Origin: Ignavibacteriales bacterium
Lineage (GTDB): Bacteria > Bacteroidota > Ignavibacteria > UBA10030
DNA: 64,000 nucleotides
NCBI GenBank assembly: GCA_026390575.1
Contig: JAPLFR010000007.1
Coordinates: 124,001 to 188,000 of the forward strand
Reading direction: 5' to 3'
Part shown: positions 1 to 64,000 of the stretch, piece after piece
Layout of the letters: the number at the start of each line of letters is the position of its first letter
Position numbering within the stretch: the first letter of the stretch is position 1
Notes under the pieces: model-generated
Told to the model about the DNA's origin: nothing
Database searches by the model: none
What the model saw: the letters and a program-made list of their open reading frames with translations, nothing else
Made by a program: the position numbers and the translations under genes

Positions 1-14
1 GCGATCGGATTGGT

Positions 15-1268
15 TTATTTTCTAATCTGTCCTTTTCCATGAACGACGAACTTAGTACTTGTCAGTTCCACAAGTCCCATCGGTCCTCGTGCGTGAAGTT
101 TTTGAGTGCTGATGCCGATTTCAGCGCCAAGACCAAATTCATAACCATCAGTAAACCGCGTTGAGGCGTTTACATATACTGCGGCTGAATCTATTTCCCG
201 CAGAAATCTTTCGCCGTTTGTCTTCTTGCTGGTAACAATCGCATCGGAATGGTGGGAACCGAAATGATTGATATGACAAATGGCTTCATCTAAACTCTTC
301 ACTACTTTAATAGCGATAATGAGATCTAAATACTCTCTGTACCATTCAGCATCCCGAGCGAGTACCGTATTGTTGATAATCGATAACGTTTTTTTATCAC
401 CGCGAATTTCAACTCCGGCTTGCCTCAGCCTGTTCACAACGCGCGGTAAGAATTTTTCCGCTATTTTCTCATGCACGAGCAGCTTCTCCGCCGCATTACA
501 GACCGATGGTCTTTGTACTTTTGCGTTAAAAACAATCGCCTCTGCTTTTGCAAGGTCAGCAAAACTGTCAACATAGATATGGCAGTTGCCTTCTCCGTGT
601 GCGATGACAGGCACAACGGAATTCTCCTGAATAAAGCTGATCAGCTTTTGACTCCCGCGCGGAATGATCACATCAAGATATTCCTCCTGCTTCAACATAG
701 TCATCACTGCTTTTCTGTCTGTCGTATCGATAAACTCTACACACCCGGTGGGCAGGTGTACATCGTGCAATGCCTTTTTAATGATATCTACGAGTTTCTT
801 GTTCGTATGTATCGCTTCCGATCCACCCCGCAGCAGCACAGCGTTCCCGGATTTCAAACACAGGACAGAAGCATCGATTGTCACATTCGGCCTCGCTTCA
901 TAAATAATACCAATAGCGCCGAGTGGCACTCTCATCTTTTCAATAAGAAGACCGTTTGGCCGTTTTGTCTTCTCAAGAACTCTCCCAACAGGATCAGGAA
1001 GTTTGATAACATCCTTCACACCGTCCATCATGTGTTTGATACGCTGTTCAGTGAGAGTCAATCTGTCAAGTAATACTTTTGGCAATCCGGTTTGTTTCGC
1101 ATTCTTCAAATCTTTTTTGTTGGCATTAAGAATTACCGAGGCTTCACTAAGAAGACGATGGTTGATCGCGTTGAGCAAAGAATTTTTTTTCGCGGTCGTG
1201 CAGTTATAAAGAATTCCGCTTGCTTCTTTGACAGACCGCGCCTTCTTGATAATATTGACTTCTAACAC
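15..1268 (-). CDS. proA: Gamma-glutamyl phosphate reductase
   Basis: This enzyme catalyses the second step of proline synthesis, the NADPH-dependent reduction of gamma-glutamyl phosphate to glutamate-5-semialdehyde in the cytosol. The 417-residue length matches the family norm. The aldehyde-dehydrogenase-like fold is recognisable, with the segment RPSVCNAAEKL carrying the expected catalytic cysteine (about Cys257) and a GSEAIHTN nucleotide-site region near residue 149. The start is GTG and overlaps the end of proB by a few bases, so the two are almost certainly translated from one message. The assignment is secure from the overall sequence. Confidence 0.97.
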   Translation of the reverse strand: MLEVNIIKKARSVKEASGILYNCTTAKKNSLLNAINHRLLSEASVILNANKKDLKNAKQTGLPKVLLDRLTLTEQRIKHMMDGVKDVIKLPDPVGRVLEKTKRPNGLLIEKMRVPLGAIGIIYEARPNVTIDASVLCLKSGNAVLLRGGSEAIHTNKKLVDIIKKALHDVHLPTGCVEFIDTTDRKAVMTMLKQEEYLDVIIPRGSQKLISFIQENSVVPVIAHGEGNCHIYVDSFADLAKAEAIVFNAKVQRPSVCNAAEKLLVHEKIAEKFLPRVVNRLRQAGVEIRGDKKTLSIINNTVLARDAEWYREYLDLIIAIKVVKSLDEAICHINHFGSHHSDAIVTSKKTNGERFLREIDSAAVYVNASTRFTDGYEFGLGAEIGISTQKLHARGPMGLVELTSTKFVVHGKGQIRK

Positions 1269-2404
1269 GATGATTCTCCGATAAGCACTAAATTGTCACG
1301 ATGAATCACTTCGTCATGTGATTTGCGGTTGAGAATTTTCTCGATCTCGCCTGTCTTCTTTCCTTTAATTTTACCAAGATCAGTAGAAGAAAATCCAGTG
1401 ACACCTTTCGCAATCACTTTGCTATTTATATCTAATATAGAAATTGTCTCGTTCGCTTTGAATTCTCCATGCACTTCAACAATTCCGGACGGCAGCAGAC
1501 TCTTCTGCTTTTTCAATAGTGCAAGTTTGGCCCCGTCATCCACGCGCACATATCCTTTTGCTGAGGACACAAAACCAATCCACTTTTTTCGCATGTTCAA
1601 TTTGTTTTCTGCCGGCAAAAAGAGCGTGCCCTTAAAAATGCCGGAGAAGATTTCTTCTAATACGCCTGGATTCTTTCCGTTGGCAATGATCATCGCAATC
1701 CCTGCAGAGACACATCGCTTTGCTGCCTGAATTTTTGTAATCATTCCGCCGGTACTTAATTCGGTTTTGCTGCTCTTTGCAAGTTTTTCAATTTGCGGCG
1801 TAATTTTTTCTACGACAGGAATCAGTTCGGCTTCGCGGTTCTTCGTTGGGTCATCCGAGAAAAGTCCGTCAATGTCACTCAGAATGATAAGCAGGTCCGC
1901 CTCAATAAGATTTGCGACCATTGCAGAAAGATTATCGTTATCGCCGAGCTTAATTTCTTCTACAGCAACCGTATCATTTTCGTTGATAATCGGAACAACG
2001 CCTTGCTCAAACAGTATAGGAAAAGTGTTCTTTGCATTGAGATACCGTGCCCGATTCACAAAGTCATCTTTGGTGAGCAGGATTTGAGCAATTGTGCAAT
2101 CCTGTTTTCTGAAGGCATTTTCGTACGCCTCCATCAACAGCGGCTGACCAATAGCTGCCGTTGCTTGTTTTTCTGGAATCGTTTTGGGACGTTCTTTTAA
2201 CTTGAGTGCGGCTACGCCTGCACCGATTGCTCCAGAGCTGACGATTGCAATATGGTTTCCCATGGCATTCAAACGGGCAACGCTTTGAGCAATCCCGTTA
2301 ATCCGATCGAGATTGATCCCCTTCACTTTGTCAGCAAGCAGGTTTGTGCCAATCTTGATCACAACCGTGTTTTGTGTACGAAGTATGGATTTAAGGCGAT
2401 GCAT
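1262..2404 (-). CDS. proB: Glutamate 5-kinase with C-terminal PUA domain
   Basis: This is the first enzyme of proline synthesis. It phosphorylates glutamate to gamma-glutamyl phosphate and is usually feedback-inhibited by proline. The amino-acid-kinase domain (about residues 10-265) shows VIKIGTNLL, SSGAIGAG and the NENDTV/GDNDNLSA substrate motifs. The C-terminal third (about 285-375) is the PUA domain found in long ProB proteins. It is the first gene of the proB-proA operon. A good promoter lies so close upstream that the message would be leaderless or nearly so. Confidence 0.97.
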   Translation of the reverse strand: MHRLKSILRTQNTVVIKIGTNLLADKVKGINLDRINGIAQSVARLNAMGNHIAIVSSGAIGAGVAALKLKERPKTIPEKQATAAIGQPLLMEAYENAFRKQDCTIAQILLTKDDFVNRARYLNAKNTFPILFEQGVVPIINENDTVAVEEIKLGDNDNLSAMVANLIEADLLIILSDIDGLFSDDPTKNREAELIPVVEKITPQIEKLAKSSKTELSTGGMITKIQAAKRCVSAGIAMIIANGKNPGVLEEIFSGIFKGTLFLPAENKLNMRKKWIGFVSSAKGYVRVDDGAKLALLKKQKSLLPSGIVEVHGEFKANETISILDINSKVIAKGVTGFSSTDLGKIKGKKTGEIEKILNRKSHDEVIHRDNLVLIGESSC

Positions 2405-2412
2405 AATGCTTT

Positions 2413-2440
2413 ATTATACTAAATAGTAAGAAGAATTCAA
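2413..2440 (-). promoter_or_regulatory. Predicted proB promoter
   Basis: Read on the minus strand this is TTGAAT, a 16-bp spacer, then a perfect TATAAT. Only eight bases separate the -10 box from the proB ATG, so a start about seven bases downstream of the -10 would give a leaderless or 1-2 nt leader mRNA. This is a motif match only. Confidence 0.5.
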
Positions 2441-2666
2441 AAAGGGAAACTGCCTGTAGACCAAGGAAGAGGTATGATTACAGAAACGAAAATTTTATCA
2501 GGTTGAATTTGATACGCGACTCATTTGATTGAAGCACATCAATTCAAGAACAATAGAACACACAATCACAATGATGTATCTTTAAACATTTGGATAGTAT
2601 GATGCAGCTACAGAGTTAACCAAAGCATCCGTACGGCAGCTTCCACAATTGAACAACAACGTTGAT

Positions 2667-2825
2667 TTATTTACGCAGCAAGATGAATATTCCAGCGAGT
2701 ACGGCGAGTATTGCTATGATCACCCTCAGACCATCGAAATACACAGCCGGGACAAGTGCTACCACACCCGAGACTATGAGCCAGATACCCAGTAGTAACA
2801 TCCCTATATTCTTCGAGAAGTTCAT
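2667..2825 (-). CDS. Small two-helix membrane protein (52 aa)
   Basis: This short frame starts with ATG behind a clear ribosome site (AAAGGAAT) and encodes two hydrophobic helices (about residues 8-27 and 31-49) ending in LLRK. Similar 50-residue membrane proteins with a glycine-rich helix pair are common hypothetical proteins in Bacteroidota and Proteobacteria. No function can be given. It lies just downstream of the PAP2 cluster on the same strand, about 110 bases after the last phosphatase gene, so it may belong to that transcription unit. Confidence 0.6.
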   Translation of the reverse strand: MNFSKNIGMLLLGIWLIVSGVVALVPAVYFDGLRVIIAILAVLAGIFILLRK

Positions 2826-2937
2826 GGAAATATTCCTTTCATTGTGTATAAGTTGTGGATTCGATGGAAGTATAAGTAATGTTGACTCTTACTTTCTGTT
2901 TAGTGTTTTTAGCTTAACCATTACTCTATAAGAAACC

Positions 2938-3714
2938 TTAGTTTACAACAATACTAATATTGATGAGAGGGGTGATTGAAGTACTTTGAAACTCTTTATC
3001 CTTTTTCTCATGAGTATCGACAACCCATGTGGCCACAAAATAGCCGAGCGCGCCGCCGAAAACATTATCAGACATCCAGTGCTGGTCCTGGTATACTCGA
3101 GAAATTGGTGTGAGTACCGCCGGTAAGTATGCGAGAATTTTCAACCAAGTTGGTCCGGCATTTCTGGAAAGGATGGTTGAGATGACAAATGCAGTGGCTG
3201 AATGTCCTCCGGAAAACGAATGGTAATCGTCGCGAAATGAGAATGGGTGATAACTGGATGTACCTTCGTTCATAAACGGTCTTGCTCTACCGAACGCAGT
3301 TTTTATTATCAAGGTAATTGCACCCGTATACAATGAAGCCTGTCCGATTTCATAAGCGATCTTCCTTGTCGACATATTATTCGTTATCAAAGAATGTACA
3401 GCAAAACCGGCAAAGAACACCACCGGGGAATAGAGTTCCCCATATATTCTGCCCGCCTCAATCGGTACGCTATAAAAATAACTTCTGTCTTTAAGAACTG
3501 CATCGCGGATGGGTTGATCAACTTGCATTGTTAAAAATGTTGTTCCACCTATCATCCCGAGTCTGAGCCAATCGTTGCCGTCCCAATTCGACGGTTGTTT
3601 GATAAAATCACCAGTCTCGTGTCCGAACTGAGGGAAATCGTATTTGTTTTGTGCGAAGAGAGAAGACTCGCAGATGATCAAAACGATGAGTGATAAGAAA
3701 ATTTTATGGCTCAT
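2938..3714 (-). CDS. PAP2-family membrane phosphatase, paralog A1
   Basis: This is a predicted exported or membrane phosphatase of the type-2 phosphatidic acid phosphatase (PAP2/VanZ-like) family, which removes phosphate from lipid or isoprenyl phosphates. The three signature motifs are present: K138 with GRARP (RP at 145-146), SGGH (168-171), and R206-x5-H212-x3-D216. The start was placed at MSHKIF because it gives a typical signal peptide ending at LFAQ; a longer in-frame start 25 codons upstream adds a non-signal-like leader. It is closely similar along its whole length to the next gene upstream, so the pair arose by tandem duplication. The substrate is unknown. Confidence 0.88.
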   Translation of the reverse strand: MSHKIFLSLIVLIICESSLFAQNKYDFPQFGHETGDFIKQPSNWDGNDWLRLGMIGGTTFLTMQVDQPIRDAVLKDRSYFYSVPIEAGRIYGELYSPVVFFAGFAVHSLITNNMSTRKIAYEIGQASLYTGAITLIIKTAFGRARPFMNEGTSSYHPFSFRDDYHSFSGGHSATAFVISTILSRNAGPTWLKILAYLPAVLTPISRVYQDQHWMSDNVFGGALGYFVATWVVDTHEKKDKEFQSTSITPLINISIVVN

Positions 3715-3794
3715 AGTGCACTCGTATGCTCTGCGAAAGAGGAAAGTATGTTTTGAATCTTTATGCAATGAAGACCATAGAGTGATCAACCCGC

Positions 3795-4622
3795 CTAATT
3801 GAGAGTAATACTGACGGTGAGTGGAAAGATCGAAGACACGTGCACTCTCGAATCATTCTGTTCATGGATATCGACGACCCAGGTTGCGATAAAGTAGCCA
3901 ATTGCGCCGCCGAGAATATTATCTGATGTCCAATGCATATCTTGATATACTCGAGAGATGGGAGTGATTATAGCCGGTAAGTACACGAGTACTTTCAACC
4001 ATGTTGGATGAACATTTCTGGAAAGCACAGTTGAGATGACAAATGCAGTGGCTGTATGTCCTCCAGGAAGTGAATGATAATCATCGCCCATAATTGTGAA
4101 AGGGTGATATGTCGCTCTCCCGAGATCGTCATGAGGTCTTGCTCTGCCAATGATAGATTTCAATGTCAGAACAACTGCACCCGTATAGAGTGAAGCCTGT
4201 CCGATTTCATAAGCGATTTTCCTTGTCGACATATCGTCCGCTATCAAAGAATGCGCAGCAAAGCCAATAAAGAACACAAATGGAGAATACAGTTCTCCAT
4301 ACATTCTGGCTCCCTCAATTGGTACGCTGTAGAAATATCGTTTGTTGTCTCTCATAACCGCATCGCGGATTGGCTGATCAACTTGCATTGTGAGAAATGT
4401 CGCGCCGCCCATCACACCAAGTCTGAGCCAATCGCCGCCGTCCCATTTCGTTGGTTGTTTAATAAAACTCCAAGTCTCGTGTCCGAATTGGGACAAATTG
4501 TATTTGTTCCCCAGTACGGTATCCCGTGAAGCGATATCTTGTGCGAAGAGATCTGCGGCTCTGTAGGGAGAGAATCCGCAAATGACAATAAGGAAAAGTG
4601 ATATAAGAATCCTATGCCGCAT
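3795..4622 (-). CDS. PAP2-family membrane phosphatase, paralog A2
   Basis: This is the second copy of the A-type PAP2 phosphatase, 275 residues. A signal peptide (residues 1-28, ending LFAQ) is followed by the PAP2 core with K155-x6-RP(162-163), PGGH (186-189) and R224-x5-H230-x3-D234. A GGATAT ribosome site precedes the ATG. It shares long identical stretches with A1, for example FLTMQVDQPIRDAV and KIAYEIGQASLYTGA. The insert between the RP and GGH motifs differs between the two, which may alter substrate choice. The family dephosphorylates phosphatidic acid, undecaprenyl diphosphate, lipid A phosphates or similar; the choice here cannot be read from sequence. Confidence 0.88.
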   Translation of the reverse strand: MRHRILISLFLIVICGFSPYRAADLFAQDIASRDTVLGNKYNLSQFGHETWSFIKQPTKWDGGDWLRLGVMGGATFLTMQVDQPIRDAVMRDNKRYFYSVPIEGARMYGELYSPFVFFIGFAAHSLIADDMSTRKIAYEIGQASLYTGAVVLTLKSIIGRARPHDDLGRATYHPFTIMGDDYHSLPGGHTATAFVISTVLSRNVHPTWLKVLVYLPAIITPISRVYQDMHWTSDNILGGAIGYFIATWVVDIHEQNDSRVHVSSIFPLTVSITLN

Positions 4623-4711
4623 GAGGATATCCTTTCTTTTTTTTCGTTGTGTGCTTCATGATTGTTCTTTATGAGAAACATAAAGAAATTCATTTTCAAA
4701 AGTAAACATGT

Positions 4712-5593
4712 CTATTTTAAAAAATCCGGCTGCCATTTTATGGCTATCCCTGTTGCTATGGATGAAGAATACAATCCTAATGAGATGTTTTTGTCCCTGA
4801 AACGATGAAGTTCGGGAATAAGGATGCCGCACAATGCCCCTACTCCTATGCCAACTATTATATCGGAAGGAAAATGCCTGAGCGCTTTCACTCTATAATA
4901 TCCCTCAAGGAGAGGAAGAATTGTCGCTGCACCGTATAAAAGATATTTATTGTCTCCCATTCCAGGATTGTAATCAATGTAGACTTTTGCCATAAAGAAA
5001 GTGGATGCCGCGACAACGGCAGTATGGCCGCTGTAGAATGAATTCCGGTTATCGCCTGATTTTCTCTCCCCATAAGTAAGTTGATCATAGTAAGCAAGAG
5101 GTCGAACTCTATTTTGAAAATTAACCCCGAGAGGAGTCCATTCATAAATATTAGGTGTGATAGACATTGTTTCCACATACATGAGTAGCACGTCAAGCCA
5201 ATCCTGCCTGATCTGTTTATCAAACATAAGGAAAACCGGAAGAACAACGGTAGACGCAAGGAGAAAATTTGAATAGTTAGTGAAGGCGTCCCTACTATAT
5301 GGATCTTGCTTTAAAGCCCAGCTATCGATACTGTTTATAGCACCTTTGTTCAATGCCTGTAGTTCTAATAGAGACATCTCTGGTTTCTGAAATACCCATG
5401 CTCCTCCCAGGTAATTTGCCGACAATCCAACACCGATGACAGCCCCTGTTACCCAATAATTTACATGGTACGGATGAAATGTAGTCTCCTTTTCCGGAGA
5501 CTGCGAATACATCGGTTTCACATTGCAGATAACAGCCAACGAAAAGATTATGACCTTAATAAGAATAAACCGATTCTTTAACTTTTTTATCAT
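4712..5593 (-). CDS. PAP2-like membrane phosphatase, paralog B1
   Basis: A 293-residue PAP2-superfamily protein, only distantly like the A pair. The start was set at MIKKLKNR behind the ribosome site AGGAAT; upstream in-frame codons look like leader. The N terminus is a hydrophobic signal or anchor ending near MYSQ, with further membrane segments. Motifs are weaker than in the A pair: NRVRP for motif 1, YSGHT for motif 2, and R-x5-H-x3-D in RVKALRHFPSD for motif 3, so the catalytic histidines and aspartate are kept. It has a close paralog, B2, about 1.5 kb upstream. It probably acts on a membrane-lipid phosphate at the periplasmic face. Confidence 0.82.
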   Translation of the reverse strand: MIKKLKNRFILIKVIIFSLAVICNVKPMYSQSPEKETTFHPYHVNYWVTGAVIGVGLSANYLGGAWVFQKPEMSLLELQALNKGAINSIDSWALKQDPYSRDAFTNYSNFLLASTVVLPVFLMFDKQIRQDWLDVLLMYVETMSITPNIYEWTPLGVNFQNRVRPLAYYDQLTYGERKSGDNRNSFYSGHTAVVAASTFFMAKVYIDYNPGMGDNKYLLYGAATILPLLEGYYRVKALRHFPSDIIVGIGVGALCGILIPELHRFRDKNISLGLYSSSIATGIAIKWQPDFLK

Positions 5594-5715
5594 GAAAGAA
5601 ATTCCTATCAAAAGATCAGCCAACCGATGAAGACAACAAGACCAAATGTGAATAATGCGGGAATCCATTCGAACATTTAATAGCATGAAAAAATAGTTCA
5701 TTTTTGGAGATACGA

Positions 5716-6324
5716 TTATATTTTCTTAAGTCTCAAATCAGAAATCATTGCAATTGCCGAGATGAAATAAAAAATCACAAACCAAACGAGATATTCTTGG
5801 ACAAAGAAATATCCAAGGAAAGCAATCGTCGAGACTGCTGAAGCGGCTAGAACAGTCGGAATACCTGTGAACCCCTTTTGTTTATATGACGTGAAATACG
5901 CCAATCGTATTGATGCTGCGCCGTCATTTAAGAATCCGGCGATGAGCATAGCAGTACCGGTTATCCCTACAAACCAACCAAAAACTACCGAGGCAGCCAC
6001 TGCCATAAAATCCGTAAAACTATCCAGGTAAACACCCAGCACTCCTCCGCCAATCGCTCTTGCTAACTTTCCATCAAAATAATCTAAGAGGAATTGCAAT
6101 AGGATAAGAACGTATGCAATTCCTAAAAATCCTTTGAAAGAAAAATAGACTGAAAAAGAAACACACAGAAGACCAAGAAGAGTAAGCATATCCGGCCAAC
6201 GCAATGCACGAAGCTGTTTAAAAATCACGGTTCTTTTGTGATTGATCCCCCTATCCGCAGGTTGTTCAAAAACATGTATGTTCTTGCTTACCTGCGGATT
6301 CAATCTATTTTCCACCATTCCCAT
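5716..6324 (-). CDS. CDP-alcohol phosphatidyltransferase-like membrane protein
   Basis: This 202-residue membrane protein carries the CDP-alcohol phosphatidyltransferase signature D-x2-DG-x2-AR-x7-G-x3-D-x3-D (from DYFDGKLAR to LDSFTD). The family swaps CMP on a CDP-lipid for an alcohol such as inositol phosphate, glycerol phosphate or serine, or joins CDP-alcohols to diacylglycerol. Five to six membrane helices are visible after a roughly 45-residue polar N terminus, and all metal-binding aspartates are kept. It sits between two PAP2 phosphatase genes. A phosphatase could remove the phosphate left by a phosphatidylalcohol-phosphate synthase, as happens in PGP synthesis. The alcohol is not predictable. 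Confidence 0.85.
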   Translation of the reverse strand: MGMVENRLNPQVSKNIHVFEQPADRGINHKRTVIFKQLRALRWPDMLTLLGLLCVSFSVYFSFKGFLGIAYVLILLQFLLDYFDGKLARAIGGGVLGVYLDSFTDFMAVAASVVFGWFVGITGTAMLIAGFLNDGAASIRLAYFTSYKQKGFTGIPTVLAASAVSTIAFLGYFFVQEYLVWFVIFYFISAIAMISDLRLKKI

Positions 6325-6360
6325 GCCAGTACTTGTTTGTCTTGTCTGTTATTTTTGTCA

Positions 6361-6867
6361 TTATTTGTTGCCGCGACCATTCCCTTTATCTTTATTATTA
6401 CCTTTACCTTTGCCATTACCATTATCATGCTTTTGTTGCTTTACCCAGTTATTGTGCTCGGGGTGGTTTGGATTTACATAATATTTTGGATCACGGGCAT
6501 CGCGGATTGGCTGCTGATCATGCTGACCTTTATACGAGGCATATTTTCCCTGATACGATGCGTGATTGCGCCACGGTGTTCGCTCATTGATCACTACTTT
6601 GTGAGAATTATACAAATCAAAGCCACGATACCGGGAAGGCAAAGATGACCTGCTAACCCAGCGTCCTCTTTCCTGATAGTAATACATATGCTGAGGAACA
6701 TTGTAGTAAACTTCAATGTCCGGCAGGTAATAATTTTCAGCATGATCGTAACCAGCCGGACCCCAAACTGGTTGACTTCCTATATTGAAGCCGAGATTAA
6801 TACGTAACTGTGCATCTACAGTGCTCGACAATAACACTGCTGCAATTAATACAAGTACGTAGCGCAT
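6361..6867 (-). CDS. Secreted basic protein with Gly/Asn/Lys-rich tail
   Basis: The start was placed at MRYVLV because of the strong ribosome site GAAGGAGAAG eight bases ahead and the clean signal peptide (cleavage near VDA). The mature part begins INLGFNIGSQPVWGP, contains many tyrosines and histidines, and ends in a low-complexity run of Gly, Asn and Lys of about 25 residues. Similar short exported proteins with a 'W.GP.GYD.AEYYYLPD' core are common unannotated proteins in Bacteroidota. I recognise no function. It lies 36 bases upstream of the phosphatidyltransferase gene and so is likely co-transcribed with it. Confidence 0.72.
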   Translation of the reverse strand: MRYVLVLIAAVLLSSTVDAQLRINLGFNIGSQPVWGPAGYDHAENYYLPDIEVYYNVPQHMYYYQERGRWVSRSSLPSRYRGFDLYNSHKVVINERTPWRNHASYQGKYASYKGQHDQQPIRDARDPKYYVNPNHPEHNNWVKQQKHDNGNGKGKGNNKDKGNGRGNK

Positions 6868-7071
6868 AATGCTTCTCCTTCTATTAAATGTGATTGAAAT
6901 GAACCAGAACCCGATTTGTTGGGAATCCGTTCGTTTGTGAACTATGATTTCTTTATGATGATTGCAGGTTTTTCCTTCAATAAAATTATTCATTATACTA
7001 GTACAGACCCAACAGCACGATTACTACTATATTCAAAACACAACAAAATTTATTTTCAAAAGTACAAATGC

Positions 7072-7956
7072 CTATTTTCCAAAATCAGGCTGCCATTTCA
7101 AACTTATTCCAGTTCCTTCATAAGAAGAATATAATCCCACTGAAACGTTCTCAAATTTGATACGATGAATTTCTGGGATTACTATGCCGCATAATGCTCC
7201 TACTCCAAGCCCCACTAATATATCGGATGGAAAATGATCAAGTGCTTTCATTCTTAGATATCCCTCGATAAGAGGCGGTATTGCCGCCGCGCCATAGAGA
7301 AGATATTTCTTCCATCCTAATTCCGGATAGTAATCACAAACTATCTTTGCGGTAAAGAAAGATGCCGCTGCGGCAGATGCAACATGGCCGCTGTAAAATG
7401 AACTCCGGTTCCAGCTTGTCATTCTCGTGCCACTGGTACCGAGCTCATCGTAGTACACAGCAGGACGATATTTATTTTGAAAAAGCGGCCCGAAAGGACT
7501 ATAAAGATATATGTTGTTGACAATTATTTGGGTCTCCGCATACATCATCGCTATGTCCAACCAATCCTGCCTGATGTTGTGATCGAACAGTGTGAGCGCC
7601 GGAAGCATGATTATACCAGCAAGCACATTATCAGAAAAATTTGCATAGTAACTCATTTTCGATGGATCGAGTCTCAAAGCCCAACGGTCAATTGCGGTAA
7701 AATTATTTCTGTCTAATGCATCTATTTCTGCATTTGTCAAGGGCGATTTATTCGCTACCAAGGGTGCCCCAATCATTATTAACGGAACTCCCACGATGAA
7801 GATACCACCTGTTACCCAGTAATTAACATGGTACGGATGAAATGTAGTATCCCTTACCGGAGACTGCGAATACAGTGGCTTTACCATACCGATAACAGCC
7901 AACGAAAAGATGATGACCTTTATAAGAATAAACCGGCTCTTTGACATTTTTATCAT
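7072..7956 (-). CDS. PAP2-like membrane phosphatase, paralog B2
   Basis: A 294-residue paralog of the PAP2-like protein at 4712-5593, with the same N-terminal anchor (RFILIKVIIFSLAVI) and the same motifs: NKYRP, YSGHVA, and R-x5-H-x3-D in RMKALDHFPSD. The start is at MIKMSK behind AGGAAG. It keeps the shared middle segment KYLLYGAA. Together with B1 it flanks the CDP-alcohol transferase and the secreted basic protein, suggesting that a larger block, or one member of it, was duplicated. The expected role is hydrolysis of a lipid phosphate at the membrane. Confidence 0.82.
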   Translation of the reverse strand: MIKMSKSRFILIKVIIFSLAVIGMVKPLYSQSPVRDTTFHPYHVNYWVTGGIFIVGVPLIMIGAPLVANKSPLTNAEIDALDRNNFTAIDRWALRLDPSKMSYYANFSDNVLAGIIMLPALTLFDHNIRQDWLDIAMMYAETQIIVNNIYLYSPFGPLFQNKYRPAVYYDELGTSGTRMTSWNRSSFYSGHVASAAAASFFTAKIVCDYYPELGWKKYLLYGAAAIPPLIEGYLRMKALDHFPSDILVGLGVGALCGIVIPEIHRIKFENVSVGLYSSYEGTGISLKWQPDFGK

Positions 7957-8011
7957 AATGATACTTCCTATCGAAAGAGCAGCCAATCAATGATGACAAC
8001 AAAAAGGGAGT

Positions 8012-9607
8012 TCATTTTTTCTCTTGTTTAAAATTTTCGAAGTAGTATGTTAATTGGATTCTCTGTTCGGTTCTTACATCGTGAAAATTGCCATAATCAC
8101 GTGTGTATCGATCACTATAGTACACCAAATGTTCAACTCCAATGCTGAGCTTGTCGAAAAGTCTTACTCCAATGCTGGGTTTGAGAATTCCGATATAATG
8201 ATCCCCTGCATATCCTACATATGTGCGAATCCAGTAATAAGAACCTAACAATTTAAAGCTTACCCACGACCCAAGCTGAAGAGTACATTCAAGCTTTGAT
8301 TCAGCCCCTCCTCCAAAGTTATAATCCCTCGCCTGAGAGGTGTCAGAAATTGGAAAGTGTGTACTGTTTCCAGCGAGCGGCACTATGGCGACATGGAAGT
8401 TCGTGTAAAGATTGGAATTCGGGCTTACCTTCAACTTCGTTATTATTCCGGGACCGAATGCTATGGTGGCTAATTCGAAGGTCAGATTATCGTAGTAGTC
8501 AAAATGTTGAAATCCACCGAGGAGCATATCCAACCAACCATAAGAATGGGAATTACTGCCAAAGAGGAATCCATATCCGATGACATTATCCAATATTTTT
8601 CTTCCCGGTCCTTTAGTAATATCCACTCTCACTTTGAAATAATCAAAAGGTTTCCGTGACCTTACTTCAAACGGATTCCCATAATCAAGCATAATATCAA
8701 GGAGCCAGTTTGTTGGTCCCGTCAAAAAGTTTGATCCTTCATTGACCTGGCGCCTCCCGAACGTTAACGTAACATTCAGCGGTTCTGTCTGATAGACCTC
8801 TTCCGAAGTCACTCTGAACATTTTCCCCTGTGTGAACCTGCTGAAAGCTCTCGTGGGAGAAAGAACGGCAACAGAAAATTCCCGGAAAAATCTATCAAAT
8901 CCCGTTGTTCGATCATCGAGTATGTCTGAACCTATTCTATACATCACTTCGCCAATGAATACACCGTCGATCGTCGTGTTGACAATATCGTTATATGCCG
9001 GCAGGGTGTTTTCCCCAAAGTACTCCCACTCCAAGCTGCCGAGCGCTGCAAATGGTATTGATTCCCAGTAATTGTACCCGCTTGAGCGCGCAGCATTGAA
9101 AAAAGTGCTTCCGGAGTACGGATGAACAATAAAGTTCATGCCAAATCTGTCTTGATCCCATTCCCAGCCGGTCTTTATGTTATGGTTCCAGGAATTGAAT
9201 CCTACACGCGAAAAATCATAGTTGAAGAAATACCTATCAACGAGAAATGTAACAACATTAGCTCCGGTAACCTTCAGAGCAACCGACCACAAGGGATATT
9301 GTTTGTTAAATTCTACTTTGTCATTCCGTAAATCACCATACTTATTTTTTACAGTGTCAATGTAAACACTGTCTTTGTATGCAGTGGTTTTGTTTACAGT
9401 GTCTTTGTCGGTGTTTTCCAACGAATGTTTCTCGAGATTCAATCCCAGGTAGGAATAAAATCTGGAATCTACTCTGTAGAGTTGATCTTGTTTTCTGATC
9501 TTAAGATTTGATTTGGATTGTGCATCAAGCTTTTCACGATACTGTGCTTGAAGTAATCCTGAACAACATAACGAGACAATAAAAATGCATAGTATAATGT
9601 TTTTCAT
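8012..9607 (-). CDS. DUF3943 outer-membrane protein, copy 1
   Basis: A 531-residue exported protein with a signal peptide (MKNIILC ... LLQAQ). The central part is a DUF3943 domain: GFNSWNHN, DQDRFGMNFIVHPYSGS and NYWESIPFAALGSLEWEYFGE are hallmarks. The C-terminal 250 residues alternate polar and aromatic residues as outer-membrane beta strands do and end in an aromatic strand (QLTYYFENF). DUF3943 has no established function; members are predicted outer-membrane proteins. It sits directly upstream of the PAP2-B2 gene (55-base gap), so it may be part of the same lipid or envelope operon. The alternative start 23 codons upstream is less signal-like. Confidence 0.8.
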   Translation of the reverse strand: MKNIILCIFIVSLCCSGLLQAQYREKLDAQSKSNLKIRKQDQLYRVDSRFYSYLGLNLEKHSLENTDKDTVNKTTAYKDSVYIDTVKNKYGDLRNDKVEFNKQYPLWSVALKVTGANVVTFLVDRYFFNYDFSRVGFNSWNHNIKTGWEWDQDRFGMNFIVHPYSGSTFFNAARSSGYNYWESIPFAALGSLEWEYFGENTLPAYNDIVNTTIDGVFIGEVMYRIGSDILDDRTTGFDRFFREFSVAVLSPTRAFSRFTQGKMFRVTSEEVYQTEPLNVTLTFGRRQVNEGSNFLTGPTNWLLDIMLDYGNPFEVRSRKPFDYFKVRVDITKGPGRKILDNVIGYGFLFGSNSHSYGWLDMLLGGFQHFDYYDNLTFELATIAFGPGIITKLKVSPNSNLYTNFHVAIVPLAGNSTHFPISDTSQARDYNFGGGAESKLECTLQLGSWVSFKLLGSYYWIRTYVGYAGDHYIGILKPSIGVRLFDKLSIGVEHLVYYSDRYTRDYGNFHDVRTEQRIQLTYYFENFKQEKK

Positions 9608-9790
9608 TGAATTCCTCATTCGATCGTCTATACTTTGTCGGCGTATTGCATTTGTTGGTCCATTTTCAGTCCCCATATCTTTATTACGTGCATATCGATC
9701 ACTACAAAATGTTCAATTCCAATACTGAGATTTATGAATTGCCAGGGAGATATGTTTAAAGAACAACACCGGTCCCTGGTAAAAATGAGT

Positions 9791-11557
9791 TTACTTATTG
9801 TGCGCGAAGTCCGCAAAATAAAATGTCAGAAAAAGTCTCTGTTGCGTGTACACCTTGTTCACCGCTGGGAAATCGCGTAAATATAAGTTTTCGTAAATAA
9901 TCTCATCTTCAAATCCAATCCCAACATTACTGAAGAGGTGGAATTCAATTCTCGGTTTAATAATACCCATATAATTGTTACCTGAAGGACCGACGTACGT
10001 ACTGATCCAATAATAATAACTCAACAAGGTTGCGCTGAAAATATCGCCGACCTTCAACGTGATATCGCATTTTGTTTGGGCTCCGCCGCTAAAATTATAA
10101 TCTCTTCCCTCCGATGTATCCGTTATTATCTGAGTAGAGTTGCCTGCAAAAGGTATGACAGCCAAATGAAAATCTATAAACAGAGTCGTCCCCTTCCCGA
10201 GCGGCACCATCGTAATGACAGCGCCCCCGAACGACATCGTGCTCAGTTCGAAAGCTTTATTATCCCAATACTCAAAACCTTGAGTTAGTCCAAAGAGCAT
10301 ATTGGCATTCCCCACTTTAGTATTTGTGCCCGCGAGAATACCGTACCCAACGATATTATCGACCCATTTTCTGCCGAGTCCGAAATTCATATCAGCCCGA
10401 AGTCGAAAGTAGTCATATGGCTTACGGTGTCTTTCCTCGAACGGTTTTCCATAATCAAAATCAGCATTCAAATAAAATCCGAGTGGCCCTGTGCCAAAGG
10501 ATTTTACATCATTAACCACGATGCCGCCGGCCGATAGAACAATATCAGTCGGTTCTTTTTGATATACCTCTTCCGTATTATGCGCGAACATTTTCCCGTT
10601 CATGAATCTAGTGAATGCCCTGCCAGGACTAATAAGAAGGGCCAGGAACTCCCTGCCGTACCTTTCTGCTCCGACGGTTCTCTCATCAAGAGCAATTGAT
10701 GAGAGTCTGTACAAAACTTCACCGGCGAACATACCGCCGAGAGTTGTAGCAATCAGATCATTCCTCTCCGGTTGACGTGAAGGCCCGCCATTCTCTCCGA
10801 ACAGTTTGTACTCATACGCCCCGCCGAATACAAATATCGACGACTCCCAAAAGTTATATCCGGTCGCGCGTGCCGAATTGAAGTAGCCCCCGCCCGTATA
10901 AGGGTGCAGGAAGAAGTTATTGCCGAATCTATCGTTATCCCATTTCCATCCATTACCCCAGGGGAAACCGGATTTTAATGCAGTTCGGTTCCAGGAATTG
11001 AAACCTACTACCGCCCAATCATAACCGATAAGATAATGATCGACCAAGTTGACGAGCGCGTTTTGCATCGTTATCTTCAAGATCGGCTGCCACAACGGAG
11101 CCTTTTTGTTATAGAGTGGGTCATCGCTGAGCAAACCCCGGTACTCGTTGTAAATGTGCGCGGTCGAATCCTGGACTAGAATTTTCTTGTAGCTCGTATC
11201 CGTAGGGACAACATTTGTCTTTACATCGGTTTCCTTAGTACGCTGCTTGTTCGCATCCGGAATCGGAGTTTCTTTCTTAATCTCGTTCGAGTCCTTGAGA
11301 GCTTCCTTTAGCTTGGCCAGCGTATCCAGCTGGGATGGACTACCACGCTTTAAAGAACTGATCATAGAGTTCGGCAATGATGTTTCATTAGATCGGGTAA
11401 CTAAATCAGAAATACGATTGATCTCATTTTCCGATATCTGCCGGCTTGACCAGGTATTTTGATTTAGTGATATCTTCTTTTCAAAAGCAGGTTTATTATA
11501 CGCTTGAACTAGTGCTGAACACAACAGTGACACAATTAATATGCATAGTGTTTTCAT
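9791..11557 (-). CDS. DUF3943 outer-membrane protein, copy 2
   Basis: This is a second, diverged DUF3943 protein of 588 residues. It has a signal peptide (MKTLCILIV ... LVQA) and then a polar linker of about 120 residues rich in Lys, Asp and Ser that is longer than in copy 1. After the linker come the DUF3943 core (GFNSWNRT, WDNDRFGNNFFLHPY, NFWESSIFVFGGAYEYKLFGE) and a C-terminal strand-rich half ending FYFADFAHNK. The two copies are tandem with a 183-base gap. Both are probably outer-membrane barrels with a periplasmic helical part. Function is unknown; the neighbourhood points to envelope lipid handling. Confidence 0.8.
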   Translation of the reverse strand: MKTLCILIVSLLCSALVQAYNKPAFEKKISLNQNTWSSRQISENEINRISDLVTRSNETSLPNSMISSLKRGSPSQLDTLAKLKEALKDSNEIKKETPIPDANKQRTKETDVKTNVVPTDTSYKKILVQDSTAHIYNEYRGLLSDDPLYNKKAPLWQPILKITMQNALVNLVDHYLIGYDWAVVGFNSWNRTALKSGFPWGNGWKWDNDRFGNNFFLHPYTGGGYFNSARATGYNFWESSIFVFGGAYEYKLFGENGGPSRQPERNDLIATTLGGMFAGEVLYRLSSIALDERTVGAERYGREFLALLISPGRAFTRFMNGKMFAHNTEEVYQKEPTDIVLSAGGIVVNDVKSFGTGPLGFYLNADFDYGKPFEERHRKPYDYFRLRADMNFGLGRKWVDNIVGYGILAGTNTKVGNANMLFGLTQGFEYWDNKAFELSTMSFGGAVITMVPLGKGTTLFIDFHLAVIPFAGNSTQIITDTSEGRDYNFSGGAQTKCDITLKVGDIFSATLLSYYYWISTYVGPSGNNYMGIIKPRIEFHLFSNVGIGFEDEIIYENLYLRDFPAVNKVYTQQRLFLTFYFADFAHNK

Positions 11558-11745
11558 TGTATTCCTTTCTCCATTGCCCGTACTTCGTCGATGTATTACC
11601 ATGTACCGTTCCACTTTCAGCCCCGCGAACATCCTTATCATAAACAAATGGACGTATCCCCGTTGTCTGTTGTCCAACATATTAACAAGAGAACAACCCG
11701 GCTTCGGGTCATTCTCCTGTCAATCGAAAAATATTGCCTTTGCTG

Positions 11746-12165
11746 CTAATCTTTATCTTTAAACAAATCCGATATTGTTTCTCCAACTGTATTCAAATCA
11801 TGATTGAAGTTCGTCTTGAACTCCTGCCACTTGCTTTCTCCCTGGTCTTCATATTTATCTAACTTCTCTTTGAGGGCGTGATTTTTTTCCTTTAACTCCG
11901 CCACTGCTTTTTTGTAATTTGCTTTAGCCTTGTGACCGGCCTTCTCCATCTTTTCTTTGTATGCATCAATCTTGTCTTCATTGACCTTGATTTGTGCTTC
12001 AGACTCGGCCTTAAAATTTTGCCACTCTGCGGCGTAATCGGCTTTCGCCTGCTTCAGCTCTTGCTTGGCTTCCTCAGCTTTCTGTTCTGATTTTTTTTCA
12101 CAGCCTGCTATAAAAATTCCTGCCATACATCCTATGACAGTGAAGGCGAATATTTTGTTTTTCAT
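11746..12165 (-). CDS. Coiled-coil lipoprotein, sll1863-like stress protein
   Basis: A 139-residue lipoprotein. The N terminus has a lipobox (FIAGC, lipidated Cys22), then an almost uninterrupted heptad-rich coiled coil from residue 25 to 115 dominated by Lys, Glu, Ala and Gln. The pattern 'WQNFKAE ... KIDAYKEKMEKAGHKAKANYKKA' resembles the sll1863-type stress response family, which has no defined mechanism. The C terminus (TVGETISDLFKDK) is amphipathic. It is the first gene of the minus-strand envelope cluster and may tether to the outer membrane. Confidence 0.75.
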   Translation of the reverse strand: MKNKIFAFTVIGCMAGIFIAGCEKKSEQKAEEAKQELKQAKADYAAEWQNFKAESEAQIKVNEDKIDAYKEKMEKAGHKAKANYKKAVAELKEKNHALKEKLDKYEDQGESKWQEFKTNFNHDLNTVGETISDLFKDKD

Positions 12166-13090
12166 ACTAATCCTCTCATTGATGGGTTTATGTAATTTAT
12201 GGTTTACGTTTCTTTCTTCTCAAACGAGGTCGGAAGGTTGTCCTACCCCGCCATTTATAGATCATTAATTCTCTCTTAAAATCTTATGAATAAGTTCATT
12301 AACCGGGAATAGTCCTAAAGGATGAAAAAGTAGTTAATCCTTTTTGGGAGAAAGAAATATACTTCATAGAACGTAGAAACGCGGTGAATCGTAGACTTTT
12401 AACGTTTTCGCTGTCATGAAGGAATCGTGTCTGGGAAAAGGATGAGCAAGAATTACAAGATCTCTTCGTTAAGGGCGAATATCACTCCCAGGAGGCGAGT
12501 TTGCGTAGAGACCATCTCGCAGATGGACAACCATTGGGTTTTATCCAATATAGTGGCGGACTCCACTGATCTGTGCAACTCCCAAAAAAGTATACACGTG
12601 AAGTTTCAAATGTAACGATGGTAAGTCCCCACCTGCGTCGGACAGGCAGTTCGTAACCGGGCTTCTATATTGTCCGACTGCAAGTCGGACTCTACCATTT
12701 TTTACGGTATTGATCAGGACAGCCGGAGGCCTGAGAATGTTATCGTGTATTGCACGATTCAAATTCTTAATCCTTCCCGCTTGACCGCACTAAACTGAGA
12801 CACTGCCAAATATATTCTTGCGTTTCGAGCATCTCGTTCATAGATTTAATACGGTTTTACAAATTAAATGTAATGATTCGGAATAACCTTAAAACAAAGC
12901 AGATAAATTGAATTCCAACAAAAGTCAATTCCGTGGATGCATTGTGTGGTAAAAGAGAACATATCTATTACTCCCGGTGTGCAAGGTGCTGACTATGGTT
13001 TTTCGGTACAATTGAAATTTTAATTTCCACGTAGAGACGTTCAATTGAACGTCTCTATAAAAATTTTTTGCCGTTGATATAAAGAGTAGA
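12166..13090. other. Long spacer, no convincing gene
   Basis: About 925 bases lie between the lipoprotein gene and the first tandem repeat unit. Short open frames exist (for example 12427-12615 plus and 12541-12762 minus), but none has a ribosome site together with recognisable protein-like sequence. The only structure I see is a palindrome at 12672-12690 (GTCCGACT-GCA-AGTCGGAC), an outlying member of the repeat family found just downstream. It could contain a decayed gene or an RNA that I do not recognise. Confidence 0.5.
12672..12690. repeat. GTCCGACT palindrome, isolated copy
   Basis: Perfect 8-bp stem with a 3-base loop (GTCCGACT GCA AGTCGGAC), followed by CTCTACCAT. The same palindrome with the same following bases occurs in the tandem units at 13091-13330, so this is a dispersed member of one repeat family. 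Confidence 0.7.
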
Positions 13091-13498
13091 GTCCAGTCCC
13101 CTGACTGGACTATTTTTGTATTGTCACCTCAACGTTGTCCGACTACGAATCGGACTCTACCATCTTCTTTCGGTTTCTTTGGCTCTAGGAGTTATCGAGA
13201 CAACGTGTAAAGTCCAGTCACCTGACTGGACTATTTTGTATTGTCACTTCAACGTTGTCCGACTACGAGTCGGACTCTACCATCTTCTTTCGGCTTCTTT
13301 GATCTCAGGGAGTTATCGAGAACACGTGTAAAGTCCAGTCACCGACTGCCTGCTCGCCGACGCACTTCGTGCTTAGGCGAGCCTGCCGGCAGGGACATTA
13401 TCTATTGCCTATAAGTTGTCCGATCTGGTGATCGCCTGCCTGCCGCAGGCAGGGACTCTACAGATGGATTTTTCTGTTGTCCCACTACGAGTTGAGTT
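13091..13498. repeat. Tandem ~121-bp palindromic repeat array
   Basis: Units begin at 13091, 13212 and 13333, a period of 121 bases. Each full unit holds two palindromes, one GTCCAGTC/GACTGGAC and one GTCCGACT/AGTCGGAC, joined by TATTTTGTATTGTCAC and followed by CTCTACCATCTTCTTTCGG. The third unit is interrupted by a GCCTGC-rich palindromic stretch (13345-13456) whose part 13416-13456 recurs inverted at 59573-59612. A degenerate last palindrome (13477-13505) reaches into the stop codon of the permease gene. These look like REP/BIME-type intergenic elements. Confidence 0.75.
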
Positions 13499-14776
13499 CT
13501 ACTCCGATATTTTCCTTCCAAATCCCGGATCGATTTTCACCAATGCAGCGACAATAAATCCCGGAATCGTTGATAGCATTACCCATATAAAGAAATGCTG
13601 ATATCCGATGAGTTCTTGAATTTTTCCGCTTATCATTCCCGGCAGCATCATTCCAAGTGCCATAATACCGGTGCAGATTGCAAAATGCGCCGTCTTATGT
13701 TCGCCTTGCGAAATGTAAATCATATACATTGCATAAGCAGTGAATCCGAACCCATATCCAAATTGTTCCATTGCCACTGCGATATTGATGATCAACAAAT
13801 TTGTCGGCTGGAAATGCGAGAGATAGACGAACATCAAATCTGGTGTGTGCATGATAATCACCATCGGCCAAAGCCACCATCGAAGGCCTTTTTTTGAAAT
13901 TGCATATCCGCCGAGTAATCCTCCGACAGTCAGCGCAATAATGCCGACGGTGCCGTACACAATTCCGACTTCACTCGTTGTCAATCCGAGTCCGCCCTTA
14001 TCATGCGGATCAAGTAAAAACGGCGAAACAAGTTTCATCAGTTGTGCTTCTGCAAAACGAAAAAAGAGCAAGAACAAAAGGATTACCCAAATATCTTTTC
14101 GTCTGAAGAAAATAAAGAAAGTGTGAATAAATTCATGTAACATTCCTTTCGATTGATCTTCCAAAGTTGATCTGTCTGATGCAGGATATGGAAGAATAAA
14201 TCGGTGATACAAACAGAGCACTGCGAACAGAGCAGCAATCACCAAAAAGGTAACCGACCACGCCTGTGAAATTCCAATGCGCGGTTCCAATGTTCCTGCC
14301 AATACAACTAAGGCACCTTGTCCGGCAATCATTGCAATACGGTAAAACGTGCTGCGAATACCGACAAATGCCGCTTGCTGCGGCTCGTTCAATCCCAGCA
14401 TATAAAATCCATCAGCGGCAATATCATGCGTAGCAGAACTGAACGCCATCAGTGCAAAGAGAGTAAGTGTCAGGACGAGGAATGAAGACATTGAAATAGT
14501 GAACGCAACACCGACGAGTACAATGGAAATGAGCAGCTGTGTCGTAACAACCCAAAGTCGTTTCGTCAAAAACATATCAACGAACGGACTCCACAACGGT
14601 TTAATCGCCCAGGGTAAATAAAGCCAGCTTGTGTAAAGTGCGATGTCAGCGTTAGAGATACCAAGCTTCTTATACATGATCACCGATACCGTCATCACAA
14701 CGACATATGGAATTCCTTCCGCGAAGTAAAGCGATGGAACCCATGCCCAGGGATTTCTATGTTTTTCATTGATCAT
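13499..14776 (-). CDS. AmpG-like major facilitator permease
   Basis: A 425-residue, 12-helix MFS transporter resembling the PAT family that includes AmpG, the importer of GlcNAc-anhydroMurNAc muropeptides in cell-wall recycling. Typical features are YFAEGIPYVVV near the N terminus, SWLYLPWAIKPLWSPFVD in the loop between helices 2 and 3, and the SATHDIAADGFY motif near residue 112. Its neighbours (SpoIID/LytB protein, DUF4922 enzyme, BadF-type kinase) fit sugar or muropeptide salvage, but the transported molecule is inferred. The stop codon lies inside a degenerate copy of the intergenic palindromic repeat. Confidence 0.83.
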   Translation of the reverse strand: MINEKHRNPWAWVPSLYFAEGIPYVVVMTVSVIMYKKLGISNADIALYTSWLYLPWAIKPLWSPFVDMFLTKRLWVVTTQLLISIVLVGVAFTISMSSFLVLTLTLFALMAFSSATHDIAADGFYMLGLNEPQQAAFVGIRSTFYRIAMIAGQGALVVLAGTLEPRIGISQAWSVTFLVIAALFAVLCLYHRFILPYPASDRSTLEDQSKGMLHEFIHTFFIFFRRKDIWVILLFLLFFRFAEAQLMKLVSPFLLDPHDKGGLGLTTSEVGIVYGTVGIIALTVGGLLGGYAISKKGLRWWLWPMVIIMHTPDLMFVYLSHFQPTNLLIINIAVAMEQFGYGFGFTAYAMYMIYISQGEHKTAHFAICTGIMALGMMLPGMISGKIQELIGYQHFFIWVMLSTIPGFIVAALVKIDPGFGRKISE

Positions 14777-14793
14777 CTTTAATGTTCGATAAT

Positions 14794-15171
14794 TTAATTA
14801 CTGTTGATTACTCTTCGAAGCCCATCTTTTAATTTTACAACGTTAAAATTGATCAGCAATCCTAATTCACAACCTGACAGTTTGAGATAAGTCAATATTT
14901 GAGCAAGATGAATATCATTCAACATGTCTACTGCTTTAAGTTCAAGCACTAATTTACTCTCCACAAGAATATCCATTCTATATCCGCAATCAAGCTTGAC
15001 TCCATCATACACAAGCGGCATCGGTTTCTGTCGCTCGAGCACTATTCCGGATTTCGATAATTCGTATGCAAGACACTCTTCATATGCAGATTCCAATAAT
15101 CCCGGACCAAGTGTGGAATGCACCTTCATTGCACATCCAATTACTTTATGCGTTAGTTCATTATAGACCAT
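14794..15171 (-). CDS. GxxExxY protein
   Basis: A 125-residue protein of the widespread GxxExxY family. The name motif is seen as GPGLLESAYEE (residues 22-32). The conserved acidic and lysine positions GYRMDILVE ... LELKAV resemble the core of PD-(D/E)XK nucleases, but no activity has been shown for the family. The start was chosen at MVYNEL behind GGAGGGAAT, nine codons inside the longer frame. It is inserted between the permease and the SpoIID gene and is flanked upstream by a palindromic repeat, so it may be an insertion rather than a functional part of the locus. Confidence 0.85.
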   Translation of the reverse strand: MVYNELTHKVIGCAMKVHSTLGPGLLESAYEECLAYELSKSGIVLERQKPMPLVYDGVKLDCGYRMDILVESKLVLELKAVDMLNDIHLAQILTYLKLSGCELGLLINFNVVKLKDGLRRVINSN

Positions 15172-15190
15172 ATTCCCTCCCTTGATTTTT

Positions 15191-15254
15191 AACCACAAAG
15201 AACGCAGAGTAACACAGAGTATATTCTCTGCGAATCTCTGTGTCTTCTGTGGTT
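15191..15254. repeat. ACCACAGAG-type intergenic palindrome
   Basis: An imperfect 64-base inverted repeat built from AACCACAAAGAACGCAGAG on one side and CTCTGTGTCTTCTGTGGTT on the other. Sequences of the type 'CTCTGTGTCTCTGTGGTT' occur between genes in many unrelated bacteria. It lies exactly between the SpoIID and GxxExxY genes. Confidence 0.7.
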
Positions 15255-15270
15255 TATTTTTTTCAGCTAA

Positions 15271-16605
15271 TCAATAGAGTTTCTTTAAACTTACTCCAAC
15301 AAAATAATGTTTCACTATTTCTTCTGCAGTGAATCCTTTCGATGCCATCACCGCTGCACCGATTTGACAGAGACCGACACCGTGACCCCATCCGGCTCCA
15401 GAAAATACGTATTTGATCGGCAGTCCATTCGCATCTCGTTCAATTTGCACAATGAATGCGCTCGAATACAAATGCGACTTCGACAACCAGCGACGAATTT
15501 CCAATTCCTTCCCCACGATCATTGTTCGATTCGATCCGACAATCTTTAATTGAACGATGCGCCCGGACGGGCCGCGTTTTATAGGAATGAAGTCCATGAC
15601 TGTCCCAAAGTCGATTCCTGATTTTGTGGATAGAATTTCTTCAATTTGTTCACGCGAATATTCAACTTTCCATCGAAAGAAATCTGTCGTCTCTTGATCA
15701 AATGACGGCAGTACGTGCTGTAACATCTTTCCATTTGTCGTATTGCAATAGACATCGGGTGAAGAGGTGAACCAGCGTTCAGCATGAGCTTCATCCAACA
15801 GTGGCGGATAATCCATAGAAGAATCGGAAACAGATTGGAGATATGAAATCGGCGTCTCTTCCCAACAATTTTCAAATAACTCTGTTCTTCCGCCGCAAGC
15901 TTTCGAAAAACGAGAATCACAGACTTCATGACCGGCAACAAGGAATGTACCTCGCGTTGCTTCAATCGCCTCTGTCACAGATTTCGAAATAATTTTTGTT
16001 ATTCCCTGATAACGCTGGCAGTGATCATCGGCGCAGACATCGAAGAATACGTGATCTTCGCGGTCGTACCAGCGGATAATTTCATCTGCCGTCTCAAACG
16101 ATTGCTGCTTATCAACGCTGACTCCCCTAAACTTTTGCTGACGCTCTAGCATCGCTACAAGCCAACTTCGCGACGTAATTGCATGTGCCTTCAGCAATTC
16201 GAATGGCGCATCGGCGCTCATTTCTGATGCAATGACACTCTTGAGGTAAATTTCGACTTCAATGATATTGATGACAGAAAATGTACCATCGGCATTCAAT
16301 CGAATCTTAAGGTCGCCTTCAAAGGTTTGTTTTTCTATTCGTTCCCAGTGAAAATTGAGGCCGATAGTGACGTCGTTTAACGTGAACGTTGCACCACTCA
16401 ACGAACGGCAGGTAAGTTCTTCAGAGCGAAGAACTTCTACATCTTCATTGTCATACAGCACCAGACGTCTACTTTCATTCGTAATCCGAAATGAACCTTG
16501 CAATTTTATGGAGGTGGGTAATTCATAGTATCCATGGAAGCTGCCGCGCACTTCCTTCGCGTTCTCGATGAGGCCGACGGAGATAATCGGTTCGGAGGAA
16601 ATCAA
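15271..16605 (-). CDS. SpoIID/LytB domain protein
   Basis: A 444-residue protein with a SpoIID/LytB domain, the family of sporulation protein SpoIID (a lytic transglycosylase acting on stem-peptide-free glycan) and amidase enhancer LytB. The motifs KSVIASEMS (about 146), SKACGGRTE (about 237) and GAGWGHGVGLCQIGA (about 413) are all present. No signal peptide is visible from the chosen start. The start is TTG and overlaps the stop of the upstream DUF4922 gene as TTGA, a typical translational coupling. The organism shows no other sign of sporulation, so a role in wall turnover or recycling is inferred. Confidence 0.85.
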   Translation of the reverse strand: MISSEPIISVGLIENAKEVRGSFHGYYELPTSIKLQGSFRITNESRRLVLYDNEDVEVLRSEELTCRSLSGATFTLNDVTIGLNFHWERIEKQTFEGDLKIRLNADGTFSVINIIEVEIYLKSVIASEMSADAPFELLKAHAITSRSWLVAMLERQQKFRGVSVDKQQSFETADEIIRWYDREDHVFFDVCADDHCQRYQGITKIISKSVTEAIEATRGTFLVAGHEVCDSRFSKACGGRTELFENCWEETPISYLQSVSDSSMDYPPLLDEAHAERWFTSSPDVYCNTTNGKMLQHVLPSFDQETTDFFRWKVEYSREQIEEILSTKSGIDFGTVMDFIPIKRGPSGRIVQLKIVGSNRTMIVGKELEIRRWLSKSHLYSSAFIVQIERDANGLPIKYVFSGAGWGHGVGLCQIGAAVMASKGFTAEEIVKHYFVGVSLKKLY

Positions 16606-17603
16606 ATCATTCTCTCCAGGATGTTATCGACAATTTCCTGTTTCTCGCTTACCTCGGCAAAAATATCTTCTATCAATTTTGCATCTATATGCAAGAAATC
16701 CTTTTCCAACGGTGTGACGATCAATCCACCCATATCAACAGCAGCTGGACTGATGAGCACACGATCAACGGTTTCTTTGAAATATATGTCCGGCCGATGC
16801 TTTTGGCGCGGGAAGATGATGAATCGCCAAATATTTTCTTGATACGAACAAAAAATATTCACCATCGGCTCTTTGGTAATGTGAAGAAGGTTCTTCCATT
16901 CGACAAACAATGTGTGGATAAAAGCGAGGAGTTGATTCTTGTCAGTCGATTCTATAATCAGAACCATTCTGCCGTAATGCATTAAAGTGGATCCTGCAAC
17001 ATGATCTTTATAATAAAACCTTTTACGCCTTTGAACATTCACTGCGTCGCGCTCAACAGGAATGGCAAGACGCGGACTTGCTTGAAAATGCAAATGATCC
17101 GGGGCTGACGCGCCGCATTCTGGTCCATTATAAAATATCGTAAAGTGAGGACTAAGATCCCTTGCAAGATCGAGCATCGCATCAACAGAAGATTTGAAGT
17201 CTTGCGGTGTGTGACGCATGCTTGAGATGGTAAAATGTCTAGGAAAAATTGGAACAGGGTTACACAGAATAAGGTAATCGTTGCGATAGAGAATTCCTTG
17301 TTGTTCCTCTGGAAGATTCTCACGACAGAGGAAGCATTTGCGTTTATTAATAGATGCCGGATCAATATTCGCTCCTGTGCTTACGATACGTTTCGGATTG
17401 AATTGCACAAGTACTGCAAACCTGGTGCAGATAATCTCGCGAACACGAACAAACTCCAGTGAGGCATACCCTTCTGCCATCTGTTGCCAGGCCGATTGCT
17501 GCTGCGTAAAGAGTTCCGAACACAAGTTTGGTAACGTGGCGTTCGCGTTTGCAGAATGAAAACTGGAGAGAATTTTCGAGGCGCCGCCATCTGCCTTTGC
17601 CAA
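16602..17603 (-). CDS. DUF4922 HIT-like nucleotidyltransferase
   Basis: A 333-residue DUF4922 protein related to the HIT/galactose-1-phosphate uridylyltransferase superfamily. Visible signs are a CFLCRENLPEEQ cysteine pair (about residue 90), a PRHFTI segment and an HLHFQ histidine motif (about 170) expected for the nucleotidylated active site. In the family the reaction is probably transfer of a nucleotide to or from a sugar phosphate or dinucleotide, but it has not been fixed. The probable start is TTG behind AAGGGA. It is translationally coupled to the SpoIID gene downstream. The pairing of DUF4922 with SpoIID recurs in Bacteroidota as far as I remember. Confidence 0.82.
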   Translation of the reverse strand: MAKADGGASKILSSFHSANANATLPNLCSELFTQQQSAWQQMAEGYASLEFVRVREIICTRFAVLVQFNPKRIVSTGANIDPASINKRKCFLCRENLPEEQQGILYRNDYLILCNPVPIFPRHFTISSMRHTPQDFKSSVDAMLDLARDLSPHFTIFYNGPECGASAPDHLHFQASPRLAIPVERDAVNVQRRKRFYYKDHVAGSTLMHYGRMVLIIESTDKNQLLAFIHTLFVEWKNLLHITKEPMVNIFCSYQENIWRFIIFPRQKHRPDIYFKETVDRVLISPAAVDMGGLIVTPLEKDFLHIDAKLIEDIFAEVSEKQEIVDNILERMI

Positions 17604-17618
17604 GGAAGAATTTCCCTT

Positions 17619-18143
17619 CTATCGATTATCTCCGGTCAGAATTCTTCCGACCGGAACGAATCCGATGAAATGGTCAACTGTGGTTTTACCCATCGTAAAT
17701 GGCTCATTCTCCACAATTTCATATCCCATTTTTTTATACCACTCAATCGCCGATTCATTTTTGGCCATCACACCAACCCAAACTTTATCAAGTCCTAATG
17801 ATTGAGCGCGTTTTGCCGCCGATCTCATTAACTTCCTGCCAAGTCCGAGATTTTGATATACGGAAAGAACATACAACTGGTGTACATAGAGCCGATTTTC
17901 TTTCTCATTGTAATATGTCTTTTCATAACCGGCAATAACATCATCATATTCAGCAACAAAGCTGTTTACTTTAGCGTCGTTATACTGCTCTGCGAGTTTT
18001 TTTGATGTGTAATTCTCATTGAAATACACCAATAAATCATCAACGGGAATAAAACTCGAATATGATTCCTTCCACGTTTCCCAGAGAAGGTACCGCACGA
18101 CTTCAAGATCGTCTTGATGCCAAGGACGAATTTTTGTGCTCAC
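17619..18143 (-). CDS. GNAT-family N-acetyltransferase
   Basis: A 174-residue GCN5-related acetyltransferase, transferring acetyl from acetyl-CoA to an amine. The N terminus ([12 protein letters not shown]) and the acetyl-CoA loop [11 protein letters not shown] (about residues 94-104, Q-x-x-G-x-G type) are typical, followed by the usual beta-bulge and [14 protein letters not shown]. The GTG start overlaps the upstream glycosyltransferase stop as GTGA, so the two are co-translated. The substrate is unknown; an amino sugar is possible given the locus. Confidence 0.88.
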
Positions 18144-19609
18144 TTCATCTTCCCATTGTAGTGTTGGCGAGAAAGAATTTCGATCGTGCGAAGCTTATCT
18201 TTAAAATGATCATTCCGGTTTGCTGTCTCAACAGAAAGTGCAGCATCTGTGTTGCCTTCCCAGCGCCGGCAGAGATACAGCGGCTCATAGATTCTTCCGA
18301 TTTGATAGTGATGCGATAGTCGAAGCGCGATTGCATAATCTTCGCCATAACTCACATTGGGCATTCCACCAATCTCCCGCAACAACGCCGTGTTAAAAGC
18401 ACGCGGTGCACCAAGCCCGTTGACGCGGAGCGCATTATTCCTTCCGTTTGCCGGCGTCCATTCTTTATGATCGATGATACCTGGCGGAAGTTCCTCTAAT
18501 TTTATGTTCACTAATTTGTACGAACCAATCACCATCGCATAGTTACTGTGATGGAACTCATCGACAATTTTCTGAAGCGTATCCGGTCTGGAATAGATAT
18601 CATCGGAATCAAGTTGAATGACATACCGCCCGCAGCTGGCGGAGTAAATGGCTTCATTCCAGCAACCGCCAATACCCAGGTCTGTCCGGGGGGGAATTTG
18701 ATGTCTCACCAGCGGATTTTTTTCTGCAATATGTTGAAGCAGCTGTGTCGTGCCGTCGGTAGAATAATTGTCAACGACAATGCAGTTAAATGAAAATTTT
18801 GTCTTCTGCTCCAGAACGCTTTTCACAGCTTCGGCAATTGTATTTAAGCGATTCCGGACCGGAATGACAACGCTTGCCTCTACTGGAAAACGAATATCGT
18901 ACTTTGGTACCTTCTCAAATTTAGGTTTGAGAAATGCGTCGATGCGTTTTAGATGCTTGGTGGCAACCAATTCCATTTCTTTTTGGATTTGATATCCGGA
19001 AGGATTGACGTAATCAAATAATTTTTCGCCTGTTCTGCGTAGATCAGATTTTGTTTTCGAGTAAAGATATTCCTGTATATGGAAAAGTTGATGATCGATG
19101 GATACCTTCAAGCGAAGATCATAGAGTCCAGCATTCTCGACATCTTCGAGTTTTCCATAACGCTTCAGTGCTTTCTTGACGGCATTGGTGGAGAAAACGA
19201 GAACATGCCCGAAATCAAAAGTATCGCGAATACTGCCGAGTTGATATTCGTTTAATGGATGCTCGAAGCGATTCCCGTTCTTCTCGTCGTAATAGTCTGC
19301 GTACGTCATGCCGGCACCGGTGTGTTCGGTAATGTCAATCATTCGTTCCAAATCGAATTGATGTATCTTGACATTTTGGACGTTCAAAATAAAAAGAAAA
19401 TATTTCGTTTTGATTTTTGTAAGAACCTGGTTGAGCATCTTGCCTGATGTAAACGAATCCGTCTTTACGGCTTCGCATTTCAGATGCATGCCGGCATAAT
19501 CGCCGCTATGGATAATGAAGATCTTTTCAATAAGCGTTGAATCGATGAAACGGTTGATTGCTGTCTCGAAGTGTGGAGATGGAGAATATTGGAGAATAAT
19601 AGTGAGCAT
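18140..19609 (-). CDS. Family 2 glycosyltransferase with extra N-terminal domain
   Basis: A 489-residue protein. The C-terminal half is a GT-A family 2 transferase: [10 protein letters not shown] (245-254), [10 protein letters not shown] (278-287), the metal-binding DSDD (334-337) and GYDY-like [10 protein letters not shown] further on. The N-terminal 230 residues look like a second, degenerate GT-A unit ([16 protein letters not shown] ... FILNVQNV), with no clear DxD and perhaps a scaffold or acceptor-binding part. Soluble, no membrane helix. It heads the overlapping run GT-GNAT followed closely by DUF4922-SpoIID. Donor and acceptor are unknown. Confidence 0.85.
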
Positions 19610-19697
19610 CTTATATTCCGATTTTATCGATTATTTTTAACGCTTATTAATAACGCGGTGAACAAGAGTGATACAGAGGTTCTTCACATTATGGATT

Positions 19698-20693
19698 TCA
19701 GTGGTTCGTTAAGTCCTCTATTGTTGAATTGTTTTCACTATTGAGCGATTCATGATACAGACGAATCGCCATGAGAGCAGCGCCAACGACCGGAGATGAT
19801 TCGGCGTTATGAAGAGAAACAAGCGGTACTTCTCGCTTGATTGCTGAACGGATTTTACGTGAGTAAAAATTATCATTCATCAGCAAACTGCCGACAAATG
19901 CCAGCGGGCGTTTTGGTACACCCTTCCTCCCTTTATTCATCTTCATCAGAACTGCATCAATCACTTCAATCAGATCAGAACAAGCACGAATAAGAATTTT
20001 CTTTGCAGCCGGATCACCTTTCGATACCGCTTCCATCACGAGCGGCACAACAGAAGCGAAATCATATTTCTCTTCATAGATAGCGTCGATAATAGCCTCT
20101 TGAGTCCCAAGTCCGAATTTCTCATCAAATAATTTCACGAGTTTTGTTTTTTCACCGTAGCCATCGAGCAGTTTTGCTACAGCGCGAAATGCTTCTCGTC
20201 CAATCGCATAGCCGCTTCCTTCATCGCCAATGAATCTTCCCCATCCGCCGGCGCGATACACTTTATCACGTTCATCTTTTCCAAACACTATTGAACCGGT
20301 TCCGGCAATGACAACAATACCGGGCTTTCCACTGAATGCACCTTCCAGTGCGATCCGAGCGTCGCTTTCAATTGAGACTTTTTCGAGATGACAACTCCTC
20401 ATGCGCGCAACTTCCAATACTTTATCCATGATGCGCTGCTGATCAGGAACGCGGCCAGCTCCCGCTAGTCCCGCTACTATTGCACCGATTTGCGCTTCGC
20501 TGCATCCAACAGAATGACAGCATGTTTGAATAAGATCGAGAAGTGTGCTGGCGGTTTTCTCAATGCCAACGATGTGGAAGTTTGTCGGACCGCCCTGTGC
20601 TTCAGAAAGCATAATCCCGTCTAATGCACAAAGCACAGCGGTGGTTTTTGTTCCGCCGCCCTCGATACCGATAACATAAAGAGATTTATTCAT
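19698..20693 (-). CDS. BadF/BadG-type sugar kinase, N-acetylglucosamine kinase-like
   Basis: A 331-residue ASKHA-fold ATPase. The phosphate-1 motif GIEGGGTKTTAVL is at residues 9-21, the phosphate-2 region IAGTGSIVFG is near 128, and GGWGRFIGDEGSGYAIG (about 147-163) is diagnostic of the BadF/BadG family members that phosphorylate N-acetylglucosamine, glucosamine or N-acetylmuramic acid. In this neighbourhood (AmpG-like permease, SpoIID/LytB protein) a kinase for a wall-derived amino sugar is the most sensible reading, but the substrate is inferred. Confidence 0.87.
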   Translation of the reverse strand: MNKSLYVIGIEGGGTKTTAVLCALDGIMLSEAQGGPTNFHIVGIEKTASTLLDLIQTCCHSVGCSEAQIGAIVAGLAGAGRVPDQQRIMDKVLEVARMRSCHLEKVSIESDARIALEGAFSGKPGIVVIAGTGSIVFGKDERDKVYRAGGWGRFIGDEGSGYAIGREAFRAVAKLLDGYGEKTKLVKLFDEKFGLGTQEAIIDAIYEEKYDFASVVPLVMEAVSKGDPAAKKILIRACSDLIEVIDAVLMKMNKGRKGVPKRPLAFVGSLLMNDNFYSRKIRSAIKREVPLVSLHNAESSPVVGAALMAIRLYHESLNSENNSTIEDLTNH

Positions 20694-20927
20694 ACGTGAG
20701 AAAAATATTGGCGATAATTAGCATAAAAGCAACTATGGGAATGAAAAGTGACAAGTGATCATGGAACAATATTGAAGTACTTGCCATTCTTGAATGATTC
20801 CGTATTATCAATTCAATCGAAATATTCCTATTTTCAATAAGAAGGTATGAGAAATGAAACGATTTTCTTCGTTCATTGGTTCAAAAGTAAACAGAACAGA
20901 TAGATCGAAAACTCAAGAAAGGTATTT

Positions 20928-21416
20928 ATGAAACGCAGCATAATTTTCACGTTACTTCTCATATTGTTCTTAGTTCCTGTCAACAATGCGCAATCCATCC
21001 GACCACAGAAAGCTCCAAATTTTTCACTCAAGTCCTATGATGGTAAAATTGTCGAACTTGCCAAAATGAAAGGGAAAGTTGTAATTGTGAATTTCTGGGC
21101 AACGTGGTGTCCGCCATGCCGGGCCGAGATTCCAGATTTTATAAAAGTATATGATGCATATAAATCAAAGGGATTAGAAATTATCGGCATTGCACTCGAT
21201 GAAGATGGCTGGTCAGTAGTACAACCATTTATAGAGAAAAATAAAATAAATTATTCTATTGTGCTGGGGAACGCCCAGGTTGTGCAGGAGTACGGCGGCA
21301 TTGAAGGAATTCCGACAACGTTCATTGTAGATAAGAAAGGAAATATTGTTGATCATCAAGTAGGTATGCTGACAAAAACCATGCTGGAGCAGAAAATGAA
21401 AGTGTTGCTGAAATAA
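20928..21416 (+). CDS. ResA/TlpA-type thioredoxin
   Basis: A 162-residue exported thioredoxin with a signal peptide or anchor (residues 1-21) and the redox motif WCPPC (Cys61, Cys64) in NFWATWCPPCRAE. The AhpC/TSA-Redoxin fold follows, with IEGIPTTFIVDKKG holding the cis-proline. ResA and TlpA reduce apocytochrome or copper-site disulfides outside the cytoplasm. The ribosome site AAGAAAGG precedes the ATG. It is followed after about 80 bases by a DsbD-type transporter that would supply its electrons. Confidence 0.92.
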   Translation: MKRSIIFTLLLILFLVPVNNAQSIRPQKAPNFSLKSYDGKIVELAKMKGKVVIVNFWATWCPPCRAEIPDFIKVYDAYKSKGLEIIGIALDEDGWSVVQPFIEKNKINYSIVLGNAQVVQEYGGIEGIPTTFIVDKKGNIVDHQVGMLTKTMLEQKMKVLLK

Positions 21417-21497
21417 CATTATCTTGGCGGATTCGCATTGTTACCTGAAATGCAGAACTGTCAATTCCATACATCCGGACGACAGGCAAAAACAGTT

Positions 21498-23267
21498 ATG
21501 AAACATTTTCTTTACATACTTATTGCAATTCTCTCTCTTGCCCCGGCACTCGTCGCTCAACCATTGTCAACAGCACAGCAAGTACATGAAAGTGTGATCC
21601 TCTCAGCAGACAAAATGCAAGCTGGCGGTACTCTGCAGATTGCTCTGCAATTGAACATCAATAATGAGTGGCATATCAATTCACACACCCCGACGTTTGA
21701 CTATCTGATTGGTACAACCTTCGAGCTTCAATCGAAGGAAGGCATCATACTTGCTGACGTGCAGTATCCAAAAGGCAAACTTGTTTCACTCTCTTTCGCC
21801 GAGCAGCCGATCGACGTCTACGAAGGAACGACCACGATCTTTGCCTCTCTAAGAATTTCCGATAAACTGCAACCTGGTACCGATACAGTAAGAGGAAGTG
21901 TCATTGCTCAAGCGTGTAATAATCAAATATGTTTAGCTCCTTCGACCATCGATGTCATAATCCCCGTACAGATTGTTGGAGCCGATGAAACGGTAGCACT
22001 TCTGCATCAAGACATCTTTGCCAATTACAAACCGTCAGAATCTGTTTATGCTGAAACAAAAAATGATATCGCAGCAATGTTCGAAGCAAAAGGCTCGTTG
22101 TTGACTTTCTTCGCTATTTTTCTCATAGGTCTTGCACTGAATCTTACGCCGTGTGTCTATCCGATGCTGTCTGTCACCGTCTCTCTCTTTGGTTCACAAA
22201 CAGAAACAAAACTATTGCGCGTTTTCATCAAAGCTCTTATTTATGTTCTCGGTATCGCCACAATGTACAGCGTACTTGGAGTTATGGCGGCGCTTGGCGG
22301 CGGATTATTTGGAAGCTGGCTCCAAAGTCCGTGGGTGCTTGGCGGTATCTCGGCATTATTGTTTGCTCTTGCACTCAGTTCGTTCGGTTTGTATCAAATA
22401 CAAATGCCGTTTTGGCTGACAAGCAAATTGGGCGGAACAACAGGCAGCGGATTCATTGCAATTTATTTATCGGGACTCGTCGTAGGCGTCTTTGCCGCGC
22501 CGTGTGTTGGTCCGCCGGTGATTGCATTGCTCACATTCGTCGCAGCGAAAAGAAGCGTGTCGTTTGGTTTCTGGTCGTTCTTCACATTGGCGCTCGGACT
22601 TGGATTCCCCTATTTAATTCTCGGCACATTCTCCGGCCTTCTTAAAAAGATTCCGCGCTCAGGTTCGTGGTTAGTGTGGGTGGAGCACATTTTCGGTGTT
22701 ATTCTCATTGGGGCGTCATTATTTTATCTCTCACTCGCGATCGCACCGAAGGAAGCACTCTACGTCGTCCCGCTGGTTCTCGTTATTGGAGGTATCTATC
22801 TTGGATTTATCGAAGATTCGGGTAAGGAAAAACCCACACTAAGAAACATCCAATGGATATTCGGTACATTCGCCGTTCTTGCTGGACTTGTATTTGCTAA
22901 CAGCATGCGGGATAAAGGTATGGTATGGGAAACTTATTCTGATGTAGATTTTTTTGAAGCGAAAGAGAACGGAATGCCCGTGGTACTCGATTTCTATGCC
23001 GATTGGTGTATTCCGTGTTTGGAACTTGACCGAAATACGTGGACAGATGAAGATGTTATTCACGCCACAAAAGACATAAAAAGGATAAAAGTGGATTTGA
23101 CACATTTTGATTCACCGGAAGCAGAAGTATTGCGGAAGAAATTCAATATCTCCGGCGTTCCTACGGTCATATTCATCAAGGTTGACGGAACAGAAGCGAC
23201 TGATTCACGCATTGTTGGATTCATACCTCCGAAAGAGTTCCTGATAAAGCTGAAACAAGCACTGTAG
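21498..23267 (+). CDS. DsbD-type thiol:disulfide interchange protein
   Basis: A 589-residue three-part protein that carries reducing power across the inner membrane. A signal peptide (MKHFLYIL ... ALVAQ) leads to a periplasmic N-terminal domain with the pair CNNQIC (about residue 150). An eight-helix DsbD core follows with its two buried cysteines in NLTPCVYPM and AAPCVGPPV. The C-terminal thioredoxin domain has WCIPC in DFYADWCIPCLELD, and IVGF near the end. The start at 21498 gives a proper signal peptide; the frame is open 20 codons further upstream. It works with the ResA-like protein just before it. Confidence 0.93.
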   Translation: MKHFLYILIAILSLAPALVAQPLSTAQQVHESVILSADKMQAGGTLQIALQLNINNEWHINSHTPTFDYLIGTTFELQSKEGIILADVQYPKGKLVSLSFAEQPIDVYEGTTTIFASLRISDKLQPGTDTVRGSVIAQACNNQICLAPSTIDVIIPVQIVGADETVALLHQDIFANYKPSESVYAETKNDIAAMFEAKGSLLTFFAIFLIGLALNLTPCVYPMLSVTVSLFGSQTETKLLRVFIKALIYVLGIATMYSVLGVMAALGGGLFGSWLQSPWVLGGISALLFALALSSFGLYQIQMPFWLTSKLGGTTGSGFIAIYLSGLVVGVFAAPCVGPPVIALLTFVAAKRSVSFGFWSFFTLALGLGFPYLILGTFSGLLKKIPRSGSWLVWVEHIFGVILIGASLFYLSLAIAPKEALYVVPLVLVIGGIYLGFIEDSGKEKPTLRNIQWIFGTFAVLAGLVFANSMRDKGMVWETYSDVDFFEAKENGMPVVLDFYADWCIPCLELDRNTWTDEDVIHATKDIKRIKVDLTHFDSPEAEVLRKKFNISGVPTVIFIKVDGTEATDSRIVGFIPPKEFLIKLKQAL

Positions 23268-23301
23268 CAAATTTTAACCATTTACAATAACAGGTATTGG
23301 T

Positions 23302-23721
23302 ATGAAGAAATTATCGATCATTGTTCTCGCCACAATCATCATCACTGTTGTTTTGTCTGCACAGGGTAAGATGGACAAGAAAGAATTGCGCAATAAATCT
23401 CATTCGATGATCGGGTATTTGGTCGATCAAAGTTGCGGCAAAAGAATGGTCATGGATGACGTAAAGAAATCCGATGCCAAAGCTGCGAGACACACAAAAG
23501 ATTGTGCGCTCGATGAAGTTTGCAGTGCAAAGGGTTACGGTCTTGTAGCGGGTGGTAAATTTTATACGTTTGACGACGCTGGAAACAAGAAAGCTGCCAA
23601 ATACTTAAACGCCACAAAAAAAGAAAACCACTTTAAGGTGGAAGTCGCTGGTATGATGGATGGCGATAAGATGAAAGTAGAATCGATCAAGGACTTCAAG
23701 CCCATAGGAAAGAAGAAATAA
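23302..23721 (+). CDS. Exported Cys-containing protein of unknown function
   Basis: A 139-residue exported protein with a signal peptide (1-20, cleavage near LSA). The mature part has the pattern GYLVDQSCGKR (Cys45), HTKDCALDEVC (His64, Cys68, Cys74) and GYGLVAGGKFYTFDDAGN. Similar 'GYLVDxxC ... HTKxC ... C ... GGKF..FD..GN' proteins occur as hypotheticals in several phyla. The spaced Cys/His could bind metal or form disulfides. It lies 35 bases after the DsbD gene, so it is probably co-transcribed and may be a client of that redox system. No function is established. Confidence 0.8.
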   Translation: MKKLSIIVLATIIITVVLSAQGKMDKKELRNKSHSMIGYLVDQSCGKRMVMDDVKKSDAKAARHTKDCALDEVCSAKGYGLVAGGKFYTFDDAGNKKAAKYLNATKKENHFKVEVAGMMDGDKMKVESIKDFKPIGKKK

Positions 23722-23773
23722 CGTTCAGTAGATTATTTTGATCCCGTGGCTGACCAAAAAGTACCGAAAACAT

Positions 23774-23836
23774 GGTAGTCGAAGACTTTAGTCTTCGTTT
23801 ATTATCTGAAAACGAAACCTGAAGGTTTCGACTACC
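23774..23836. repeat. Nested intergenic palindrome
   Basis: An outer 10-bp inverted repeat (GGTAGTCGAA ... TTCGACTACC) encloses two hairpins, CGAAGAC-TTTA-GTCTTCG and CGAAACCT-GA-AGGTTTCG. There is no run of T after it, so it is a palindromic repeat rather than a good terminator. It fills the gap between the Cys protein and the next gene. Confidence 0.7.
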
Positions 23837-24006
23837 GTTAATTTTACACTTTTGGTCAACCTCGGGATTTTTATACCGCTCAGCTTACCTGTTCCTTTTT
23901 TGCATTCACAGTCTGCTTTTGGTATATTGATTTTATCATGCCTCCTGTAAACATCATTCCGACAATTTGAAACTCCTGAAGGCTATCATCGTATTTTATA
24001 ACCACT

Positions 24007-24225
24007 ATGCCTGATAACATTCTATTATTGATCTTCGGAATTCTCTCTACACTTGCTCTGCTTATCGGCTGTTTCGCAATCTATTTTGCAGTAAAGAATG
24101 CCAGGAAAAAAGACGGCGAGCTGATGATGGTATTTTGGGCGGTCATTGCTCTTGCCGGCCTCACGTTTGCCGGAATGAGCTGGGCATATTTCCTCATTCC
24201 AATTCTGGTCAATAGGTTATTTTAA
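24007..24225 (+). CDS. Small two-helix membrane protein (72 aa)
   Basis: A 72-residue protein with two clear membrane helices (about residues 4-28 and 42-64) joined by a positively charged loop KNARKKDGE. No ribosome site is obvious before the ATG, and I recognise no family. The composition is strongly membrane-like, which argues for a real gene. Confidence 0.55.
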   Translation: MPDNILLLIFGILSTLALLIGCFAIYFAVKNARKKDGELMMVFWAVIALAGLTFAGMSWAYFLIPILVNRLF

Positions 24226-24780
24226 CTTATTTTTATTCTCCTTACCTCAATGTTGAGCTCCTGACGGAGTTCTCTCACTTTTATCGGTTCGTGTTACAAA
24301 CATGTGGCTCCTACGGAGTCGTTCATTCAAATCTGAAATCTACAAATCCCGTAGGCTTGCCCGCCGTAGTGAAGAACTACACGTAGGCGGGGATTGCACG
24401 TTTATAATCCTCTAACAATATAGAGTAGAACTCCATGGGAGTTCCACACTGATATGAGGTTTTAAACAGAGGACGCACTAAAAGCTGTTCTTGAGCCAGG
24501 GGAAGTAATGCGTACCAAGAAACAGAAGAAATATTCGAGAACAATTACTGTATTCTCTGTAGTGATAAATGTGACAGACTACTTGTTAAAATACGACATA
24601 CAAAACCTTGACAGAACGGATAACTTTCATTAACATCTCGCTGGTGGTAGTGAGGCAATGGGAGTTTACCACTTAAAACATCGATGCTTTTTAATTCAAT
24701 CTAAATCTAATCTATATCTATGAAGACATGTGTGCGATTACAGGCAGAAGAAAATAAAAACAAAATATCACGCGTTTGCG
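24226..24780. other. Spacer with CTCC/GGAG palindromes, no gene seen
   Basis: This stretch holds several short palindromes of the 'gctcCTACGGAGc' kind: GAGCTCC-TGAC-GGAGTTC (about 24255-24272), GGCTCC-TAC-GGAGTC (about 24306-24320) and AACTCCATGGGAGTT (about 24431-24445). Such units between genes are common in Ignavibacteria and Bacteroidota assemblies. Open frames here are short and lack ribosome sites. Confidence 0.5.
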
Positions 24781-24783
24781 TGA

Positions 24784-24812
24784 TTGACAGGAAGAAAATA
24801 CGTTCATATATT
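24784..24812 (+). promoter_or_regulatory. Predicted sigma-70-type promoter
   Basis: TTGACA, 17-bp spacer, TATATT. It would drive the outer-membrane protein gene at 24991 with a leader of about 170 bases. A 7-bp hairpin (ATCACGC-GTTT-GCGTGAT, 24769-24786) overlaps the -35 box and could be an operator. Motif match only. Confidence 0.55.
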
Positions 24813-24990
24813 GCCCGCGCCAAACTAACCGTCACATCGAAGATCTTTGTATGAAGAAGTATTAACACATTATTCTCTCTGTTGTGTTCTTAGTTGCATT
24901 GCTTTTTAATCTCCCCCGCTTACGTTTCACGTCGGCGGACAGGTAACCCCTCCCAGCTTGGGAGTGCCACAGTGATAAATTGGAGTTTAT

Positions 24991-25605
24991 ATGAAAAATA
25001 TTTTTAAGATCCTCGTTATTCTTACAGTTTTTAGTACAATAGGATATGCACAGTTAAACATTAATTATGGTATTAAAGGAGGTTTGAATTACTCTTCTTG
25101 GTGGAGTGGAAATTCAATTTGGATAACCCAGTATGCCATAGGAGGATCTTTCGAGTTCCAATTTAAAGCTGTCTCAATCCAACCAGAGATTTTCTACAGT
25201 AAAAAAGGGGCTAAAATCGATGACATTATTTACGTAGCGGGCATAGCGCACAATGTTGTTCATACAAAAACACTTGCATACCTTGACATTCCGTTGCTCG
25301 TAAAGATTCATCTACCTCAGCCGATAAACGGAATTTCCCTGTTGATTGGCCCGTCGCTTGGAATTCTATTAAGTGCAAACGATAACATTGAGGGTGAAGG
25401 AATTTCAAGCAGTATAGATAATAAAAATGATTATTCAAATAAAGATCTTGGTTTAGTGATTGGAACAGGTATAGATATTCCTCTTGAAATAATCTGTTTA
25501 ACAATTGATGCACGGTACGAATTTGGAATATGGACACTGGATCCCAGCGAACGAAAAGGTGTGTATAATCGAACTGTATCAATTTACATTGGAATTGTTT
25601 TTTAG
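24991..25605 (+). CDS. Outer-membrane beta-barrel protein (PorT/OMP_b-brl type)
   Basis: A 204-residue exported barrel. The signal peptide ends near GYAQ. The mature chain begins LNINYGIKGGLNYSSWW, then shows YAIGGSFEFQF, VSIQPEIFYSKKG, LAYLDIPLLVKIH and GISLLIGPSLGILL. This is the strand pattern of the eight-stranded 'outer membrane protein beta-barrel' family (PF13568 type, which includes PorT), closing with a C-terminal aromatic strand VSIYIGIVF. A TTGGAG ribosome site is present. Function unknown. It directly precedes a T9SS-exported protein but is not proof of a secretion role. Confidence 0.8.
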   Translation: MKNIFKILVILTVFSTIGYAQLNINYGIKGGLNYSSWWSGNSIWITQYAIGGSFEFQFKAVSIQPEIFYSKKGAKIDDIIYVAGIAHNVVHTKTLAYLDIPLLVKIHLPQPINGISLLIGPSLGILLSANDNIEGEGISSSIDNKNDYSNKDLGLVIGTGIDIPLEIICLTIDARYEFGIWTLDPSERKGVYNRTVSIYIGIVF

Positions 25606-25661
25606 CAAAGTTTCGTATTAAAATATTAAACACAATCTTACACTATCAAGAGGGGGTATCC

Positions 25662-28600
25662 ATGGGAAAAACAAATATTCACTTACTTTGTCTTGTAACC
25701 ATATTGATTTTGTTATTCGAATCGAATACACTCATGGGCCAATTTATAGTTCCAAGTAATAGATTAGGAAATTGGACTTCAGTAGGATATAGCTCGGCTC
25801 AGCGAACGATTCCCCGGCATTTCGATAACAACTTCGATATGAAAACTATGTTTGGTGCTAATGGAAATGGTGTAGCCGATAACACTCAACCGTTGAGTGA
25901 TGCATTAACACACTGTAGAAATAGTAATCTTTCGTCAGCGGTATTGATATTTCCTCCTGGCACTTATAGATTCAATTCGCAAATTCTCCTTAATGGTTTG
26001 ACTAATATTAGAAGGACAGATGGCAGCACAATTAGAATCGTATTACATGGTTATGGATCAAACCTTACAACGTTTAAATTCGATAGTTATAATATTGCAG
26101 GGTCAATGATTCAGATAAATAGTGCAAACGGAGTAGGTATAGAAAATTTAAGTTTAATCCGTGACAATAATTACGTACATAATCCAGCCGGAATGGATCA
26201 ACACTATATTGCATTCTCTAGTTCAACGAGTTGTTGGGTTTATGGTGTTGAGGCTGTAAAAGCAGTAACACATCATGTGAATATTTCAGGTGGAAATAAT
26301 ATCGTCATAAAAGGATGCTATTTCCATGAAGCTGATGATTATGGTGTAGGGGGACGCGGATATGGAGTAAATATTAGCTATGATGCGAACAATTGTCTTG
26401 TGGAAGATAACATATTTAGATACTTGAGACATAGTATTGCATTTCAATTTGGTGCATACAACAATGTTGCAGGATATAATTTTATTCGTGACGGACATGC
26501 AACAGATGGTGATGGCGATTACATTGAAACAGGAATTACTTGCCACGGATCTGGAAACGGGGGCAATTTAATCGAGGGAAATATTGTTGATCTATTGGGA
26601 GCAGATAATGTAAATGGACTAGGTGGTAACGATAATACCTTTTTTAGAAATAGAGTCGATAAGTATTTCCGACTAGGGAATCATAGAACAACAAATAAAT
26701 TCGAAAGCAATTATGTAAATATTATTGGAAATCACCTTGAAGAAAATTATGCCCATTTCACACCAGAATATGGGGATGGTGTACTATGTCATGCTACCGC
26801 TCTTGAAATATATGCAGAGATTCGTGAACGTAGTCCTGTAAACCATGCGACCTATATAAACTGGGTTGAAGGTCTTTTTGGAGGTCCTCCATCTGCTTCG
26901 GAAGAGGAATTTTTCCTACCGGATATTTCATATTATTATCCAAACGATGTGAACTCACGCCCTAGCTTTTTAAATGTGTCGGGTGTTTCGTGGCCGCCAA
27001 TTGGACCACATTTAGTAGGTCAAACCAACGTACCACTTCTCAGTCAATCAAATGCAGCTGAAAAACGTTGGCTTGGCAGTAGCATCCTGACTGTGGCTGC
27101 TGATCCACTAATATATAACATTACATTAAGCCCAGCTCAATTAGAAGGTGGGGGATCGGTAAATCGCTCATATAAAATAGATGGAATTAATGTTCTCTAC
27201 ACATCTTATAATGGGCAGGGCTACACAACTGTTGAAGCTGTTTCCTCTTATAATGATTTTAAGAAATGGAGTGACGAATCCACAGAAAATCCGCGGACAC
27301 TTGTAGCAGATTTGAATTCCTACGCAATCTTTGAATCGCCCGTTGCCTCGGGTATTCTTCAACAAAATACAAGATGGAATATCGCAAAAACATTAACAGG
27401 TGATGTATATGTACCTTGGCCTATTACATTAACAATAGCATCGAACGTGACTATCGATTTCGGAACTCATATCATTGTTTCAACAGGTGGAACAATAGTC
27501 GATCAAAGTGGAACGGTTATTTGTGCTTATTTAACGCAAAGCAATGTATTAATAGGACTTTTCCCAACAATACAATCTGCTGTAAATTACTCTTCTTCCG
27601 GTCAAACGGTGGAACTGCAGGCTAGAACACACAATGAGAGTTTTTCTCTTAATTCAAAATCCGGGATAACTATTTCGGGAGCAGGGATAAATAATACGAC
27701 AATAAATGGCCCGGTTACTTTTAACAGTTCTCAAAATTGCACAATGACAGATCTGACGGTAGCAAACAATATTTCTTTAAATTATGGCAACAATTATAAT
27801 TATTTAAATAATTTAAAAATTCTGGGAAATATACAACCTAATATGGGTTCATATTCAAATATGACAAATGTAGATTTGACAGCGCCAAATTCTGTGGGGA
27901 TAATGCCAGGGTATTCTCATGTTGAAGTGCATTACTCTCCAATACAAAACAGATCTGTGGCAGGAATATACGCAACCTGGGTGAATATGTCGGTCTTTAA
28001 TTCCATGCTATGTACTAATGGACCATTATTTAATCGGTTAGATGTAGTAAGTAATAACAGTCCTGACATTAATTTACATTGCTGCTGGTTTAGTAATCCT
28101 GATCCAGGATCGACTGTCAGCGGAAGTTATATCCATTGGGATTGGTGGAGTGGCTGCGGTCTGTACAAAGAAGCAGCCGCATCGGACAACGCATTGTCAT
28201 ATAAAATTAAAGAATTACCCTCCGCTCTGGAAGGATTAAGTGAAGAGAAAAAAAATGCAGGGAAAGATGATTATAAAAAGGTCATGGAGAGCCATAGGGC
28301 ATTATTTGATAAAATAAGGGGAGAGAATAATGGTAAGCTGATTGAATTCAAACAATATGAAAAAGAACTTACCGGCATTATCTCTCAATTTAAGGATATC
28401 ATGAAAAAATATCCGGGCTCAGTTTCATCAGTTCAATCATTGCAAGAAGTTATTAGTTACTGCCGTCTGCTTCAGGATAAGCAATCGGCAAAACAAGTAT
28501 TAAGCAATCTTCTTGCAGATAAAAAATATGAAAAAGTATATTCTCATATTAAGTTGTTATCTATTCCGCTTTACATAGATGATCAAAATTATGATGGCGC

Positions 28601-29111
28601 ACTCAGTCTGTGTGATACGGTGATGGATGAAATACCAAATACCATAGAAGCAGCATGTTTATTGTATAACAAAGGTAAAATACTTGAAACACTTAAAAAT
28701 GATAGTACGAACGCTGAGAAAATATATAACAAATTAATAGAACAATATCCGAATTCTATGTACGCATTTTTGATTAATGAATCATTAGGAAAAGAAACAA
28801 ATCCACAAAAGTCCGAGGATGTTCAAAAAATAGACAAATATGAATTAAACAATTATCCCAATCCTTTTAACCCATCGACTGTCATTAGCTATCAATTACC
28901 GGAACCAGGCCGAGTCAGTTTAATGGTCTTTGATCTACTTGGCCGGGAAGTTGCGACATTAGCGGATGAAATGAAGGGAATGGGCTCTTACTCGGCAACT
29001 TTTGACGGCTCAAAACTTTCCAGCGGTTTGTACTTCGTCCGGCTTACAGTGCAACCTGCAGACGGTTCGACGCCATTTACAAAGACAATGAAGATGCTGA
29101 TGACGAAATAA
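25662..29111 (+). CDS. T9SS-secreted beta-helix protein, 1149 aa
   Basis: A large secreted protein. A signal peptide (1-27, LMGQ) is followed by a pectate-lyase-like right-handed beta-helix: a PF12708-like opening with FGANGNGVADNTQPLSDAL at about 62-80, then many NxIxGN-type rungs to about residue 400. A second repetitive helix region runs from about 640 to 800. A helical segment rich in Lys and Glu (about 840-1060) resembles tetratricopeptide units. The C terminus is a type A T9SS sorting domain with NNYPNPFNPSTV, DLLGREVATL and SGLYFVRL. A GAGGGGG ribosome site precedes it. It probably binds or cleaves a polysaccharide at the cell surface; no catalytic residues can be named with confidence. 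Confidence 0.85.
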   Translation: MGKTNIHLLCLVTILILLFESNTLMGQFIVPSNRLGNWTSVGYSSAQRTIPRHFDNNFDMKTMFGANGNGVADNTQPLSDALTHCRNSNLSSAVLIFPPGTYRFNSQILLNGLTNIRRTDGSTIRIVLHGYGSNLTTFKFDSYNIAGSMIQINSANGVGIENLSLIRDNNYVHNPAGMDQHYIAFSSSTSCWVYGVEAVKAVTHHVNISGGNNIVIKGCYFHEADDYGVGGRGYGVNISYDANNCLVEDNIFRYLRHSIAFQFGAYNNVAGYNFIRDGHATDGDGDYIETGITCHGSGNGGNLIEGNIVDLLGADNVNGLGGNDNTFFRNRVDKYFRLGNHRTTNKFESNYVNIIGNHLEENYAHFTPEYGDGVLCHATALEIYAEIRERSPVNHATYINWVEGLFGGPPSASEEEFFLPDISYYYPNDVNSRPSFLNVSGVSWPPIGPHLVGQTNVPLLSQSNAAEKRWLGSSILTVAADPLIYNITLSPAQLEGGGSVNRSYKIDGINVLYTSYNGQGYTTVEAVSSYNDFKKWSDESTENPRTLVADLNSYAIFESPVASGILQQNTRWNIAKTLTGDVYVPWPITLTIASNVTIDFGTHIIVSTGGTIVDQSGTVICAYLTQSNVLIGLFPTIQSAVNYSSSGQTVELQARTHNESFSLNSKSGITISGAGINNTTINGPVTFNSSQNCTMTDLTVANNISLNYGNNYNYLNNLKILGNIQPNMGSYSNMTNVDLTAPNSVGIMPGYSHVEVHYSPIQNRSVAGIYATWVNMSVFNSMLCTNGPLFNRLDVVSNNSPDINLHCCWFSNPDPGSTVSGSYIHWDWWSGCGLYKEAAASDNALSYKIKELPSALEGLSEEKKNAGKDDYKKVMESHRALFDKIRGENNGKLIEFKQYEKELTGIISQFKDIMKKYPGSVSSVQSLQEVISYCRLLQDKQSAKQVLSNLLADKKYEKVYSHIKLLSIPLYIDDQNYDGALSLCDTVMDEIPNTIEAACLLYNKGKILETLKNDSTNAEKIYNKLIEQYPNSMYAFLINESLGKETNPQKSEDVQKIDKYELNNYPNPFNPSTVISYQLPEPGRVSLMVFDLLGREVATLADEMKGMGSYSATFDGSKLSSGLYFVRLTVQPADGSTPFTKTMKMLMTK

Positions 29112-29178
29112 CGCCAGTTGTTTCGTCAGAAATCTCGTGCTTTAAGCGTGGTTGATGACAAAGTAATACTTCGTGTTT

Positions 29179-29211
29179 AGATGGAGTCCACAGAGAAAGT
29201 GGACTCCATCT
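29179..29211. repeat. 13-bp palindrome after the beta-helix gene
   Basis: A perfect 13-bp stem (AGATGGAGTCCAC / GTGGACTCCATCT) with a 7-base loop. No T run follows, so it resembles the other palindromic repeats more than a classical terminator, though it could still stop RNA polymerase after the long gene. Confidence 0.6.
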
Positions 29212-29362
29212 GATTCATAGTTTCTCATTCCCATTCTTGTAAATAGATTGTTTTAACGTTTATTTTAACTTTCCCTCTTGCCTTTGATTCAAGTCTGAAT
29301 TACTTTATTCTGAAGAGGCAATACACCAGACAACGAATGGACAATCAACAGTTCGCATACAA

Positions 29363-29977
29363 ATGAATCTCACAAAAACTGAGTTACAGGTTTTTACCAG
29401 ACTGAAGACACCGTTCAAGATTCAGGAGTTTCTCGATTCTCTTCCTTACAGCGACGAGCAACGGTACCGGTGTACGCGAAGCGTCTTGCAGGATCGCAAA
29501 GCGCATTGTTACGATGGCGCAGTCTTTGCCGCCGCTGCGTTGCGCATGATCGGTTATCCGCCATTGCTTGTCAATATGCTGTCGAATGAGCGGGATGACG
29601 ACCACATTCTTGCTATATTCCGCCGGAAGGATCGTTGGGGTGCTGTCGCAAAATCCAATTTTTCAGGACTGCGATTCCGTGAACCGGTGTACCGCGGATT
29701 GCGTGAATTGATTATGTCGTATTTTGAATTTTATTATAATATCGCCGGGCAGAAAACACTTGTCGGCTATACAGCTCCTCTCAATCTCAATCGCTTTGAT
29801 AAACTCGGCTGGCTTGTGAACGACAAAGCAATGGATGCGATAGGATTAGAACTGGACAATCATCGTAAATATACTATTATTACTGCAGCAATGGCGCGGC
29901 AACTTTCTGTTGTTGATAAACGTTCTTATGAAGCCGGGTTGCTTGGCGCAAATCATAAAGGACTCTTTCAACCATAA
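29363..29977 (+). CDS. Transglutaminase/papain-like fold protein, uncharacterised
   Basis: A 204-residue cytosolic protein I cannot place in a named family. The arrangement of HCYDGAVFAAAALR (Cys49 at the start of a helix), DDDHILAIFRR (His81 at the start of a strand) and GAVAKSNFSG (Asn99) matches the Cys-His-Asp/Asn order of transglutaminase-like cysteine enzymes. No signal peptide is present. It leads a plus-strand run with a DinB-like gene 17 bases further on. The active-site reading is an inference from motif order. Confidence 0.65.
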   Translation: MNLTKTELQVFTRLKTPFKIQEFLDSLPYSDEQRYRCTRSVLQDRKAHCYDGAVFAAAALRMIGYPPLLVNMLSNERDDDHILAIFRRKDRWGAVAKSNFSGLRFREPVYRGLRELIMSYFEFYYNIAGQKTLVGYTAPLNLNRFDKLGWLVNDKAMDAIGLELDNHRKYTIITAAMARQLSVVDKRSYEAGLLGANHKGLFQP

Positions 29978-29994
29978 ACCATAAGAGGTACATT

Positions 29995-30474
29995 ATGCTT
30001 ACACCATCCGAACGAAATGAATGGATTCAGAAAATTCAACAGCTTCCACTGAAGTTAGAAACCGCTGTTCAGGGATTGAGTGATACGCAATTGAACACAT
30101 CAACAGGAGAAGGTAAATGGACCAGCCGGCAAATTGCGCATCATATTGCAGATGCAAACATCAATGCCTACTCGCGGATGAAACTCATTGTTACTGAAGA
30201 AAAACCAATACTGAAACCATACAATCAAGATCAATGGGCGTCGCTTGCTGATTGTAAGAACGGACCGATTGAGCCGACGTTGACACTCGTGAAAGGATTG
30301 CATGAGCGATGGCTAATATTTTTGCGCTCGCTGCCAGAGCCTAGCTGGGCACGCGAAGGTATTCATCTTGAAAACGGCAAGGTCACGCTTGACGATGTTC
30401 TGAGAATTTATTCCAAGCATGGCGAAACGCACGTACAGCAAATAATTTCATTCCGCGAAAAGATGAAATGGTAG
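29995..30474 (+). CDS. DinB/YfiT-like metal-dependent protein
   Basis: A 159-residue DinB-superfamily protein of the YfiT/BstA type, a four-helix bundle with a three-histidine metal site. The site is visible as IAHHIAD (His49/His50) and KHGETHVQQI (His142, His146). Members include bacillithiol S-transferases and putative hydrolases. AGAGGT precedes the ATG. The reaction is unknown; thiol transfer to xenobiotics is the best-studied activity of the group. Confidence 0.85.
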   Translation: MLTPSERNEWIQKIQQLPLKLETAVQGLSDTQLNTSTGEGKWTSRQIAHHIADANINAYSRMKLIVTEEKPILKPYNQDQWASLADCKNGPIEPTLTLVKGLHERWLIFLRSLPEPSWAREGIHLENGKVTLDDVLRIYSKHGETHVQQIISFREKMKW

Positions 30475-30484
30475 AGGAATAGCA

Positions 30485-30835
30485 ATGAATCATGCTTGGA
30501 TTAAATCATTCCCTGCCGCTATCACCGTGTGCGACATCAATGGAATCATTCTCGAAATGAACGACAAGGCAATCGATTCGTTTCAAGAGGATGGCGGCGA
30601 GAAACTCATCGGCACAAATTTGTTGAATTGCCATCCCGAACCGGCGCGTTCACAATTAGAAGAAATGCTCAGGACACAACGACAAAATTCCTATACGATT
30701 GAAAAATGCGGCGTGAAGAAACTTATATTTCAAACGCCATGGTACGACAATGAAAAATATTCCGGGTTTGTTGAAATAAGCCTGCCTATTCCATTTATTA
30801 TGCCGCATTTTATTCGAATGGAAGAGAAGGGATAA
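30485..30835 (+). CDS. Stand-alone PAS-domain protein
   Basis: A 116-residue protein consisting of a single PAS domain: AITVCDINGIILEMNDKAID at residues 12-31, then LIGTNLLNCHPEPA (about 46-59) and the closing strand GFVEISLPIP. No output domain is attached. PAS units of this 'NCHPEPAR' type often bind haem or other small ligands. It sits 5 bases before a bacteriohaemerythrin gene and 10 bases after the DinB-like gene with its own GAGGAA site, so it is probably part of an oxygen or NO-related operon. Confidence 0.82.
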   Translation: MNHAWIKSFPAAITVCDINGIILEMNDKAIDSFQEDGGEKLIGTNLLNCHPEPARSQLEEMLRTQRQNSYTIEKCGVKKLIFQTPWYDNEKYSGFVEISLPIPFIMPHFIRMEEKG

Positions 30836-30840
30836 CAACT

Positions 30841-31248
30841 ATGCCGTTCTTAGAATGGAAAGATACATACAACATCGGCGTGAAAGAAATCGATAATCAG
30901 CACCGCGGGTTATTTGATATCATCAGCAAATTGTATAATGCAGGATTGTATGAACCTGACGGAAAATATTTCTTTTTAACGCTGAGTAAATTTGTGGAAT
31001 ACGCACAGGTACACTTTTCCACCGAGGAACGGTATATGCGAGAAGCGCAGTACCCGAAGTTTGCTGAGCATCAGCGTGAACATGAACTCTTTATTGCACA
31101 CGTATCTCAGTTACTGCAGAATATTGAGAAAAAGGAACCCGCTATCGAGAACAAGACACTTGATTTTTTAAAGGATTGGTACCTCGCACATATTTTGGGT
31201 ACCGATCGCGAGCTCGAAAAACCGTTTCAGGCAAAGGGATTCAAATAA
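30841..31248 (+). CDS. Bacteriohaemerythrin, copy 1
   Basis: A 135-residue single-domain haemerythrin that binds O2 at a di-iron centre. All seven expected ligands are present: His21 (DNQHRGL), His58 and Glu62 (HFSTEE), His77 and His81 (HQREHE), His117 and Asp122 (HILGTD). The family stores, senses or delivers oxygen to membrane enzymes and may scavenge NO. It is tandem with a second copy 15 bases downstream. Confidence 0.95.
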   Translation: MPFLEWKDTYNIGVKEIDNQHRGLFDIISKLYNAGLYEPDGKYFFLTLSKFVEYAQVHFSTEERYMREAQYPKFAEHQREHELFIAHVSQLLQNIEKKEPAIENKTLDFLKDWYLAHILGTDRELEKPFQAKGFK

Positions 31249-31263
31249 TAGAACAAGCTGAAC

Positions 31264-31674
31264 ATGTATACACCAATAAAATGGCAGGACGAATACAGTG
31301 TCGGAGTGAAAGAACTTGATGCTCAGCATCAAAACTTGTTAAACATCATAAATACGTTACTCATAGGACAACAGGACGAATACAACGCCATCAAGATGTC
31401 CGAAATGATTTCATCATTGATTCATCACGCCTATGTGCACTTCGCAACTGAAGAACGATATCTTGCGCAGTCGAATTTTCCTGATATCAAAACACATGTA
31501 CTTGAGCATGTCGGTTTCATCATGAAGACATTAGAGCTGTCACTCAAGGTAAAAGAAGGAACAAATGATAATAGACTGGAACTTCTCCGATATTTAAAAG
31601 GATGGTATTCTTCCCATGTTCTGGGCAGTGACCGGCTCCTGATCCCATACATTACAACAGAGAGGATCAAATAG
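31264..31674 (+). CDS. Bacteriohaemerythrin, copy 2
   Basis: A 136-residue paralog of the preceding gene, again with the complete iron-ligand set: His22, His59, Glu63, His78, His82, His118 and Asp123. Outside the ligands the two copies differ considerably, for example in the loop between helices A and B, so the duplication is old or one was acquired separately. No strong ribosome site is visible, which suggests coupling to copy 1. Confidence 0.94.
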   Translation: MYTPIKWQDEYSVGVKELDAQHQNLLNIINTLLIGQQDEYNAIKMSEMISSLIHHAYVHFATEERYLAQSNFPDIKTHVLEHVGFIMKTLELSLKVKEGTNDNRLELLRYLKGWYSSHVLGSDRLLIPYITTERIK

Positions 31675-31723
31675 CGGATCTCGCATGAATTATTAAATTT
31701 TCATAACTTACGAAGGAAGCATA

Positions 31724-32086
31724 ATGGCGACGAAGCTAGATGATTTCCGTACATACCGTACAAACATGAACGACCGTATCGCTCACATTGATCATATTGG
31801 AATTAAAAGGTTTTTTAATCTGGATAGTGCCGCATATAAAGGTGCTGCATTAGATGCCAAAACGAAAGAACTGCTTGGTTTGGTTGCATCCGCTGTTCTT
31901 CGATGCAACGATTGCATCGATTATCATCTCATTCAATGTATTGATGCCGGATGGAACGATGAGGAATTATACGACGCATTGAATGTTGCGCTTATCGTGG
32001 GCGGAAGTATTTTTATTCCGCACCTGCGCCACGCAGTGGAGACCATCGACACCTTGCGCGCAGAACAAAGACCCATTGAAGTTTGA
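31724..32086 (+). CDS. Carboxymuconolactone decarboxylase/AhpD-like protein
   Basis: A 120-residue AhpD-fold protein with the redox motif C61-N-D-C64 followed by IDYH68, as in alkylhydroperoxidase-like members. The family includes peroxiredoxin-reducing AhpD and true decarboxylases; the CxxC-x3-H arrangement favours thiol redox work. GAAGGAAG precedes the ATG. Its position after two haemerythrins suggests an oxygen or oxidative stress context. Confidence 0.88.
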   Translation: MATKLDDFRTYRTNMNDRIAHIDHIGIKRFFNLDSAAYKGAALDAKTKELLGLVASAVLRCNDCIDYHLIQCIDAGWNDEELYDALNVALIVGGSIFIPHLRHAVETIDTLRAEQRPIEV

Positions 32087-32123
32087 CGTCCCTTCACATA
32101 TATATATTGTATCGGAGGTCTCT

Positions 32124-34133
32124 ATGTCCACCATTCAACGATCCATTTCTATTGTGTTCTTGGTCTGTCTGATGAATTCTGCACTTCCCGCACAAACCGC
32201 TTCACCAGCCCAGCTCAAAGGAATAAAGCAGGTAGCTGGATTTTGGCATAAAGAAGATGGAAGTAACGAAATCTTTCAGAACTTTATTGGGTCAAATTTC
32301 GCCGGCGACTCCACAACCCACATGGCAATGTTCAACCGGTTTGAGAGCCTGATGGAGCAACTCTATGGACATATGAATGAGATCGGGCTGGCATTCCGAC
32401 AGCAATCGGATCTCGATCTCGGGACAATTTATCACTTTGATGAGATATTCGGTGCCTATGCACCCGGGGCACATATCATCGACGATTTTTTCAATAACAA
32501 ATTGGCATTCGTGGTCTTGCTGAACTTCCCGCTCACAACACTCGAAGAGCGCCTGGCGTACGGTGAACAATGGTCGCGCCAGCAATGGGCAGAAGTACGG
32601 CTTGCGCAATATTTCTCCAAACGCATTCCAGCCGAAGTTAACCAATCGGTTTCTGAGGCATCTGCGAGAGCGGAACAATATATTGCCGATTACAACATCT
32701 ATATGCACCATCTGATCGATGAAAATGGAAACCGACTTTTTCCCCCTAAGATGCGACTGCTGTCACATTGGAACTTGCGCGATGAACTCAAGTCCGATTA
32801 TTCAGATGAGAAGACCGGCCTCCAGAAACAAAATATGATCCAGCAGGTCATGGAACGGATCGTGACACAAACCATTCCGGAAGTAGTAGTGAACAATCCC
32901 AATGTCGATTGGAATCCCTTTACCAATGAAGTAAAACCTGCCACAATAAAAGATGTAGACGCGCTGGAAAAAGCTGGCGGTACGATTTCCAATACCCCCG
33001 AGCCCGATACACGCTATGCTACGCTCCTGCAGACGTTTCAGGCATCCGTAAAAGTCGATCCCTATTCTCCAAGCGCACCGACGTTAATCGCACGACGTTT
33101 TGATGAGAACCGCGAAATCCCGGAGACACGCGTGCAGGCCATGTTGGAATCAGTGTTAAGTTCACCTATGGTATCGAAGATTGCCAAGATCATTGAACAA
33201 CGTCTGGGCCGTCCGCTCGAACCCTACGACATTTGGTATAATGGTTTTCGTGCACATGGACAATACTCGGAAGCGCAATTGGATGAGATCGTGAAGAGAC
33301 GATATCCGACTGTTGATGCTTACAAAGCCGACATCCCGAACATGTTGATAAAGCTCGGCTTCAGTAAAGAACGGGCTATATATCTCGCCAATAATATCGT
33401 GGTTGATCCGGCCCGCGGTTCAGGACATGCGGCTGGAGCGGCTATGAAATCCGCGAAGGCACATTTGCGCACCCGAGTTGGCAAAGACGGAATGGATTAT
33501 AAGGGATTCAATATTGCAATTCATGAAATGGGGCATAATGTTGAACAAACACTTTCCCTAAACGATATCGATCATTATTTCCTGAATGGCGTCCCAAATA
33601 CTGCATTTACTGAGGCAATCGCGTTTATTTTTCAACGGCGTGATCTTGAATTACTAGGCCTCTCATCTCCCACAGCAGAAGATGAAGCACTTGAAGTCCT
33701 CAATGTTTTTTGGCAAATGTATGAAATATCCGGTGTCTCGTTGGTAGACATGGGAATTTGGCATTGGATGTATGCTCATCCTAAAGCAACACCTGCCGAA
33801 GTCAAGGGCGCAATAATACAGATCGCAAAGGATGTTTGGAATAAGTATTATGAACCGATCTTCAAGAAGAAAGATGTCGTGTTGCTGGCAGTCTATTCAC
33901 ATATCATCCATTCGTTTCTCTACACCCCAGACTATGCCATTGGTCATTTGATTTCCCATCAGCTTGAGGTATTTCTGAAAGGAAAACCTAAAATCGGTCC
34001 AGAGATCGAACGGATAGTCAAAGCAGGATGTATTTCTCCGGATCTTTGGATGAAGAACGCGACAGGTTCACCGATAAGTTCCGAAGCGTTGCTCGAAGCG
34101 ACTTTCAAAGCACTAAAAGATTACAGGAAGTAA
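32124..34133 (+). CDS. Exported HExxH metallopeptidase-like protein, 669 aa
   Basis: The start at ATG 32124 follows a strong CGGAGG site and gives a signal peptide (cleavage near LPAQ). The zinc motif HEMGH lies at residues 467-471, with a candidate third ligand in TEAIAF (about Glu497), an arrangement like gluzincins such as the M3 oligopeptidases. The N-terminal 450 residues are mostly helical with no recognised domain. I do not recognise a named family. It is probably a periplasmic or surface peptidase. It is the last gene of the plus-strand run before a strand switch. Confidence 0.7.
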   Translation: MSTIQRSISIVFLVCLMNSALPAQTASPAQLKGIKQVAGFWHKEDGSNEIFQNFIGSNFAGDSTTHMAMFNRFESLMEQLYGHMNEIGLAFRQQSDLDLGTIYHFDEIFGAYAPGAHIIDDFFNNKLAFVVLLNFPLTTLEERLAYGEQWSRQQWAEVRLAQYFSKRIPAEVNQSVSEASARAEQYIADYNIYMHHLIDENGNRLFPPKMRLLSHWNLRDELKSDYSDEKTGLQKQNMIQQVMERIVTQTIPEVVVNNPNVDWNPFTNEVKPATIKDVDALEKAGGTISNTPEPDTRYATLLQTFQASVKVDPYSPSAPTLIARRFDENREIPETRVQAMLESVLSSPMVSKIAKIIEQRLGRPLEPYDIWYNGFRAHGQYSEAQLDEIVKRRYPTVDAYKADIPNMLIKLGFSKERAIYLANNIVVDPARGSGHAAGAAMKSAKAHLRTRVGKDGMDYKGFNIAIHEMGHNVEQTLSLNDIDHYFLNGVPNTAFTEAIAFIFQRRDLELLGLSSPTAEDEALEVLNVFWQMYEISGVSLVDMGIWHWMYAHPKATPAEVKGAIIQIAKDVWNKYYEPIFKKKDVVLLAVYSHIIHSFLYTPDYAIGHLISHQLEVFLKGKPKIGPEIERIVKAGCISPDLWMKNATGSPISSEALLEATFKALKDYRK

Positions 34134-34246
34134 TATCCATATTGTTCCGATATTTCGCTGACGAAGAGAGATCAGGTTTGTATTTACTCTTCGCTTAATC
34201 GCCATATTTCTTATGAGACCTTGCGAAGACAGCAGATGGTAACTGC

Positions 34247-36895
34247 TCAGCTCCCCAGCCAATAGGTAAGCTTTATCATAAAAATATTATCTGCAATAGA
34301 ACTACCAAGACGATCAAACGAATTACGCATGTTGAATCCGCCATCGAGCATATTATCGTATCGGCTTTGCGTCCACACAAAAAACAAAGTTGAACCGGGC
34401 ATATACTCCCACCGCAACACTGCATTCCCACGCAATGAAACTCTATTAAAATTTGGATGATCCAAGGACATCGTCAATGGGGAACCGGCCGCGCTAAGAT
34501 ATATTTTGCGGCTTCCATCGCTGAAGGAGGAATCAGCAAACAATGACCCGTTCTGTCCAAAGACATTAAAATCAAACGACCGGGGACGCGCGAGTTCTTT
34601 GAAGTTTGTATAATCTCCACTTGCGAAGAGGGGCTGAACAAACATCTGGAAGCTTAAGGTTGGACTTAATGTCCAATTGACGCGAATTTGTGCAGACAAT
34701 TCTTTGTAATGCAAATCAGCAAATATATATCTCTTCCCATAGGTTGCCGTAGCATAGGAATCTGAAAAAACATCAACCCATTGCGCTTTATTCGAATGCA
34801 ATGTATATCCCGGTCCAATGGTAATTGACACATTCGAAGAGGGACGCATCGTAAGATACAAACTGAGGTTATGATAAAATCCATCAAAGCCTTCATACGC
34901 ATACCAGTATGCTTCTTCAATATAATCGTTGCGATTGTCTGTGTAATAATTCACACCATATTCGTATGCCGGAAGATTTAACATCAACGGGCCGCCGCGT
35001 GTTCGCCGGTTGTCAACACTTTCAAATCCATAGTCATAATACCATTCAAAAGAATGATAGTTTGGAAATTGATAATATATTTTTCCCCAAAGTCCCCGCC
35101 AGGTAAGATTTCCGCCAAAATCACTGCTGGCAAAATATGAGCCAAGTACTTCAATATCCCGATAATACGGCGTTGGGTCGTTCCATTTATACCCTGTCCC
35201 AACATGGTAATTTATAGCATCAGTCCTTGAGAGATACCCGAGATCGCCGGATTCAAAACCGGGACTCACAAAACCCAATGCCGCATTCAACATCCATCTC
35301 CCTTTCTGCTTATTCAATGTGTAGCGGCCGGCAAAGCCGCTCATCGAGGTTGCAGAACTATCTATCGAGAGATGGCTTGCATCCGGTCGTTCAAAATAGT
35401 GGGGCCATCCCTGCTGGAGATCGAGTATCCGTTCTTTTGTTCCTGCGACTCGCGAGAATACAGTCCACCCAGAAATCATATATACTTTTCCAGAATCAAA
35501 GGCAGTCCATCCATCAAACCCACCTATGAACGCATCAGAGTTCACAGCAGATCTCACACCATCATCTTTAAAAAATCTATGCACGGATGTTGCAAGCAAG
35601 CCAATTCCCTGTTTTCCATCATTAAAATCTCTCTGCACACGTGCTACTGTGTAGGAAGACAATGGCTCTACTTCCCAATCTCTTTGAATACCCGATGTAA
35701 CCACTTGCGCATATTCCCGGTTTGTGACCGCTTCAATAATTCCTACATTCCATCCGTTGAACGCTTTTCCGGTCAGCTTCGCTGCACCTAATATCCGGGT
35801 ACCGAGCGGAACATCAGCATAGTCATTTTCCGGAAGTCCCCGTTCTGGAGCGCGGCCAATCCGGCGGCTATAAAAGAGACTGGGATTAGACCAGTTGAAA
35901 GACCAATAGTTGCTGACTCCGCCCTGACCGAAAGAAAAAATATTCATGCCTTCAAGAAAAAATGGACGCTTCTCATCATAATATGTTTCCGCATCGCCTA
36001 AGTTCACAACTGCCGGATCAACTTCGACCTGGCCAAAATCTGGATTGACCGCTCCATCGAGTGTCAGATTGCTCCCCAGACCAAGTTTGAAGTCAGCACC
36101 AAAATCAGGTTTGTATTTTGAACCTGAATTGAATGGATCTCCCGATTTGTGCTGCAAGTATTCAGCGCGCCCTGTCATATACGGAGTGGCTTCAAAGCGG
36201 GAAGGAGGAGTAATATGTTCAATGCCGACAAGTTCTGCCATTCGCGACACGAATCCACTTTCGTTGCGCGGAGTATAGACAGTGTATGACTCTTCTTTCT
36301 TTCTTCCTATCTCCCGTACAAAAGCGATTCCCCATATATACTTCTCCTGTTCTTCGAAACGAAGTTGGGAAAAAGGAATTCGCATTTCAACCGACCAACC
36401 ATCCGGTAGTAAAACCGGTTTTGCTTCCCACACTCCATTCCATGAGTCATCACTCCAGTCATCATTATAAAGAGTTCCGTCTATGAGTGTGCCAGATGCA
36501 GAAACGATAAATTTATATCCATTTCGTTTATCGTGATAAGAATCGATTCCAACACCAAATCGATCGCCGCCCACATTATTATCGCGGCGTGAAAGGCGGG
36601 CAATGATAGAATCCGGATGCGAATCTTTCAGCATAGCGCCGATATACAACGCTTCGTCATCGTATGCGACCCACACTTCTGTCGGTTCGCTCACTGGTTC
36701 TCCTTGATTTGGATCTTTTTGGTAAAATTCTTTTATTCCTGGTTGTCGATAGATCGACTCAGAAAGCACTCCATCAATCTTTATGGGTTCCTTTACACGA
36801 ACAGCGGTGATTTGTTTTATAAAATCAGGCGGGTTGCCATACCCAACCACAACTCCAAGAAGGAGTGTCAGAAGAGAATATCCTAAAAGGCGCAT
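34247..36895 (-). CDS. DUF5916 protein: CBM9-like domain plus outer-membrane barrel
   Basis: An 882-residue exported protein. After a signal peptide (residues 1-20) comes a carbohydrate-binding-family-9-like domain, with VKEPIKIDGVLSESIY at about 30-45 and WVAYDDEALYIGA. The DUF5916 section follows, with GLGSNLTLDGAVNPDFGQVEVDP and YYDEKRPFFLEG, both hallmarks of the family. The C-terminal half alternates like a beta barrel and ends KLTYWLGS with a near-terminal aromatic. Many FCB and acidobacterial genomes carry these proteins; the role is unproven, though surface polysaccharide binding is often suggested. The start at MRLLGY avoids 41 non-signal residues in the longer frame. Confidence 0.86.
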   Translation of the reverse strand: MRLLGYSLLTLLLGVVVGYGNPPDFIKQITAVRVKEPIKIDGVLSESIYRQPGIKEFYQKDPNQGEPVSEPTEVWVAYDDEALYIGAMLKDSHPDSIIARLSRRDNNVGGDRFGVGIDSYHDKRNGYKFIVSASGTLIDGTLYNDDWSDDSWNGVWEAKPVLLPDGWSVEMRIPFSQLRFEEQEKYIWGIAFVREIGRKKEESYTVYTPRNESGFVSRMAELVGIEHITPPSRFEATPYMTGRAEYLQHKSGDPFNSGSKYKPDFGADFKLGLGSNLTLDGAVNPDFGQVEVDPAVVNLGDAETYYDEKRPFFLEGMNIFSFGQGGVSNYWSFNWSNPSLFYSRRIGRAPERGLPENDYADVPLGTRILGAAKLTGKAFNGWNVGIIEAVTNREYAQVVTSGIQRDWEVEPLSSYTVARVQRDFNDGKQGIGLLATSVHRFFKDDGVRSAVNSDAFIGGFDGWTAFDSGKVYMISGWTVFSRVAGTKERILDLQQGWPHYFERPDASHLSIDSSATSMSGFAGRYTLNKQKGRWMLNAALGFVSPGFESGDLGYLSRTDAINYHVGTGYKWNDPTPYYRDIEVLGSYFASSDFGGNLTWRGLWGKIYYQFPNYHSFEWYYDYGFESVDNRRTRGGPLMLNLPAYEYGVNYYTDNRNDYIEEAYWYAYEGFDGFYHNLSLYLTMRPSSNVSITIGPGYTLHSNKAQWVDVFSDSYATATYGKRYIFADLHYKELSAQIRVNWTLSPTLSFQMFVQPLFASGDYTNFKELARPRSFDFNVFGQNGSLFADSSFSDGSRKIYLSAAGSPLTMSLDHPNFNRVSLRGNAVLRWEYMPGSTLFFVWTQSRYDNMLDGGFNMRNSFDRLGSSIADNIFMIKLTYWLGS

Positions 36896-37135
36896 CGTAT
36901 ACCTACATTTTTTTTTATGATAATATATCAGACTCGTCTTTAGTCGAAAAGGTTGGGGGGGAGAATAATCGCTCGTACCTTTTCTCAACGATACAAGGGC
37001 ATACGAAACAAGGAGCATTCTTGTTGCACGCAGAGCTTCTCCCTGTCATTTTTTTTAAAGTTTCAGATTTCACTGGAAAAAGGATCAATCACATCGTTGG
37101 TCAGACTTCCTTATATCCATTTAAAGGCGGTGGGG

Positions 37136-38374
37136 CTACGTCGTGGAGAGAGATTGACTGTCTTGTAATTCAGGAAGATACACATGAAACGTTGTTCCTT
37201 TGTCTATAACACTTTCGACGGTTATGAATCCTTTATGTCCTTTTACAATTCCAGCAACGATCGATAATCCCAGTCCTGTTCCCTTGCTTATTTCTTTGGT
37301 CGTATAAAATGGTTCAAATATTTTTTCGATATGTTCTGAAGAAATACCAACGCCCGTATCAGCAATGGACCAAACCACAAAAGTTCCCTCGACAGCATTC
37401 GGAATCGCCTCAGCCATCGTTTTATTCACTTGTTCACAAGTGTATGCCACTGTGAGACGGCCGCCCTCCGGCATGGCGTCCTTTGCATTATTGATCAGAT
37501 TCACCAACACTTGTCGAAGCTGCGTTTCATCGCCAAGTACAATGGCCGAATTATTTTGGAGATTACATTCAACTTCTATATTGGATGGCAGATTTTCCTG
37601 AATCACAGACAGCACTCGACGCAAGAGATCAGCTGCTTGCAGCGGCACATGCTGCCCCTCCACACCGCGAACAAAGGAAAGTACTTGCTGAACAAGAGTG
37701 ATGCTTTGTTCAGCACTATGCCCGATAGATGTCAACATGGATTGGCTGTTTTTATCGTCATTCTTCCGCTTCAACAATTCTGCAGCCATCTTCACGGGAA
37801 CCAACAAATTCTTCAAATCATGCGCCATACCGCTTGCCAGCACACCGATACTTTCAATCCTATGGGCACGCAGTTGTTTCGCTTCCAGGCGTTTTCGTTC
37901 CGTCACGTCGATAAGAACGCCCTCGACATATCCTTCATCAGAGAACAAAGTGCCGGAAAAAGAAATGCATGCTTCCGTATTATCAAAACGCCGGACCGTA
38001 ATTTCAAGATTCCTTATTGTTCCTTGATTTTTAAGGGTGGTAAGAATTTGATCTCGATCTGCTATTGGGATTGCACCAAATATTTGTTTTACTTCCTCCG
38101 GCGTTTTCACTCCAAGCATTTCTAATAATGCATGATTTGCTTCCAGCACATCCCACGAATCTGCAGAAAGGCGCACCATGCCGGCAAGTGAGTTCTCAAA
38201 GAGATTGCGGTACTTGAGCTCGCGTTTGGCAAGTTCTTCTAACTCCCGCTGTTTGGCAATCATTTCCCTGCGCTTACTTTGAACAATTGCCATAATGAAT
38301 CCCACGGCAAGCAGGAGCAGCACAAAAGTCCCTACACCAATCGTCCATAATATATTTATTGCGGTATCGGGCAT
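37136..38374 (-). CDS. PAS-domain sensor histidine kinase
   Basis: A 412-residue membrane kinase with one N-terminal helix (about 7-31), a short coiled linker and a PAS domain (about 50-165, with YVEGVLIDVTERKR as the closing PAC). The dimerisation helix carries the phospho-accepting His185 in GMAHDLKNL. The ATPase domain has an N box NLINNAKDAMPEGG (292-305), DTGVGIS (339-345) and GTGLGLSIV. No response regulator is adjacent. It follows a seven-helix-like membrane protein by 12 bases, which may be its sensory partner. The HDLKN form of the H box is seen in some hybrid kinases. Confidence 0.92.
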   Translation of the reverse strand: MPDTAINILWTIGVGTFVLLLLAVGFIMAIVQSKRREMIAKQRELEELAKRELKYRNLFENSLAGMVRLSADSWDVLEANHALLEMLGVKTPEEVKQIFGAIPIADRDQILTTLKNQGTIRNLEITVRRFDNTEACISFSGTLFSDEGYVEGVLIDVTERKRLEAKQLRAHRIESIGVLASGMAHDLKNLLVPVKMAAELLKRKNDDKNSQSMLTSIGHSAEQSITLVQQVLSFVRGVEGQHVPLQAADLLRRVLSVIQENLPSNIEVECNLQNNSAIVLGDETQLRQVLVNLINNAKDAMPEGGRLTVAYTCEQVNKTMAEAIPNAVEGTFVVWSIADTGVGISSEHIEKIFEPFYTTKEISKGTGLGLSIVAGIVKGHKGFITVESVIDKGTTFHVYLPELQDSQSLSTT

Positions 38375-38386
38375 GGATGTAATCTT

Positions 38387-39052
38387 TTAATCATTTATAG
38401 ATGCTGATTTTGACTGACATAAGAACGCTTGAAGAAAGATGACGTATTGAACAATACCAAATAAGAAATTTGACAGTAAGATGACTTGCATCGTTCGGCG
38501 CGGCAGATTGATCAACATAACATTGTACATTGTATCAAGAAATAACGCTGCTGATGCATACAGTATAATTCCTGAGACCACTAGAAATCGAGGATCTATC
38601 TCCCACTCGAATTTATGTTCCTTAGAAATGGAAAAAAGTATCCAGCTACCAAAACCTATTTGAATAATCTGTGATACTGCTCCCGAATATACATCCTTGA
38701 AATAGAACGGTTCAAATGAAAATTTCCCAATAATCCATACCGCGACATAAATACCATATGCCGCCCAGAGCAGATCGCCATATCGTTTACTTGGCTTCCA
38801 AAGAAAATATATACATGAGTAAAGGGATATTTCGACAAGGCTGGACCAATGAATCATCCATAGATTTCGGATGTTAGAAACGACCATTACAATATCCACA
38901 ATACCATTTGCGAGACAAAACAGTATATAAATATCAAGCAACCGGAGGGGTTTGGAGAGATATCTCCACTTCCACAGACCGATTATTCCTACAATACACA
39001 TGAAGATCAGAGTAATACTAAATATGGTAACTCCGATTTGAGATAGTGTCAT
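38387..39052 (-). CDS. Multi-helix membrane protein, tandem paralog 1
   Basis: A 221-residue protein with six or seven hydrophobic helices and almost no soluble part. It shares with two neighbours on the same strand (39354-40055 and 40181-40861) the motif IWIIGKFSFEP followed by DVYSGAVSQIIQIGFGSW (about residues 105-140), and the helix order is the same. I recognise no named family. The gap to the histidine kinase gene is only 12 bases, so a sensory role upstream of that kinase is a reasonable guess. Confidence 0.75.
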   Translation of the reverse strand: MTLSQIGVTIFSITLIFMCIVGIIGLWKWRYLSKPLRLLDIYILFCLANGIVDIVMVVSNIRNLWMIHWSSLVEISLYSCIYFLWKPSKRYGDLLWAAYGIYVAVWIIGKFSFEPFYFKDVYSGAVSQIIQIGFGSWILFSISKEHKFEWEIDPRFLVVSGIILYASAALFLDTMYNVMLINLPRRTMQVILLSNFLFGIVQYVIFLQAFLCQSKSASIND

Positions 39053-39126
39053 TTAAGGCAATTGAGAGAATCTAACATTACTTGTTTTGTAACTCTAATA
39101 ATAATTTGTTTTAATAAATATTTTTA

Positions 39127-39314
39127 CCTTTCCGATTGCTTTAAGCAATCGGAAAGGTTTTCAAACGATCTCCAAAGCTAAAAAATAGTAACCTTATCAT
39201 TCCTGCGGATTTTAAGTCCGTTTCGATTAATAAATCGAAACGAGATCTCGACAAAGTCGGACGGGAATCTTGTGTAAGATACCCTATAATCCCGATTGAT
39301 ATAATCAATCGGGA
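39127..39314. repeat. Cluster of CGATT-type palindromes
   Basis: The gap between two paralogous membrane genes holds three strong palindromes: ACCTTTCCGATTGC with its complement (39126-39158), TTTCGATT-AATA-AATCGAAA (39221-39240) and TCCCGATTGAT-ATA-ATCAATCGGGA (39290-39314). CGAGATCTCG (39241-39250) is a fourth, short one. The last resembles TCCCGATGAAT-GAT-ATTCATCGGGA at 52107-52131. Confidence 0.7.
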
Positions 39315-39353
39315 CGGGTATGACATTTTCTTCCTTTTACGCAACAACCGTTG

Positions 39354-40055
39354 CTACTTTGCCATTACTTCTGTTTCCGAAATTACCCCAGAAGATATAG
39401 CTGTTTTACATAAGAATCCACGCAGGAAGAAGACATGTTCTATTACAATAAAGACTGAATTTAGCTTCCATATCAATCGCATAATTGGACGAGGTAAGGT
39501 CAGCATCAAATTGAACGAAGTATACAGAAAAAAAGTCGCTGCTGCATAAATTGCAATTCCTGAAACGACTAGAAAACGATAATCCTTAATCCAATCAAAA
39601 TTGGATCCTTTTGATATTTCGTACAACAACCACCCGCCGAACACCATCTGAATTATTTGCGAGACAGCGCCGGAATAAACGTCAGCATAATAGAACGGTT
39701 CAAATGTAAATTTCCCAATAATCCAGATTAGCAGATATACAGGAAACGCTAACCAAAGAAGCTGGCCATATCGTTTACTCGGCCTCCAGGAATAATAGAT
39801 GCAGGAATAAAGAAATAATCCAATGATGGTGAACCAATGATTCACCCACAAATTTCGAATATTATTAAACCCCAGCACACCATCCACGACAGTTATTACG
39901 AAGCTAAATAGTATATAAAAATCAAGTAAGCGGAGCGATTTAGTTAATTGTTTCCATTTCATTAAACCGACAAGTCCTACTACAAGTACAAATACTTGTA
40001 TGATATAATCAAGGATTATTGCTTGATATACTGTCATGGATGAGCGAACCAACAC
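39354..40055 (-). CDS. Multi-helix membrane protein, tandem paralog 2
   Basis: A 233-residue paralog of the preceding membrane protein, with the shared motif IWIIGKFTFEPFYYADVYSGAVSQ and the same helix spacing. The first codon here is GTG; an ATG six codons inside (position 40037) is an equally possible start, and neither has a good ribosome site. A polar tail of about 15 residues follows the last helix. Function unknown. Confidence 0.72.
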   Translation of the reverse strand: MLVRSSMTVYQAIILDYIIQVFVLVVGLVGLMKWKQLTKSLRLLDFYILFSFVITVVDGVLGFNNIRNLWVNHWFTIIGLFLYSCIYYSWRPSKRYGQLLWLAFPVYLLIWIIGKFTFEPFYYADVYSGAVSQIIQMVFGGWLLYEISKGSNFDWIKDYRFLVVSGIAIYAAATFFLYTSFNLMLTLPRPIMRLIWKLNSVFIVIEHVFFLRGFLCKTAISSGVISETEVMAK

Positions 40056-40180
40056 ATCATTTGATATTATCTGTGTGGATTACTTCTTCTTTTATCCATT
40101 GTATCTAATCTTGTAACAATCAAGACACATATTCCTTATGAGTTGTTGGTGATTGGTAGATTATATGGGCGTTAGCCGGT

Positions 40181-40861
40181 CTATTGAACTAGTAAATCGT
40201 CTGTAGCACCCACTACCAAATCCTGAGAAGTCCTCTCTGGCTTGCAGAAAAAACTTCTCAGGAAAAAACCGAATGTAAGAATAATTGCATACCAATTTAT
40301 ATGCCAAATAACTTTAAGCATTTGTGGAGACCACGTAAGTAGAACATTAAAGAATCCAAACAATAGAAAAGTACTAGTTACATAGATTATGACTCCAGAA
40401 GCAACCCAAAAACGCGAATCATTTTTCCATACGATCCGAGTATCTTTTAATACGGTCATCATCAGCCAGACACTAAATATAATCTGAATAAGCTGTGCAA
40501 AAGTATTAGAGTATACATCCAAACCGGACAATGGCTCAAACGAAAATTTCCCAACAATCCATATTACTATATATGAGTACAGGGACCAACGAAGAAGTAT
40601 TCCATTCCATTTACTAAATCGCCAACAATACAATGCCGCCAATAAAAGAGTTAGGTTTATAAGTGTATTAAAATGAATAAGCCATAGATTGTTGACATGA
40701 TAATAACTACCTAACACATGTTCAGTCCATCCTGATACAACCGAATAAATAATGTGTCCTTCAATATATCGTAATGGAGTGCTTAATTGTTTGAACCTTA
40801 ATATTCCAATAACTCCAACAAGACTCATGAAATCAAGACAAATAAAAAATGAAATTGGCAT
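40181..40861 (-). CDS. Multi-helix membrane protein, tandem paralog 3
   Basis: A 226-residue, more diverged member of the same trio. It keeps IWIVGKFSFEP and DVYSNTFAQLIQI, but the loop before the aspartate reads LSGL instead of FYFK or FYYA. It begins seven bases after the stop of the 40869-41201 gene, so those two are probably co-transcribed. Function unknown. Confidence 0.72.
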   Translation of the reverse strand: MPISFFICLDFMSLVGVIGILRFKQLSTPLRYIEGHIIYSVVSGWTEHVLGSYYHVNNLWLIHFNTLINLTLLLAALYCWRFSKWNGILLRWSLYSYIVIWIVGKFSFEPLSGLDVYSNTFAQLIQIIFSVWLMMTVLKDTRIVWKNDSRFWVASGVIIYVTSTFLLFGFFNVLLTWSPQMLKVIWHINWYAIILTFGFFLRSFFCKPERTSQDLVVGATDDLLVQ

Positions 40862-40868
40862 AAATATT

Positions 40869-41201
40869 TTATGCCAACAGCTCGCTCGATTTGTCGCAAA
40901 ATGGCGGACACGGTTGAATACCTTCCATGATCACCGCTTTTGTCATATCTTTTCCTGCTGCATCAATACCCACAAGAACTAAAGAAGGTGTCCCGTCTTC
41001 ATTTTTTCCATGATAAATGCGTAAAGCCTTACAACCGGTCTGGGCGAGTATTTTATCTATTGCAGCGCGATCGAACGAGCCACCGTGGTGCTTGGGATGG
41101 ATCGGATTTTTTTTGTGGCGCTGGATATGCTTCTTTGCCTCGTCCAAAGAAATTTCGTGTTTTTCCGCACCCGGAAATTTCGCATCTACTTCTTTTGCCA
41201 T
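40869..41201 (-). CDS. Conserved hypothetical protein (110 aa)
   Basis: A 110-residue soluble protein behind a strong site (TAAGGAGATTAACC). The N-terminal third is rich in Lys and His (EAKKHIQRHKKNPIHPKHHGG). The rest has an alternating pattern GCKALRIYHGKNEDG, LVLVGIDAAGKDM and ends with PCPPFCDKSS, a possible two-cysteine site. Similar proteins occur as hypotheticals in Bacteroidota. It is the last chromosomal gene before the transposon boundary. Confidence 0.72.
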   Translation of the reverse strand: MAKEVDAKFPGAEKHEISLDEAKKHIQRHKKNPIHPKHHGGSFDRAAIDKILAQTGCKALRIYHGKNEDGTPSLVLVGIDAAGKDMTKAVIMEGIQPCPPFCDKSSELLA

Positions 41202-41369
41202 GGTTAATCTCCTTATATGGTTAAAATTATAATACCGTTATTTAGTAAAGCACATAAAAGTGCAAAATAAAGACTCTTACGAGTCGCTCACGACATTATC
41301 AAGAAGGAGGTTTATTGCGTTAAAGTTTGCTTACAAGTTAAGGATTATTTGGAATTAAGCAATCATTCA

Positions 41370-41377
41370 AAAACGAT
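41370..41377. repeat. Target-site duplication, left copy
   Basis: AAAACGAT directly outside the left terminal inverted repeat. The identical octamer lies directly outside the right one (45804-45811). An exact 8-bp direct repeat of this kind is the footprint of transposition. Confidence 0.88.
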
Positions 41378-41393
41378 GGTAGTGGGGTCTTTT
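41378..41393 (+). repeat. Left terminal inverted repeat of the transposon
   Basis: GGTAGTGGGGTCTTTT, matching the complement of 45788-45803 at all 16 positions. Inward of this the two ends diverge. Confidence 0.88.
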
Positions 41394-41410
41394 CACTTTA
41401 AGGAACAAAT

Positions 41411-41551
41411 ATGAAGAAATGTACAGAGAATCACGACTATAAGCCCGTAGGGAATATTATAGAAAACAAGAAGGGCGACATGGTACAAGTTGTATATTGT
41501 CCCCGATGCGCTGATCGTAAAGAAATTTTAATTAAATCTAAAAAGGATTAA
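41411..41551 (+). CDS. Zinc-ribbon-like peptide (46 aa), transposon passenger
   Basis: A 46-residue protein with ATG preceded by AAGGAAC at good spacing. The sequence begins MKKCTENHDY and continues to VVYCPRCADRKE: a CxxC pair (Cys30, Cys33) plus Cys4 and His8 could make one zinc site. It begins only 18 bases inside the left terminal repeat, so its promoter must lie in or outside the element end. It overlaps the convergent next gene by four bases. Function unknown; it might bind nucleic acid. Confidence 0.6.
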   Translation: MKKCTENHDYKPVGNIIENKKGDMVQVVYCPRCADRKEILIKSKKD

Positions 41552-41733
41552 GCGTTCAACGCACCGCTTTCTAAGTCTAAAAGCTTTTTGTAGAGCGCGC
41601 TTATTCCGTCGAGAAACTCTTTTCTATACGGTACGGTGGTTAATAGGGTTGCATTACTCGTCGCTGTGCTTGCGCCCCCAGCTGAACCGATAGCGGCTTT
41701 TGTGATTTCAACGGTTGCTTCAAGAATGGTCAT
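41548..41733 (-). CDS. Small hypothetical protein (61 aa), transposon passenger
   Basis: A 61-residue protein with an excellent ribosome site (AAAGGAGCTATCC) before the ATG. The N-terminal half is Ala/Thr/Gly-rich (ITKAAIGSAGGAST), and the C-terminal half looks like one amphipathic helix (KEFLDGISALYKKLLDLESG). No family recognised. It is divergent from the next plus-strand gene with about 20 bases between them. Confidence 0.62.
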   Translation of the reverse strand: MTILEATVEITKAAIGSAGGASTATSNATLLTTVPYRKEFLDGISALYKKLLDLESGALNA

Positions 41734-41763
41734 GGATAGCTCCTTTAATTAAGTGTGGTAGAA

Positions 41764-42018
41764 ATGAAGAACGATAACAATAAAACATTAATGTTTGCAA
41801 TTAGCAATAGCTTATCAAAGCCGGAAGCAATCAGTTTTGCTAAAACAATGGACGGCGGCGATAAGTGGTATATTGCTAAGGTTTACGAGAATCCAGCCGC
41901 CCGCCATATTGAAGATCGAGAGCGATGGGTTGTTGTGCGGGATTTACGAAAAGGCGAAATTGTGCCGAACGGGTACGCGTTGTTTGCGAATAAAATAGAA
42001 TTGGCGGGCGTAAATTAA
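41764..42018 (+). CDS. Small hypothetical protein (84 aa), transposon passenger
   Basis: An 84-residue soluble protein with alternating hydrophobic pattern (KTLMFAISNSL, KWYIAKVYENP, RWVVVRDLRKGE, GYALFANKIE), consistent with a small alpha/beta or beta-rich fold. The start is uncertain: ATG at 41764 or GTG at 41755, neither with a strong ribosome site. No family recognised. Confidence 0.55.
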   Translation: MKNDNNKTLMFAISNSLSKPEAISFAKTMDGGDKWYIAKVYENPAARHIEDRERWVVVRDLRKGEIVPNGYALFANKIELAGVN

Positions 42019-42030
42019 TTAATTATTAAT

Positions 42031-42058
42031 TTGACAAAACAAAGAAAAAATACATAAT
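42031..42058 (+). promoter_or_regulatory. Predicted promoter of a short RNA
   Basis: TTGACA, 16-bp A-rich spacer, CATAAT (five of six to the -10 consensus). Transcription would start near 42065 and run straight into the terminator at 42107-42129, with no ribosome-site-preceded gene in between. Motif match only. Confidence 0.45.
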
Positions 42059-42063
42059 TATAT

Positions 42064-42129
42064 GGCATTTGTTGTACAAGGGTAACTCGTATGGGATACC
42101 GTGAAGAACCCGCTGAAAGGCGGGTTTTT
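42064..42129 (+). ncRNA. Candidate ~65-nt small RNA in the transposon
   Basis: The interval between a TTGACA/CATAAT promoter and a strong intrinsic terminator is about 65 bases. It contains the palindrome TTGTACAA and a GGTA...TACC pairing, ahead of the terminator hairpin. Its 3' end faces the end of the convergent DUF3800 gene. It could be a regulatory RNA of the element, the leftover of a leader, or simply a terminator with a chance promoter. Confidence 0.35.
42107..42129 (+). terminator. Intrinsic terminator
   Basis: AACCCGC-TGAAAG-GCGGGTT followed by T residues: a 7-bp G+C-rich stem and a T run. It ends the plus-strand unit and abuts the stop codon of the convergent DUF3800 gene. Confidence 0.8.
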
Positions 42130-42914
42130 CATTTTATACAAGAAAGATATACCATTCCATATCCCTCTATCCGTGAATCGGTATATCTTTTATTGAATTT
42201 TTTCTTTGTTGCTTCAACAGGCTTTTCTGTGAATCCACATATGTTTTGTTTTTCCAGTCCTTTTGTATGTAACGCATATCGCTTTATCGGATTTGCCAAC
42301 ATATCAGATAGTTCTAGTCCTGCGATGTTGGCTATTTTTGGATAGAAAGCGATTTCTTGTGAAAGCAGATGTTTCTGTATCATTTCGGGTGTAAAATAAA
42401 TATTTCCGTAGCGATAGAATCTATTAAAAGAATCTTGTAACATTGCGTCCTCATTCTCGCCTCGCGATTCAGCAAAAACAACGCCCGTGTCCTGTAAAAA
42501 TCTTAATAAGCCCACGTATCTGCCCATTAACGCCTCAGTACAATAATGGTATGGATGGTTAGGCGTTTTATATTGTTCCAAATGATTTTTCTTGTCAATT
42601 GTTACGCTAACCATTTTAAAGTTTGTTGTTGAAAACGAATCCAATAACAGATTGTCAAACTTAGATTGAAGTTGTTTATCAAGAAGGACAGAAAACAGTT
42701 TTTTCTTGTATATTATATCGTCTCTGTGAAACGTAATTAAATGAGATTTTCCAGCCCATATCTCTTTTTTTATTGCGTTAAATCTTTGCACTAAACATTG
42801 GTGCTCTGTGTCTTTAATTATTACTCCGAGCAACGATAAGTAGCGTTTACTAACGCATTCAACGTCGGAATAAGTATGATCTCCAGATTCATCTATGTAT
42901 ATTTTATAGGGCAA
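42129..42914 (-). CDS. DUF3800 protein, transposon passenger
   Basis: A 261-residue DUF3800 protein. The hallmark IYIDESGDH (Asp8, Glu9, Asp12) opens the chain, ESRGENED lies at 149-156, and LELSDMLANPIKRY with Asp204 completes the acidic set expected of an RNase H-like metal site. DUF3800 proteins are common in mobile elements and near defence genes, but no activity is established. It starts six bases after the stop of the upstream winged-helix gene, so the two are one operon. It might be a nuclease acting with that DNA-binding partner. Confidence 0.85.
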   Translation of the reverse strand: MPYKIYIDESGDHTYSDVECVSKRYLSLLGVIIKDTEHQCLVQRFNAIKKEIWAGKSHLITFHRDDIIYKKKLFSVLLDKQLQSKFDNLLLDSFSTTNFKMVSVTIDKKNHLEQYKTPNHPYHYCTEALMGRYVGLLRFLQDTGVVFAESRGENEDAMLQDSFNRFYRYGNIYFTPEMIQKHLLSQEIAFYPKIANIAGLELSDMLANPIKRYALHTKGLEKQNICGFTEKPVEATKKKFNKRYTDSRIEGYGMVYLSCIK

Positions 42915-42920
42915 TGCGGT

Positions 42921-43430
42921 CTATTTATTTTCCTCTTTCTCTTCGGTTGTTTCTCTAATTAATTTTTTCAATGGCGACTCATTAGGGTCGTCCTTTCGGT
43001 CAGCATTCTTTGTTTTTTTGGAATCTGGATATTTTTCTTTTAAGCCAAAATAATTATCGCCAATTAAAACAAAGTTTGCTGTATTCCTTAAAATAGTAAG
43101 CCTTGCCTCGTCTTCTGCTTGTTTGGTTTTTCCCAAAGTAAATCCGCCATCCCTAAGGGCTTTAACAATTTCATTCCAATGAGTAGCCTCGTTTTTGAAT
43201 TCAAGGAATTCTCTCACGGCTGTTGCAAGTGGACGATTGTAGAATTGGTCTGGCTTGATCTTTACTTTTCCGGTTAATGATTCGGTAGATACATCAGGAT
43301 ATGGGATTTCGTTATTTCCCATATCTTTCGCCAAAGCATTAAGCATCTTTTTTGCGTCACTCACTTGGTTAAAAAGGTCTTGCAATTTGTTTTCATATAA
43401 TTCATACGTAGCCTTTAATACGTCTTTCAT
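42921..43430 (-). CDS. Coiled-coil plus winged-helix-like partner of DUF3800
   Basis: A 169-residue protein behind a strong site (AAAGGAGATATAT). Residues 5-35 form a likely coiled coil. Residues 66-133 (RPLATAVREFLEF, THWNEIVKALRDGGF, ARLTILRNTANFVLIGDNYFGLKEKY) have the helix-helix-helix-wing layout of HARE/RNA-polymerase-delta-type winged helices. The tail is highly charged (Lys, Asp, Glu). It is the first gene of a two-gene operon with the DUF3800 protein, so it may recruit that protein to DNA or to a partner. The winged-helix reading is from pattern only. Confidence 0.7.
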   Translation of the reverse strand: MKDVLKATYELYENKLQDLFNQVSDAKKMLNALAKDMGNNEIPYPDVSTESLTGKVKIKPDQFYNRPLATAVREFLEFKNEATHWNEIVKALRDGGFTLGKTKQAEDEARLTILRNTANFVLIGDNYFGLKEKYPDSKKTKNADRKDDPNESPLKKLIRETTEEKEENK

Positions 43431-43479
43431 ATATATCTCCTTTCATGTGGGCGTTGTTTTCATTGCTTAAATATACATT

Positions 43480-43498
43480 TTGCAATTATAATATGCAA
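43480..43498 (-). promoter_or_regulatory. Possible operator over the -10 box of the DUF3800 operon
   Basis: TTGCA ... TGCAA, a 5-bp inverted repeat, encloses a TATAAT (43485-43490 on the minus strand) about 55 bases upstream of the winged-helix gene. No good -35 accompanies it. The winged-helix protein could bind here, but this is speculative. Confidence 0.3.
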
Positions 43499-43636
43499 GC
43501 ACTTTCTGTAATTATTTTAATTCATTGCTATACATATTTTACATTGCCTTGTATAGCAAGACACGTAATATGTGCCGTTATAATTGCCGTTTATGCCGAT
43601 ATATGTTTTGCTATACCAATAAATAGAAAATAGTAC

Positions 43637-43665
43637 TTGACACGTTATGCATATTTGGTTATATT
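43637..43665 (+). promoter_or_regulatory. Predicted transposase-unit promoter
   Basis: TTGACA, exactly 17 bases, TATATT: a near-consensus sigma-70 promoter pointing at the transposase, which begins about 350 bases downstream. The long leader is rich in hairpins and contains a 23-codon frame with an ideal ribosome site. Confidence 0.6.
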
Positions 43666-43725
43666 AGGTCAGTGAAAATGGACAGCAAACATACTGAAAA
43701 ATGCTACTCAGATAGAAATAAAAAA

Positions 43726-43754
43726 CCCGCTACCGATTGCAGTCGATATGCGGG
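43726..43754 (-). terminator. Minus-strand intrinsic terminator in the transposase leader
   Basis: Read on the minus strand, CCCGC ... GCGGG forms a hairpin with an inner stem and is followed by TTTTTT. It would stop antisense transcription entering from the transposase side. In the plus-strand leader RNA the same bases form a 5-bp stem just upstream of the 23-codon frame. Confidence 0.55.
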
Positions 43755-43800
43755 ATTAATAAACAAAACGCGAGAACCCTTAAACAGGAAAGGAGGCTAT

Positions 43801-43872
43801 ATGAAGATTTATTGGGGCAGGTTAATAAATCCCTTTGAAGGATTTATTAATTGTGCCCGTGATATATCGTAG
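43801..43872 (+). CDS. Possible 23-residue leader peptide
   Basis: ATG preceded by AGGAAAGGAGGCTAT, the best ribosome site in the element, followed by 23 codons (MKIYWGRLINPFEG ...). The frame is also open upstream from 43678, but without a ribosome site. A perfect 11-bp stem (TTAATAAATCC / GGATTTATTAA, 43827-43855) lies within the frame, so ribosomes on it could control folding ahead of the transposase. The size and lack of family leave its reality open. Confidence 0.4.
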   Translation: MKIYWGRLINPFEGFINCARDIS

Positions 43873-43875
43873 CAC

Positions 43876-43895
43876 AGCCCGCTGTAAGGCGGGCT
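43876..43895 (+). terminator. Hairpin in the transposase leader, possible attenuator
   Basis: AGCCCGC-TGTAAG-GCGGGCT, a 7-bp G+C-rich stem just after the stop of the 23-codon frame. Only two T residues follow, so it is weaker than the 42107 terminator, whose stem it closely resembles. A 5-bp hairpin GAGTG/CACTC follows at 43900-43915. The set could act as an attenuator limiting transposase expression. Confidence 0.4.
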
Positions 43896-44014
43896 TACCG
43901 AGTGCGCTAACACTCAATAAGCCCTTAATCAAACGCCTGCGTGAACAAGCGAATGACCCGATTCAATATACGTTCATTGCAGGAAAAAATCAACAATAAA
44001 CATGGAGCACTGCA

Positions 44015-44848
44015 ATGAACACATTATCCCTCGAAAAGAAAACCTTAATCCTTAATTCCCTTGTTGAAGGAAATTCAATCCGTTCTACGGAACGCCTTAC
44101 AGGTGTAACCAAAAAAGCTATTACTAAATTGCTTGTTGAAGCCGGAGAGCAAGCAAAAGAAATCCTTGATACTCAATTAGTGAATATTAAATCTAACTTT
44201 GTGCAGGTAGATGAAATCTGGACGTATGTAGGGAAAAAACAAAAGCAACTTAGAGAAGGCGATTCAAAAGAATTAGGCGATCAATATGTATTTGTAGCAA
44301 TGGACGCGGAAACGAAACTTGTTCCGGCTTTCAGGGTAGGAAAAAGAACAATGGACACAACGCGCACATTCATAAGGGATTTGCAGTACAGAATAATCAC
44401 ACGATTTCAACTCTCTACCGATTCATTTAAGCCGTACTTCAATGTTGTAGATGAAATCTTTGGCGAAGATATTGACTATGGGCAGATTCACAAAGAGTAT
44501 AGAGAAGATAGCAAAGGCGAGAAGCGGTATAGTCCCGCACAGATTGTGAGGGTAATAATAACCCCGTTAATTGGTCAACCTGTGAAAAGGAATATTTCTA
44601 CCAGTTACATTGAGAGACAAAATTTAACAATGAGAATGCAAATGAGAAGATTCACAAGATTAACAAACGCATTCAGTAAGAAGTTATGGAACTTGGAATG
44701 TGCCGTTGCATTACATTTCTATCATTACAACTTTATGAGAATCCATAGCTCATTGAGAGTAACACCAGCAATGCAAGCGAACATCACGCATAGATTATGG
44801 ACATGGAATGATTTATTGATTAGTGCACAAATGAAAAAAGCCGCATAA
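44015..44848 (+). CDS. IS1-type DDE transposase
   Basis: A 277-residue transposase. An N-terminal helix-turn-helix (GNSIRSTERLTGVTKKAITKLL, about 20-41, in two parts) is followed by an RNase H-like catalytic core with Asp66 (VQVDEIW), Asp136 (LSTDSFKPY) and Glu200 (SYIERQN), and then LTMRMQMRRFTRLTNAFSKK, a signature of this IS1-like group. It is a single frame, unlike classical IS1 where InsA and InsB are joined by frameshifting. GGAGCACTGCA precedes the ATG. It is the only transposase in the element, and its family fits the GGT-starting ends and 8-bp duplication. Confidence 0.93.
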   Translation: MNTLSLEKKTLILNSLVEGNSIRSTERLTGVTKKAITKLLVEAGEQAKEILDTQLVNIKSNFVQVDEIWTYVGKKQKQLREGDSKELGDQYVFVAMDAETKLVPAFRVGKRTMDTTRTFIRDLQYRIITRFQLSTDSFKPYFNVVDEIFGEDIDYGQIHKEYREDSKGEKRYSPAQIVRVIITPLIGQPVKRNISTSYIERQNLTMRMQMRRFTRLTNAFSKKLWNLECAVALHFYHYNFMRIHSSLRVTPAMQANITHRLWTWNDLLISAQMKKAA

Positions 44849-44853
44849 AAAAC

Positions 44854-44882
44854 AAAGCCTCGAAGAAGTTTTCGAGGCTTTT
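44854..44882. terminator. Terminator after the transposase
   Basis: AAAGCCTCGAA / TTCGAGGCTTT, an 11-bp stem with a 6-base loop and T runs on both strands. It can stop transcription from the transposase and also from the convergent secreted-peptide gene. Confidence 0.8.
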
Positions 44883-44921
44883 GGGAATCGCGCCTACGGG
44901 GTGTTGTAGGGTGCGATGATT

Positions 44922-45122
44922 TTATTTGTGTTTTCTTGATTGTGGTGCAGAACGAGTATGAGCCTTGACTTGCGTTCCGTTCTTTTTTGTATATGCCTTA
45001 ACGTGAACGGTCTTTCTTGTTGTGCTTGTGGTAGAAGTTTTCGCTGTGCTCTTGCGTCTACCTGCATCAAGCGGAAGCGTGACAATAAATAAACACAGCA
45101 ACAGAATTACAATCCTTTTCAT
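44922..45122 (-). CDS. Small secreted basic protein (66 aa), transposon passenger
   Basis: A signal peptide (residues 1-20, ending LDAG) leads to a Lys/Arg/Thr/Ser-rich mature part. The mature part ends in VHVKAYTKKNGTQVKAHTRSAP, a version of the 'V.gY.rkdGTyV..H.R..P' repeat seen in many tiny exported proteins of phages and bacteria. A GAGGAAAC site precedes the ATG. Function unknown. Confidence 0.7.
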   Translation of the reverse strand: MKRIVILLLCLFIVTLPLDAGRRKSTAKTSTTSTTRKTVHVKAYTKKNGTQVKAHTRSAPQSRKHK

Positions 45123-45213
45123 GTTTCCTCTTTTTTATTGAAGTAGTTGAACCGCGCATTAAGTGCTCTCACCTTGCTATTGCAATCATGTACACACATC
45201 GTTAACTTGCAGT

Positions 45214-45444
45214 GTGAAGAAACAAAATCAAAATAATAAAACATACGTGTACGATGCACGGTATAATTTTGTGATGGATGATGATGCAAAAGCCGTATTA
45301 TCTTTTATGCAAAGGAATATTGCGGCGGAAAAGCTTGTTGCTGTCTCAAGGTTTGTTTCCCAAATAGCACCTTGCTTATGGTCGCATTATCCGGCTACAG
45401 ATGTTATTCCGATGAATTTACAATTACCGCCTATTGGTTCATAG
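45214..45444 (+). CDS. Hypothetical protein (about 76 aa), start uncertain
   Basis: A plus-strand frame that contains protein-like sequence (KTYVYDARYNFVMDDDAKAV, RNIAAEKLVAVSRF). Possible starts are GTG 45163, GTG 45214 or ATG 45274, none with a clear ribosome site. It overlaps the convergent zinc-ribbon gene by 14 bases. No family recognised. Confidence 0.38.
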   Translation: MKKQNQNNKTYVYDARYNFVMDDDAKAVLSFMQRNIAAEKLVAVSRFVSQIAPCLWSHYPATDVIPMNLQLPPIGS

Positions 45445-45664
45445 TGTATACTATTAACCGCCAACGAATTTTTCCCTGTGCGGTTGTGTGCGTATGATGA
45501 TTCTGTGGTGGTAGGGGCTTATCTTTGACATGTGTTATTTCGTGCCCACAGCCCTCGCAATAATAAATACCAGAGTGTACGTTTGCTTGTCCGGGTTCGT
45601 AAATCGAGTCGAAGCCGCTGCCAGTGTCTTGAGTGAGGTATTTTGAATATTTGTATTTCGCCAT
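45431..45664 (-). CDS. Zinc-ribbon protein (77 aa), transposon passenger
   Basis: A 77-residue protein with AAGGGAC before the ATG. The core SGIYYCEGCGHEITHVKDKPLPP (in two parts, about 32-55) contains a CxxC-GHE knuckle; the second half of the usual zinc site is replaced by NHHTH, which could supply histidines. Related small ribbons with 'SGIY.C..CGHEIT...G..FPPC' are known in several bacteria without a proven role. Likely promoter at 45719-45745. Confidence 0.68.
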   Translation of the reverse strand: MAKYKYSKYLTQDTGSGFDSIYEPGQANVHSGIYYCEGCGHEITHVKDKPLPPQNHHTHTTAQGKIRWRLIVYTMNQ

Positions 45665-45718
45665 GATAGTCCCTTATATGTGTAGTTTTGATTTGGTAAG
45701 TTAGTAGACCACATGAAA

Positions 45719-45745
45719 CTTATACAATCACATAATCAATGTCAA
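45719..45745 (-). promoter_or_regulatory. Predicted promoter of the zinc-ribbon gene
   Basis: On the minus strand TTGACA, 15-bp spacer, TATAAG, about 55 bases upstream of the ATG. The spacer is two bases shorter than ideal. Confidence 0.4.
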
Positions 45746-45787
45746 TTAGTTCCTGAAAAGTGATGAATGAGAATCATTTGTGTGGGC

Positions 45788-45803
45788 AAAAGACCCCACT
45801 ACC
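45788..45803 (-). repeat. Right terminal inverted repeat of the transposon
   Basis: AAAAGACCCCACTACC, the exact complement of the left end at 41378-41393. Confidence 0.88.
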
Positions 45804-45811
45804 AAAACGAT
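45804..45811. repeat. Target-site duplication, right copy
   Basis: AAAACGAT, identical to 41370-41377. Its last base is the first T of the TTGAAA -35 box of the tRNA-Leu promoter. Confidence 0.88.
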
Positions 45812-45839
45812 TGAAACTGCTCTAGGAAGTTTGTATATT
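45811..45839 (+). promoter_or_regulatory. Predicted tRNA-Leu promoter
   Basis: TTGAAA, 17 bases, TATATT, ending 19 bases before the mature tRNA 5' end. A second possible -10 (TATAAT, 45840-45845) overlaps. The transposon's right end stops at the base just before this promoter, leaving it intact. Confidence 0.5.
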
Positions 45840-45858
45840 TATAATGAAGTAGAAATTT

Positions 45859-45942
45859 GCCCGGATGGCGAAATTGGCAGACGCGCTAGCTTCAGGAGCT
45901 AGTGATCGCAAGGTCATGGGGGTTCAAGTCCCCCTTCGGGCA
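45859..45942 (+). tRNA. tRNA-Leu (anticodon CAG)
   Basis: An 84-base class II tRNA. The acceptor stem GCCCGGA pairs with TTCGGGC (one G-U), with discriminator A. The anticodon arm CTAGC-TTCAGGA-GCTAG puts CAG at 45893-45895. The variable arm TGATCGCAAGGTCA is long, as in leucine tRNAs, and the T arm GGGGG-TTCAAGT-CCCCC is perfect. CCA is not encoded (the genome reads CAA after the discriminator). No introns or mismatches. Confidence 0.96.
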
Positions 45943-46031
45943 CAAGTAACGTTAAAATTTCAGTCCTGATACTTCGTTACACACAAGATAATGCTGCACG
46001 CGATGCGTGCAGCATTATTAGGCTTCCAGCG
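45934..46031 (+). repeat. tRNA-tail repeat unit A (98 bp)
   Basis: Begins with CTTCGGGCACAAGTAA, whose first nine bases are the tRNA-Leu 3' end, and ends CTTCCAGCG. It contains the perfect hairpin ATGCTGCACGC-GAT-GCGTGCAGCAT and the string CTGATACTTCGTTACAC. A terminator follows at 46042, so this unit should be part of the tRNA primary transcript. Confidence 0.85.
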
Positions 46032-46041
46032 CTTCGGGCAC

Positions 46042-46082
46042 AAAAAGGAAAAGCCACTCCTTGTGGGTGGTTTTTCCTTTTT
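46042..46082 (+). terminator. Terminator of the tRNA-Leu transcript
   Basis: AAAAAGGAAAAGCCAC pairs with GTGGTTTTTCCTTTTT (one G-T) around a 9-base loop, ending in T residues. It lies about 100 bases past the tRNA, after repeat unit A. Confidence 0.8.
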
Positions 46083-46171
46083 ATATCTCTCAAACGGATT
46101 TGATATTCAAGTTGAGTGAAGCCGTTATGAAACGGCTGAACGAAATCCCGTTGCTTTATAGCGGGATCCCC

Positions 46172-46367
46172 CTTCGGGCACAAGTAATGTTAAAATTTTA
46201 GTCCTGATACTTCGTTACACGGAAGGTAGAGATGCACGCGATGCGTGCAACATTATCAGGCTTCCAGCGCTTCGGGCACAAGTAATATTAAGATTTCTGA
46301 CCTGATACTTCGTTACACACAAGATAAAGATGCACGCGATGCGTGCAACATTATCAGGCTTCCAGCG
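46172..46367 (+). repeat. tRNA-tail repeat units B and C (2 x 98 bp)
   Basis: Units B (46172-46269) and C (46270-46367) are directly tandem and each 98 bases, like unit A. Unit B is preceded by TCCCC, so the match to the tRNA 3' end extends to TCCCCCTTCGGGCACAAGTAA, slightly into the T arm. Both keep CTGATACTTCGTTACAC, the hairpin core TGCACGC-GAT-GCGTGCA and GGCTTCCAGCG. A further CTTCGGGCACAA follows unit C just before the terminator at 46378. Confidence 0.85.
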
Positions 46368-46377
46368 CTTCGGGCAC

Positions 46378-46408
46378 AAAAAAACCTCGCATTGCGAGGT
46401 TTTTCTTT
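46378..46408 (+). terminator. Terminator after repeat unit C
   Basis: AAAACCTCGC-ATT-GCGAGGTTTT with flanking A and T runs, usable on both strands; on the minus strand it would end transcription of the phosphatase gene at 46503. Confidence 0.75.
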
Positions 46409-46502
46409 TCCTCTTGTGTTTTAATCCCATTCGATAAAATTCTTGTAAGAAATCAACAGAAATCAATCAAGATGCAAGCATATTGATTTGCAATAGGAAT
46501 AA

Positions 46503-49034
46503 TTATTTTCTAGAGTTATTTTTTTCATTTTTACTTTTCACCACAACCATTGTCACATCGTCATGTTGTTCTGCGGAACCGCGAAACTTTCCTACTCTTG
46601 TTAGAATCGCATGCTGGATACTTTCTGCGGAAAGATGCCGCTTTGCCTTCAACACATCAACGATGGCTGTTTCACCTAACTGTTGTTTTTTCTCATTCAT
46701 TGCCTCGGTAATGCCATCCGTATAGAAGAGAAAGAGGCTCTCCGGCTTGATGGGAATCCGTACTTCTTCAATCGCATCCTCGAATACCGGGCCGCGCTCT
46801 AATCCCAACCCAATGCCGCCGCCTTCAAGGAATCGAAATTTTCCATTCACTCCCAAAAGGGCTTTGTTATGTCCGGCGCGGCAAATGCGCACTTCTTTCT
46901 TCTTCATATCGAACAGCGCAAGAATCATCGTGATAAATGATCTGCGATCCATACCATCGAAGATACGCCGGTTAATATTTGTAAGCATTTCTTTCGGCGT
47001 TTTGTAAATGTGCGCCGCAAGCTGGACCATCCCTTGAACCTTCGACATATAGAGCGCGGCGGACATTCCTTTGCCGGAGACGTCTGCAACGACAGCAAGA
47101 ATTTTATTTGGACTCAATTGAATGAAGTCATAGTAGTCGCCGCCAACACTCAATGCAGGCACCGATACACCGGAAATATCGAGACCGGAAATAACTGGAT
47201 TTGTTTTTGGAAACAAGCCCTGCTGAATTTTCCGCGCGAGATCCAACTCCTCTTTAACACGCTGCTGATCGATTTCCGATTTATGCAATCGCGAGTTTTC
47301 GATAGCAATAGCGGCTTGTCCTGCAACAGTTGCCAGCAGGTTGATATCTTCCTGCGAATAGACTTTGCCGGACATTTTTGGTCCGACATTAATGAACCCT
47401 ACCAATCTATCCTGAAGAAACATCGGCACGGCAAGCACGATACCTGAGCGCAGAAGCTTTTCCTTTTCTTCACTCTTCAAATCTGTGAGGTCGTATTCAT
47501 CGCCAAGCAAATGGAGATCTGCCGGCTTGCGTGTCTTCTGCAAGAGCGCCATCAGTGTATGTTCGCCGTCGCTAAACATACAATCTGTTTGATCTAAATT
47601 CTGTGCAGCCGAATTGCACCCTTCTTTCTCCCCGCATATAAACACAGATATTTTTTCAATGTGCATCGTTGAAGAGAGACGTGAAACGATAGAATGAAGG
47701 ATGTGCTCCATCTCCATTAAGCGCGGAAGCTCCTGCGTAAATTCCAACAATGCCTGCTGGTAATCATATCGTTCATGGAAAAAAACTCGATCGATCCCAT
47801 TCTGAAAACGCTGCTTGACGGGGTCAAACACAAAAGCAACTACAACAAGCGAAACAACAACGAGCAGCTGATTATCCTGCACTCCAAAGAAGTAATTTAC
47901 AAGTGTGCCAATTCCATAGACAGAGACCAGATAAATAGCTGCGAGTGCTGCTGTCACAGTTCCGTAAATCAAACTGCGGCGAATAACAACATCCACATCC
48001 ATCAATCGATGACGGAATATGGCATAGCCAAAGAACATCGGCACGACAACCAGGAGCATCATCGGCAGAAGAATCGTAGGGTTAAGAAATGCTGCGAACG
48101 GAATAAGCGTTTGCACAGCAAATGCGTAAGTAAATAAGATCAAGCCGATTGCAACTCCTATGAGCACCGGACGAAGCTGCACACGCTGTTCTTTCGGGAC
48201 GAAGGCAAAGTAACTGCGGACAAAGATAGCAAACCCAGTAAAGAAAAATGCATAGCGGGTAAAGAGGAAGGTAAGAGTCAGCCATTGGGGTCCGCGTACT
48301 AATATGCCGTTTACAATTATTCCGACAACCAACAGAAAACTAATACTGTATAAAATAATGGTGAACACGCGACTCGAATGCCATTTTCGTTTCACAGGGA
48401 AAAAGAGAAAAAAGCGAACAAGCGGTGGAGGTGCAAAGATAGAAGTAAAAATTGACATGAACCCGAATAGCACAACTCGCCAGTACGGATCGGTTTGAGG
48501 ATTGATATTAAATACTGAGAATCCGAAAAAAAGCATAGAATAGATACTATACCGGGCAAACATACGCTGAATTTTTCCCAACGGTTTGACGATTACCACA
48601 ACATAGCCAACAAGCAAAAATCCCAGGCCAAAGAGAAACTGGCCAAAATATCCAAGATTAATGTATTTGAGAATCAGAACACGCGTATCGAACTGAACGC
48701 CATTTCGCTCAATCGAATATATTGCATACGACCCGGCAAGCTTATTGATCCTCAGTTGTGCTTCTTGCGAAGTTTTAAAGCTCTCACCATTAATTTTCAC
48801 AAGGAAATCGCCATCCTTGATCCCAGCATGTTCGGCCACACCGCCGCTGACAATTTCTCTAATAAGAAGTTTTGAAGTGTCTGTATCGATCCAACGGCAT
48901 TGGTCATTACCGGTAACTCGCTCAAACATCTGGACGGAAAAATTGAGAAGACAGAGGCCCAACACGATCAAGGTTAAGAGAGTATAGATAACCCTGATGG
49001 AACGAGGTGATAATTTGGAGAATGGATTTGTCAT
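46503..49034 (-). CDS. PDZ-membrane-GAF-SpoIIE (PP2C) phosphatase
   Basis: An 843-residue signalling protein. One N-terminal helix (about 15-35) is followed by a PDZ domain (about 60-120; GGVAEHAGIKDGDFLVKINGE in two parts), a block of about eight membrane helices (130-400), a GAF domain (440-580; VPMFLQDRLVGFINVG) and a C-terminal SpoIIE/PP2C phosphatase. The phosphatase region has LSVGGDYYDF, VVADVSGKGMSAAL and LFFYTDGITEA-like motifs. Such proteins dephosphorylate anti-sigma-factor antagonists in partner-switching systems. No antagonist or anti-sigma gene is next to it. The start is ATG 49034; GTG 49046 is possible. Confidence 0.9.
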   Translation of the reverse strand: MTNPFSKLSPRSIRVIYTLLTLIVLGLCLLNFSVQMFERVTGNDQCRWIDTDTSKLLIREIVSGGVAEHAGIKDGDFLVKINGESFKTSQEAQLRINKLAGSYAIYSIERNGVQFDTRVLILKYINLGYFGQFLFGLGFLLVGYVVVIVKPLGKIQRMFARYSIYSMLFFGFSVFNINPQTDPYWRVVLFGFMSIFTSIFAPPPLVRFFLFFPVKRKWHSSRVFTIILYSISFLLVVGIIVNGILVRGPQWLTLTFLFTRYAFFFTGFAIFVRSYFAFVPKEQRVQLRPVLIGVAIGLILFTYAFAVQTLIPFAAFLNPTILLPMMLLVVVPMFFGYAIFRHRLMDVDVVIRRSLIYGTVTAALAAIYLVSVYGIGTLVNYFFGVQDNQLLVVVSLVVVAFVFDPVKQRFQNGIDRVFFHERYDYQQALLEFTQELPRLMEMEHILHSIVSRLSSTMHIEKISVFICGEKEGCNSAAQNLDQTDCMFSDGEHTLMALLQKTRKPADLHLLGDEYDLTDLKSEEKEKLLRSGIVLAVPMFLQDRLVGFINVGPKMSGKVYSQEDINLLATVAGQAAIAIENSRLHKSEIDQQRVKEELDLARKIQQGLFPKTNPVISGLDISGVSVPALSVGGDYYDFIQLSPNKILAVVADVSGKGMSAALYMSKVQGMVQLAAHIYKTPKEMLTNINRRIFDGMDRRSFITMILALFDMKKKEVRICRAGHNKALLGVNGKFRFLEGGGIGLGLERGPVFEDAIEEVRIPIKPESLFLFYTDGITEAMNEKKQQLGETAIVDVLKAKRHLSAESIQHAILTRVGKFRGSAEQHDDVTMVVVKSKNEKNNSRK

Positions 49035-49138
49035 CGTTGCTCTCACATAAAGTCTATCAATACCTGTTATATTTAGATACGGTTCAACAGAGTCACAAGT
49101 TACTCATGACCTTACACAAAGAACACATCCAATACAGT

Positions 49139-51946
49139 TTAGTTCCGCACAACACCGGCAATAGGGTATCCTACACTGAAGTACAGGACAAAAGGCCCAA
49201 AACTCACCGGATGATGCAACAAATCAGTTCGGAGATAAAAACTTCGGCCCAAAGAAAAATCCGCGGGGCCAATCGGTGTATCTAAACCGAGGGTAATACC
49301 AATGCCATGTTTAAAATCCTCTAAGCGCATTTCTTGCGTCTTTGACCACACCGCTCCCAAATCGTAACGCGTTTTAAAGTATGTATCGAAGAATATTGAG
49401 AATGGAAGCTTGTACTGGTATTCCAGGCTCGCTACCATCAACTGTTTACCGCGCGCATTGTCTTCACGAAATCCAAAGAAATTTTCCTGCCCGCCAAGCG
49501 AAAACTCCTCGCTTATAGGCAGTGTCTCATCCGCTACACCGATCATAATCCGTGGATGAAGAGTATGATTCTTGATGATAGTTTGATATTTTTCGTATGA
49601 GAAAAACATTTTTGTAAACCCTACGGCATTTACCACCTTTATTAATGCCGATTCATAGGAAAAATTAATAACGATGCCATCGGTAGGGTACGGCAGTTTA
49701 TCTTGTGTATCTATATTTGTTCCAAATCGGATAGATGAAATGTTGTACTCTTGATTTACAAAAGGTTGATTGTTGATGTTAAACGTCTGGTTGTAGATGT
49801 TATACACATTGTGCCGTTCCAATCTTCCCTCAACTGTAACGGTTCCTAACCGTTCGAGCTGTGTCCCAAAACTTACTAAGCCGCCTTTCCGTACTTCCCG
49901 ATATTCTCCGATTTTGTCTCGTTCGAACAAATACGGGTCGCTCGATAGCACATCATCATAGACGTTTACATCACGAATAAGAATATACCCTTTGAAACCA
50001 AACGTCAAGTAGGAGTTGAAGAGTCGGATCGCCTTCAATTCTCCAAGGTACGTCTGATTACGAGTACCACCGCCTATCAGCAAACCGGTTTCCGCGCCAG
50101 TTCCAAATAAATTTTCATCTCGAATATCGATTGACGGCTGGATATTGCGTTCATTGTCCACACGCAAACCGAAACGAATCAATTCCGTGCTTCGCTCTCT
50201 TGCCTTGATTGTAATGATGTTAAGTTTTCCAGTACTGTCCTCATGATGCGTTGTCACAAGTATCTGCTCAAAAAGACTGGTGCCATAGAGATTCGAGATT
50301 CCTTTGCTTACCTGAGAAATATTAAAAAGACTCTGCTCTTTAAATGGCAGCTCGCGCCAAATAATCCAATCGCGTGACTTTTTTGTGCCATAAATATCAA
50401 TGCGATATATTGTGCCTTCATCAAGCATCACAGTTGCTGTGGCCGATGAAGAATCGAGTTGAATGTTGGTCACACGGGCGAGTGAATAGCCAGCAGCGCG
50501 GTAAATTGCAAGCAGCCGCTCAACAGCTTGCTCCATAGAATGCGCGTTGAGATACGTACCGAGCATTGGCTGGAATACCGTAAGCAGTGTATCGGAATGA
50601 ATAATCTGATTGCCTAAAATTTTTACATGACGAAGAATGGGATTATGAGTGCTGCGAATTTCAATGATCGTAGAATCAGCATGGCGTTCTACTATTCCGT
50701 TTACGGAAACGTAGTCACCTTCATCATATAAGCCGTTCACGAAGCGCTGCAGATCTATTTCCGTTATCCAACCGCGTTTTTCGTACATCTGAAGAGTATC
50801 TTGAAATACTGGCGAAAATGAGCCTGACCAAGAGAACCGAGGCGACTCGTACCGTATGGTGCTATCCGCGTGATACAAACGGTGCGTGCGGTCGTCAATG
50901 AGTCTTTTTAAAGTGGGAATTAATTCTTCAGCAGAAAATTCTCCGGCAGTAATCAATGAATCAATGTCGCTAAAATCAGAAGCCTGATGATCACCCAAAT
51001 TCGGTGTAATAACAATATCTGCTTTTGCCCGCGAAAGCTTATTTGCTTCCTGCATCATAATAGTGGTAATCTGATCTGCAATTTCCCAAGGCGCGTTGAG
51101 TTTGCTCTTTGGCCTTAATGGACTTACCATATCGACAGCAATTACAATATCTGCTTTTTCCGCAATGGCGACATCCACAGGAAGATTATCTACTAAGCCG
51201 CCGTCAAGTAGCTGCATCGAATCGCGCGGCATACTGCTAAAGAGCAATGGTATCGCCATGCTTGCACGTAATGCTTCCGTCATATCACCGCTATCTAACA
51301 CGATTCTTTTTCCTGTGACAAGGTCTGTGGTAACCGCACGGAATGGAATACGAAGATCGTTAAAACTAGGATCGGGATGGTAGAGTCCCTGCAATGTAAG
51401 GAAGTTGAGATAATTTGATAATCGCTGGCCTGAAGAAAACGCCTCGGGAATAACCGGCTCCAGGCCTTCAAAACGCAACACAAGAATACTTTTATCACGC
51501 GCAATTTTTTGATCAAGAAAGAGATCACGGCGTTTCGACTCGTCGCTGTAACTGAGAAGATCATCCCAATTCGTCGTATCTGCCAAACGTTGAAGTTGCT
51601 TAGTTGAATATCCCATTGCGTACAAACCGCCTATAACGCTTCCCATGCTTGTGCCGACAATCAAATCAATAGGTACATTGTTATGTTCTAAAACCCGCAG
51701 TACACCAATAGCCGCAATACCGCGTGCGCCGCCGCCGCTGAGCACGAGTGCAACACGCGGCCTCTGCACTGAATGGAAAGGATTCAAGTGCGGATATCGG
51801 GCCTTTACTTCATGGAAGTCAGGTTTGATGACGGTTATGCGAGTCTTTAGCGTGTCAATGCCTTGTGCGCGCGCCAACAACGGCATGACTGCAGATAAAA
51901 TTAGGACTATACGAAATATTTGATGATGCACAGGGATAGGTACCAA
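49139..51946 (-). CDS. Patatin-like phospholipase fused to Omp85 barrel (PlpD-like)
   Basis: A 935-residue protein. A signal peptide (ending LARAQ) is followed by a patatin domain (about 63-380) with the oxyanion motif GGGARG (71-76), nucleophile Ser100 in GTSMG and Asp248 in LLDGGLVDN. POTRA-like segments come next (about 430-600: LRHVKILGNQIIHSDTLLTV in two parts), and then an Omp85/BamA barrel to the C terminus. This layout is type Vd secretion as in Pseudomonas PlpD, in which the barrel exports the lipase. The start is probably TTG. It precedes the SpoIIE phosphatase gene on the same strand by 104 bases. Confidence 0.92.
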   Translation of the reverse strand: MVPIPVHHQIFRIVLILSAVMPLLARAQGIDTLKTRITVIKPDFHEVKARYPHLNPFHSVQRPRVALVLSGGGARGIAAIGVLRVLEHNNVPIDLIVGTSMGSVIGGLYAMGYSTKQLQRLADTTNWDDLLSYSDESKRRDLFLDQKIARDKSILVLRFEGLEPVIPEAFSSGQRLSNYLNFLTLQGLYHPDPSFNDLRIPFRAVTTDLVTGKRIVLDSGDMTEALRASMAIPLLFSSMPRDSMQLLDGGLVDNLPVDVAIAEKADIVIAVDMVSPLRPKSKLNAPWEIADQITTIMMQEANKLSRAKADIVITPNLGDHQASDFSDIDSLITAGEFSAEELIPTLKRLIDDRTHRLYHADSTIRYESPRFSWSGSFSPVFQDTLQMYEKRGWITEIDLQRFVNGLYDEGDYVSVNGIVERHADSTIIEIRSTHNPILRHVKILGNQIIHSDTLLTVFQPMLGTYLNAHSMEQAVERLLAIYRAAGYSLARVTNIQLDSSSATATVMLDEGTIYRIDIYGTKKSRDWIIWRELPFKEQSLFNISQVSKGISNLYGTSLFEQILVTTHHEDSTGKLNIITIKARERSTELIRFGLRVDNERNIQPSIDIRDENLFGTGAETGLLIGGGTRNQTYLGELKAIRLFNSYLTFGFKGYILIRDVNVYDDVLSSDPYLFERDKIGEYREVRKGGLVSFGTQLERLGTVTVEGRLERHNVYNIYNQTFNINNQPFVNQEYNISSIRFGTNIDTQDKLPYPTDGIVINFSYESALIKVVNAVGFTKMFFSYEKYQTIIKNHTLHPRIMIGVADETLPISEEFSLGGQENFFGFREDNARGKQLMVASLEYQYKLPFSIFFDTYFKTRYDLGAVWSKTQEMRLEDFKHGIGITLGLDTPIGPADFSLGRSFYLRTDLLHHPVSFGPFVLYFSVGYPIAGVVRN

Positions 51947-52106
51947 TTGATTTTGTATGAAAGATTACAAAAAATACGTCGAATTGCAACGAAAGATCGA
52001 GTGAAAAGTGATAAGAAGGAGGGAAAAGTTCTGCAAACGCACCGATCAGACTAGTATTTTTTTATTCGTAATTATTCAGCTATTGTGTTTTTATACAACC
52101 CCTCTA

Positions 52107-52209
52107 TCCCGATGAATGATATTCATCGGGACATCTCCCCTTTTAAAGGGGAGAAAATTTCCCCTCCTTAACAAGGAGGGGTGTCCCGCTACCGTTTTAC
52201 GGTGGCGGG
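52107..52209. repeat. Four-palindrome intergenic block
   Basis: Four adjacent palindromes: TCCCGATGAAT-GAT-ATTCATCGGGA, CTCCCCTTTTAAAGGGGAG, CCCCTCCTTAACAAGGAGGGG (in parts) and CCCGCTACCGTTTTACGGTGGCGGG (in parts). Blocks with 'CTCCCC...GGGGAG ... CCTTGTTAAGG' are seen between genes in several FCB genomes. No gene lies between 51947 and 52253; the rest of that spacer shows nothing else. Confidence 0.7.
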
Positions 52210-52253
52210 TCGAATATTTTCTATTTTCTTTGCTAAGTAGTTACTTTTATTCT

Positions 52254-52454
52254 TTACTTTACCACCGGTCCCCGCAGAATTCTCGCAGGCAGCATAATCA
52301 ACGCAGAGAGAAAAGCAAAAAGTCCATTCATTGTTAGGCCAATGATGCGGAACGGAAGCGTCAGAATCCAAACGATTGGATATAACACGAGCGCCAGCAG
52401 CGCCAACGGCCAGCATAAAAAAAGAAGAATGATCCATAGAATAAAGGTGAACAT
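52254..52454 (-). CDS. Small membrane protein (66 aa)
   Basis: A 66-residue protein with a strong CGGAGG site seven bases before the ATG and two or three hydrophobic helices (FTFILWIILLFLCWPLALL, ALVLYPIVWILTLPF, NGLFAFLSALIMLPARIL). Similar short membrane proteins occur as hypotheticals in Bacteroidota. Function unknown. Confidence 0.65.
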   Translation of the reverse strand: MFTFILWIILLFLCWPLALLALVLYPIVWILTLPFRIIGLTMNGLFAFLSALIMLPARILRGPVVK

Positions 52455-52662
52455 ATGCAACCTCCGTTTGATATTCTTTCATACTCTACGGCAAACATGC
52501 CAATCTTGTTACAGACGATGAACCGGCTTTGGCCCATGTACCATATACCCCTTCTCTTTTTCATTCGCTCTTTCTGCATGTAATAAATTTCCGTTTTTCA
52601 TTCCAAACAATTCAGTATTATTCAATGAGAATAAATATTGTATATTTATCAGCAGGTTACGT

Positions 52663-53121
52663 ATGGCACGAGTCAAGCTTCAACTCCCAGCGAATTTTCA
52701 TTTCAAGACTGAAATTCCTATCCGCATCAGCGACATAAACTACGGCGGACACCTCGGCAACGATGCTGTGCTTTCCATTGTTCACGAAGCGCGCATCCAA
52801 TTTCTTAAGAATCTCGGTTATTCAGAATTCGATATCGAAGGAACAGGAATTATGATGACGGACGCGATCATCGTCTATGCTTCAGAAGGATTTTACGGAG
52901 ATGTGTTGATGGTAGAAGTTGGAACGACAGATTTCCAATCAACGCATTGCGATGTTGTTTTCCGCCTGACCAATATGGCAACACATAAAGAAGTCGCTCG
53001 TGGAAAGACCGGCATTGCATTCTTCAACAAGCTGACACGGAAGATTTCTGCTGTGCCGGATACCTTCCGTAGGAAGTGCGAAACCGCAGACGTTGTATCT
53101 TCTAACCATATTTCCACCTAA
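52663..53121 (+). CDS. Acyl-CoA thioesterase, 4HBT hotdog family
   Basis: A 152-residue hotdog-fold thioesterase. The entry motif IRISDINYGGHLGNDAVLSIVHEARIQFL (in parts, residues 21-48) has the D-x-N-x-x-G-H-x-x-N arrangement of the FcbC/YbgC-type active site. It hydrolyses acyl-CoA or acyl-ACP esters; chain length is unknown. It precedes parA by about 80 bases but is probably a separate unit. Confidence 0.88.
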   Translation: MARVKLQLPANFHFKTEIPIRISDINYGGHLGNDAVLSIVHEARIQFLKNLGYSEFDIEGTGIMMTDAIIVYASEGFYGDVLMVEVGTTDFQSTHCDVVFRLTNMATHKEVARGKTGIAFFNKLTRKISAVPDTFRRKCETADVVSSNHIST

Positions 53122-53201
53122 GAGAGTGGTTTGCTTGGACAGGCAAAAAACACTATATTTTTTGCAATCAACCATTCACCATAAAAGACAGCTGAGCCAA
53201 C

Positions 53202-54011
53202 GTGGCAAAAATAATTGTCGTAGCTAATCAAAAAGGAGGCGTTGGTAAAACAACGACCGCTATTAATTTGGCAGCATCATTAGCTGCTGCAGAGAAGCGA
53301 GTTCTGTTGGTTGATAATGATCCTCAGGCAAACGCCACAAGCGGTGTCGGCTCAGCCGGCATCGATGGAAAAACAATTTATGAAGTGCTTGTGGGAGAAT
53401 TAGACGCTGCGTCAGCAATTCAACCGACGCAAATGCCTTACTTATCTGTTCTTCCATCGCATATCAATCTCGTCGGTGCTGAAATTGAAATGGTAGAGAT
53501 GCAAAATCGAGAACGCCTGCTCACGAATGCACTTTTACCGGTTCGCGAACGCTTCGACTTTATCGTTGTAGATTGTCCGCCTTCACTTGGCTTATTGACT
53601 CTCAATGCATTGACGGCAGCAGATTCTGTTCTCATTCCCGTTCAATGCGAATATTTTGCACTCGAAGGACTCGGTCAGCTTTTCAACACCATCAACATGG
53701 TCAAAAAGACGCTGAATCCCAATCTTGACATTGAAGGTGTATTGCTGACTATGTTCGATTCGCGCCTACGGCTCTCCAACCAAATTGTTGAAGAAGTGAA
53801 ACGTTACTTCGGCGATAAAGTTTTCGGCACGATTGTTTCACGCAATATCCGATTAAGCGAAGCGCCAAGTTTCGGCAAACCGATTATTCTTTATGATGCA
53901 ATCTGTATTGGCACACGGAATTACATGGAACTGGCAAAAGAAGTATTAAAGAACAATAAGTTCTTCGCCATTGAACCTCTGTACCATGAAAAGACTTTCA
54001 TCGGACCATAA
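53202..54011 (+). CDS. parA: ParA/Soj chromosome-partitioning ATPase
   Basis: A 269-residue ParA ATPase that moves or positions the chromosome origin with ParB. The deviant Walker [15 protein letters not shown] is at residues 11-24, the second motif is [12 protein letters not shown] (38-49) and Walker B is VVDCPP (about 122). The start is GTG. It is followed after four bases by parB, the usual chromosomal arrangement, so the replication origin may be near. I did not see a convincing parS site in the window. Confidence 0.96.
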
Positions 54012-54015
54012 GCTT

Positions 54016-54924
54016 ATGAGTGATCAGAAAAAATCAGTTCTCGGACGCGGACTCAATGCACTCATTCCGAAGAATCCTCGGATGGAAGTGAATGTGCGAG
54101 ACGGTTCTGTAGGACGCGACACAGGCGAGATAGGAATTATTGCCAGTATCGATATCGCAAAGATTCAGCCGAATCCATTCCAGCCGCGTACGGATTTCGA
54201 TCAAGAATCGCTTTCAGAACTTACACGATCGATACAAGAAAAAGGCGTCATTCAGCCGATTACCGTGCGGCGGGTCGATGCGGGGTATCAAATTGTTTCC
54301 GGCGAAAGGCGTCTCCGCGCAACTCAAGCGGCACGTCTGCGGCAAATTCCCGCATACATCATTGCCGTCGAAACTGACGAAGAGATGCTGGAACTTGCGC
54401 TCATCGAAAACATTCAGCGCGAATATCTGAATTCGATGGAAATTGCTAATGCGTACCAGCGCCTCATGGATGAATGCCATATGTCGCAAGATGACATTGC
54501 GAAACGTGTCGGCAAAGACCGAAGCACCGTTACGAATTTCATACGCCTGTTGAAACTGCCGGTGAAAATACAGGATGGATTACGCAAAGATAAAATTTCT
54601 ATGGGACATGCGCGCGCACTCATCGCGCTTCCGAATGAACGAATACAACTGCGGCTTTACGAAAAAATCGTCGATGGCGGATTATCCGTGCGAAAAGTCG
54701 AAGATATCGTCCGCGCCGCTCAACAACCTAAGAAAAAGTCGGGGCCGCACAAAGAAGGCAGCAGCGCATCGGCAAGCATTCAAAATCTGGAAGAACGGTT
54801 GCGTCAGGCGCTTGGTACAAAAGTCAAAGTAAAAACCAAAGGATCGGGACGCGGCGAGATTATAGTGGAATATTATTCACTCGATGATTTTGACCGGTTG
54901 ATGGATTTATTCACTGGAAAGTAA
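54016..54924 (+). CDS. parB: ParB/Spo0J partition protein
   Basis: A 302-residue ParB. The N terminus KSVLGRGLNALIP contains the conserved ParA-stimulating peptide. The CTPase/N-terminal domain has PNPFQPR (52-58) and GERRLRA (96-102). The helix-turn-helix (SQDDIAKRVGKDRSTVTNFIRLL, in two parts) is about 150-175, and a C-terminal dimerisation domain begins at about 250 after a charged linker. It binds parS and slides as a CTP clamp. Confidence 0.96.
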   Translation: MSDQKKSVLGRGLNALIPKNPRMEVNVRDGSVGRDTGEIGIIASIDIAKIQPNPFQPRTDFDQESLSELTRSIQEKGVIQPITVRRVDAGYQIVSGERRLRATQAARLRQIPAYIIAVETDEEMLELALIENIQREYLNSMEIANAYQRLMDECHMSQDDIAKRVGKDRSTVTNFIRLLKLPVKIQDGLRKDKISMGHARALIALPNERIQLRLYEKIVDGGLSVRKVEDIVRAAQQPKKKSGPHKEGSSASASIQNLEERLRQALGTKVKVKTKGSGRGEIIVEYYSLDDFDRLMDLFTGK

Positions 54925-55009
54925 GAATGAGGAATTGGGCAAATAGATCAATAATTTTATTATAAACTTTTTTTTTTTTTCTTCACACAAAAATAATACA
55001 GGATTAATC

Positions 55010-55399
55010 ATGTCTATCAAAAAAATTCTAACCAAAAAAGCTCCACTACCAATTGGCCCTTACAGTCAAGCAATTCTCGTGGATGAAAAAACTCTTTATA
55101 TTGCCGGTCAAGGACCAATGGATTCTATAACAGGCAGGATCGTGGAAGGCGGTATCAAGGAGCAAACTCGGCAGGTCATGAAGAACATCGAAGCTATTCT
55201 TATTGCCAGCGGTGCTTCTCTCGCTTCAGTAGTTAAAACTACGGTTTTCCTAAAAGATATGAACGAGTTTACCACAATGAATGGAGTGTATGCCGAATTT
55301 CTTGGCGCCGCAGCTCCGGCACGCAGTACAATAGAAGCGGCACGGCTTCCTCGCGATATTCTTGTCGAAATTGAAGCTATCGCCGTTATTGAAAAATGA
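55010..55399 (+). CDS. ridA: RidA family enamine/imine deaminase
   Basis: A 129-residue RidA (YjgF/YER057c/UK114) protein. PIGPYSQAI at 16-24, NIEAIL, and the C-terminal [13 protein letters not shown] with the key arginine (about Arg105) mark the family. RidA hydrolyses reactive 2-aminoacrylate made by PLP enzymes. AGGAT precedes the ATG. The last bases overlap the next gene's start (ATGA). Confidence 0.95.
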
Positions 55400-56022
55400 C
55401 CGCTGGCTTGAATAATTTCTCAATGAAAAATCCATGTGTAATACCGCTGATCGCAGCAATATTCTTTTTGTTTGTTTCACACATTAATGTCGACGCACAA
55501 ATCAAAGTCACTTCGGCTTTGATCAAACCGGATACAACAGAAGCACAATATTCTCCAAACGACTCACTCCGTATTCAAGGCGGTAAAATAAAACTCATCT
55601 CTGACGTAAACGCCAAATCAGGGTCATTAGCGATGCTCTTCTCCGCCTTGCTGCCAGGAGCCGGACAAGTATATGCTCATCGGTACTACACAATTCCAAT
55701 CATTTGGGGCTTTGGAGCCTACTTCACTTCTATTGCAATTAATGCGAATAAGCAATATGAAGATTATCGTGGAAAATTTTCGGAGTCGATCAGGTTGGAT
55801 ACTGCAATAGCTCGGACTGGAAAACTGAACCAGAATGAGACGATCCTAAAAGATGCACGCGACTTCTATCGCGATCAACGGGACGAATTTATTCTTTACC
55901 TTGGTTTAACCTATTTCCTCAATATCATTGACGCGTACGTCGGCGCTACGTTATACGATTTTGATGTTTCAGATGAACTGGGCAGCGGCGCGAAAATTCA
56001 ATTTCGTATACCTCTTCGCTAA
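55396..56022 (+). CDS. DUF5683 membrane or exported protein
   Basis: A 208-residue protein. An N-terminal hydrophobic segment ends near VDAQ and reads as a signal peptide if translation begins at ATG 55423; ATG 55396, which overlaps ridA as ATGA, is the alternative used here. The DUF5683 core [24 protein letters not shown] (in two parts, about 82-108) contains two membrane helices, and another helix is at about 175. In FCB genomes this family commonly sits next to parAB, as here. Function unknown. It overlaps the convergent epimerase gene by four bases. Confidence 0.82.
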
Positions 56023-56930
56023 GCAAGCAGGTCTTTTAAAGCATCTTCAAGTTTTGGAAATTGGAATTTGAATCCGGTATCAATCAATTTTTTAGGTATC
56101 ACCTGCTGACCGTGAAGCAATAACGGTTCAGCCATCTCGCCTAGAGCAAGTTTTAACGTATATGCAGGTATAGGCATCCACGATGGTCTGTGAAGAATAT
56201 TCCCAAGCACTTTGCAAAATTCCAACATTCGTACAGACTCTGGCGCAGAAAGATTCAATGGACCGGTAAGATGTTCATTCTCCATCGCAAAGAGAATTGC
56301 GTTAACTTCATCCCGCAGATGAATCCACGGAAACCATTGCCTACCGGATCCAAGCGGCCCGCCAATAAACAATCGAAACGGTAAAAGGAGTTTTTGCAGT
56401 GCACCGGCATTTTTGTCTAACACGATTCCCGTACGCAGTAAAACAACACGCACTCCAAACTCTTCTGCCTTCAGAGCTTCCACCTCCCACTGATCGCATA
56501 CATCAGCAAGAAATCCTGCGCCTCTTGCACTGTCTTCCGTCACTTCGCCTTCAGGCACATTGCCGTAGTAACCGACTGCGGATGCATTCAGCAATACCAT
56601 GGGTTTGCGTTTAGTCTTTCTGATTGCATCGATAATAGCGCGTGTTGATTCAATGCGGCTGGAAAGGATTCGCCCCTTTTGAAGTTGTGTCCATCGTTTT
56701 GCAGCAATCGATTCTCCGGTAAGATTAATAACTGCATCGGCTCCTTCAAGAACACTTGTTAATCCAACGCTTGTTTTCGCATCCCAGAATTCTATGCGCA
56801 TAGCAGGAGAATTTATTTTGGCACTTTCCGGCCTCCTCGAGAGCAATGTTACTTCATAGTGCATCTGAAGAAGTCTGTCAATCAATTTTCTTCCTATGAA
56901 ACCGCTTCCACCTGCTATGACGACTCGCAT
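56019..56930 (-). CDS. TIGR01777-family NAD(P)-binding epimerase-like protein
   Basis: A 303-residue extended short-chain dehydrogenase/reductase of the YfcH/TIGR01777 group. The nucleotide-binding loop GGSGFIGRKL is at 7-16, NLTGESIAAKRW (about 78) and SASAVGYYG-like NASAVGYYG (about 115) follow, and the C-terminal DUF1731 region ends the chain. AAAGGAAAAATCA precedes the chosen ATG; the frame stays open for another 58 codons, but that stretch is the menA remnant read in the wrong frame. The substrate is unknown. Confidence 0.9.
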   Translation of the reverse strand: MRVVIAGGSGFIGRKLIDRLLQMHYEVTLLSRRPESAKINSPAMRIEFWDAKTSVGLTSVLEGADAVINLTGESIAAKRWTQLQKGRILSSRIESTRAIIDAIRKTKRKPMVLLNASAVGYYGNVPEGEVTEDSARGAGFLADVCDQWEVEALKAEEFGVRVVLLRTGIVLDKNAGALQKLLLPFRLFIGGPLGSGRQWFPWIHLRDEVNAILFAMENEHLTGPLNLSAPESVRMLEFCKVLGNILHRPSWMPIPAYTLKLALGEMAEPLLLHGQQVIPKKLIDTGFKFQFPKLEDALKDLLA

Positions 56931-56965
56931 TGATTTTTCCTTTGAAGATCGTATTATGGATTTGT

Positions 56966-57108
56966 TTATCGGAATATCAGTCCAAGTCCGAATATAATTG
57001 AAACCGGTGCTGTGCTGCAGCAAGAAAACTTCCGAGCAGCGTGCTTGCAAGAGCCAGCGGTAATGTTTTTGGCCGTGCAGTTTCAATCCATGGTTATAAA
57101 ACATTCAT
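56966..57108 (-). pseudogene. menA: Decayed menA 5' fragment
   Basis: On the minus strand ATG AAT GTT TTA is followed by a stop (TAA, 57094-57096) and then, in the same frame, PWIETARPKTLPLALASTLL and GSFLAAAQHRF. This is the characteristic N terminus of 1,4-dihydroxy-2-naphthoate polyprenyltransferase (MenA). After that the reading must shift by one base to continue as SIIFGLGLIF, ending at TAA (56966-56968). The rest of the roughly 300-codon gene is absent, and the epimerase gene starts 36 bases further on. The first stop could come from a single AAA-to-TAA change. Confidence 0.72.
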
Positions 57109-57475
57109 CGTGCATAATGTATAAATTTCCAAACAGAGAAACCATTTTTCACAACGGCAGCGATGTATGTGCAGCAAATTACTTCATATGAAATGAGAGC
57201 GGGACAAATAAAAGGAAATGAGAAGTTTCATATCACATTGGTATCAATGAGTTCCACAAAATAGAGTTACTCAGCCATAGGAGATCGCGCTTCCGAGTCA
57301 CGTGCCGAGTGTCCGCCAGATCGAGTAAGGTCGTCTTTTCCTTCTAGAACTATCCTATCCTGATTTTATATTCTTTTCTTGAAACTTCAAATGGTTTTCA
57401 GGTGTTGAAGTATTTGATACATTTCCTATAGGGGTTTAACGAATATTAAATAGACGCAATGAAAGGAAAAAACAA
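57109..57475. other. Spacer, no gene seen
   Basis: About 370 bases between the menA remnant and the AHSA1-DoxX gene. A weak promoter-like pair (TTGAAG ... TATAGG, about 57404-57431, plus strand) lies upstream of the next gene. Nothing else is recognised. Confidence 0.4.
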
Positions 57476-58357
57476 ATGACAGCAACAGAGAATGAACTTA
57501 CCCTCACACGAACAATCAATGCACCGCGGGCACTCGTATGGAAAGTATGGACTGATCCCAATTACCTGTCACAATGGTGGGGACCAAAAGGATTTTCTAA
57601 TCCGGTATGCGAGATAGAAGTGCATCCCGGCGGCTCTATTCGTATAGATATGCGCAGTTCCGATGGAACCATATATCCCATGACAGGCAAATATCTCGAG
57701 ATTGTCGAGCCCAAGTTGCTCGTCTTTACAAGTTCTGCATTGGATAAGACCGGTAATCCTCTGTTTGTTGTGTTCAATAGCGTTACATTTGCCAAACAGG
57801 ATGGTAAAACAAAACTTATCATGCATGCAAGCGTCTCCGAAATAACGCCGGAAGCAGCGCCCCATCTTGCAGGGATGGAATCTGGCTGGACTCAAAGTTT
57901 GGTGCGTCTTGAAGAGTTCATTATAAAAGAAGCAAAGAATATTCCGATCGCATCGAATCTTGCATCGCGGTGGGCGGCGTGGCAGCCATGTTTACATAGT
58001 GTACTTCGAATGGTAGCGGCGTTTATGTTCATATTGGCAGGCACGGTGAAGCTCTTCGCCTTCCCTGCCGGAATGCCACCGCATGGTGGCACTGTTCCGC
58101 TCATATCTCAGTTGGGACTGGGAGCGGTCCTCGAAACCTTCGGCGGCACGTTGCTCTTCCTCGGCCTCTTTACACGCCCCGTCGCATTTATTTTAGCAGG
58201 TGAGATGGCTGTTGCATATTTCCAGTTCCACTTCCCAGGCGGCATCTGGCCAATTTTGAACGGAGGCGTTGCGGCGGTGCTTTACTGCTTCATATGGCTC
58301 TATTTCTCAGCCGCTGGTGCAGGACCCTGGAGCTTTGATGCAAAGCTGGGAAAGTGA
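57476..58357 (+). CDS. AHSA1/SRPBCC domain fused to DoxX-like membrane domain
   Basis: A 293-residue two-domain protein. Residues 1-150 are an AHSA1-type SRPBCC domain (TRTINAPRALVWKVWTDP in part, WWGPKGF, GGSIRIDMRSSDG, GMESGWTQSLVRLEEFI), a hydrophobic-ligand pocket fold. Residues 170-290 are a DoxX-like four-helix membrane domain (LRMVAAFMFILAGTVKLFAFP, then GGTLLFLGLFTRPVAF). The two are usually separate genes that sit side by side. AAAGGA precedes the ATG. The frame is open without interruption across the join, so the fusion appears genuine. Function unknown; a redox or small-molecule role is often guessed for DoxX. Confidence 0.85.
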   Translation: MTATENELTLTRTINAPRALVWKVWTDPNYLSQWWGPKGFSNPVCEIEVHPGGSIRIDMRSSDGTIYPMTGKYLEIVEPKLLVFTSSALDKTGNPLFVVFNSVTFAKQDGKTKLIMHASVSEITPEAAPHLAGMESGWTQSLVRLEEFIIKEAKNIPIASNLASRWAAWQPCLHSVLRMVAAFMFILAGTVKLFAFPAGMPPHGGTVPLISQLGLGAVLETFGGTLLFLGLFTRPVAFILAGEMAVAYFQFHFPGGIWPILNGGVAAVLYCFIWLYFSAAGAGPWSFDAKLGK

Positions 58358-58372
58358 TTGCAGGATAATCAA

Positions 58373-58936
58373 ATGAGAAAAGTATTTTTATTCAATATGA
58401 TATCGCTCGACGGCTTCTTTGAAGGGCCCAACCAAGAAATCGATTGGCATAACGTAGATGGAGAATTCAATGCATTCGCCGAGCAGCAATTAAAGGAAGC
58501 GGATATACTACTCTTTGGACGCGTGACATATGAGCTTATGGCAAGTTACTGGCCAACCGAATCCGCGAGAACAAACGATCCGATTATTGCGAATAAAATG
58601 AATGCGATATCCAAAATCGTATTTTCAAAAACACTGGAAACCGTTACATGGAACAATACGAGACTGTTAAAAGAGAATATTACCGAAGAAGTTACGAAAC
58701 TCAAACATCAGCCGGGTAAAGATATAGCAGTATTCGGCAGTTCCAACCTGGCAGTCACTTTTATGCAGCATGGATTCATTGATGAATACCGGATTATGGT
58801 AAATCCTGTTATCTTAGGTAAAGGCAATACATTATTCAACGGGATAAATGATAGATTCAATCTTTCACTTCTAAAGACAAAGACGTTTCGTTCAGGAAAT
58901 GTTTTGCTTTATTATCAACCTGTAAGAAAAGAATAA
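58373..58936 (+). CDS. RibD C-terminal/dihydrofolate reductase-like protein
   Basis: A 187-residue protein of the RibD_C/DHFR-like fold common near AHSA1 and DoxX genes. MISLDGFFEGPNQEIDW opens the fold, LLFGRVTYELMASYWP (about 45-60) and VFGSSNLAVTF (about 119) form the NADP site, and NPVILGKGN follows. The start at ATG 58373 has AGGAT upstream; an upstream TTG at 58358 is less likely. The physiological substrate is not known. It lies 15 bases after the fusion gene and so is co-transcribed. Confidence 0.9.
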   Translation: MRKVFLFNMISLDGFFEGPNQEIDWHNVDGEFNAFAEQQLKEADILLFGRVTYELMASYWPTESARTNDPIIANKMNAISKIVFSKTLETVTWNNTRLLKENITEEVTKLKHQPGKDIAVFGSSNLAVTFMQHGFIDEYRIMVNPVILGKGNTLFNGINDRFNLSLLKTKTFRSGNVLLYYQPVRKE

Positions 58937-59020
58937 CTACAACCAGTACAGGTTTATCAAAATATCCGCTGGCCGGGAGAATAATCTCCCTCCCAGCTTG
59001 TACAAAAGAAATCTTAGTAC

Positions 59021-59617
59021 ATGTCAGACAACATAGAAATTAATACAGAGAGATTAATTTTGCGTTCAATAAGAGTGGATGATGCAGAAACAATATTTAA
59101 GTATCGCTCGGATTCAACTATAAATAAATATCAAGGATGGATTCCAAATACAATCGATGACGTTTATGACTTTATTAAAAACAGAGTTGCACAAAATATA
59201 GATCTTGTTGACACTTGGCATCAATTTGTTATAATCAAAAAAGAAAAGAACGAATTGATTGGAGACATAGGAATTCATTTTCTAGATTCGGACAAGAAAC
59301 AAGTTGAAATAGGCTGCACATTAGACAAGAATCACCAGGGGAAAGGATATGCAACCGAGGCTCTGAAAGAACTGATCAATTACCTTTTCCATGAGTTACA
59401 TAAGCACCGAATCATAACCTCAATCGACCCAAATAATATAAAATCAATAGAGTTGGTTGAGCGATTAGGTTTTAGGAAAGAGGCTCATTTTAAAGAGAGT
59501 ATTCTGATTCGTGGAGAATGGGTTGATGATTTAGTGTATGCAATTCTCAAACATGAGTGGCTGAAAAGAAGAGTCCCTGCCTGCGCAGGCAGGCGATCAC
59601 CAGATCGGACAATATGA
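59021..59617 (+). CDS. GNAT acetyltransferase (RimJ/RimL type) with repeat-derived C terminus
   Basis: A 198-residue GNAT of the RimJ/RimL group. INTERLILRSIRVDDAETIF opens the chain, the acetyl-CoA loop is NHQGKGYATEAL (about residue 105), and NIKSIELVERLGFRKEA is typical. Homologous proteins end about where YAILKHEW occurs. Here the last 13 or so residues (RVPACAGRRSPDRTI) and the stop codon are encoded by an intergenic palindromic repeat that has inserted at the gene's end. Confidence 0.88.
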   Translation: MSDNIEINTERLILRSIRVDDAETIFKYRSDSTINKYQGWIPNTIDDVYDFIKNRVAQNIDLVDTWHQFVIIKKEKNELIGDIGIHFLDSDKKQVEIGCTLDKNHQGKGYATEALKELINYLFHELHKHRIITSIDPNNIKSIELVERLGFRKEAHFKESILIRGEWVDDLVYAILKHEWLKRRVPACAGRRSPDRTI

Positions 59618-59643
59618 AAGTCCAGTCGGTGACTGGACTCTAC
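59571..59643. repeat. Palindromic repeat, inverted copy of the 13416 unit
   Basis: 59573-59612 matches the complement of 13416-13456 with about one base difference, including a GCCTGC palindrome and GATCACCAGATCGGAC. It is followed by GTCCAGTC-GGT-GACTGGAC (59620-59638) and CTCTAC. The same parts make up the 13091-13498 array in the opposite arrangement. It supplies the last codons of the preceding gene. Confidence 0.75.
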
Positions 59644-59955
59644 ACTGGTTTTGCCTACCTCCTGAACTTGCTTTTTCTCATACTCTCTCATCTCAATTTC
59701 TCACCGTCTCAACTATTTTTCCCTTCCTTGCTCTTCTGCGTGTTTTCCGCTATCTTTTTATCAGTCAAAGAAGAAATGAGAAAGAGAAATCTGAAAAACA
59801 ATCGTGAAACGAAAAATGAATGTTTCAAACAATCTAACAGGGTACAAATAGTGAATATCAAGATCGAAGTAACAAAAATGATTTCCCATCCCACTTCTAT
59901 TAATTAACTTGTTTCATGTTCCCTGCGTGCATTTCTAAACTTTAGGAAAGATTAT
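59644..59955. other. Spacer with a dispersed 37-bp repeat
   Basis: No gene is seen. 59721-59757 (CCCTTCCTTGCTCTTCTG ...) recurs at 63142-63178 with three mismatches. Open frames crossing this spacer have compositions unlike protein. Confidence 0.5.
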
Positions 59956-61539
59956 ATGCGAAAAATAGTTTTCCTTGCTTCTTGTTTCGTTTCAACACTT
60001 CTGTATGGTCAGCCGTCTGTTCTTACCATAGATTCCATTTCTAATTATAAACAAATGGGATGGAAAGCAGTGGTCATGCAGAACGACCTCATCACGATAG
60101 CCACAATGCCGGCTATCGGAGCGCGCATAATGCAATATGACTTAGGAAGCCAATCATCAATTTTCACAAATCCAGCTGAGTATTCTAAAACCTACACACC
60201 ATCCCCAACTGTGGCATGGCACAACTTCGGAGGTTACAAAACCTGGCCAGCTCCCGAAAGCGGATGGCACAATACAAGTGGCTGGAACCCTCCTCCAACA
60301 CTTGACTGTGGTAGTTATACGTATCAAATCGATTTTCAGACAAACGATTCAATTGCTGTATTAGTTACGAGTCCAATTGAAAAATGGTTTGCACCCAATA
60401 TCCAATTCGAACGCAGAGCGACAATTTATCCTGGTACGAGTCGTGTGAAGATGGATCAGACCATGATCAATCAAGGTTCTTCTCCCGCGAGTTGGAGTAT
60501 GTGGAGTGTAACGCAACAGATCGTAAATCATCCATCAAAAAAAGATTACACAAATTTTTGGGCATACTTCCCAATCAATCCTAACAGTGTATTCGGCAGC
60601 AGCGGTGTGAACCCGCAACCTTCCAGCACTGCATGGAAAGGAGAGATTGAACCAGGAATATATGGTGTTCAGTTTAGTCCGACAAATTCAAAACTATTTG
60701 CCGATCCTGACAAAGGTTGGATCGCTTACGCTAATGTTCTGGATTCGGTTGTCTATGCCAAGACATTCGATATTTTTGAGGATCAAACTTATCCAAACAG
60801 CAACGCCCGCATCGCAGTATGGGTAAATGGATCTCCGGCGTACATGGAAGTTGAAATAACAAGTCCGATGGTCAGCCTTACTGCTGGCGGAGGAAGATAT
60901 ACATTTACAGAAAATTGGTGGGCAGCCAAAGTCCTTGCACCAGTTCTGGACGTGAATTCAGTCGGCGCTATTGCAGACAAACTTTACTATGATCCAACCA
61001 TACACACTCTATCCGCAAGATACGGTGTGTTCTATGCAGGAACAGCTTTGGTTGCGTTTCTCGATGCACAGCATAAGATTGTATCCGAAGGATTGTCGCA
61101 TACAGTCTCCCCGCTTGCGGAATTTCAGCTTCAGGAATCGATCGCTATTCCAACTGGAGCAAGAACAGCCGAACTACGAATACGTAATACAAAGGGAGAA
61201 TTAGTAGGTGTTTTGGACAGTCTGGATGTATCGCAGTATGTATCCGGTGTTGAATCGAACTCATCGTCTATAGCTTCAGAATTTCGTTTAGCACAGAATT
61301 ATCCGAATCCTTTCAATGGAATGACGAGACTAACGGTATTCATTTCAAAGCCGACAATTGGTTCATTGAAAATTTATGATGTGATGGGCAGAGAAGTAGC
61401 ATTACTGCATAGTGGAAGTTTCAGTGCAGGTGAACACCACTTTATTTGGAATGCAGAAAATATTGCAAGCGGTGTGTATCTTGCTACGCTGCAAGTAGAC
61501 AAAGAACGACAGATTCAGAAAATGTTGTACATACGTTGA
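59956..61539 (+). CDS. T9SS-secreted protein, DUF4380/mutarotase-like
   Basis: A 527-residue secreted protein. The signal peptide ends near LLYGQ. Residues 25-330 resemble galactose-mutarotase-like/DUF4380 domains: TIATMPAIGARIMQYDLGS (in part), WHNFGGYKTWPAPESGW and FERRATIYPGTSRVKMDQTM are typical of proteins annotated that way. The C terminus (about 440-527) is a T9SS type A sorting domain: QNYPNPFNG, DVMGREVALL, SGVYLATL. AGGAAAG precedes the ATG. It probably handles a sugar or polysaccharide at the cell surface. Confidence 0.83.
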   Translation: MRKIVFLASCFVSTLLYGQPSVLTIDSISNYKQMGWKAVVMQNDLITIATMPAIGARIMQYDLGSQSSIFTNPAEYSKTYTPSPTVAWHNFGGYKTWPAPESGWHNTSGWNPPPTLDCGSYTYQIDFQTNDSIAVLVTSPIEKWFAPNIQFERRATIYPGTSRVKMDQTMINQGSSPASWSMWSVTQQIVNHPSKKDYTNFWAYFPINPNSVFGSSGVNPQPSSTAWKGEIEPGIYGVQFSPTNSKLFADPDKGWIAYANVLDSVVYAKTFDIFEDQTYPNSNARIAVWVNGSPAYMEVEITSPMVSLTAGGGRYTFTENWWAAKVLAPVLDVNSVGAIADKLYYDPTIHTLSARYGVFYAGTALVAFLDAQHKIVSEGLSHTVSPLAEFQLQESIAIPTGARTAELRIRNTKGELVGVLDSLDVSQYVSGVESNSSSIASEFRLAQNYPNPFNGMTRLTVFISKPTIGSLKIYDVMGREVALLHSGSFSAGEHHFIWNAENIASGVYLATLQVDKERQIQKMLYIR

Positions 61540-61600
61540 GTTAAATTGGAGCTTAGTTAGTATTAATAACTCATGTTACGTAAAGTAAGTTGATTTATAG

Positions 61601-61721
61601 CCACGACGTTTACGTCGTGGACAAATTTTTAAAAGCACCATCGGCTTTAGCCACATTTTGAAACGTTTTGGCTAAAGCCGGTTTATTGGGAGATATTAAA
61701 ACCACGACCTGAAGGTCGTGG
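61601..61721. repeat. Triple palindrome block
   Basis: Three palindromes in order: CCACGACG-TTTA-CGTCGTGG (61601-61620), CGGCTTTAGCCA ... TGGCTAAAGCCG (61642-61680, 12-bp arms) and CCACGACCT-GA-AGGTCGTGG (61702-61721). The outer two share CCACGAC ends, as if the block were one compound element. The layout is like that at 23774-23836. Confidence 0.72.
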
Positions 61722-61774
61722 CAATATTTTTTGTATTCTGCGTAACATCAATTAATAAAAAAAAGGAGAATCAG

Positions 61775-62971
61775 ATGTGTAATAAGATAATATGCATGTT
61801 ATTTTTACTTATACCTTTTTTTGTGAACGCTCAATCGCCAGTACCGTCTGGGGCTGTACTCGAGACACTTATTCCTGATAATCAGCAAAATATTGCCTGG
61901 TCAGAAGGGCCGGTATGGAAAAATGGCGTTCTCTTATTTAGCGACGTTCAGAATAATAAAATAAATCAATGGAATGAGACATCAAGAACCGTAAGTGTTT
62001 ATTTGACCCCTACAAATAAATCGAACGGATTAACGGTTGATGCACAGGGAAGATTGCTCCTTGCTCAAGGACAAACGCGTACGGTTTCCCGTCAGGAAAT
62101 AAATGGAACAATGACACTAATTGCGACCAAGTTCAGAGGTAAAACCTTCAATTCTCCGAACGACCTCGTTGTCCGGAACGCCGACGGATCAATATTTTTC
62201 ACAGATCCGGATTATGATAATTCACTGGTGCAGAAATTCCGCGGAATATACAGGGTAAGTCCTTCAGGCGCCGTCCAATTAATCGATAGCTTATTTCAAA
62301 AACCAAATGGAATTTGTTTTTCTCCGGACGAAAAGAAATTATACGTGGACGATTCACCATTGCGTCAAATATATGTATGGGATGTTGTAAATGATTCAAC
62401 CTTCACAAATAAGCAGCTATTATTTACAACCGGCGGACCGTCTAACGTTGACGGAATGAAAACAGATGCGGAAGGAAATATCTACTGTACTGGAGATAAA
62501 GGAATCTGGATTATTTCACCAAATGGAGAATATTTAGATAAGATATTAACACCGTCGGGAACCACTCCCACAAATTGCAACTGGGGAGATTCGGACATGA
62601 AAACTCTTTACATCACAACCCAGCACGGGCTCCATCGAATTCGTTTGGCATCTACTAACGCTGTCAAAGGACAGGGTTCTTTGATTCCGCCTGCATTCGA
62701 ATTATTTACGAATTATCCAAATCCGTTCAATCCGAGCACGACAATCAAATATAATTTGCCTAAAAATGCCAAAGTAAGAATTACTATCTTTGACCTGTTA
62801 GGGCGTGAAGTAGAAAAACTAATGGATCAGGAACAAGACGCAGGTTACAGAACGATAACTTGGAATACGCAAATGTCGAGTGGAATGTATTTCTATCGTC
62901 TTGAGGCAATATCGACCAACAATCCAAATACTCGGTTTGTCCAGGTCAAAAAGTTAATGCTGCTCAAATAG
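61775..62971 (+). CDS. T9SS-secreted SMP-30/gluconolactonase-like protein
   Basis: A 398-residue secreted beta-propeller. AAAGGAGAATCAG precedes the ATG, and a signal peptide ends near FVNAQ. The SMP-30/gluconolactonase/LRE-like propeller (about 30-300) shows WSEGPVWKNGVLLFSDV, SNGLTVDAQGRLLLAQG, NSPNDLVVRNADGSIFFTDPDY and DGMKTDAEGNIYCTG; the Glu, Asn and Asp metal ligands of the family are kept (SEGP, SPND, VDDS). The T9SS sorting domain has NYPNPFNPSTTI and DLLGREVEKL. It likely opens a sugar lactone outside the cell. Two T9SS proteins lie side by side here. Confidence 0.88.
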   Translation: MCNKIICMLFLLIPFFVNAQSPVPSGAVLETLIPDNQQNIAWSEGPVWKNGVLLFSDVQNNKINQWNETSRTVSVYLTPTNKSNGLTVDAQGRLLLAQGQTRTVSRQEINGTMTLIATKFRGKTFNSPNDLVVRNADGSIFFTDPDYDNSLVQKFRGIYRVSPSGAVQLIDSLFQKPNGICFSPDEKKLYVDDSPLRQIYVWDVVNDSTFTNKQLLFTTGGPSNVDGMKTDAEGNIYCTGDKGIWIISPNGEYLDKILTPSGTTPTNCNWGDSDMKTLYITTQHGLHRIRLASTNAVKGQGSLIPPAFELFTNYPNPFNPSTTIKYNLPKNAKVRITIFDLLGREVEKLMDQEQDAGYRTITWNTQMSSGMYFYRLEAISTNNPNTRFVQVKKLMLLK

Positions 62972-63297
62972 TATCACCTGATACTAAGGTAGGCGATGAA
63001 AAATAAGATAAACACTCCTATGTGTCAAAATAGTGAAGGGTAACTGCACATAACAAGCAAAAAAGTTGGCGGTAAAAGCATCCGTTGAGAACTTCAATAA
63101 ATCAGATAGGCACAACCTGGCCAATGACTCCTGCTTCACATCCCTTCCTTGCTCTTCTGTGCATTTTCCGCTATCTTTTGAATAGTTCGAGGAGTAAAGA
63201 GTGGCTCTTCATCAAGCATACCACTTTTTACTCTTTGTTATTTATGTGATTTCCTATTTAGTGCCGTCCACACGACGGCAGATTTGACACGTACTTG
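62972..63297. other. Spacer upstream of lepA
   Basis: No gene seen. It contains the second copy of the 37-bp repeat (63142-63178) and a small hairpin TGCCGTC-CACAC-GACGGCA (63262-63280) about 17 bases before the lepA start, which could affect its translation. Confidence 0.5.
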
Positions 63298-64000
63298 ATG
63301 GAACATCTTCGTAATTTTTGCATTATTGCACACATCGATCATGGTAAGTCAACACTTGCCGACCGTCTATTAGAATACACCGGCACCGTTGCCGCTCGTG
63401 ACATGTCGAAGCAAATGCTCGACGATATGGACCTCGAGCAAGAACGCGGCATCACTATCAAACTGCACGCTATTCAAATCAAATATCAATCCCGCGATAA
63501 GAAAAACTATACTCTTAATCTTATTGACACACCGGGCCATGTAGATTTCACGTATGAAGTCTCGCGTTCGCTTGCTGCATGCGAAGGGGCCATTCTTGTT
63601 GTGGATGCAACACAGGGCGTGGAAGCACAGACAATTTCCAATCTTTATCTCGCTATCGACGCAGGACTTGAAATAATTCCGTTCATCAACAAAATTGATT
63701 TGCCAAGCGCCAAAACGATGATAGATGTGGTGAAGAAACAGGTGATGGATCTCATTGGATGCAAGGCAGAAGAAATTTTAATGGGGAGCGCGAAATCCGG
63801 CATAGGAACAGAAGACGTTTTAGAAGCAATCGTCTCGCGCATCCCTGCACCGAAAGGTGATCCTGACGCACCGCTCAAAGCGTTGATCTTCGATTCTGTG
63901 TTTGATGAATACCGCGGAGCAGTTGCATACATTCGTGTGATGGAAGGAACTGTACGCGAAAAAGATAGAATTCGATTTTTTTCAAAGGGGCAGGAATTTC
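63298..64000 (+). CDS. lepA: Elongation factor 4 (LepA), 5' part
   Basis: The first 234 codons of LepA/EF-4, a ribosome-associated translational GTPase. The window ends inside the gene. G1 AHIDHGKS (11-18), the switch I region QERGITIK (48-55), G3 DTPGH (77-81) and G4 NKID (131-134) are complete, and SAKSGIG and the start of domain 2 ([11 protein letters not shown]) follow. [19 protein letters not shown] is a family-typical N terminus. No clear ribosome site precedes the ATG. Confidence 0.96.

What the first reader, a model, noticed from the sequence alone, without database searches (positions are those of the whole stretch)
45934..46378. Three 98-bp repeats that each begin with the 3' end of tRNA-Leu
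Units A, B and C are all exactly 98 bp and start with CTTCGGGCACAAGTAA, the tRNA tail plus its flank; a final CTTCGGGCACAA closes the set. Each has a conserved hairpin (GCACGC-GAT-GCGTGC) and CTGATACTTCGTTACAC. Unit A lies between the tRNA and its terminator, so it is likely transcribed; B and C have their own terminator. The E. coli tyrT locus has comparable repeats (rtT RNA) that contain the tRNA 3' end. Similar structures elsewhere are rare, and these could yield small RNAs by tRNA-processing enzymes.
Basis: partly seen in the sequence, partly recalled or inferred. Interest (0 to 1): 0.68.

Follow-up and report, generated by a model that had tools for sequence, protein, structure and literature searches.

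The report
tRNA-end repeats left by homing-like element
The three 98-bp repeats are stacked, palindrome-broken leftovers of the end of a tRNA gene, one of many such leftovers in this bacterium; most elsewhere lie next to genes for a small DNA-cutting enzyme, which points to a little-described mobile element that homes into tRNA genes.

Summary
Three 98-bp units, each bounded by the last 12 nt of the tRNA-Leu(CAG) gene region, lie between that gene and its ancestral terminator. The rtT-like small-RNA reading is not supported. No Rfam RtT hit was found; only the genus-mate G004 of 31 other family genomes has the unit; and its 3' half is a dispersed palindromic repeat (49 model hits, some on both strands of one copy).

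The larger finding is that downstream partial copies of a tRNA's own 3' end are a genome-wide pattern here. At least 11 of 48 tRNA genes have a flanking partial copy of 16 nt or more (non-cognate control 11/2256). Many copies are broken by palindromes in tRNA loops. In 42 of 46 tRNA/GIY-YIG pairs from the order, a small GIY-YIG nuclease gene sits between an intact tRNA and a broken copy of the same tRNA. All 49 nearby tRNAs are on the nuclease's strand, the fragments have strict 5'/3' polarity, and nuclease lineages follow tRNA isotype. A class-mate has tRNA-Leu(CAG) followed by five 450-bp tandem nuclease units, each ending in a palindrome-broken tRNA-Leu 3' end. This is the closest analogue of the window's ORF-less array.

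Best reading: an amplified, ORF-less remnant of a tRNA-homing GIY-YIG element. Homing is inferred.

The parts
45859..45943 (+). intact tRNA-Leu(CAG); the gene does not encode CCA
45934..46031 (+). unit A: tRNA tail + spacer + R1 palindrome
45982..46030 (+). R1 dispersed palindromic repeat in unit A
   Evidence: covariance model R1, 56.8 bits
46032..46043 (+). second copy of the tRNA tail CTTCGGGCACAA
46042..46082 (+). terminator-like palindrome 1, similar to the terminator-like palindrome after tRNA-Leu in G012 and G005
   Evidence: (I2)
46106..46181 (+). relic of the tRNA-Leu T-arm/acceptor: TTCAAG, then a 55-nt two-palindrome insertion (46112-46166), then TCCCCCTTCGGGCAC. The left 6 nt alone are weak; the same arrangement is seen at tRNA-Met and in G013
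   Evidence: inference
46172..46269 (+). unit B
46220..46268 (+). R1 palindrome in unit B
   Evidence: 62.2 bits
46270..46367 (+). unit C
46318..46366 (+). R1 palindrome in unit C
   Evidence: 65.3 bits
46368..46379 (+). last tRNA tail, with its flank homologous to the flank directly after the tRNA in genus-mate G001: the displaced original 3' end
46380..46404 (+). terminator 2, matching the terminator directly after tRNA-Leu in G001 (CCTCGCATGCCGAGG)

Best explanation
The array is an ORF-less, tandemly amplified remnant of a tRNA-homing element. In the intact form, common in this phylum, a small free-standing GIY-YIG endonuclease gene lies, in the same direction, between an intact tRNA gene and a broken copy of that same tRNA. 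Proposed mechanism (inferred): the nuclease cuts a tRNA gene at a loop. Break repair inserts the element, which carries its own copy of the missing tRNA half and so restores a working tRNA, while the original half is displaced to the far side. Palindromes end up in the loops of the displaced copy and may abolish the cut site. Repeated cutting and recombination between the short tRNA direct repeats then gives tandem arrays. In the window the displaced tRNA-Leu(CAG) 3' end was amplified with an R1 palindrome beside it, giving units A to C, and no nuclease gene remains. Shown: anatomy, empty and filled sites, the tRNA/nuclease association, polarity, isotype tracking, and arrays elsewhere. Inferred: cleavage, homing, role of palindromes, order of events.
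For: Empty/filled comparison: in G001 tRNA-Leu runs straight into CACAGAAAGACCTCGCATGCCGAGG; in the window the matching flank and terminator follow the last tail, about 430 bp further on. Partial copies of a tRNA's own sequence flank 11/48 own-genome tRNAs at 16 nt or more, against 11/2256 non-cognate pairs; many are split by palindromes, several exactly at the T-loop GGTTC^GA (Val, Lys, Thr, Ala, Arg). Small GIY-YIG genes: 49 of 110 domains have a tRNA within 300 bp, 49/49 on the same strand. 42 of 46 pairs have a broken copy of the same tRNA beyond the nuclease gene; first-listed fragments beyond it are 3' 14, mid 7, 5' 1 when the tRNA is upstream, and 5' 13, mid 7, 3' 0 when it is downstream. 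On the protein tree tRNA linkage changes 3 times (shuffled minimum 26) and isotype 14 times for 11 classes (shuffled mean 38). Catalytic Y, Y, R and E are invariant. Members in 145/296 phylum genomes. Tandem arrays at tRNAs: L347 (G283) tRNA-Leu(CAG) + 5 units of 450 bp, each ending in the tRNA-Leu 3' end with CCTGCCTGCCGTCAGGCAG inserted in the T-arm. Order-mates G057, G019 and G029 also have the nuclease at tRNA-Leu(CAG). Precedents: phage GIY-YIG SegB cuts in tRNA genes at motif RAWTSGAAC (its reverse complement GTTCSAWTY reads as the T-loop; my inference) and drives tandem amplification of tRNA + segB (PMC13096335).
Against: No GIY-YIG ORF in or near the array, and none of the nuclease genes found in this genome is next to tRNA-Leu(CAG). 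The tail in the units is only 12 nt (16-17 nt before unit B), and the spacer's likeness to a T-arm (TTTCAGTCC vs TTCAAGTCC) is too short to prove. Inserts at other tRNAs belong to other palindrome families; R1 is found near only one other own-genome tRNA cluster, weakly (28.5 bits). Insertion points overall are enriched in the T-loop (32 vs 20 expected) but spread over other sites too.
Confidence: 0.62

Rival explanations
1. A dispersed REP-like palindromic repeat (R1) inserted behind tRNA-Leu beside a short duplication of the tRNA tail, and the unit then multiplied by slippage or unequal crossing-over. No endonuclease was ever involved at this locus.
For: R1 is a dispersed family: 49 model hits in this genome, 4-59 in genus-mates, patchy beyond. 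Its 7-bp stem covaries (19 double changes, no G-U). R1's own right end carries TTCGG or a close variant at the same offset in 8 of 23 other copies, so the tRNA's CTTCGG could be microhomology. 13 Y1 transposases are encoded in the genome and one is flanked by two R1 copies.
Against: It does not explain why so many other tRNAs have broken copies of themselves, with different palindromes, in a fixed polarity and beside nuclease genes. Of the Y1-transposase loci scanned, only L081 has R1 on both sides and two others a single weaker copy.
Confidence: 0.27
2. rtT-like: the repeats are processed from the tRNA precursor into a functional small RNA.
For: Unit A lies between the tRNA and a terminator-like palindrome, and its hairpin is perfect. 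The right half of the unit is nearly identical in G004. A thermodynamic fold pairs the tRNA 5' strand with the second tail.
Against: No RtT match in Rfam; the unit is in 2 of 32 family genomes; the left half is poorly conserved; the hairpin belongs to a dispersed repeat, 16 of 19 checked copies lying outside long stop-free frames; stem changes lack the G-U intermediates expected of RNA.
Confidence: 0.07
3. Site-specific integration: the tails are att sites left by tyrosine-recombinase elements that integrated at the tRNA 3' end and then decayed.
For: A direct repeat of the tRNA 3' end around an insertion is the classic att picture.
Against: The neighbouring ORFs that were tested carry no integrase domain. 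The repeats are split by palindromes, and a class with 5' fragments upstream exists. Most comparable loci carry a GIY-YIG gene and are only 0.3-0.5 kb long.
Confidence: 0.04

Closest known systems
SegB-type free-standing GIY-YIG homing endonucleases of T-even phages (PMC13096335)
   Same: Small GIY-YIG nuclease gene beside tRNA genes; cleavage inside tRNA genes, with a motif that I read as the T-loop; tandem amplification of tRNA + nuclease.
   Different: Phage rather than chromosomal. The passages of the paper read here describe no palindrome-broken tRNA copy and no isotype-tracking lineages. Only 2 phage records matched one of these proteins by tblastn, at 39% identity. The window copy has no ORF.
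Fungal mitochondrial mobile ORFs that replace gene 3' ends (Allomyces atp6; Glomus atp6, atp9, cox2, nad3; PMC3630166)
   Same: An endonuclease ORF carries a replacement 3' end that fuses to the host gene; the native 3' end is displaced downstream.
   Different: Protein genes in mitochondria, mostly LAGLIDADG; no palindromes in the displaced end in the passages read; here the targets are bacterial tRNA genes and 5'-end versions exist too.
rtT RNA / E. coli tyrT repeats (Rfam RtT)
   Same: Tandem repeats after a tRNA gene that contain the tRNA 3' end (tyrT side from general knowledge).
   Different: No sequence or model match; other cargo; the link to nuclease genes and broken tRNA copies was found here only in this lineage and was not looked for at tyrT.
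REP/RAYT and other dispersed palindromes
   Same: R1 is a short, dispersed, mostly intergenic palindrome in a genome with 13 Y1 transposases.
   Different: Mobiliser unproven; long stem with a conserved single-stranded tail CATTATCAGGCTTCCAGC; no clear GTAG-type tag was seen.

Membership tests
tRNA-associated GIY-YIG homing element (SegB-like / mORF-like) | Duplicated end of the target gene flanking the insertion, with an intact target gene retained | tested here: met
   same pattern at other tRNAs
tRNA-associated GIY-YIG homing element (SegB-like / mORF-like) | GIY-YIG endonuclease gene between intact and displaced copy | tested here: not met
   Absent in the window, so the array is filed as a remnant that works like, not as a full member; present at Pro, Leu(CAA), Ser, Gln and Arg loci of the same genome and at tRNA-Leu(CAG) in G057, G019 and G283
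tRNA-associated GIY-YIG homing element (SegB-like / mORF-like) | Displaced copy broken by palindromes | tested here: met
   R1 directly before the tail in units A-C; two-palindrome insertion 46112-46166; 47 junction inserts elsewhere with median fold z -3.1
tRNA-associated GIY-YIG homing element (SegB-like / mORF-like) | Cleavage of an element-free tRNA allele and super-Mendelian spread | not testable with these tools
   -
RtT RNA (Rfam) | Match to the family covariance model | tested here: not met
RtT RNA (Rfam) | Tandem repeats that contain the tRNA 3' end, after a tRNA | tested here: met
RtT RNA (Rfam) | A processed RNA product | not testable with these tools
RAYT-associated REP | Dispersed, mostly intergenic palindrome with conserved stem pairing | tested here: met
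   (R1 part only)
RAYT-associated REP | Copies flanking a cognate Y1 transposase gene | tested here: inconclusive
   only L081 has R1 on both sides; two relatives' loci have a single weaker copy
Tyrosine-recombinase genomic island | Integrase gene inside the insertion | tested here: not met
   no such domain in the four neighbouring ORFs scanned; the insertion itself holds no ORF over 83 aa

The most novel reading that the evidence does not exclude
Bacteria of this phylum carry a widespread class of mobile element that homes into tRNA genes. Isotype-specific free-standing GIY-YIG nucleases cut at tRNA loops, the element brings a replacement half so that the tRNA survives, and the displaced half is marked by palindromes in its loops. 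Nuclease-less forms such as this 98-bp array are its miniature or decayed derivatives.
Probability: 0.6. Interest if true: 0.85.

Novelty: new variant of a known kind. Interest (0 to 1): 0.7.

Why it matters
tRNA genes are classic landing sites for integrases. A nuclease-driven element that rewrites one half of the tRNA gene and leaves the old half behind would be a different route into an essential gene. It would explain many stray tRNA fragments and tRNA-end tandem repeats in this phylum, and it may offer a family of naturally isotype-specific tRNA-gene nucleases. It also gives a testable cause for rtT-like repeats.

Tried and rejected
(1) rtT/small RNA: Rfam negative, unit not conserved. 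(2) Pure REP/RAYT origin: R1 is dispersed, but of the 43 Y1-transposase loci scanned (13 own, 30 from relatives) only L081 has R1 on both sides and two others have one weaker copy; it also leaves the other tRNA relics unexplained. (3) attC-like reading of R1: no integron core boxes seen on inspection; not pursued. (4) Target-site duplication by R1: other copies show no direct repeat beyond their arms on inspection; arm-to-arm complementarity is copy-specific (permutation p about 0.002), but not for the window units. (5) An exact-tail search around tRNA-Leu in 30 relatives looked nearly negative, because relic tails are broken or mutated; BLAST of tRNA pieces was needed. (6) The second large clade of small GIY-YIG genes shows no nearby tRNA or other Rfam RNA.

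Full report
1. The observation. The window holds one tRNA gene, tRNA-Leu(CAG), at 45859-45943. Three 98-nt units follow at 45934, 46172 and 46270, and a closing CTTCGGGCACAA is at 46368-46379. Whole-genome searches place the complete 98-mer only here. In the family, 2 of 32 genomes have it: the window's own, and genus-mate G004 with one copy at the same tRNA. Four other genus-mates have the tRNA without it.

2. Half of the unit is a dispersed repeat. The hairpin plus CATTATCAGGCTTCCAGC occurs at 26 places in the genome with up to 3 mismatches, against none for the reversed pattern. The hairpin has 7 pairs and a 3-nt loop in the copies used for the model, with 19 double changes and no G-U pair. 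That suits a constraint on DNA hairpins better than on RNA. A covariance model (R1) finds 49 hits in this genome, 4-59 in genus-mates, and patchy numbers in other genera; some hits are the two strands of one copy. Sixteen of 19 checked copies lie outside long stop-free frames. One Y1-transposase gene is flanked by two R1 copies, but most are not, so the mobiliser is open.

3. The locus is a filled tRNA site. In G001 the tRNA runs directly into CACAGAAAGACCTCGCATGCCGAGG. In the window the homologous flank and terminator follow the last tail, about 430 bp away. The distal tail is therefore the displaced original 3' end. Between the terminator-like palindrome after unit A and unit B lies a further candidate relic, TTCAAG[55 nt with two palindromes]TCCCCCTTCGGGCAC, which reads as a tRNA-Leu T-arm with an insertion in the T-loop (46106-46181; inference, because the left part is only 6 nt). 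The same reading fits tRNA-Met of this genome and G013.

4. The pattern is genome-wide. Of 48 own-genome tRNA genes, 11 have a flanking partial copy of themselves of at least 16 nt, against 11 of 2256 non-cognate pairs. Reading them shows palindromes in tRNA loops: Val(GAC) ATAGGTTC[TGCGCCAAAGGCGCATGAGCCTTCGGCTCA]GAGTCCTATAGGGCCCAC; Lys, Val(UAC), Thr and Ala at the same T-loop point; Arg(UCG) GGGGGTTC[34 nt]GACTCCC; Ser(GCU) in the anticodon loop; Pro in place of the anticodon arm; Asn in the D-arm of an upstream 5' copy.

5. A nuclease gene goes with it. Small GIY-YIG ORFs in this genome number eight. Six lie on the same strand near a tRNA: five directly 3' of Leu(CAA), Ser(GCU), Pro(CGG), Gln(UUG) or Arg(UCG), and the sixth is a second copy about 440 bp from the Ser gene. 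The other two are at contig ends. In 61 genomes of the order, 49 of 110 domains have a tRNA within 300 bp, 49 of 49 on the same strand. In 42 of 46 distinct pairs a partial copy of the same tRNA lies beyond the nuclease gene. The polarity is strict: 3' or middle fragments when the tRNA is upstream, 5' or middle fragments when it is downstream, with one exception among the first-listed fragments. The tRNA-linked proteins form a clade (3 label changes, shuffled minimum 26) and their lineages follow tRNA isotype (14 changes for 11 classes, shuffled mean 38). The catalytic residues are invariant. They match Pfam GIY-YIG and, in PDB, UPF0213 and SLX1 chains. At phylum level 145 of 296 genomes have a member. 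In a set of 71 domains, partly overlapping the first set and with some loci counted twice, 44 have a tRNA within 300 bp, all on the same strand, and most of the rest are further units of tandem arrays.

6. Arrays elsewhere. G283 has tRNA-Leu(CAG) followed by five units of 450 bp. Each holds the nuclease gene and ends in TTGGCATTAGCCAGTGCAGG[CCTGCCTGCCGTCAGGCAG]GTTCGAGTCCTGTTCCGGGCAC, the tRNA-Leu 3' part with a palindrome in the T-arm. G182, G337 and G111 have arrays of about 316-368 bp at tRNA-Ser and tRNA-Arg. G008 has a truncated tRNA-Leu relic and three 133-nt units with tail, terminator and palindromes but no nuclease in them. The window's 98-bp array is most like these nuclease-less arrays.

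7. Mechanism. The fixed polarity and the retained intact tRNA suggest insertion into a tRNA gene by an element that carries a replacement half. Fungal mitochondrial mobile ORFs do this to protein genes (PMC3630166). Phage SegB, also GIY-YIG, cuts in tRNA genes at RAWTSGAAC and causes tandem amplification of tRNA + segB (PMC13096335); I read the reverse complement of that motif, GTTCSAWTY, as the T-loop, which is also the commonest insertion point here (11 fragment starts at one T-loop position; 32 T-loop breakpoints against 20 expected). Cutting, homing and the role of the palindromes are inferred.

8. Limits. The window itself has no nuclease gene, so membership in the class rests on the tail duplication, the palindromes, the empty/filled comparison and the parallel arrays. 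Loci were chosen from top-scoring hits, so the percentages are not a census. No earlier description of this tRNA/GIY-YIG arrangement in bacterial chromosomes was found in the papers searched, but that library lacks most subscription journals.

Noticed in passing
window 12722-12771 (-): Another copy of the R1 dispersed palindromic repeat, far from any tRNA (39.7 bits).
   Followed up: partly
window 44015-44848 (+): IS1-like transposase gene about 1 kb upstream of the tRNA.
   Followed up: no
L081 1000-2100 (G000 contig 7): Y1 (RAYT-like) transposase flanked by tandem 36-nt GTAG-tagged palindromes and by two R1-like copies.
   Followed up: partly
L074, L077, L078, L073 (G000): Other Y1 transposases each flanked by their own palindromes, e.g. 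CCTTGCGAAGGTTCTAAAACCTTCGCAAGG.
   Followed up: no
L008, about 1240 (G000 contig 9): A 22-nt palindrome TGGCAAAGCCATGCCTTTGGCA inserted without target duplication inside an R1 copy: palindromes insert into other palindromes.
   Followed up: no
L194 (G000 contig 4): Tandem tRNA-Ala/Cys copies, the last one broken in the T-loop by a 66-nt multi-hairpin insertion.
   Followed up: partly
L060, from about 1590 (G054): CRISPR-like array (30-nt repeat GTTTCAATTCTACTGTAGTCCGATTCAAAC) directly downstream of tRNA-Leu.
   Followed up: no
L227-L238 and similar loci: A second large clade of small GIY-YIG genes in the order with no nearby tRNA or other known RNA.
   Followed up: partly
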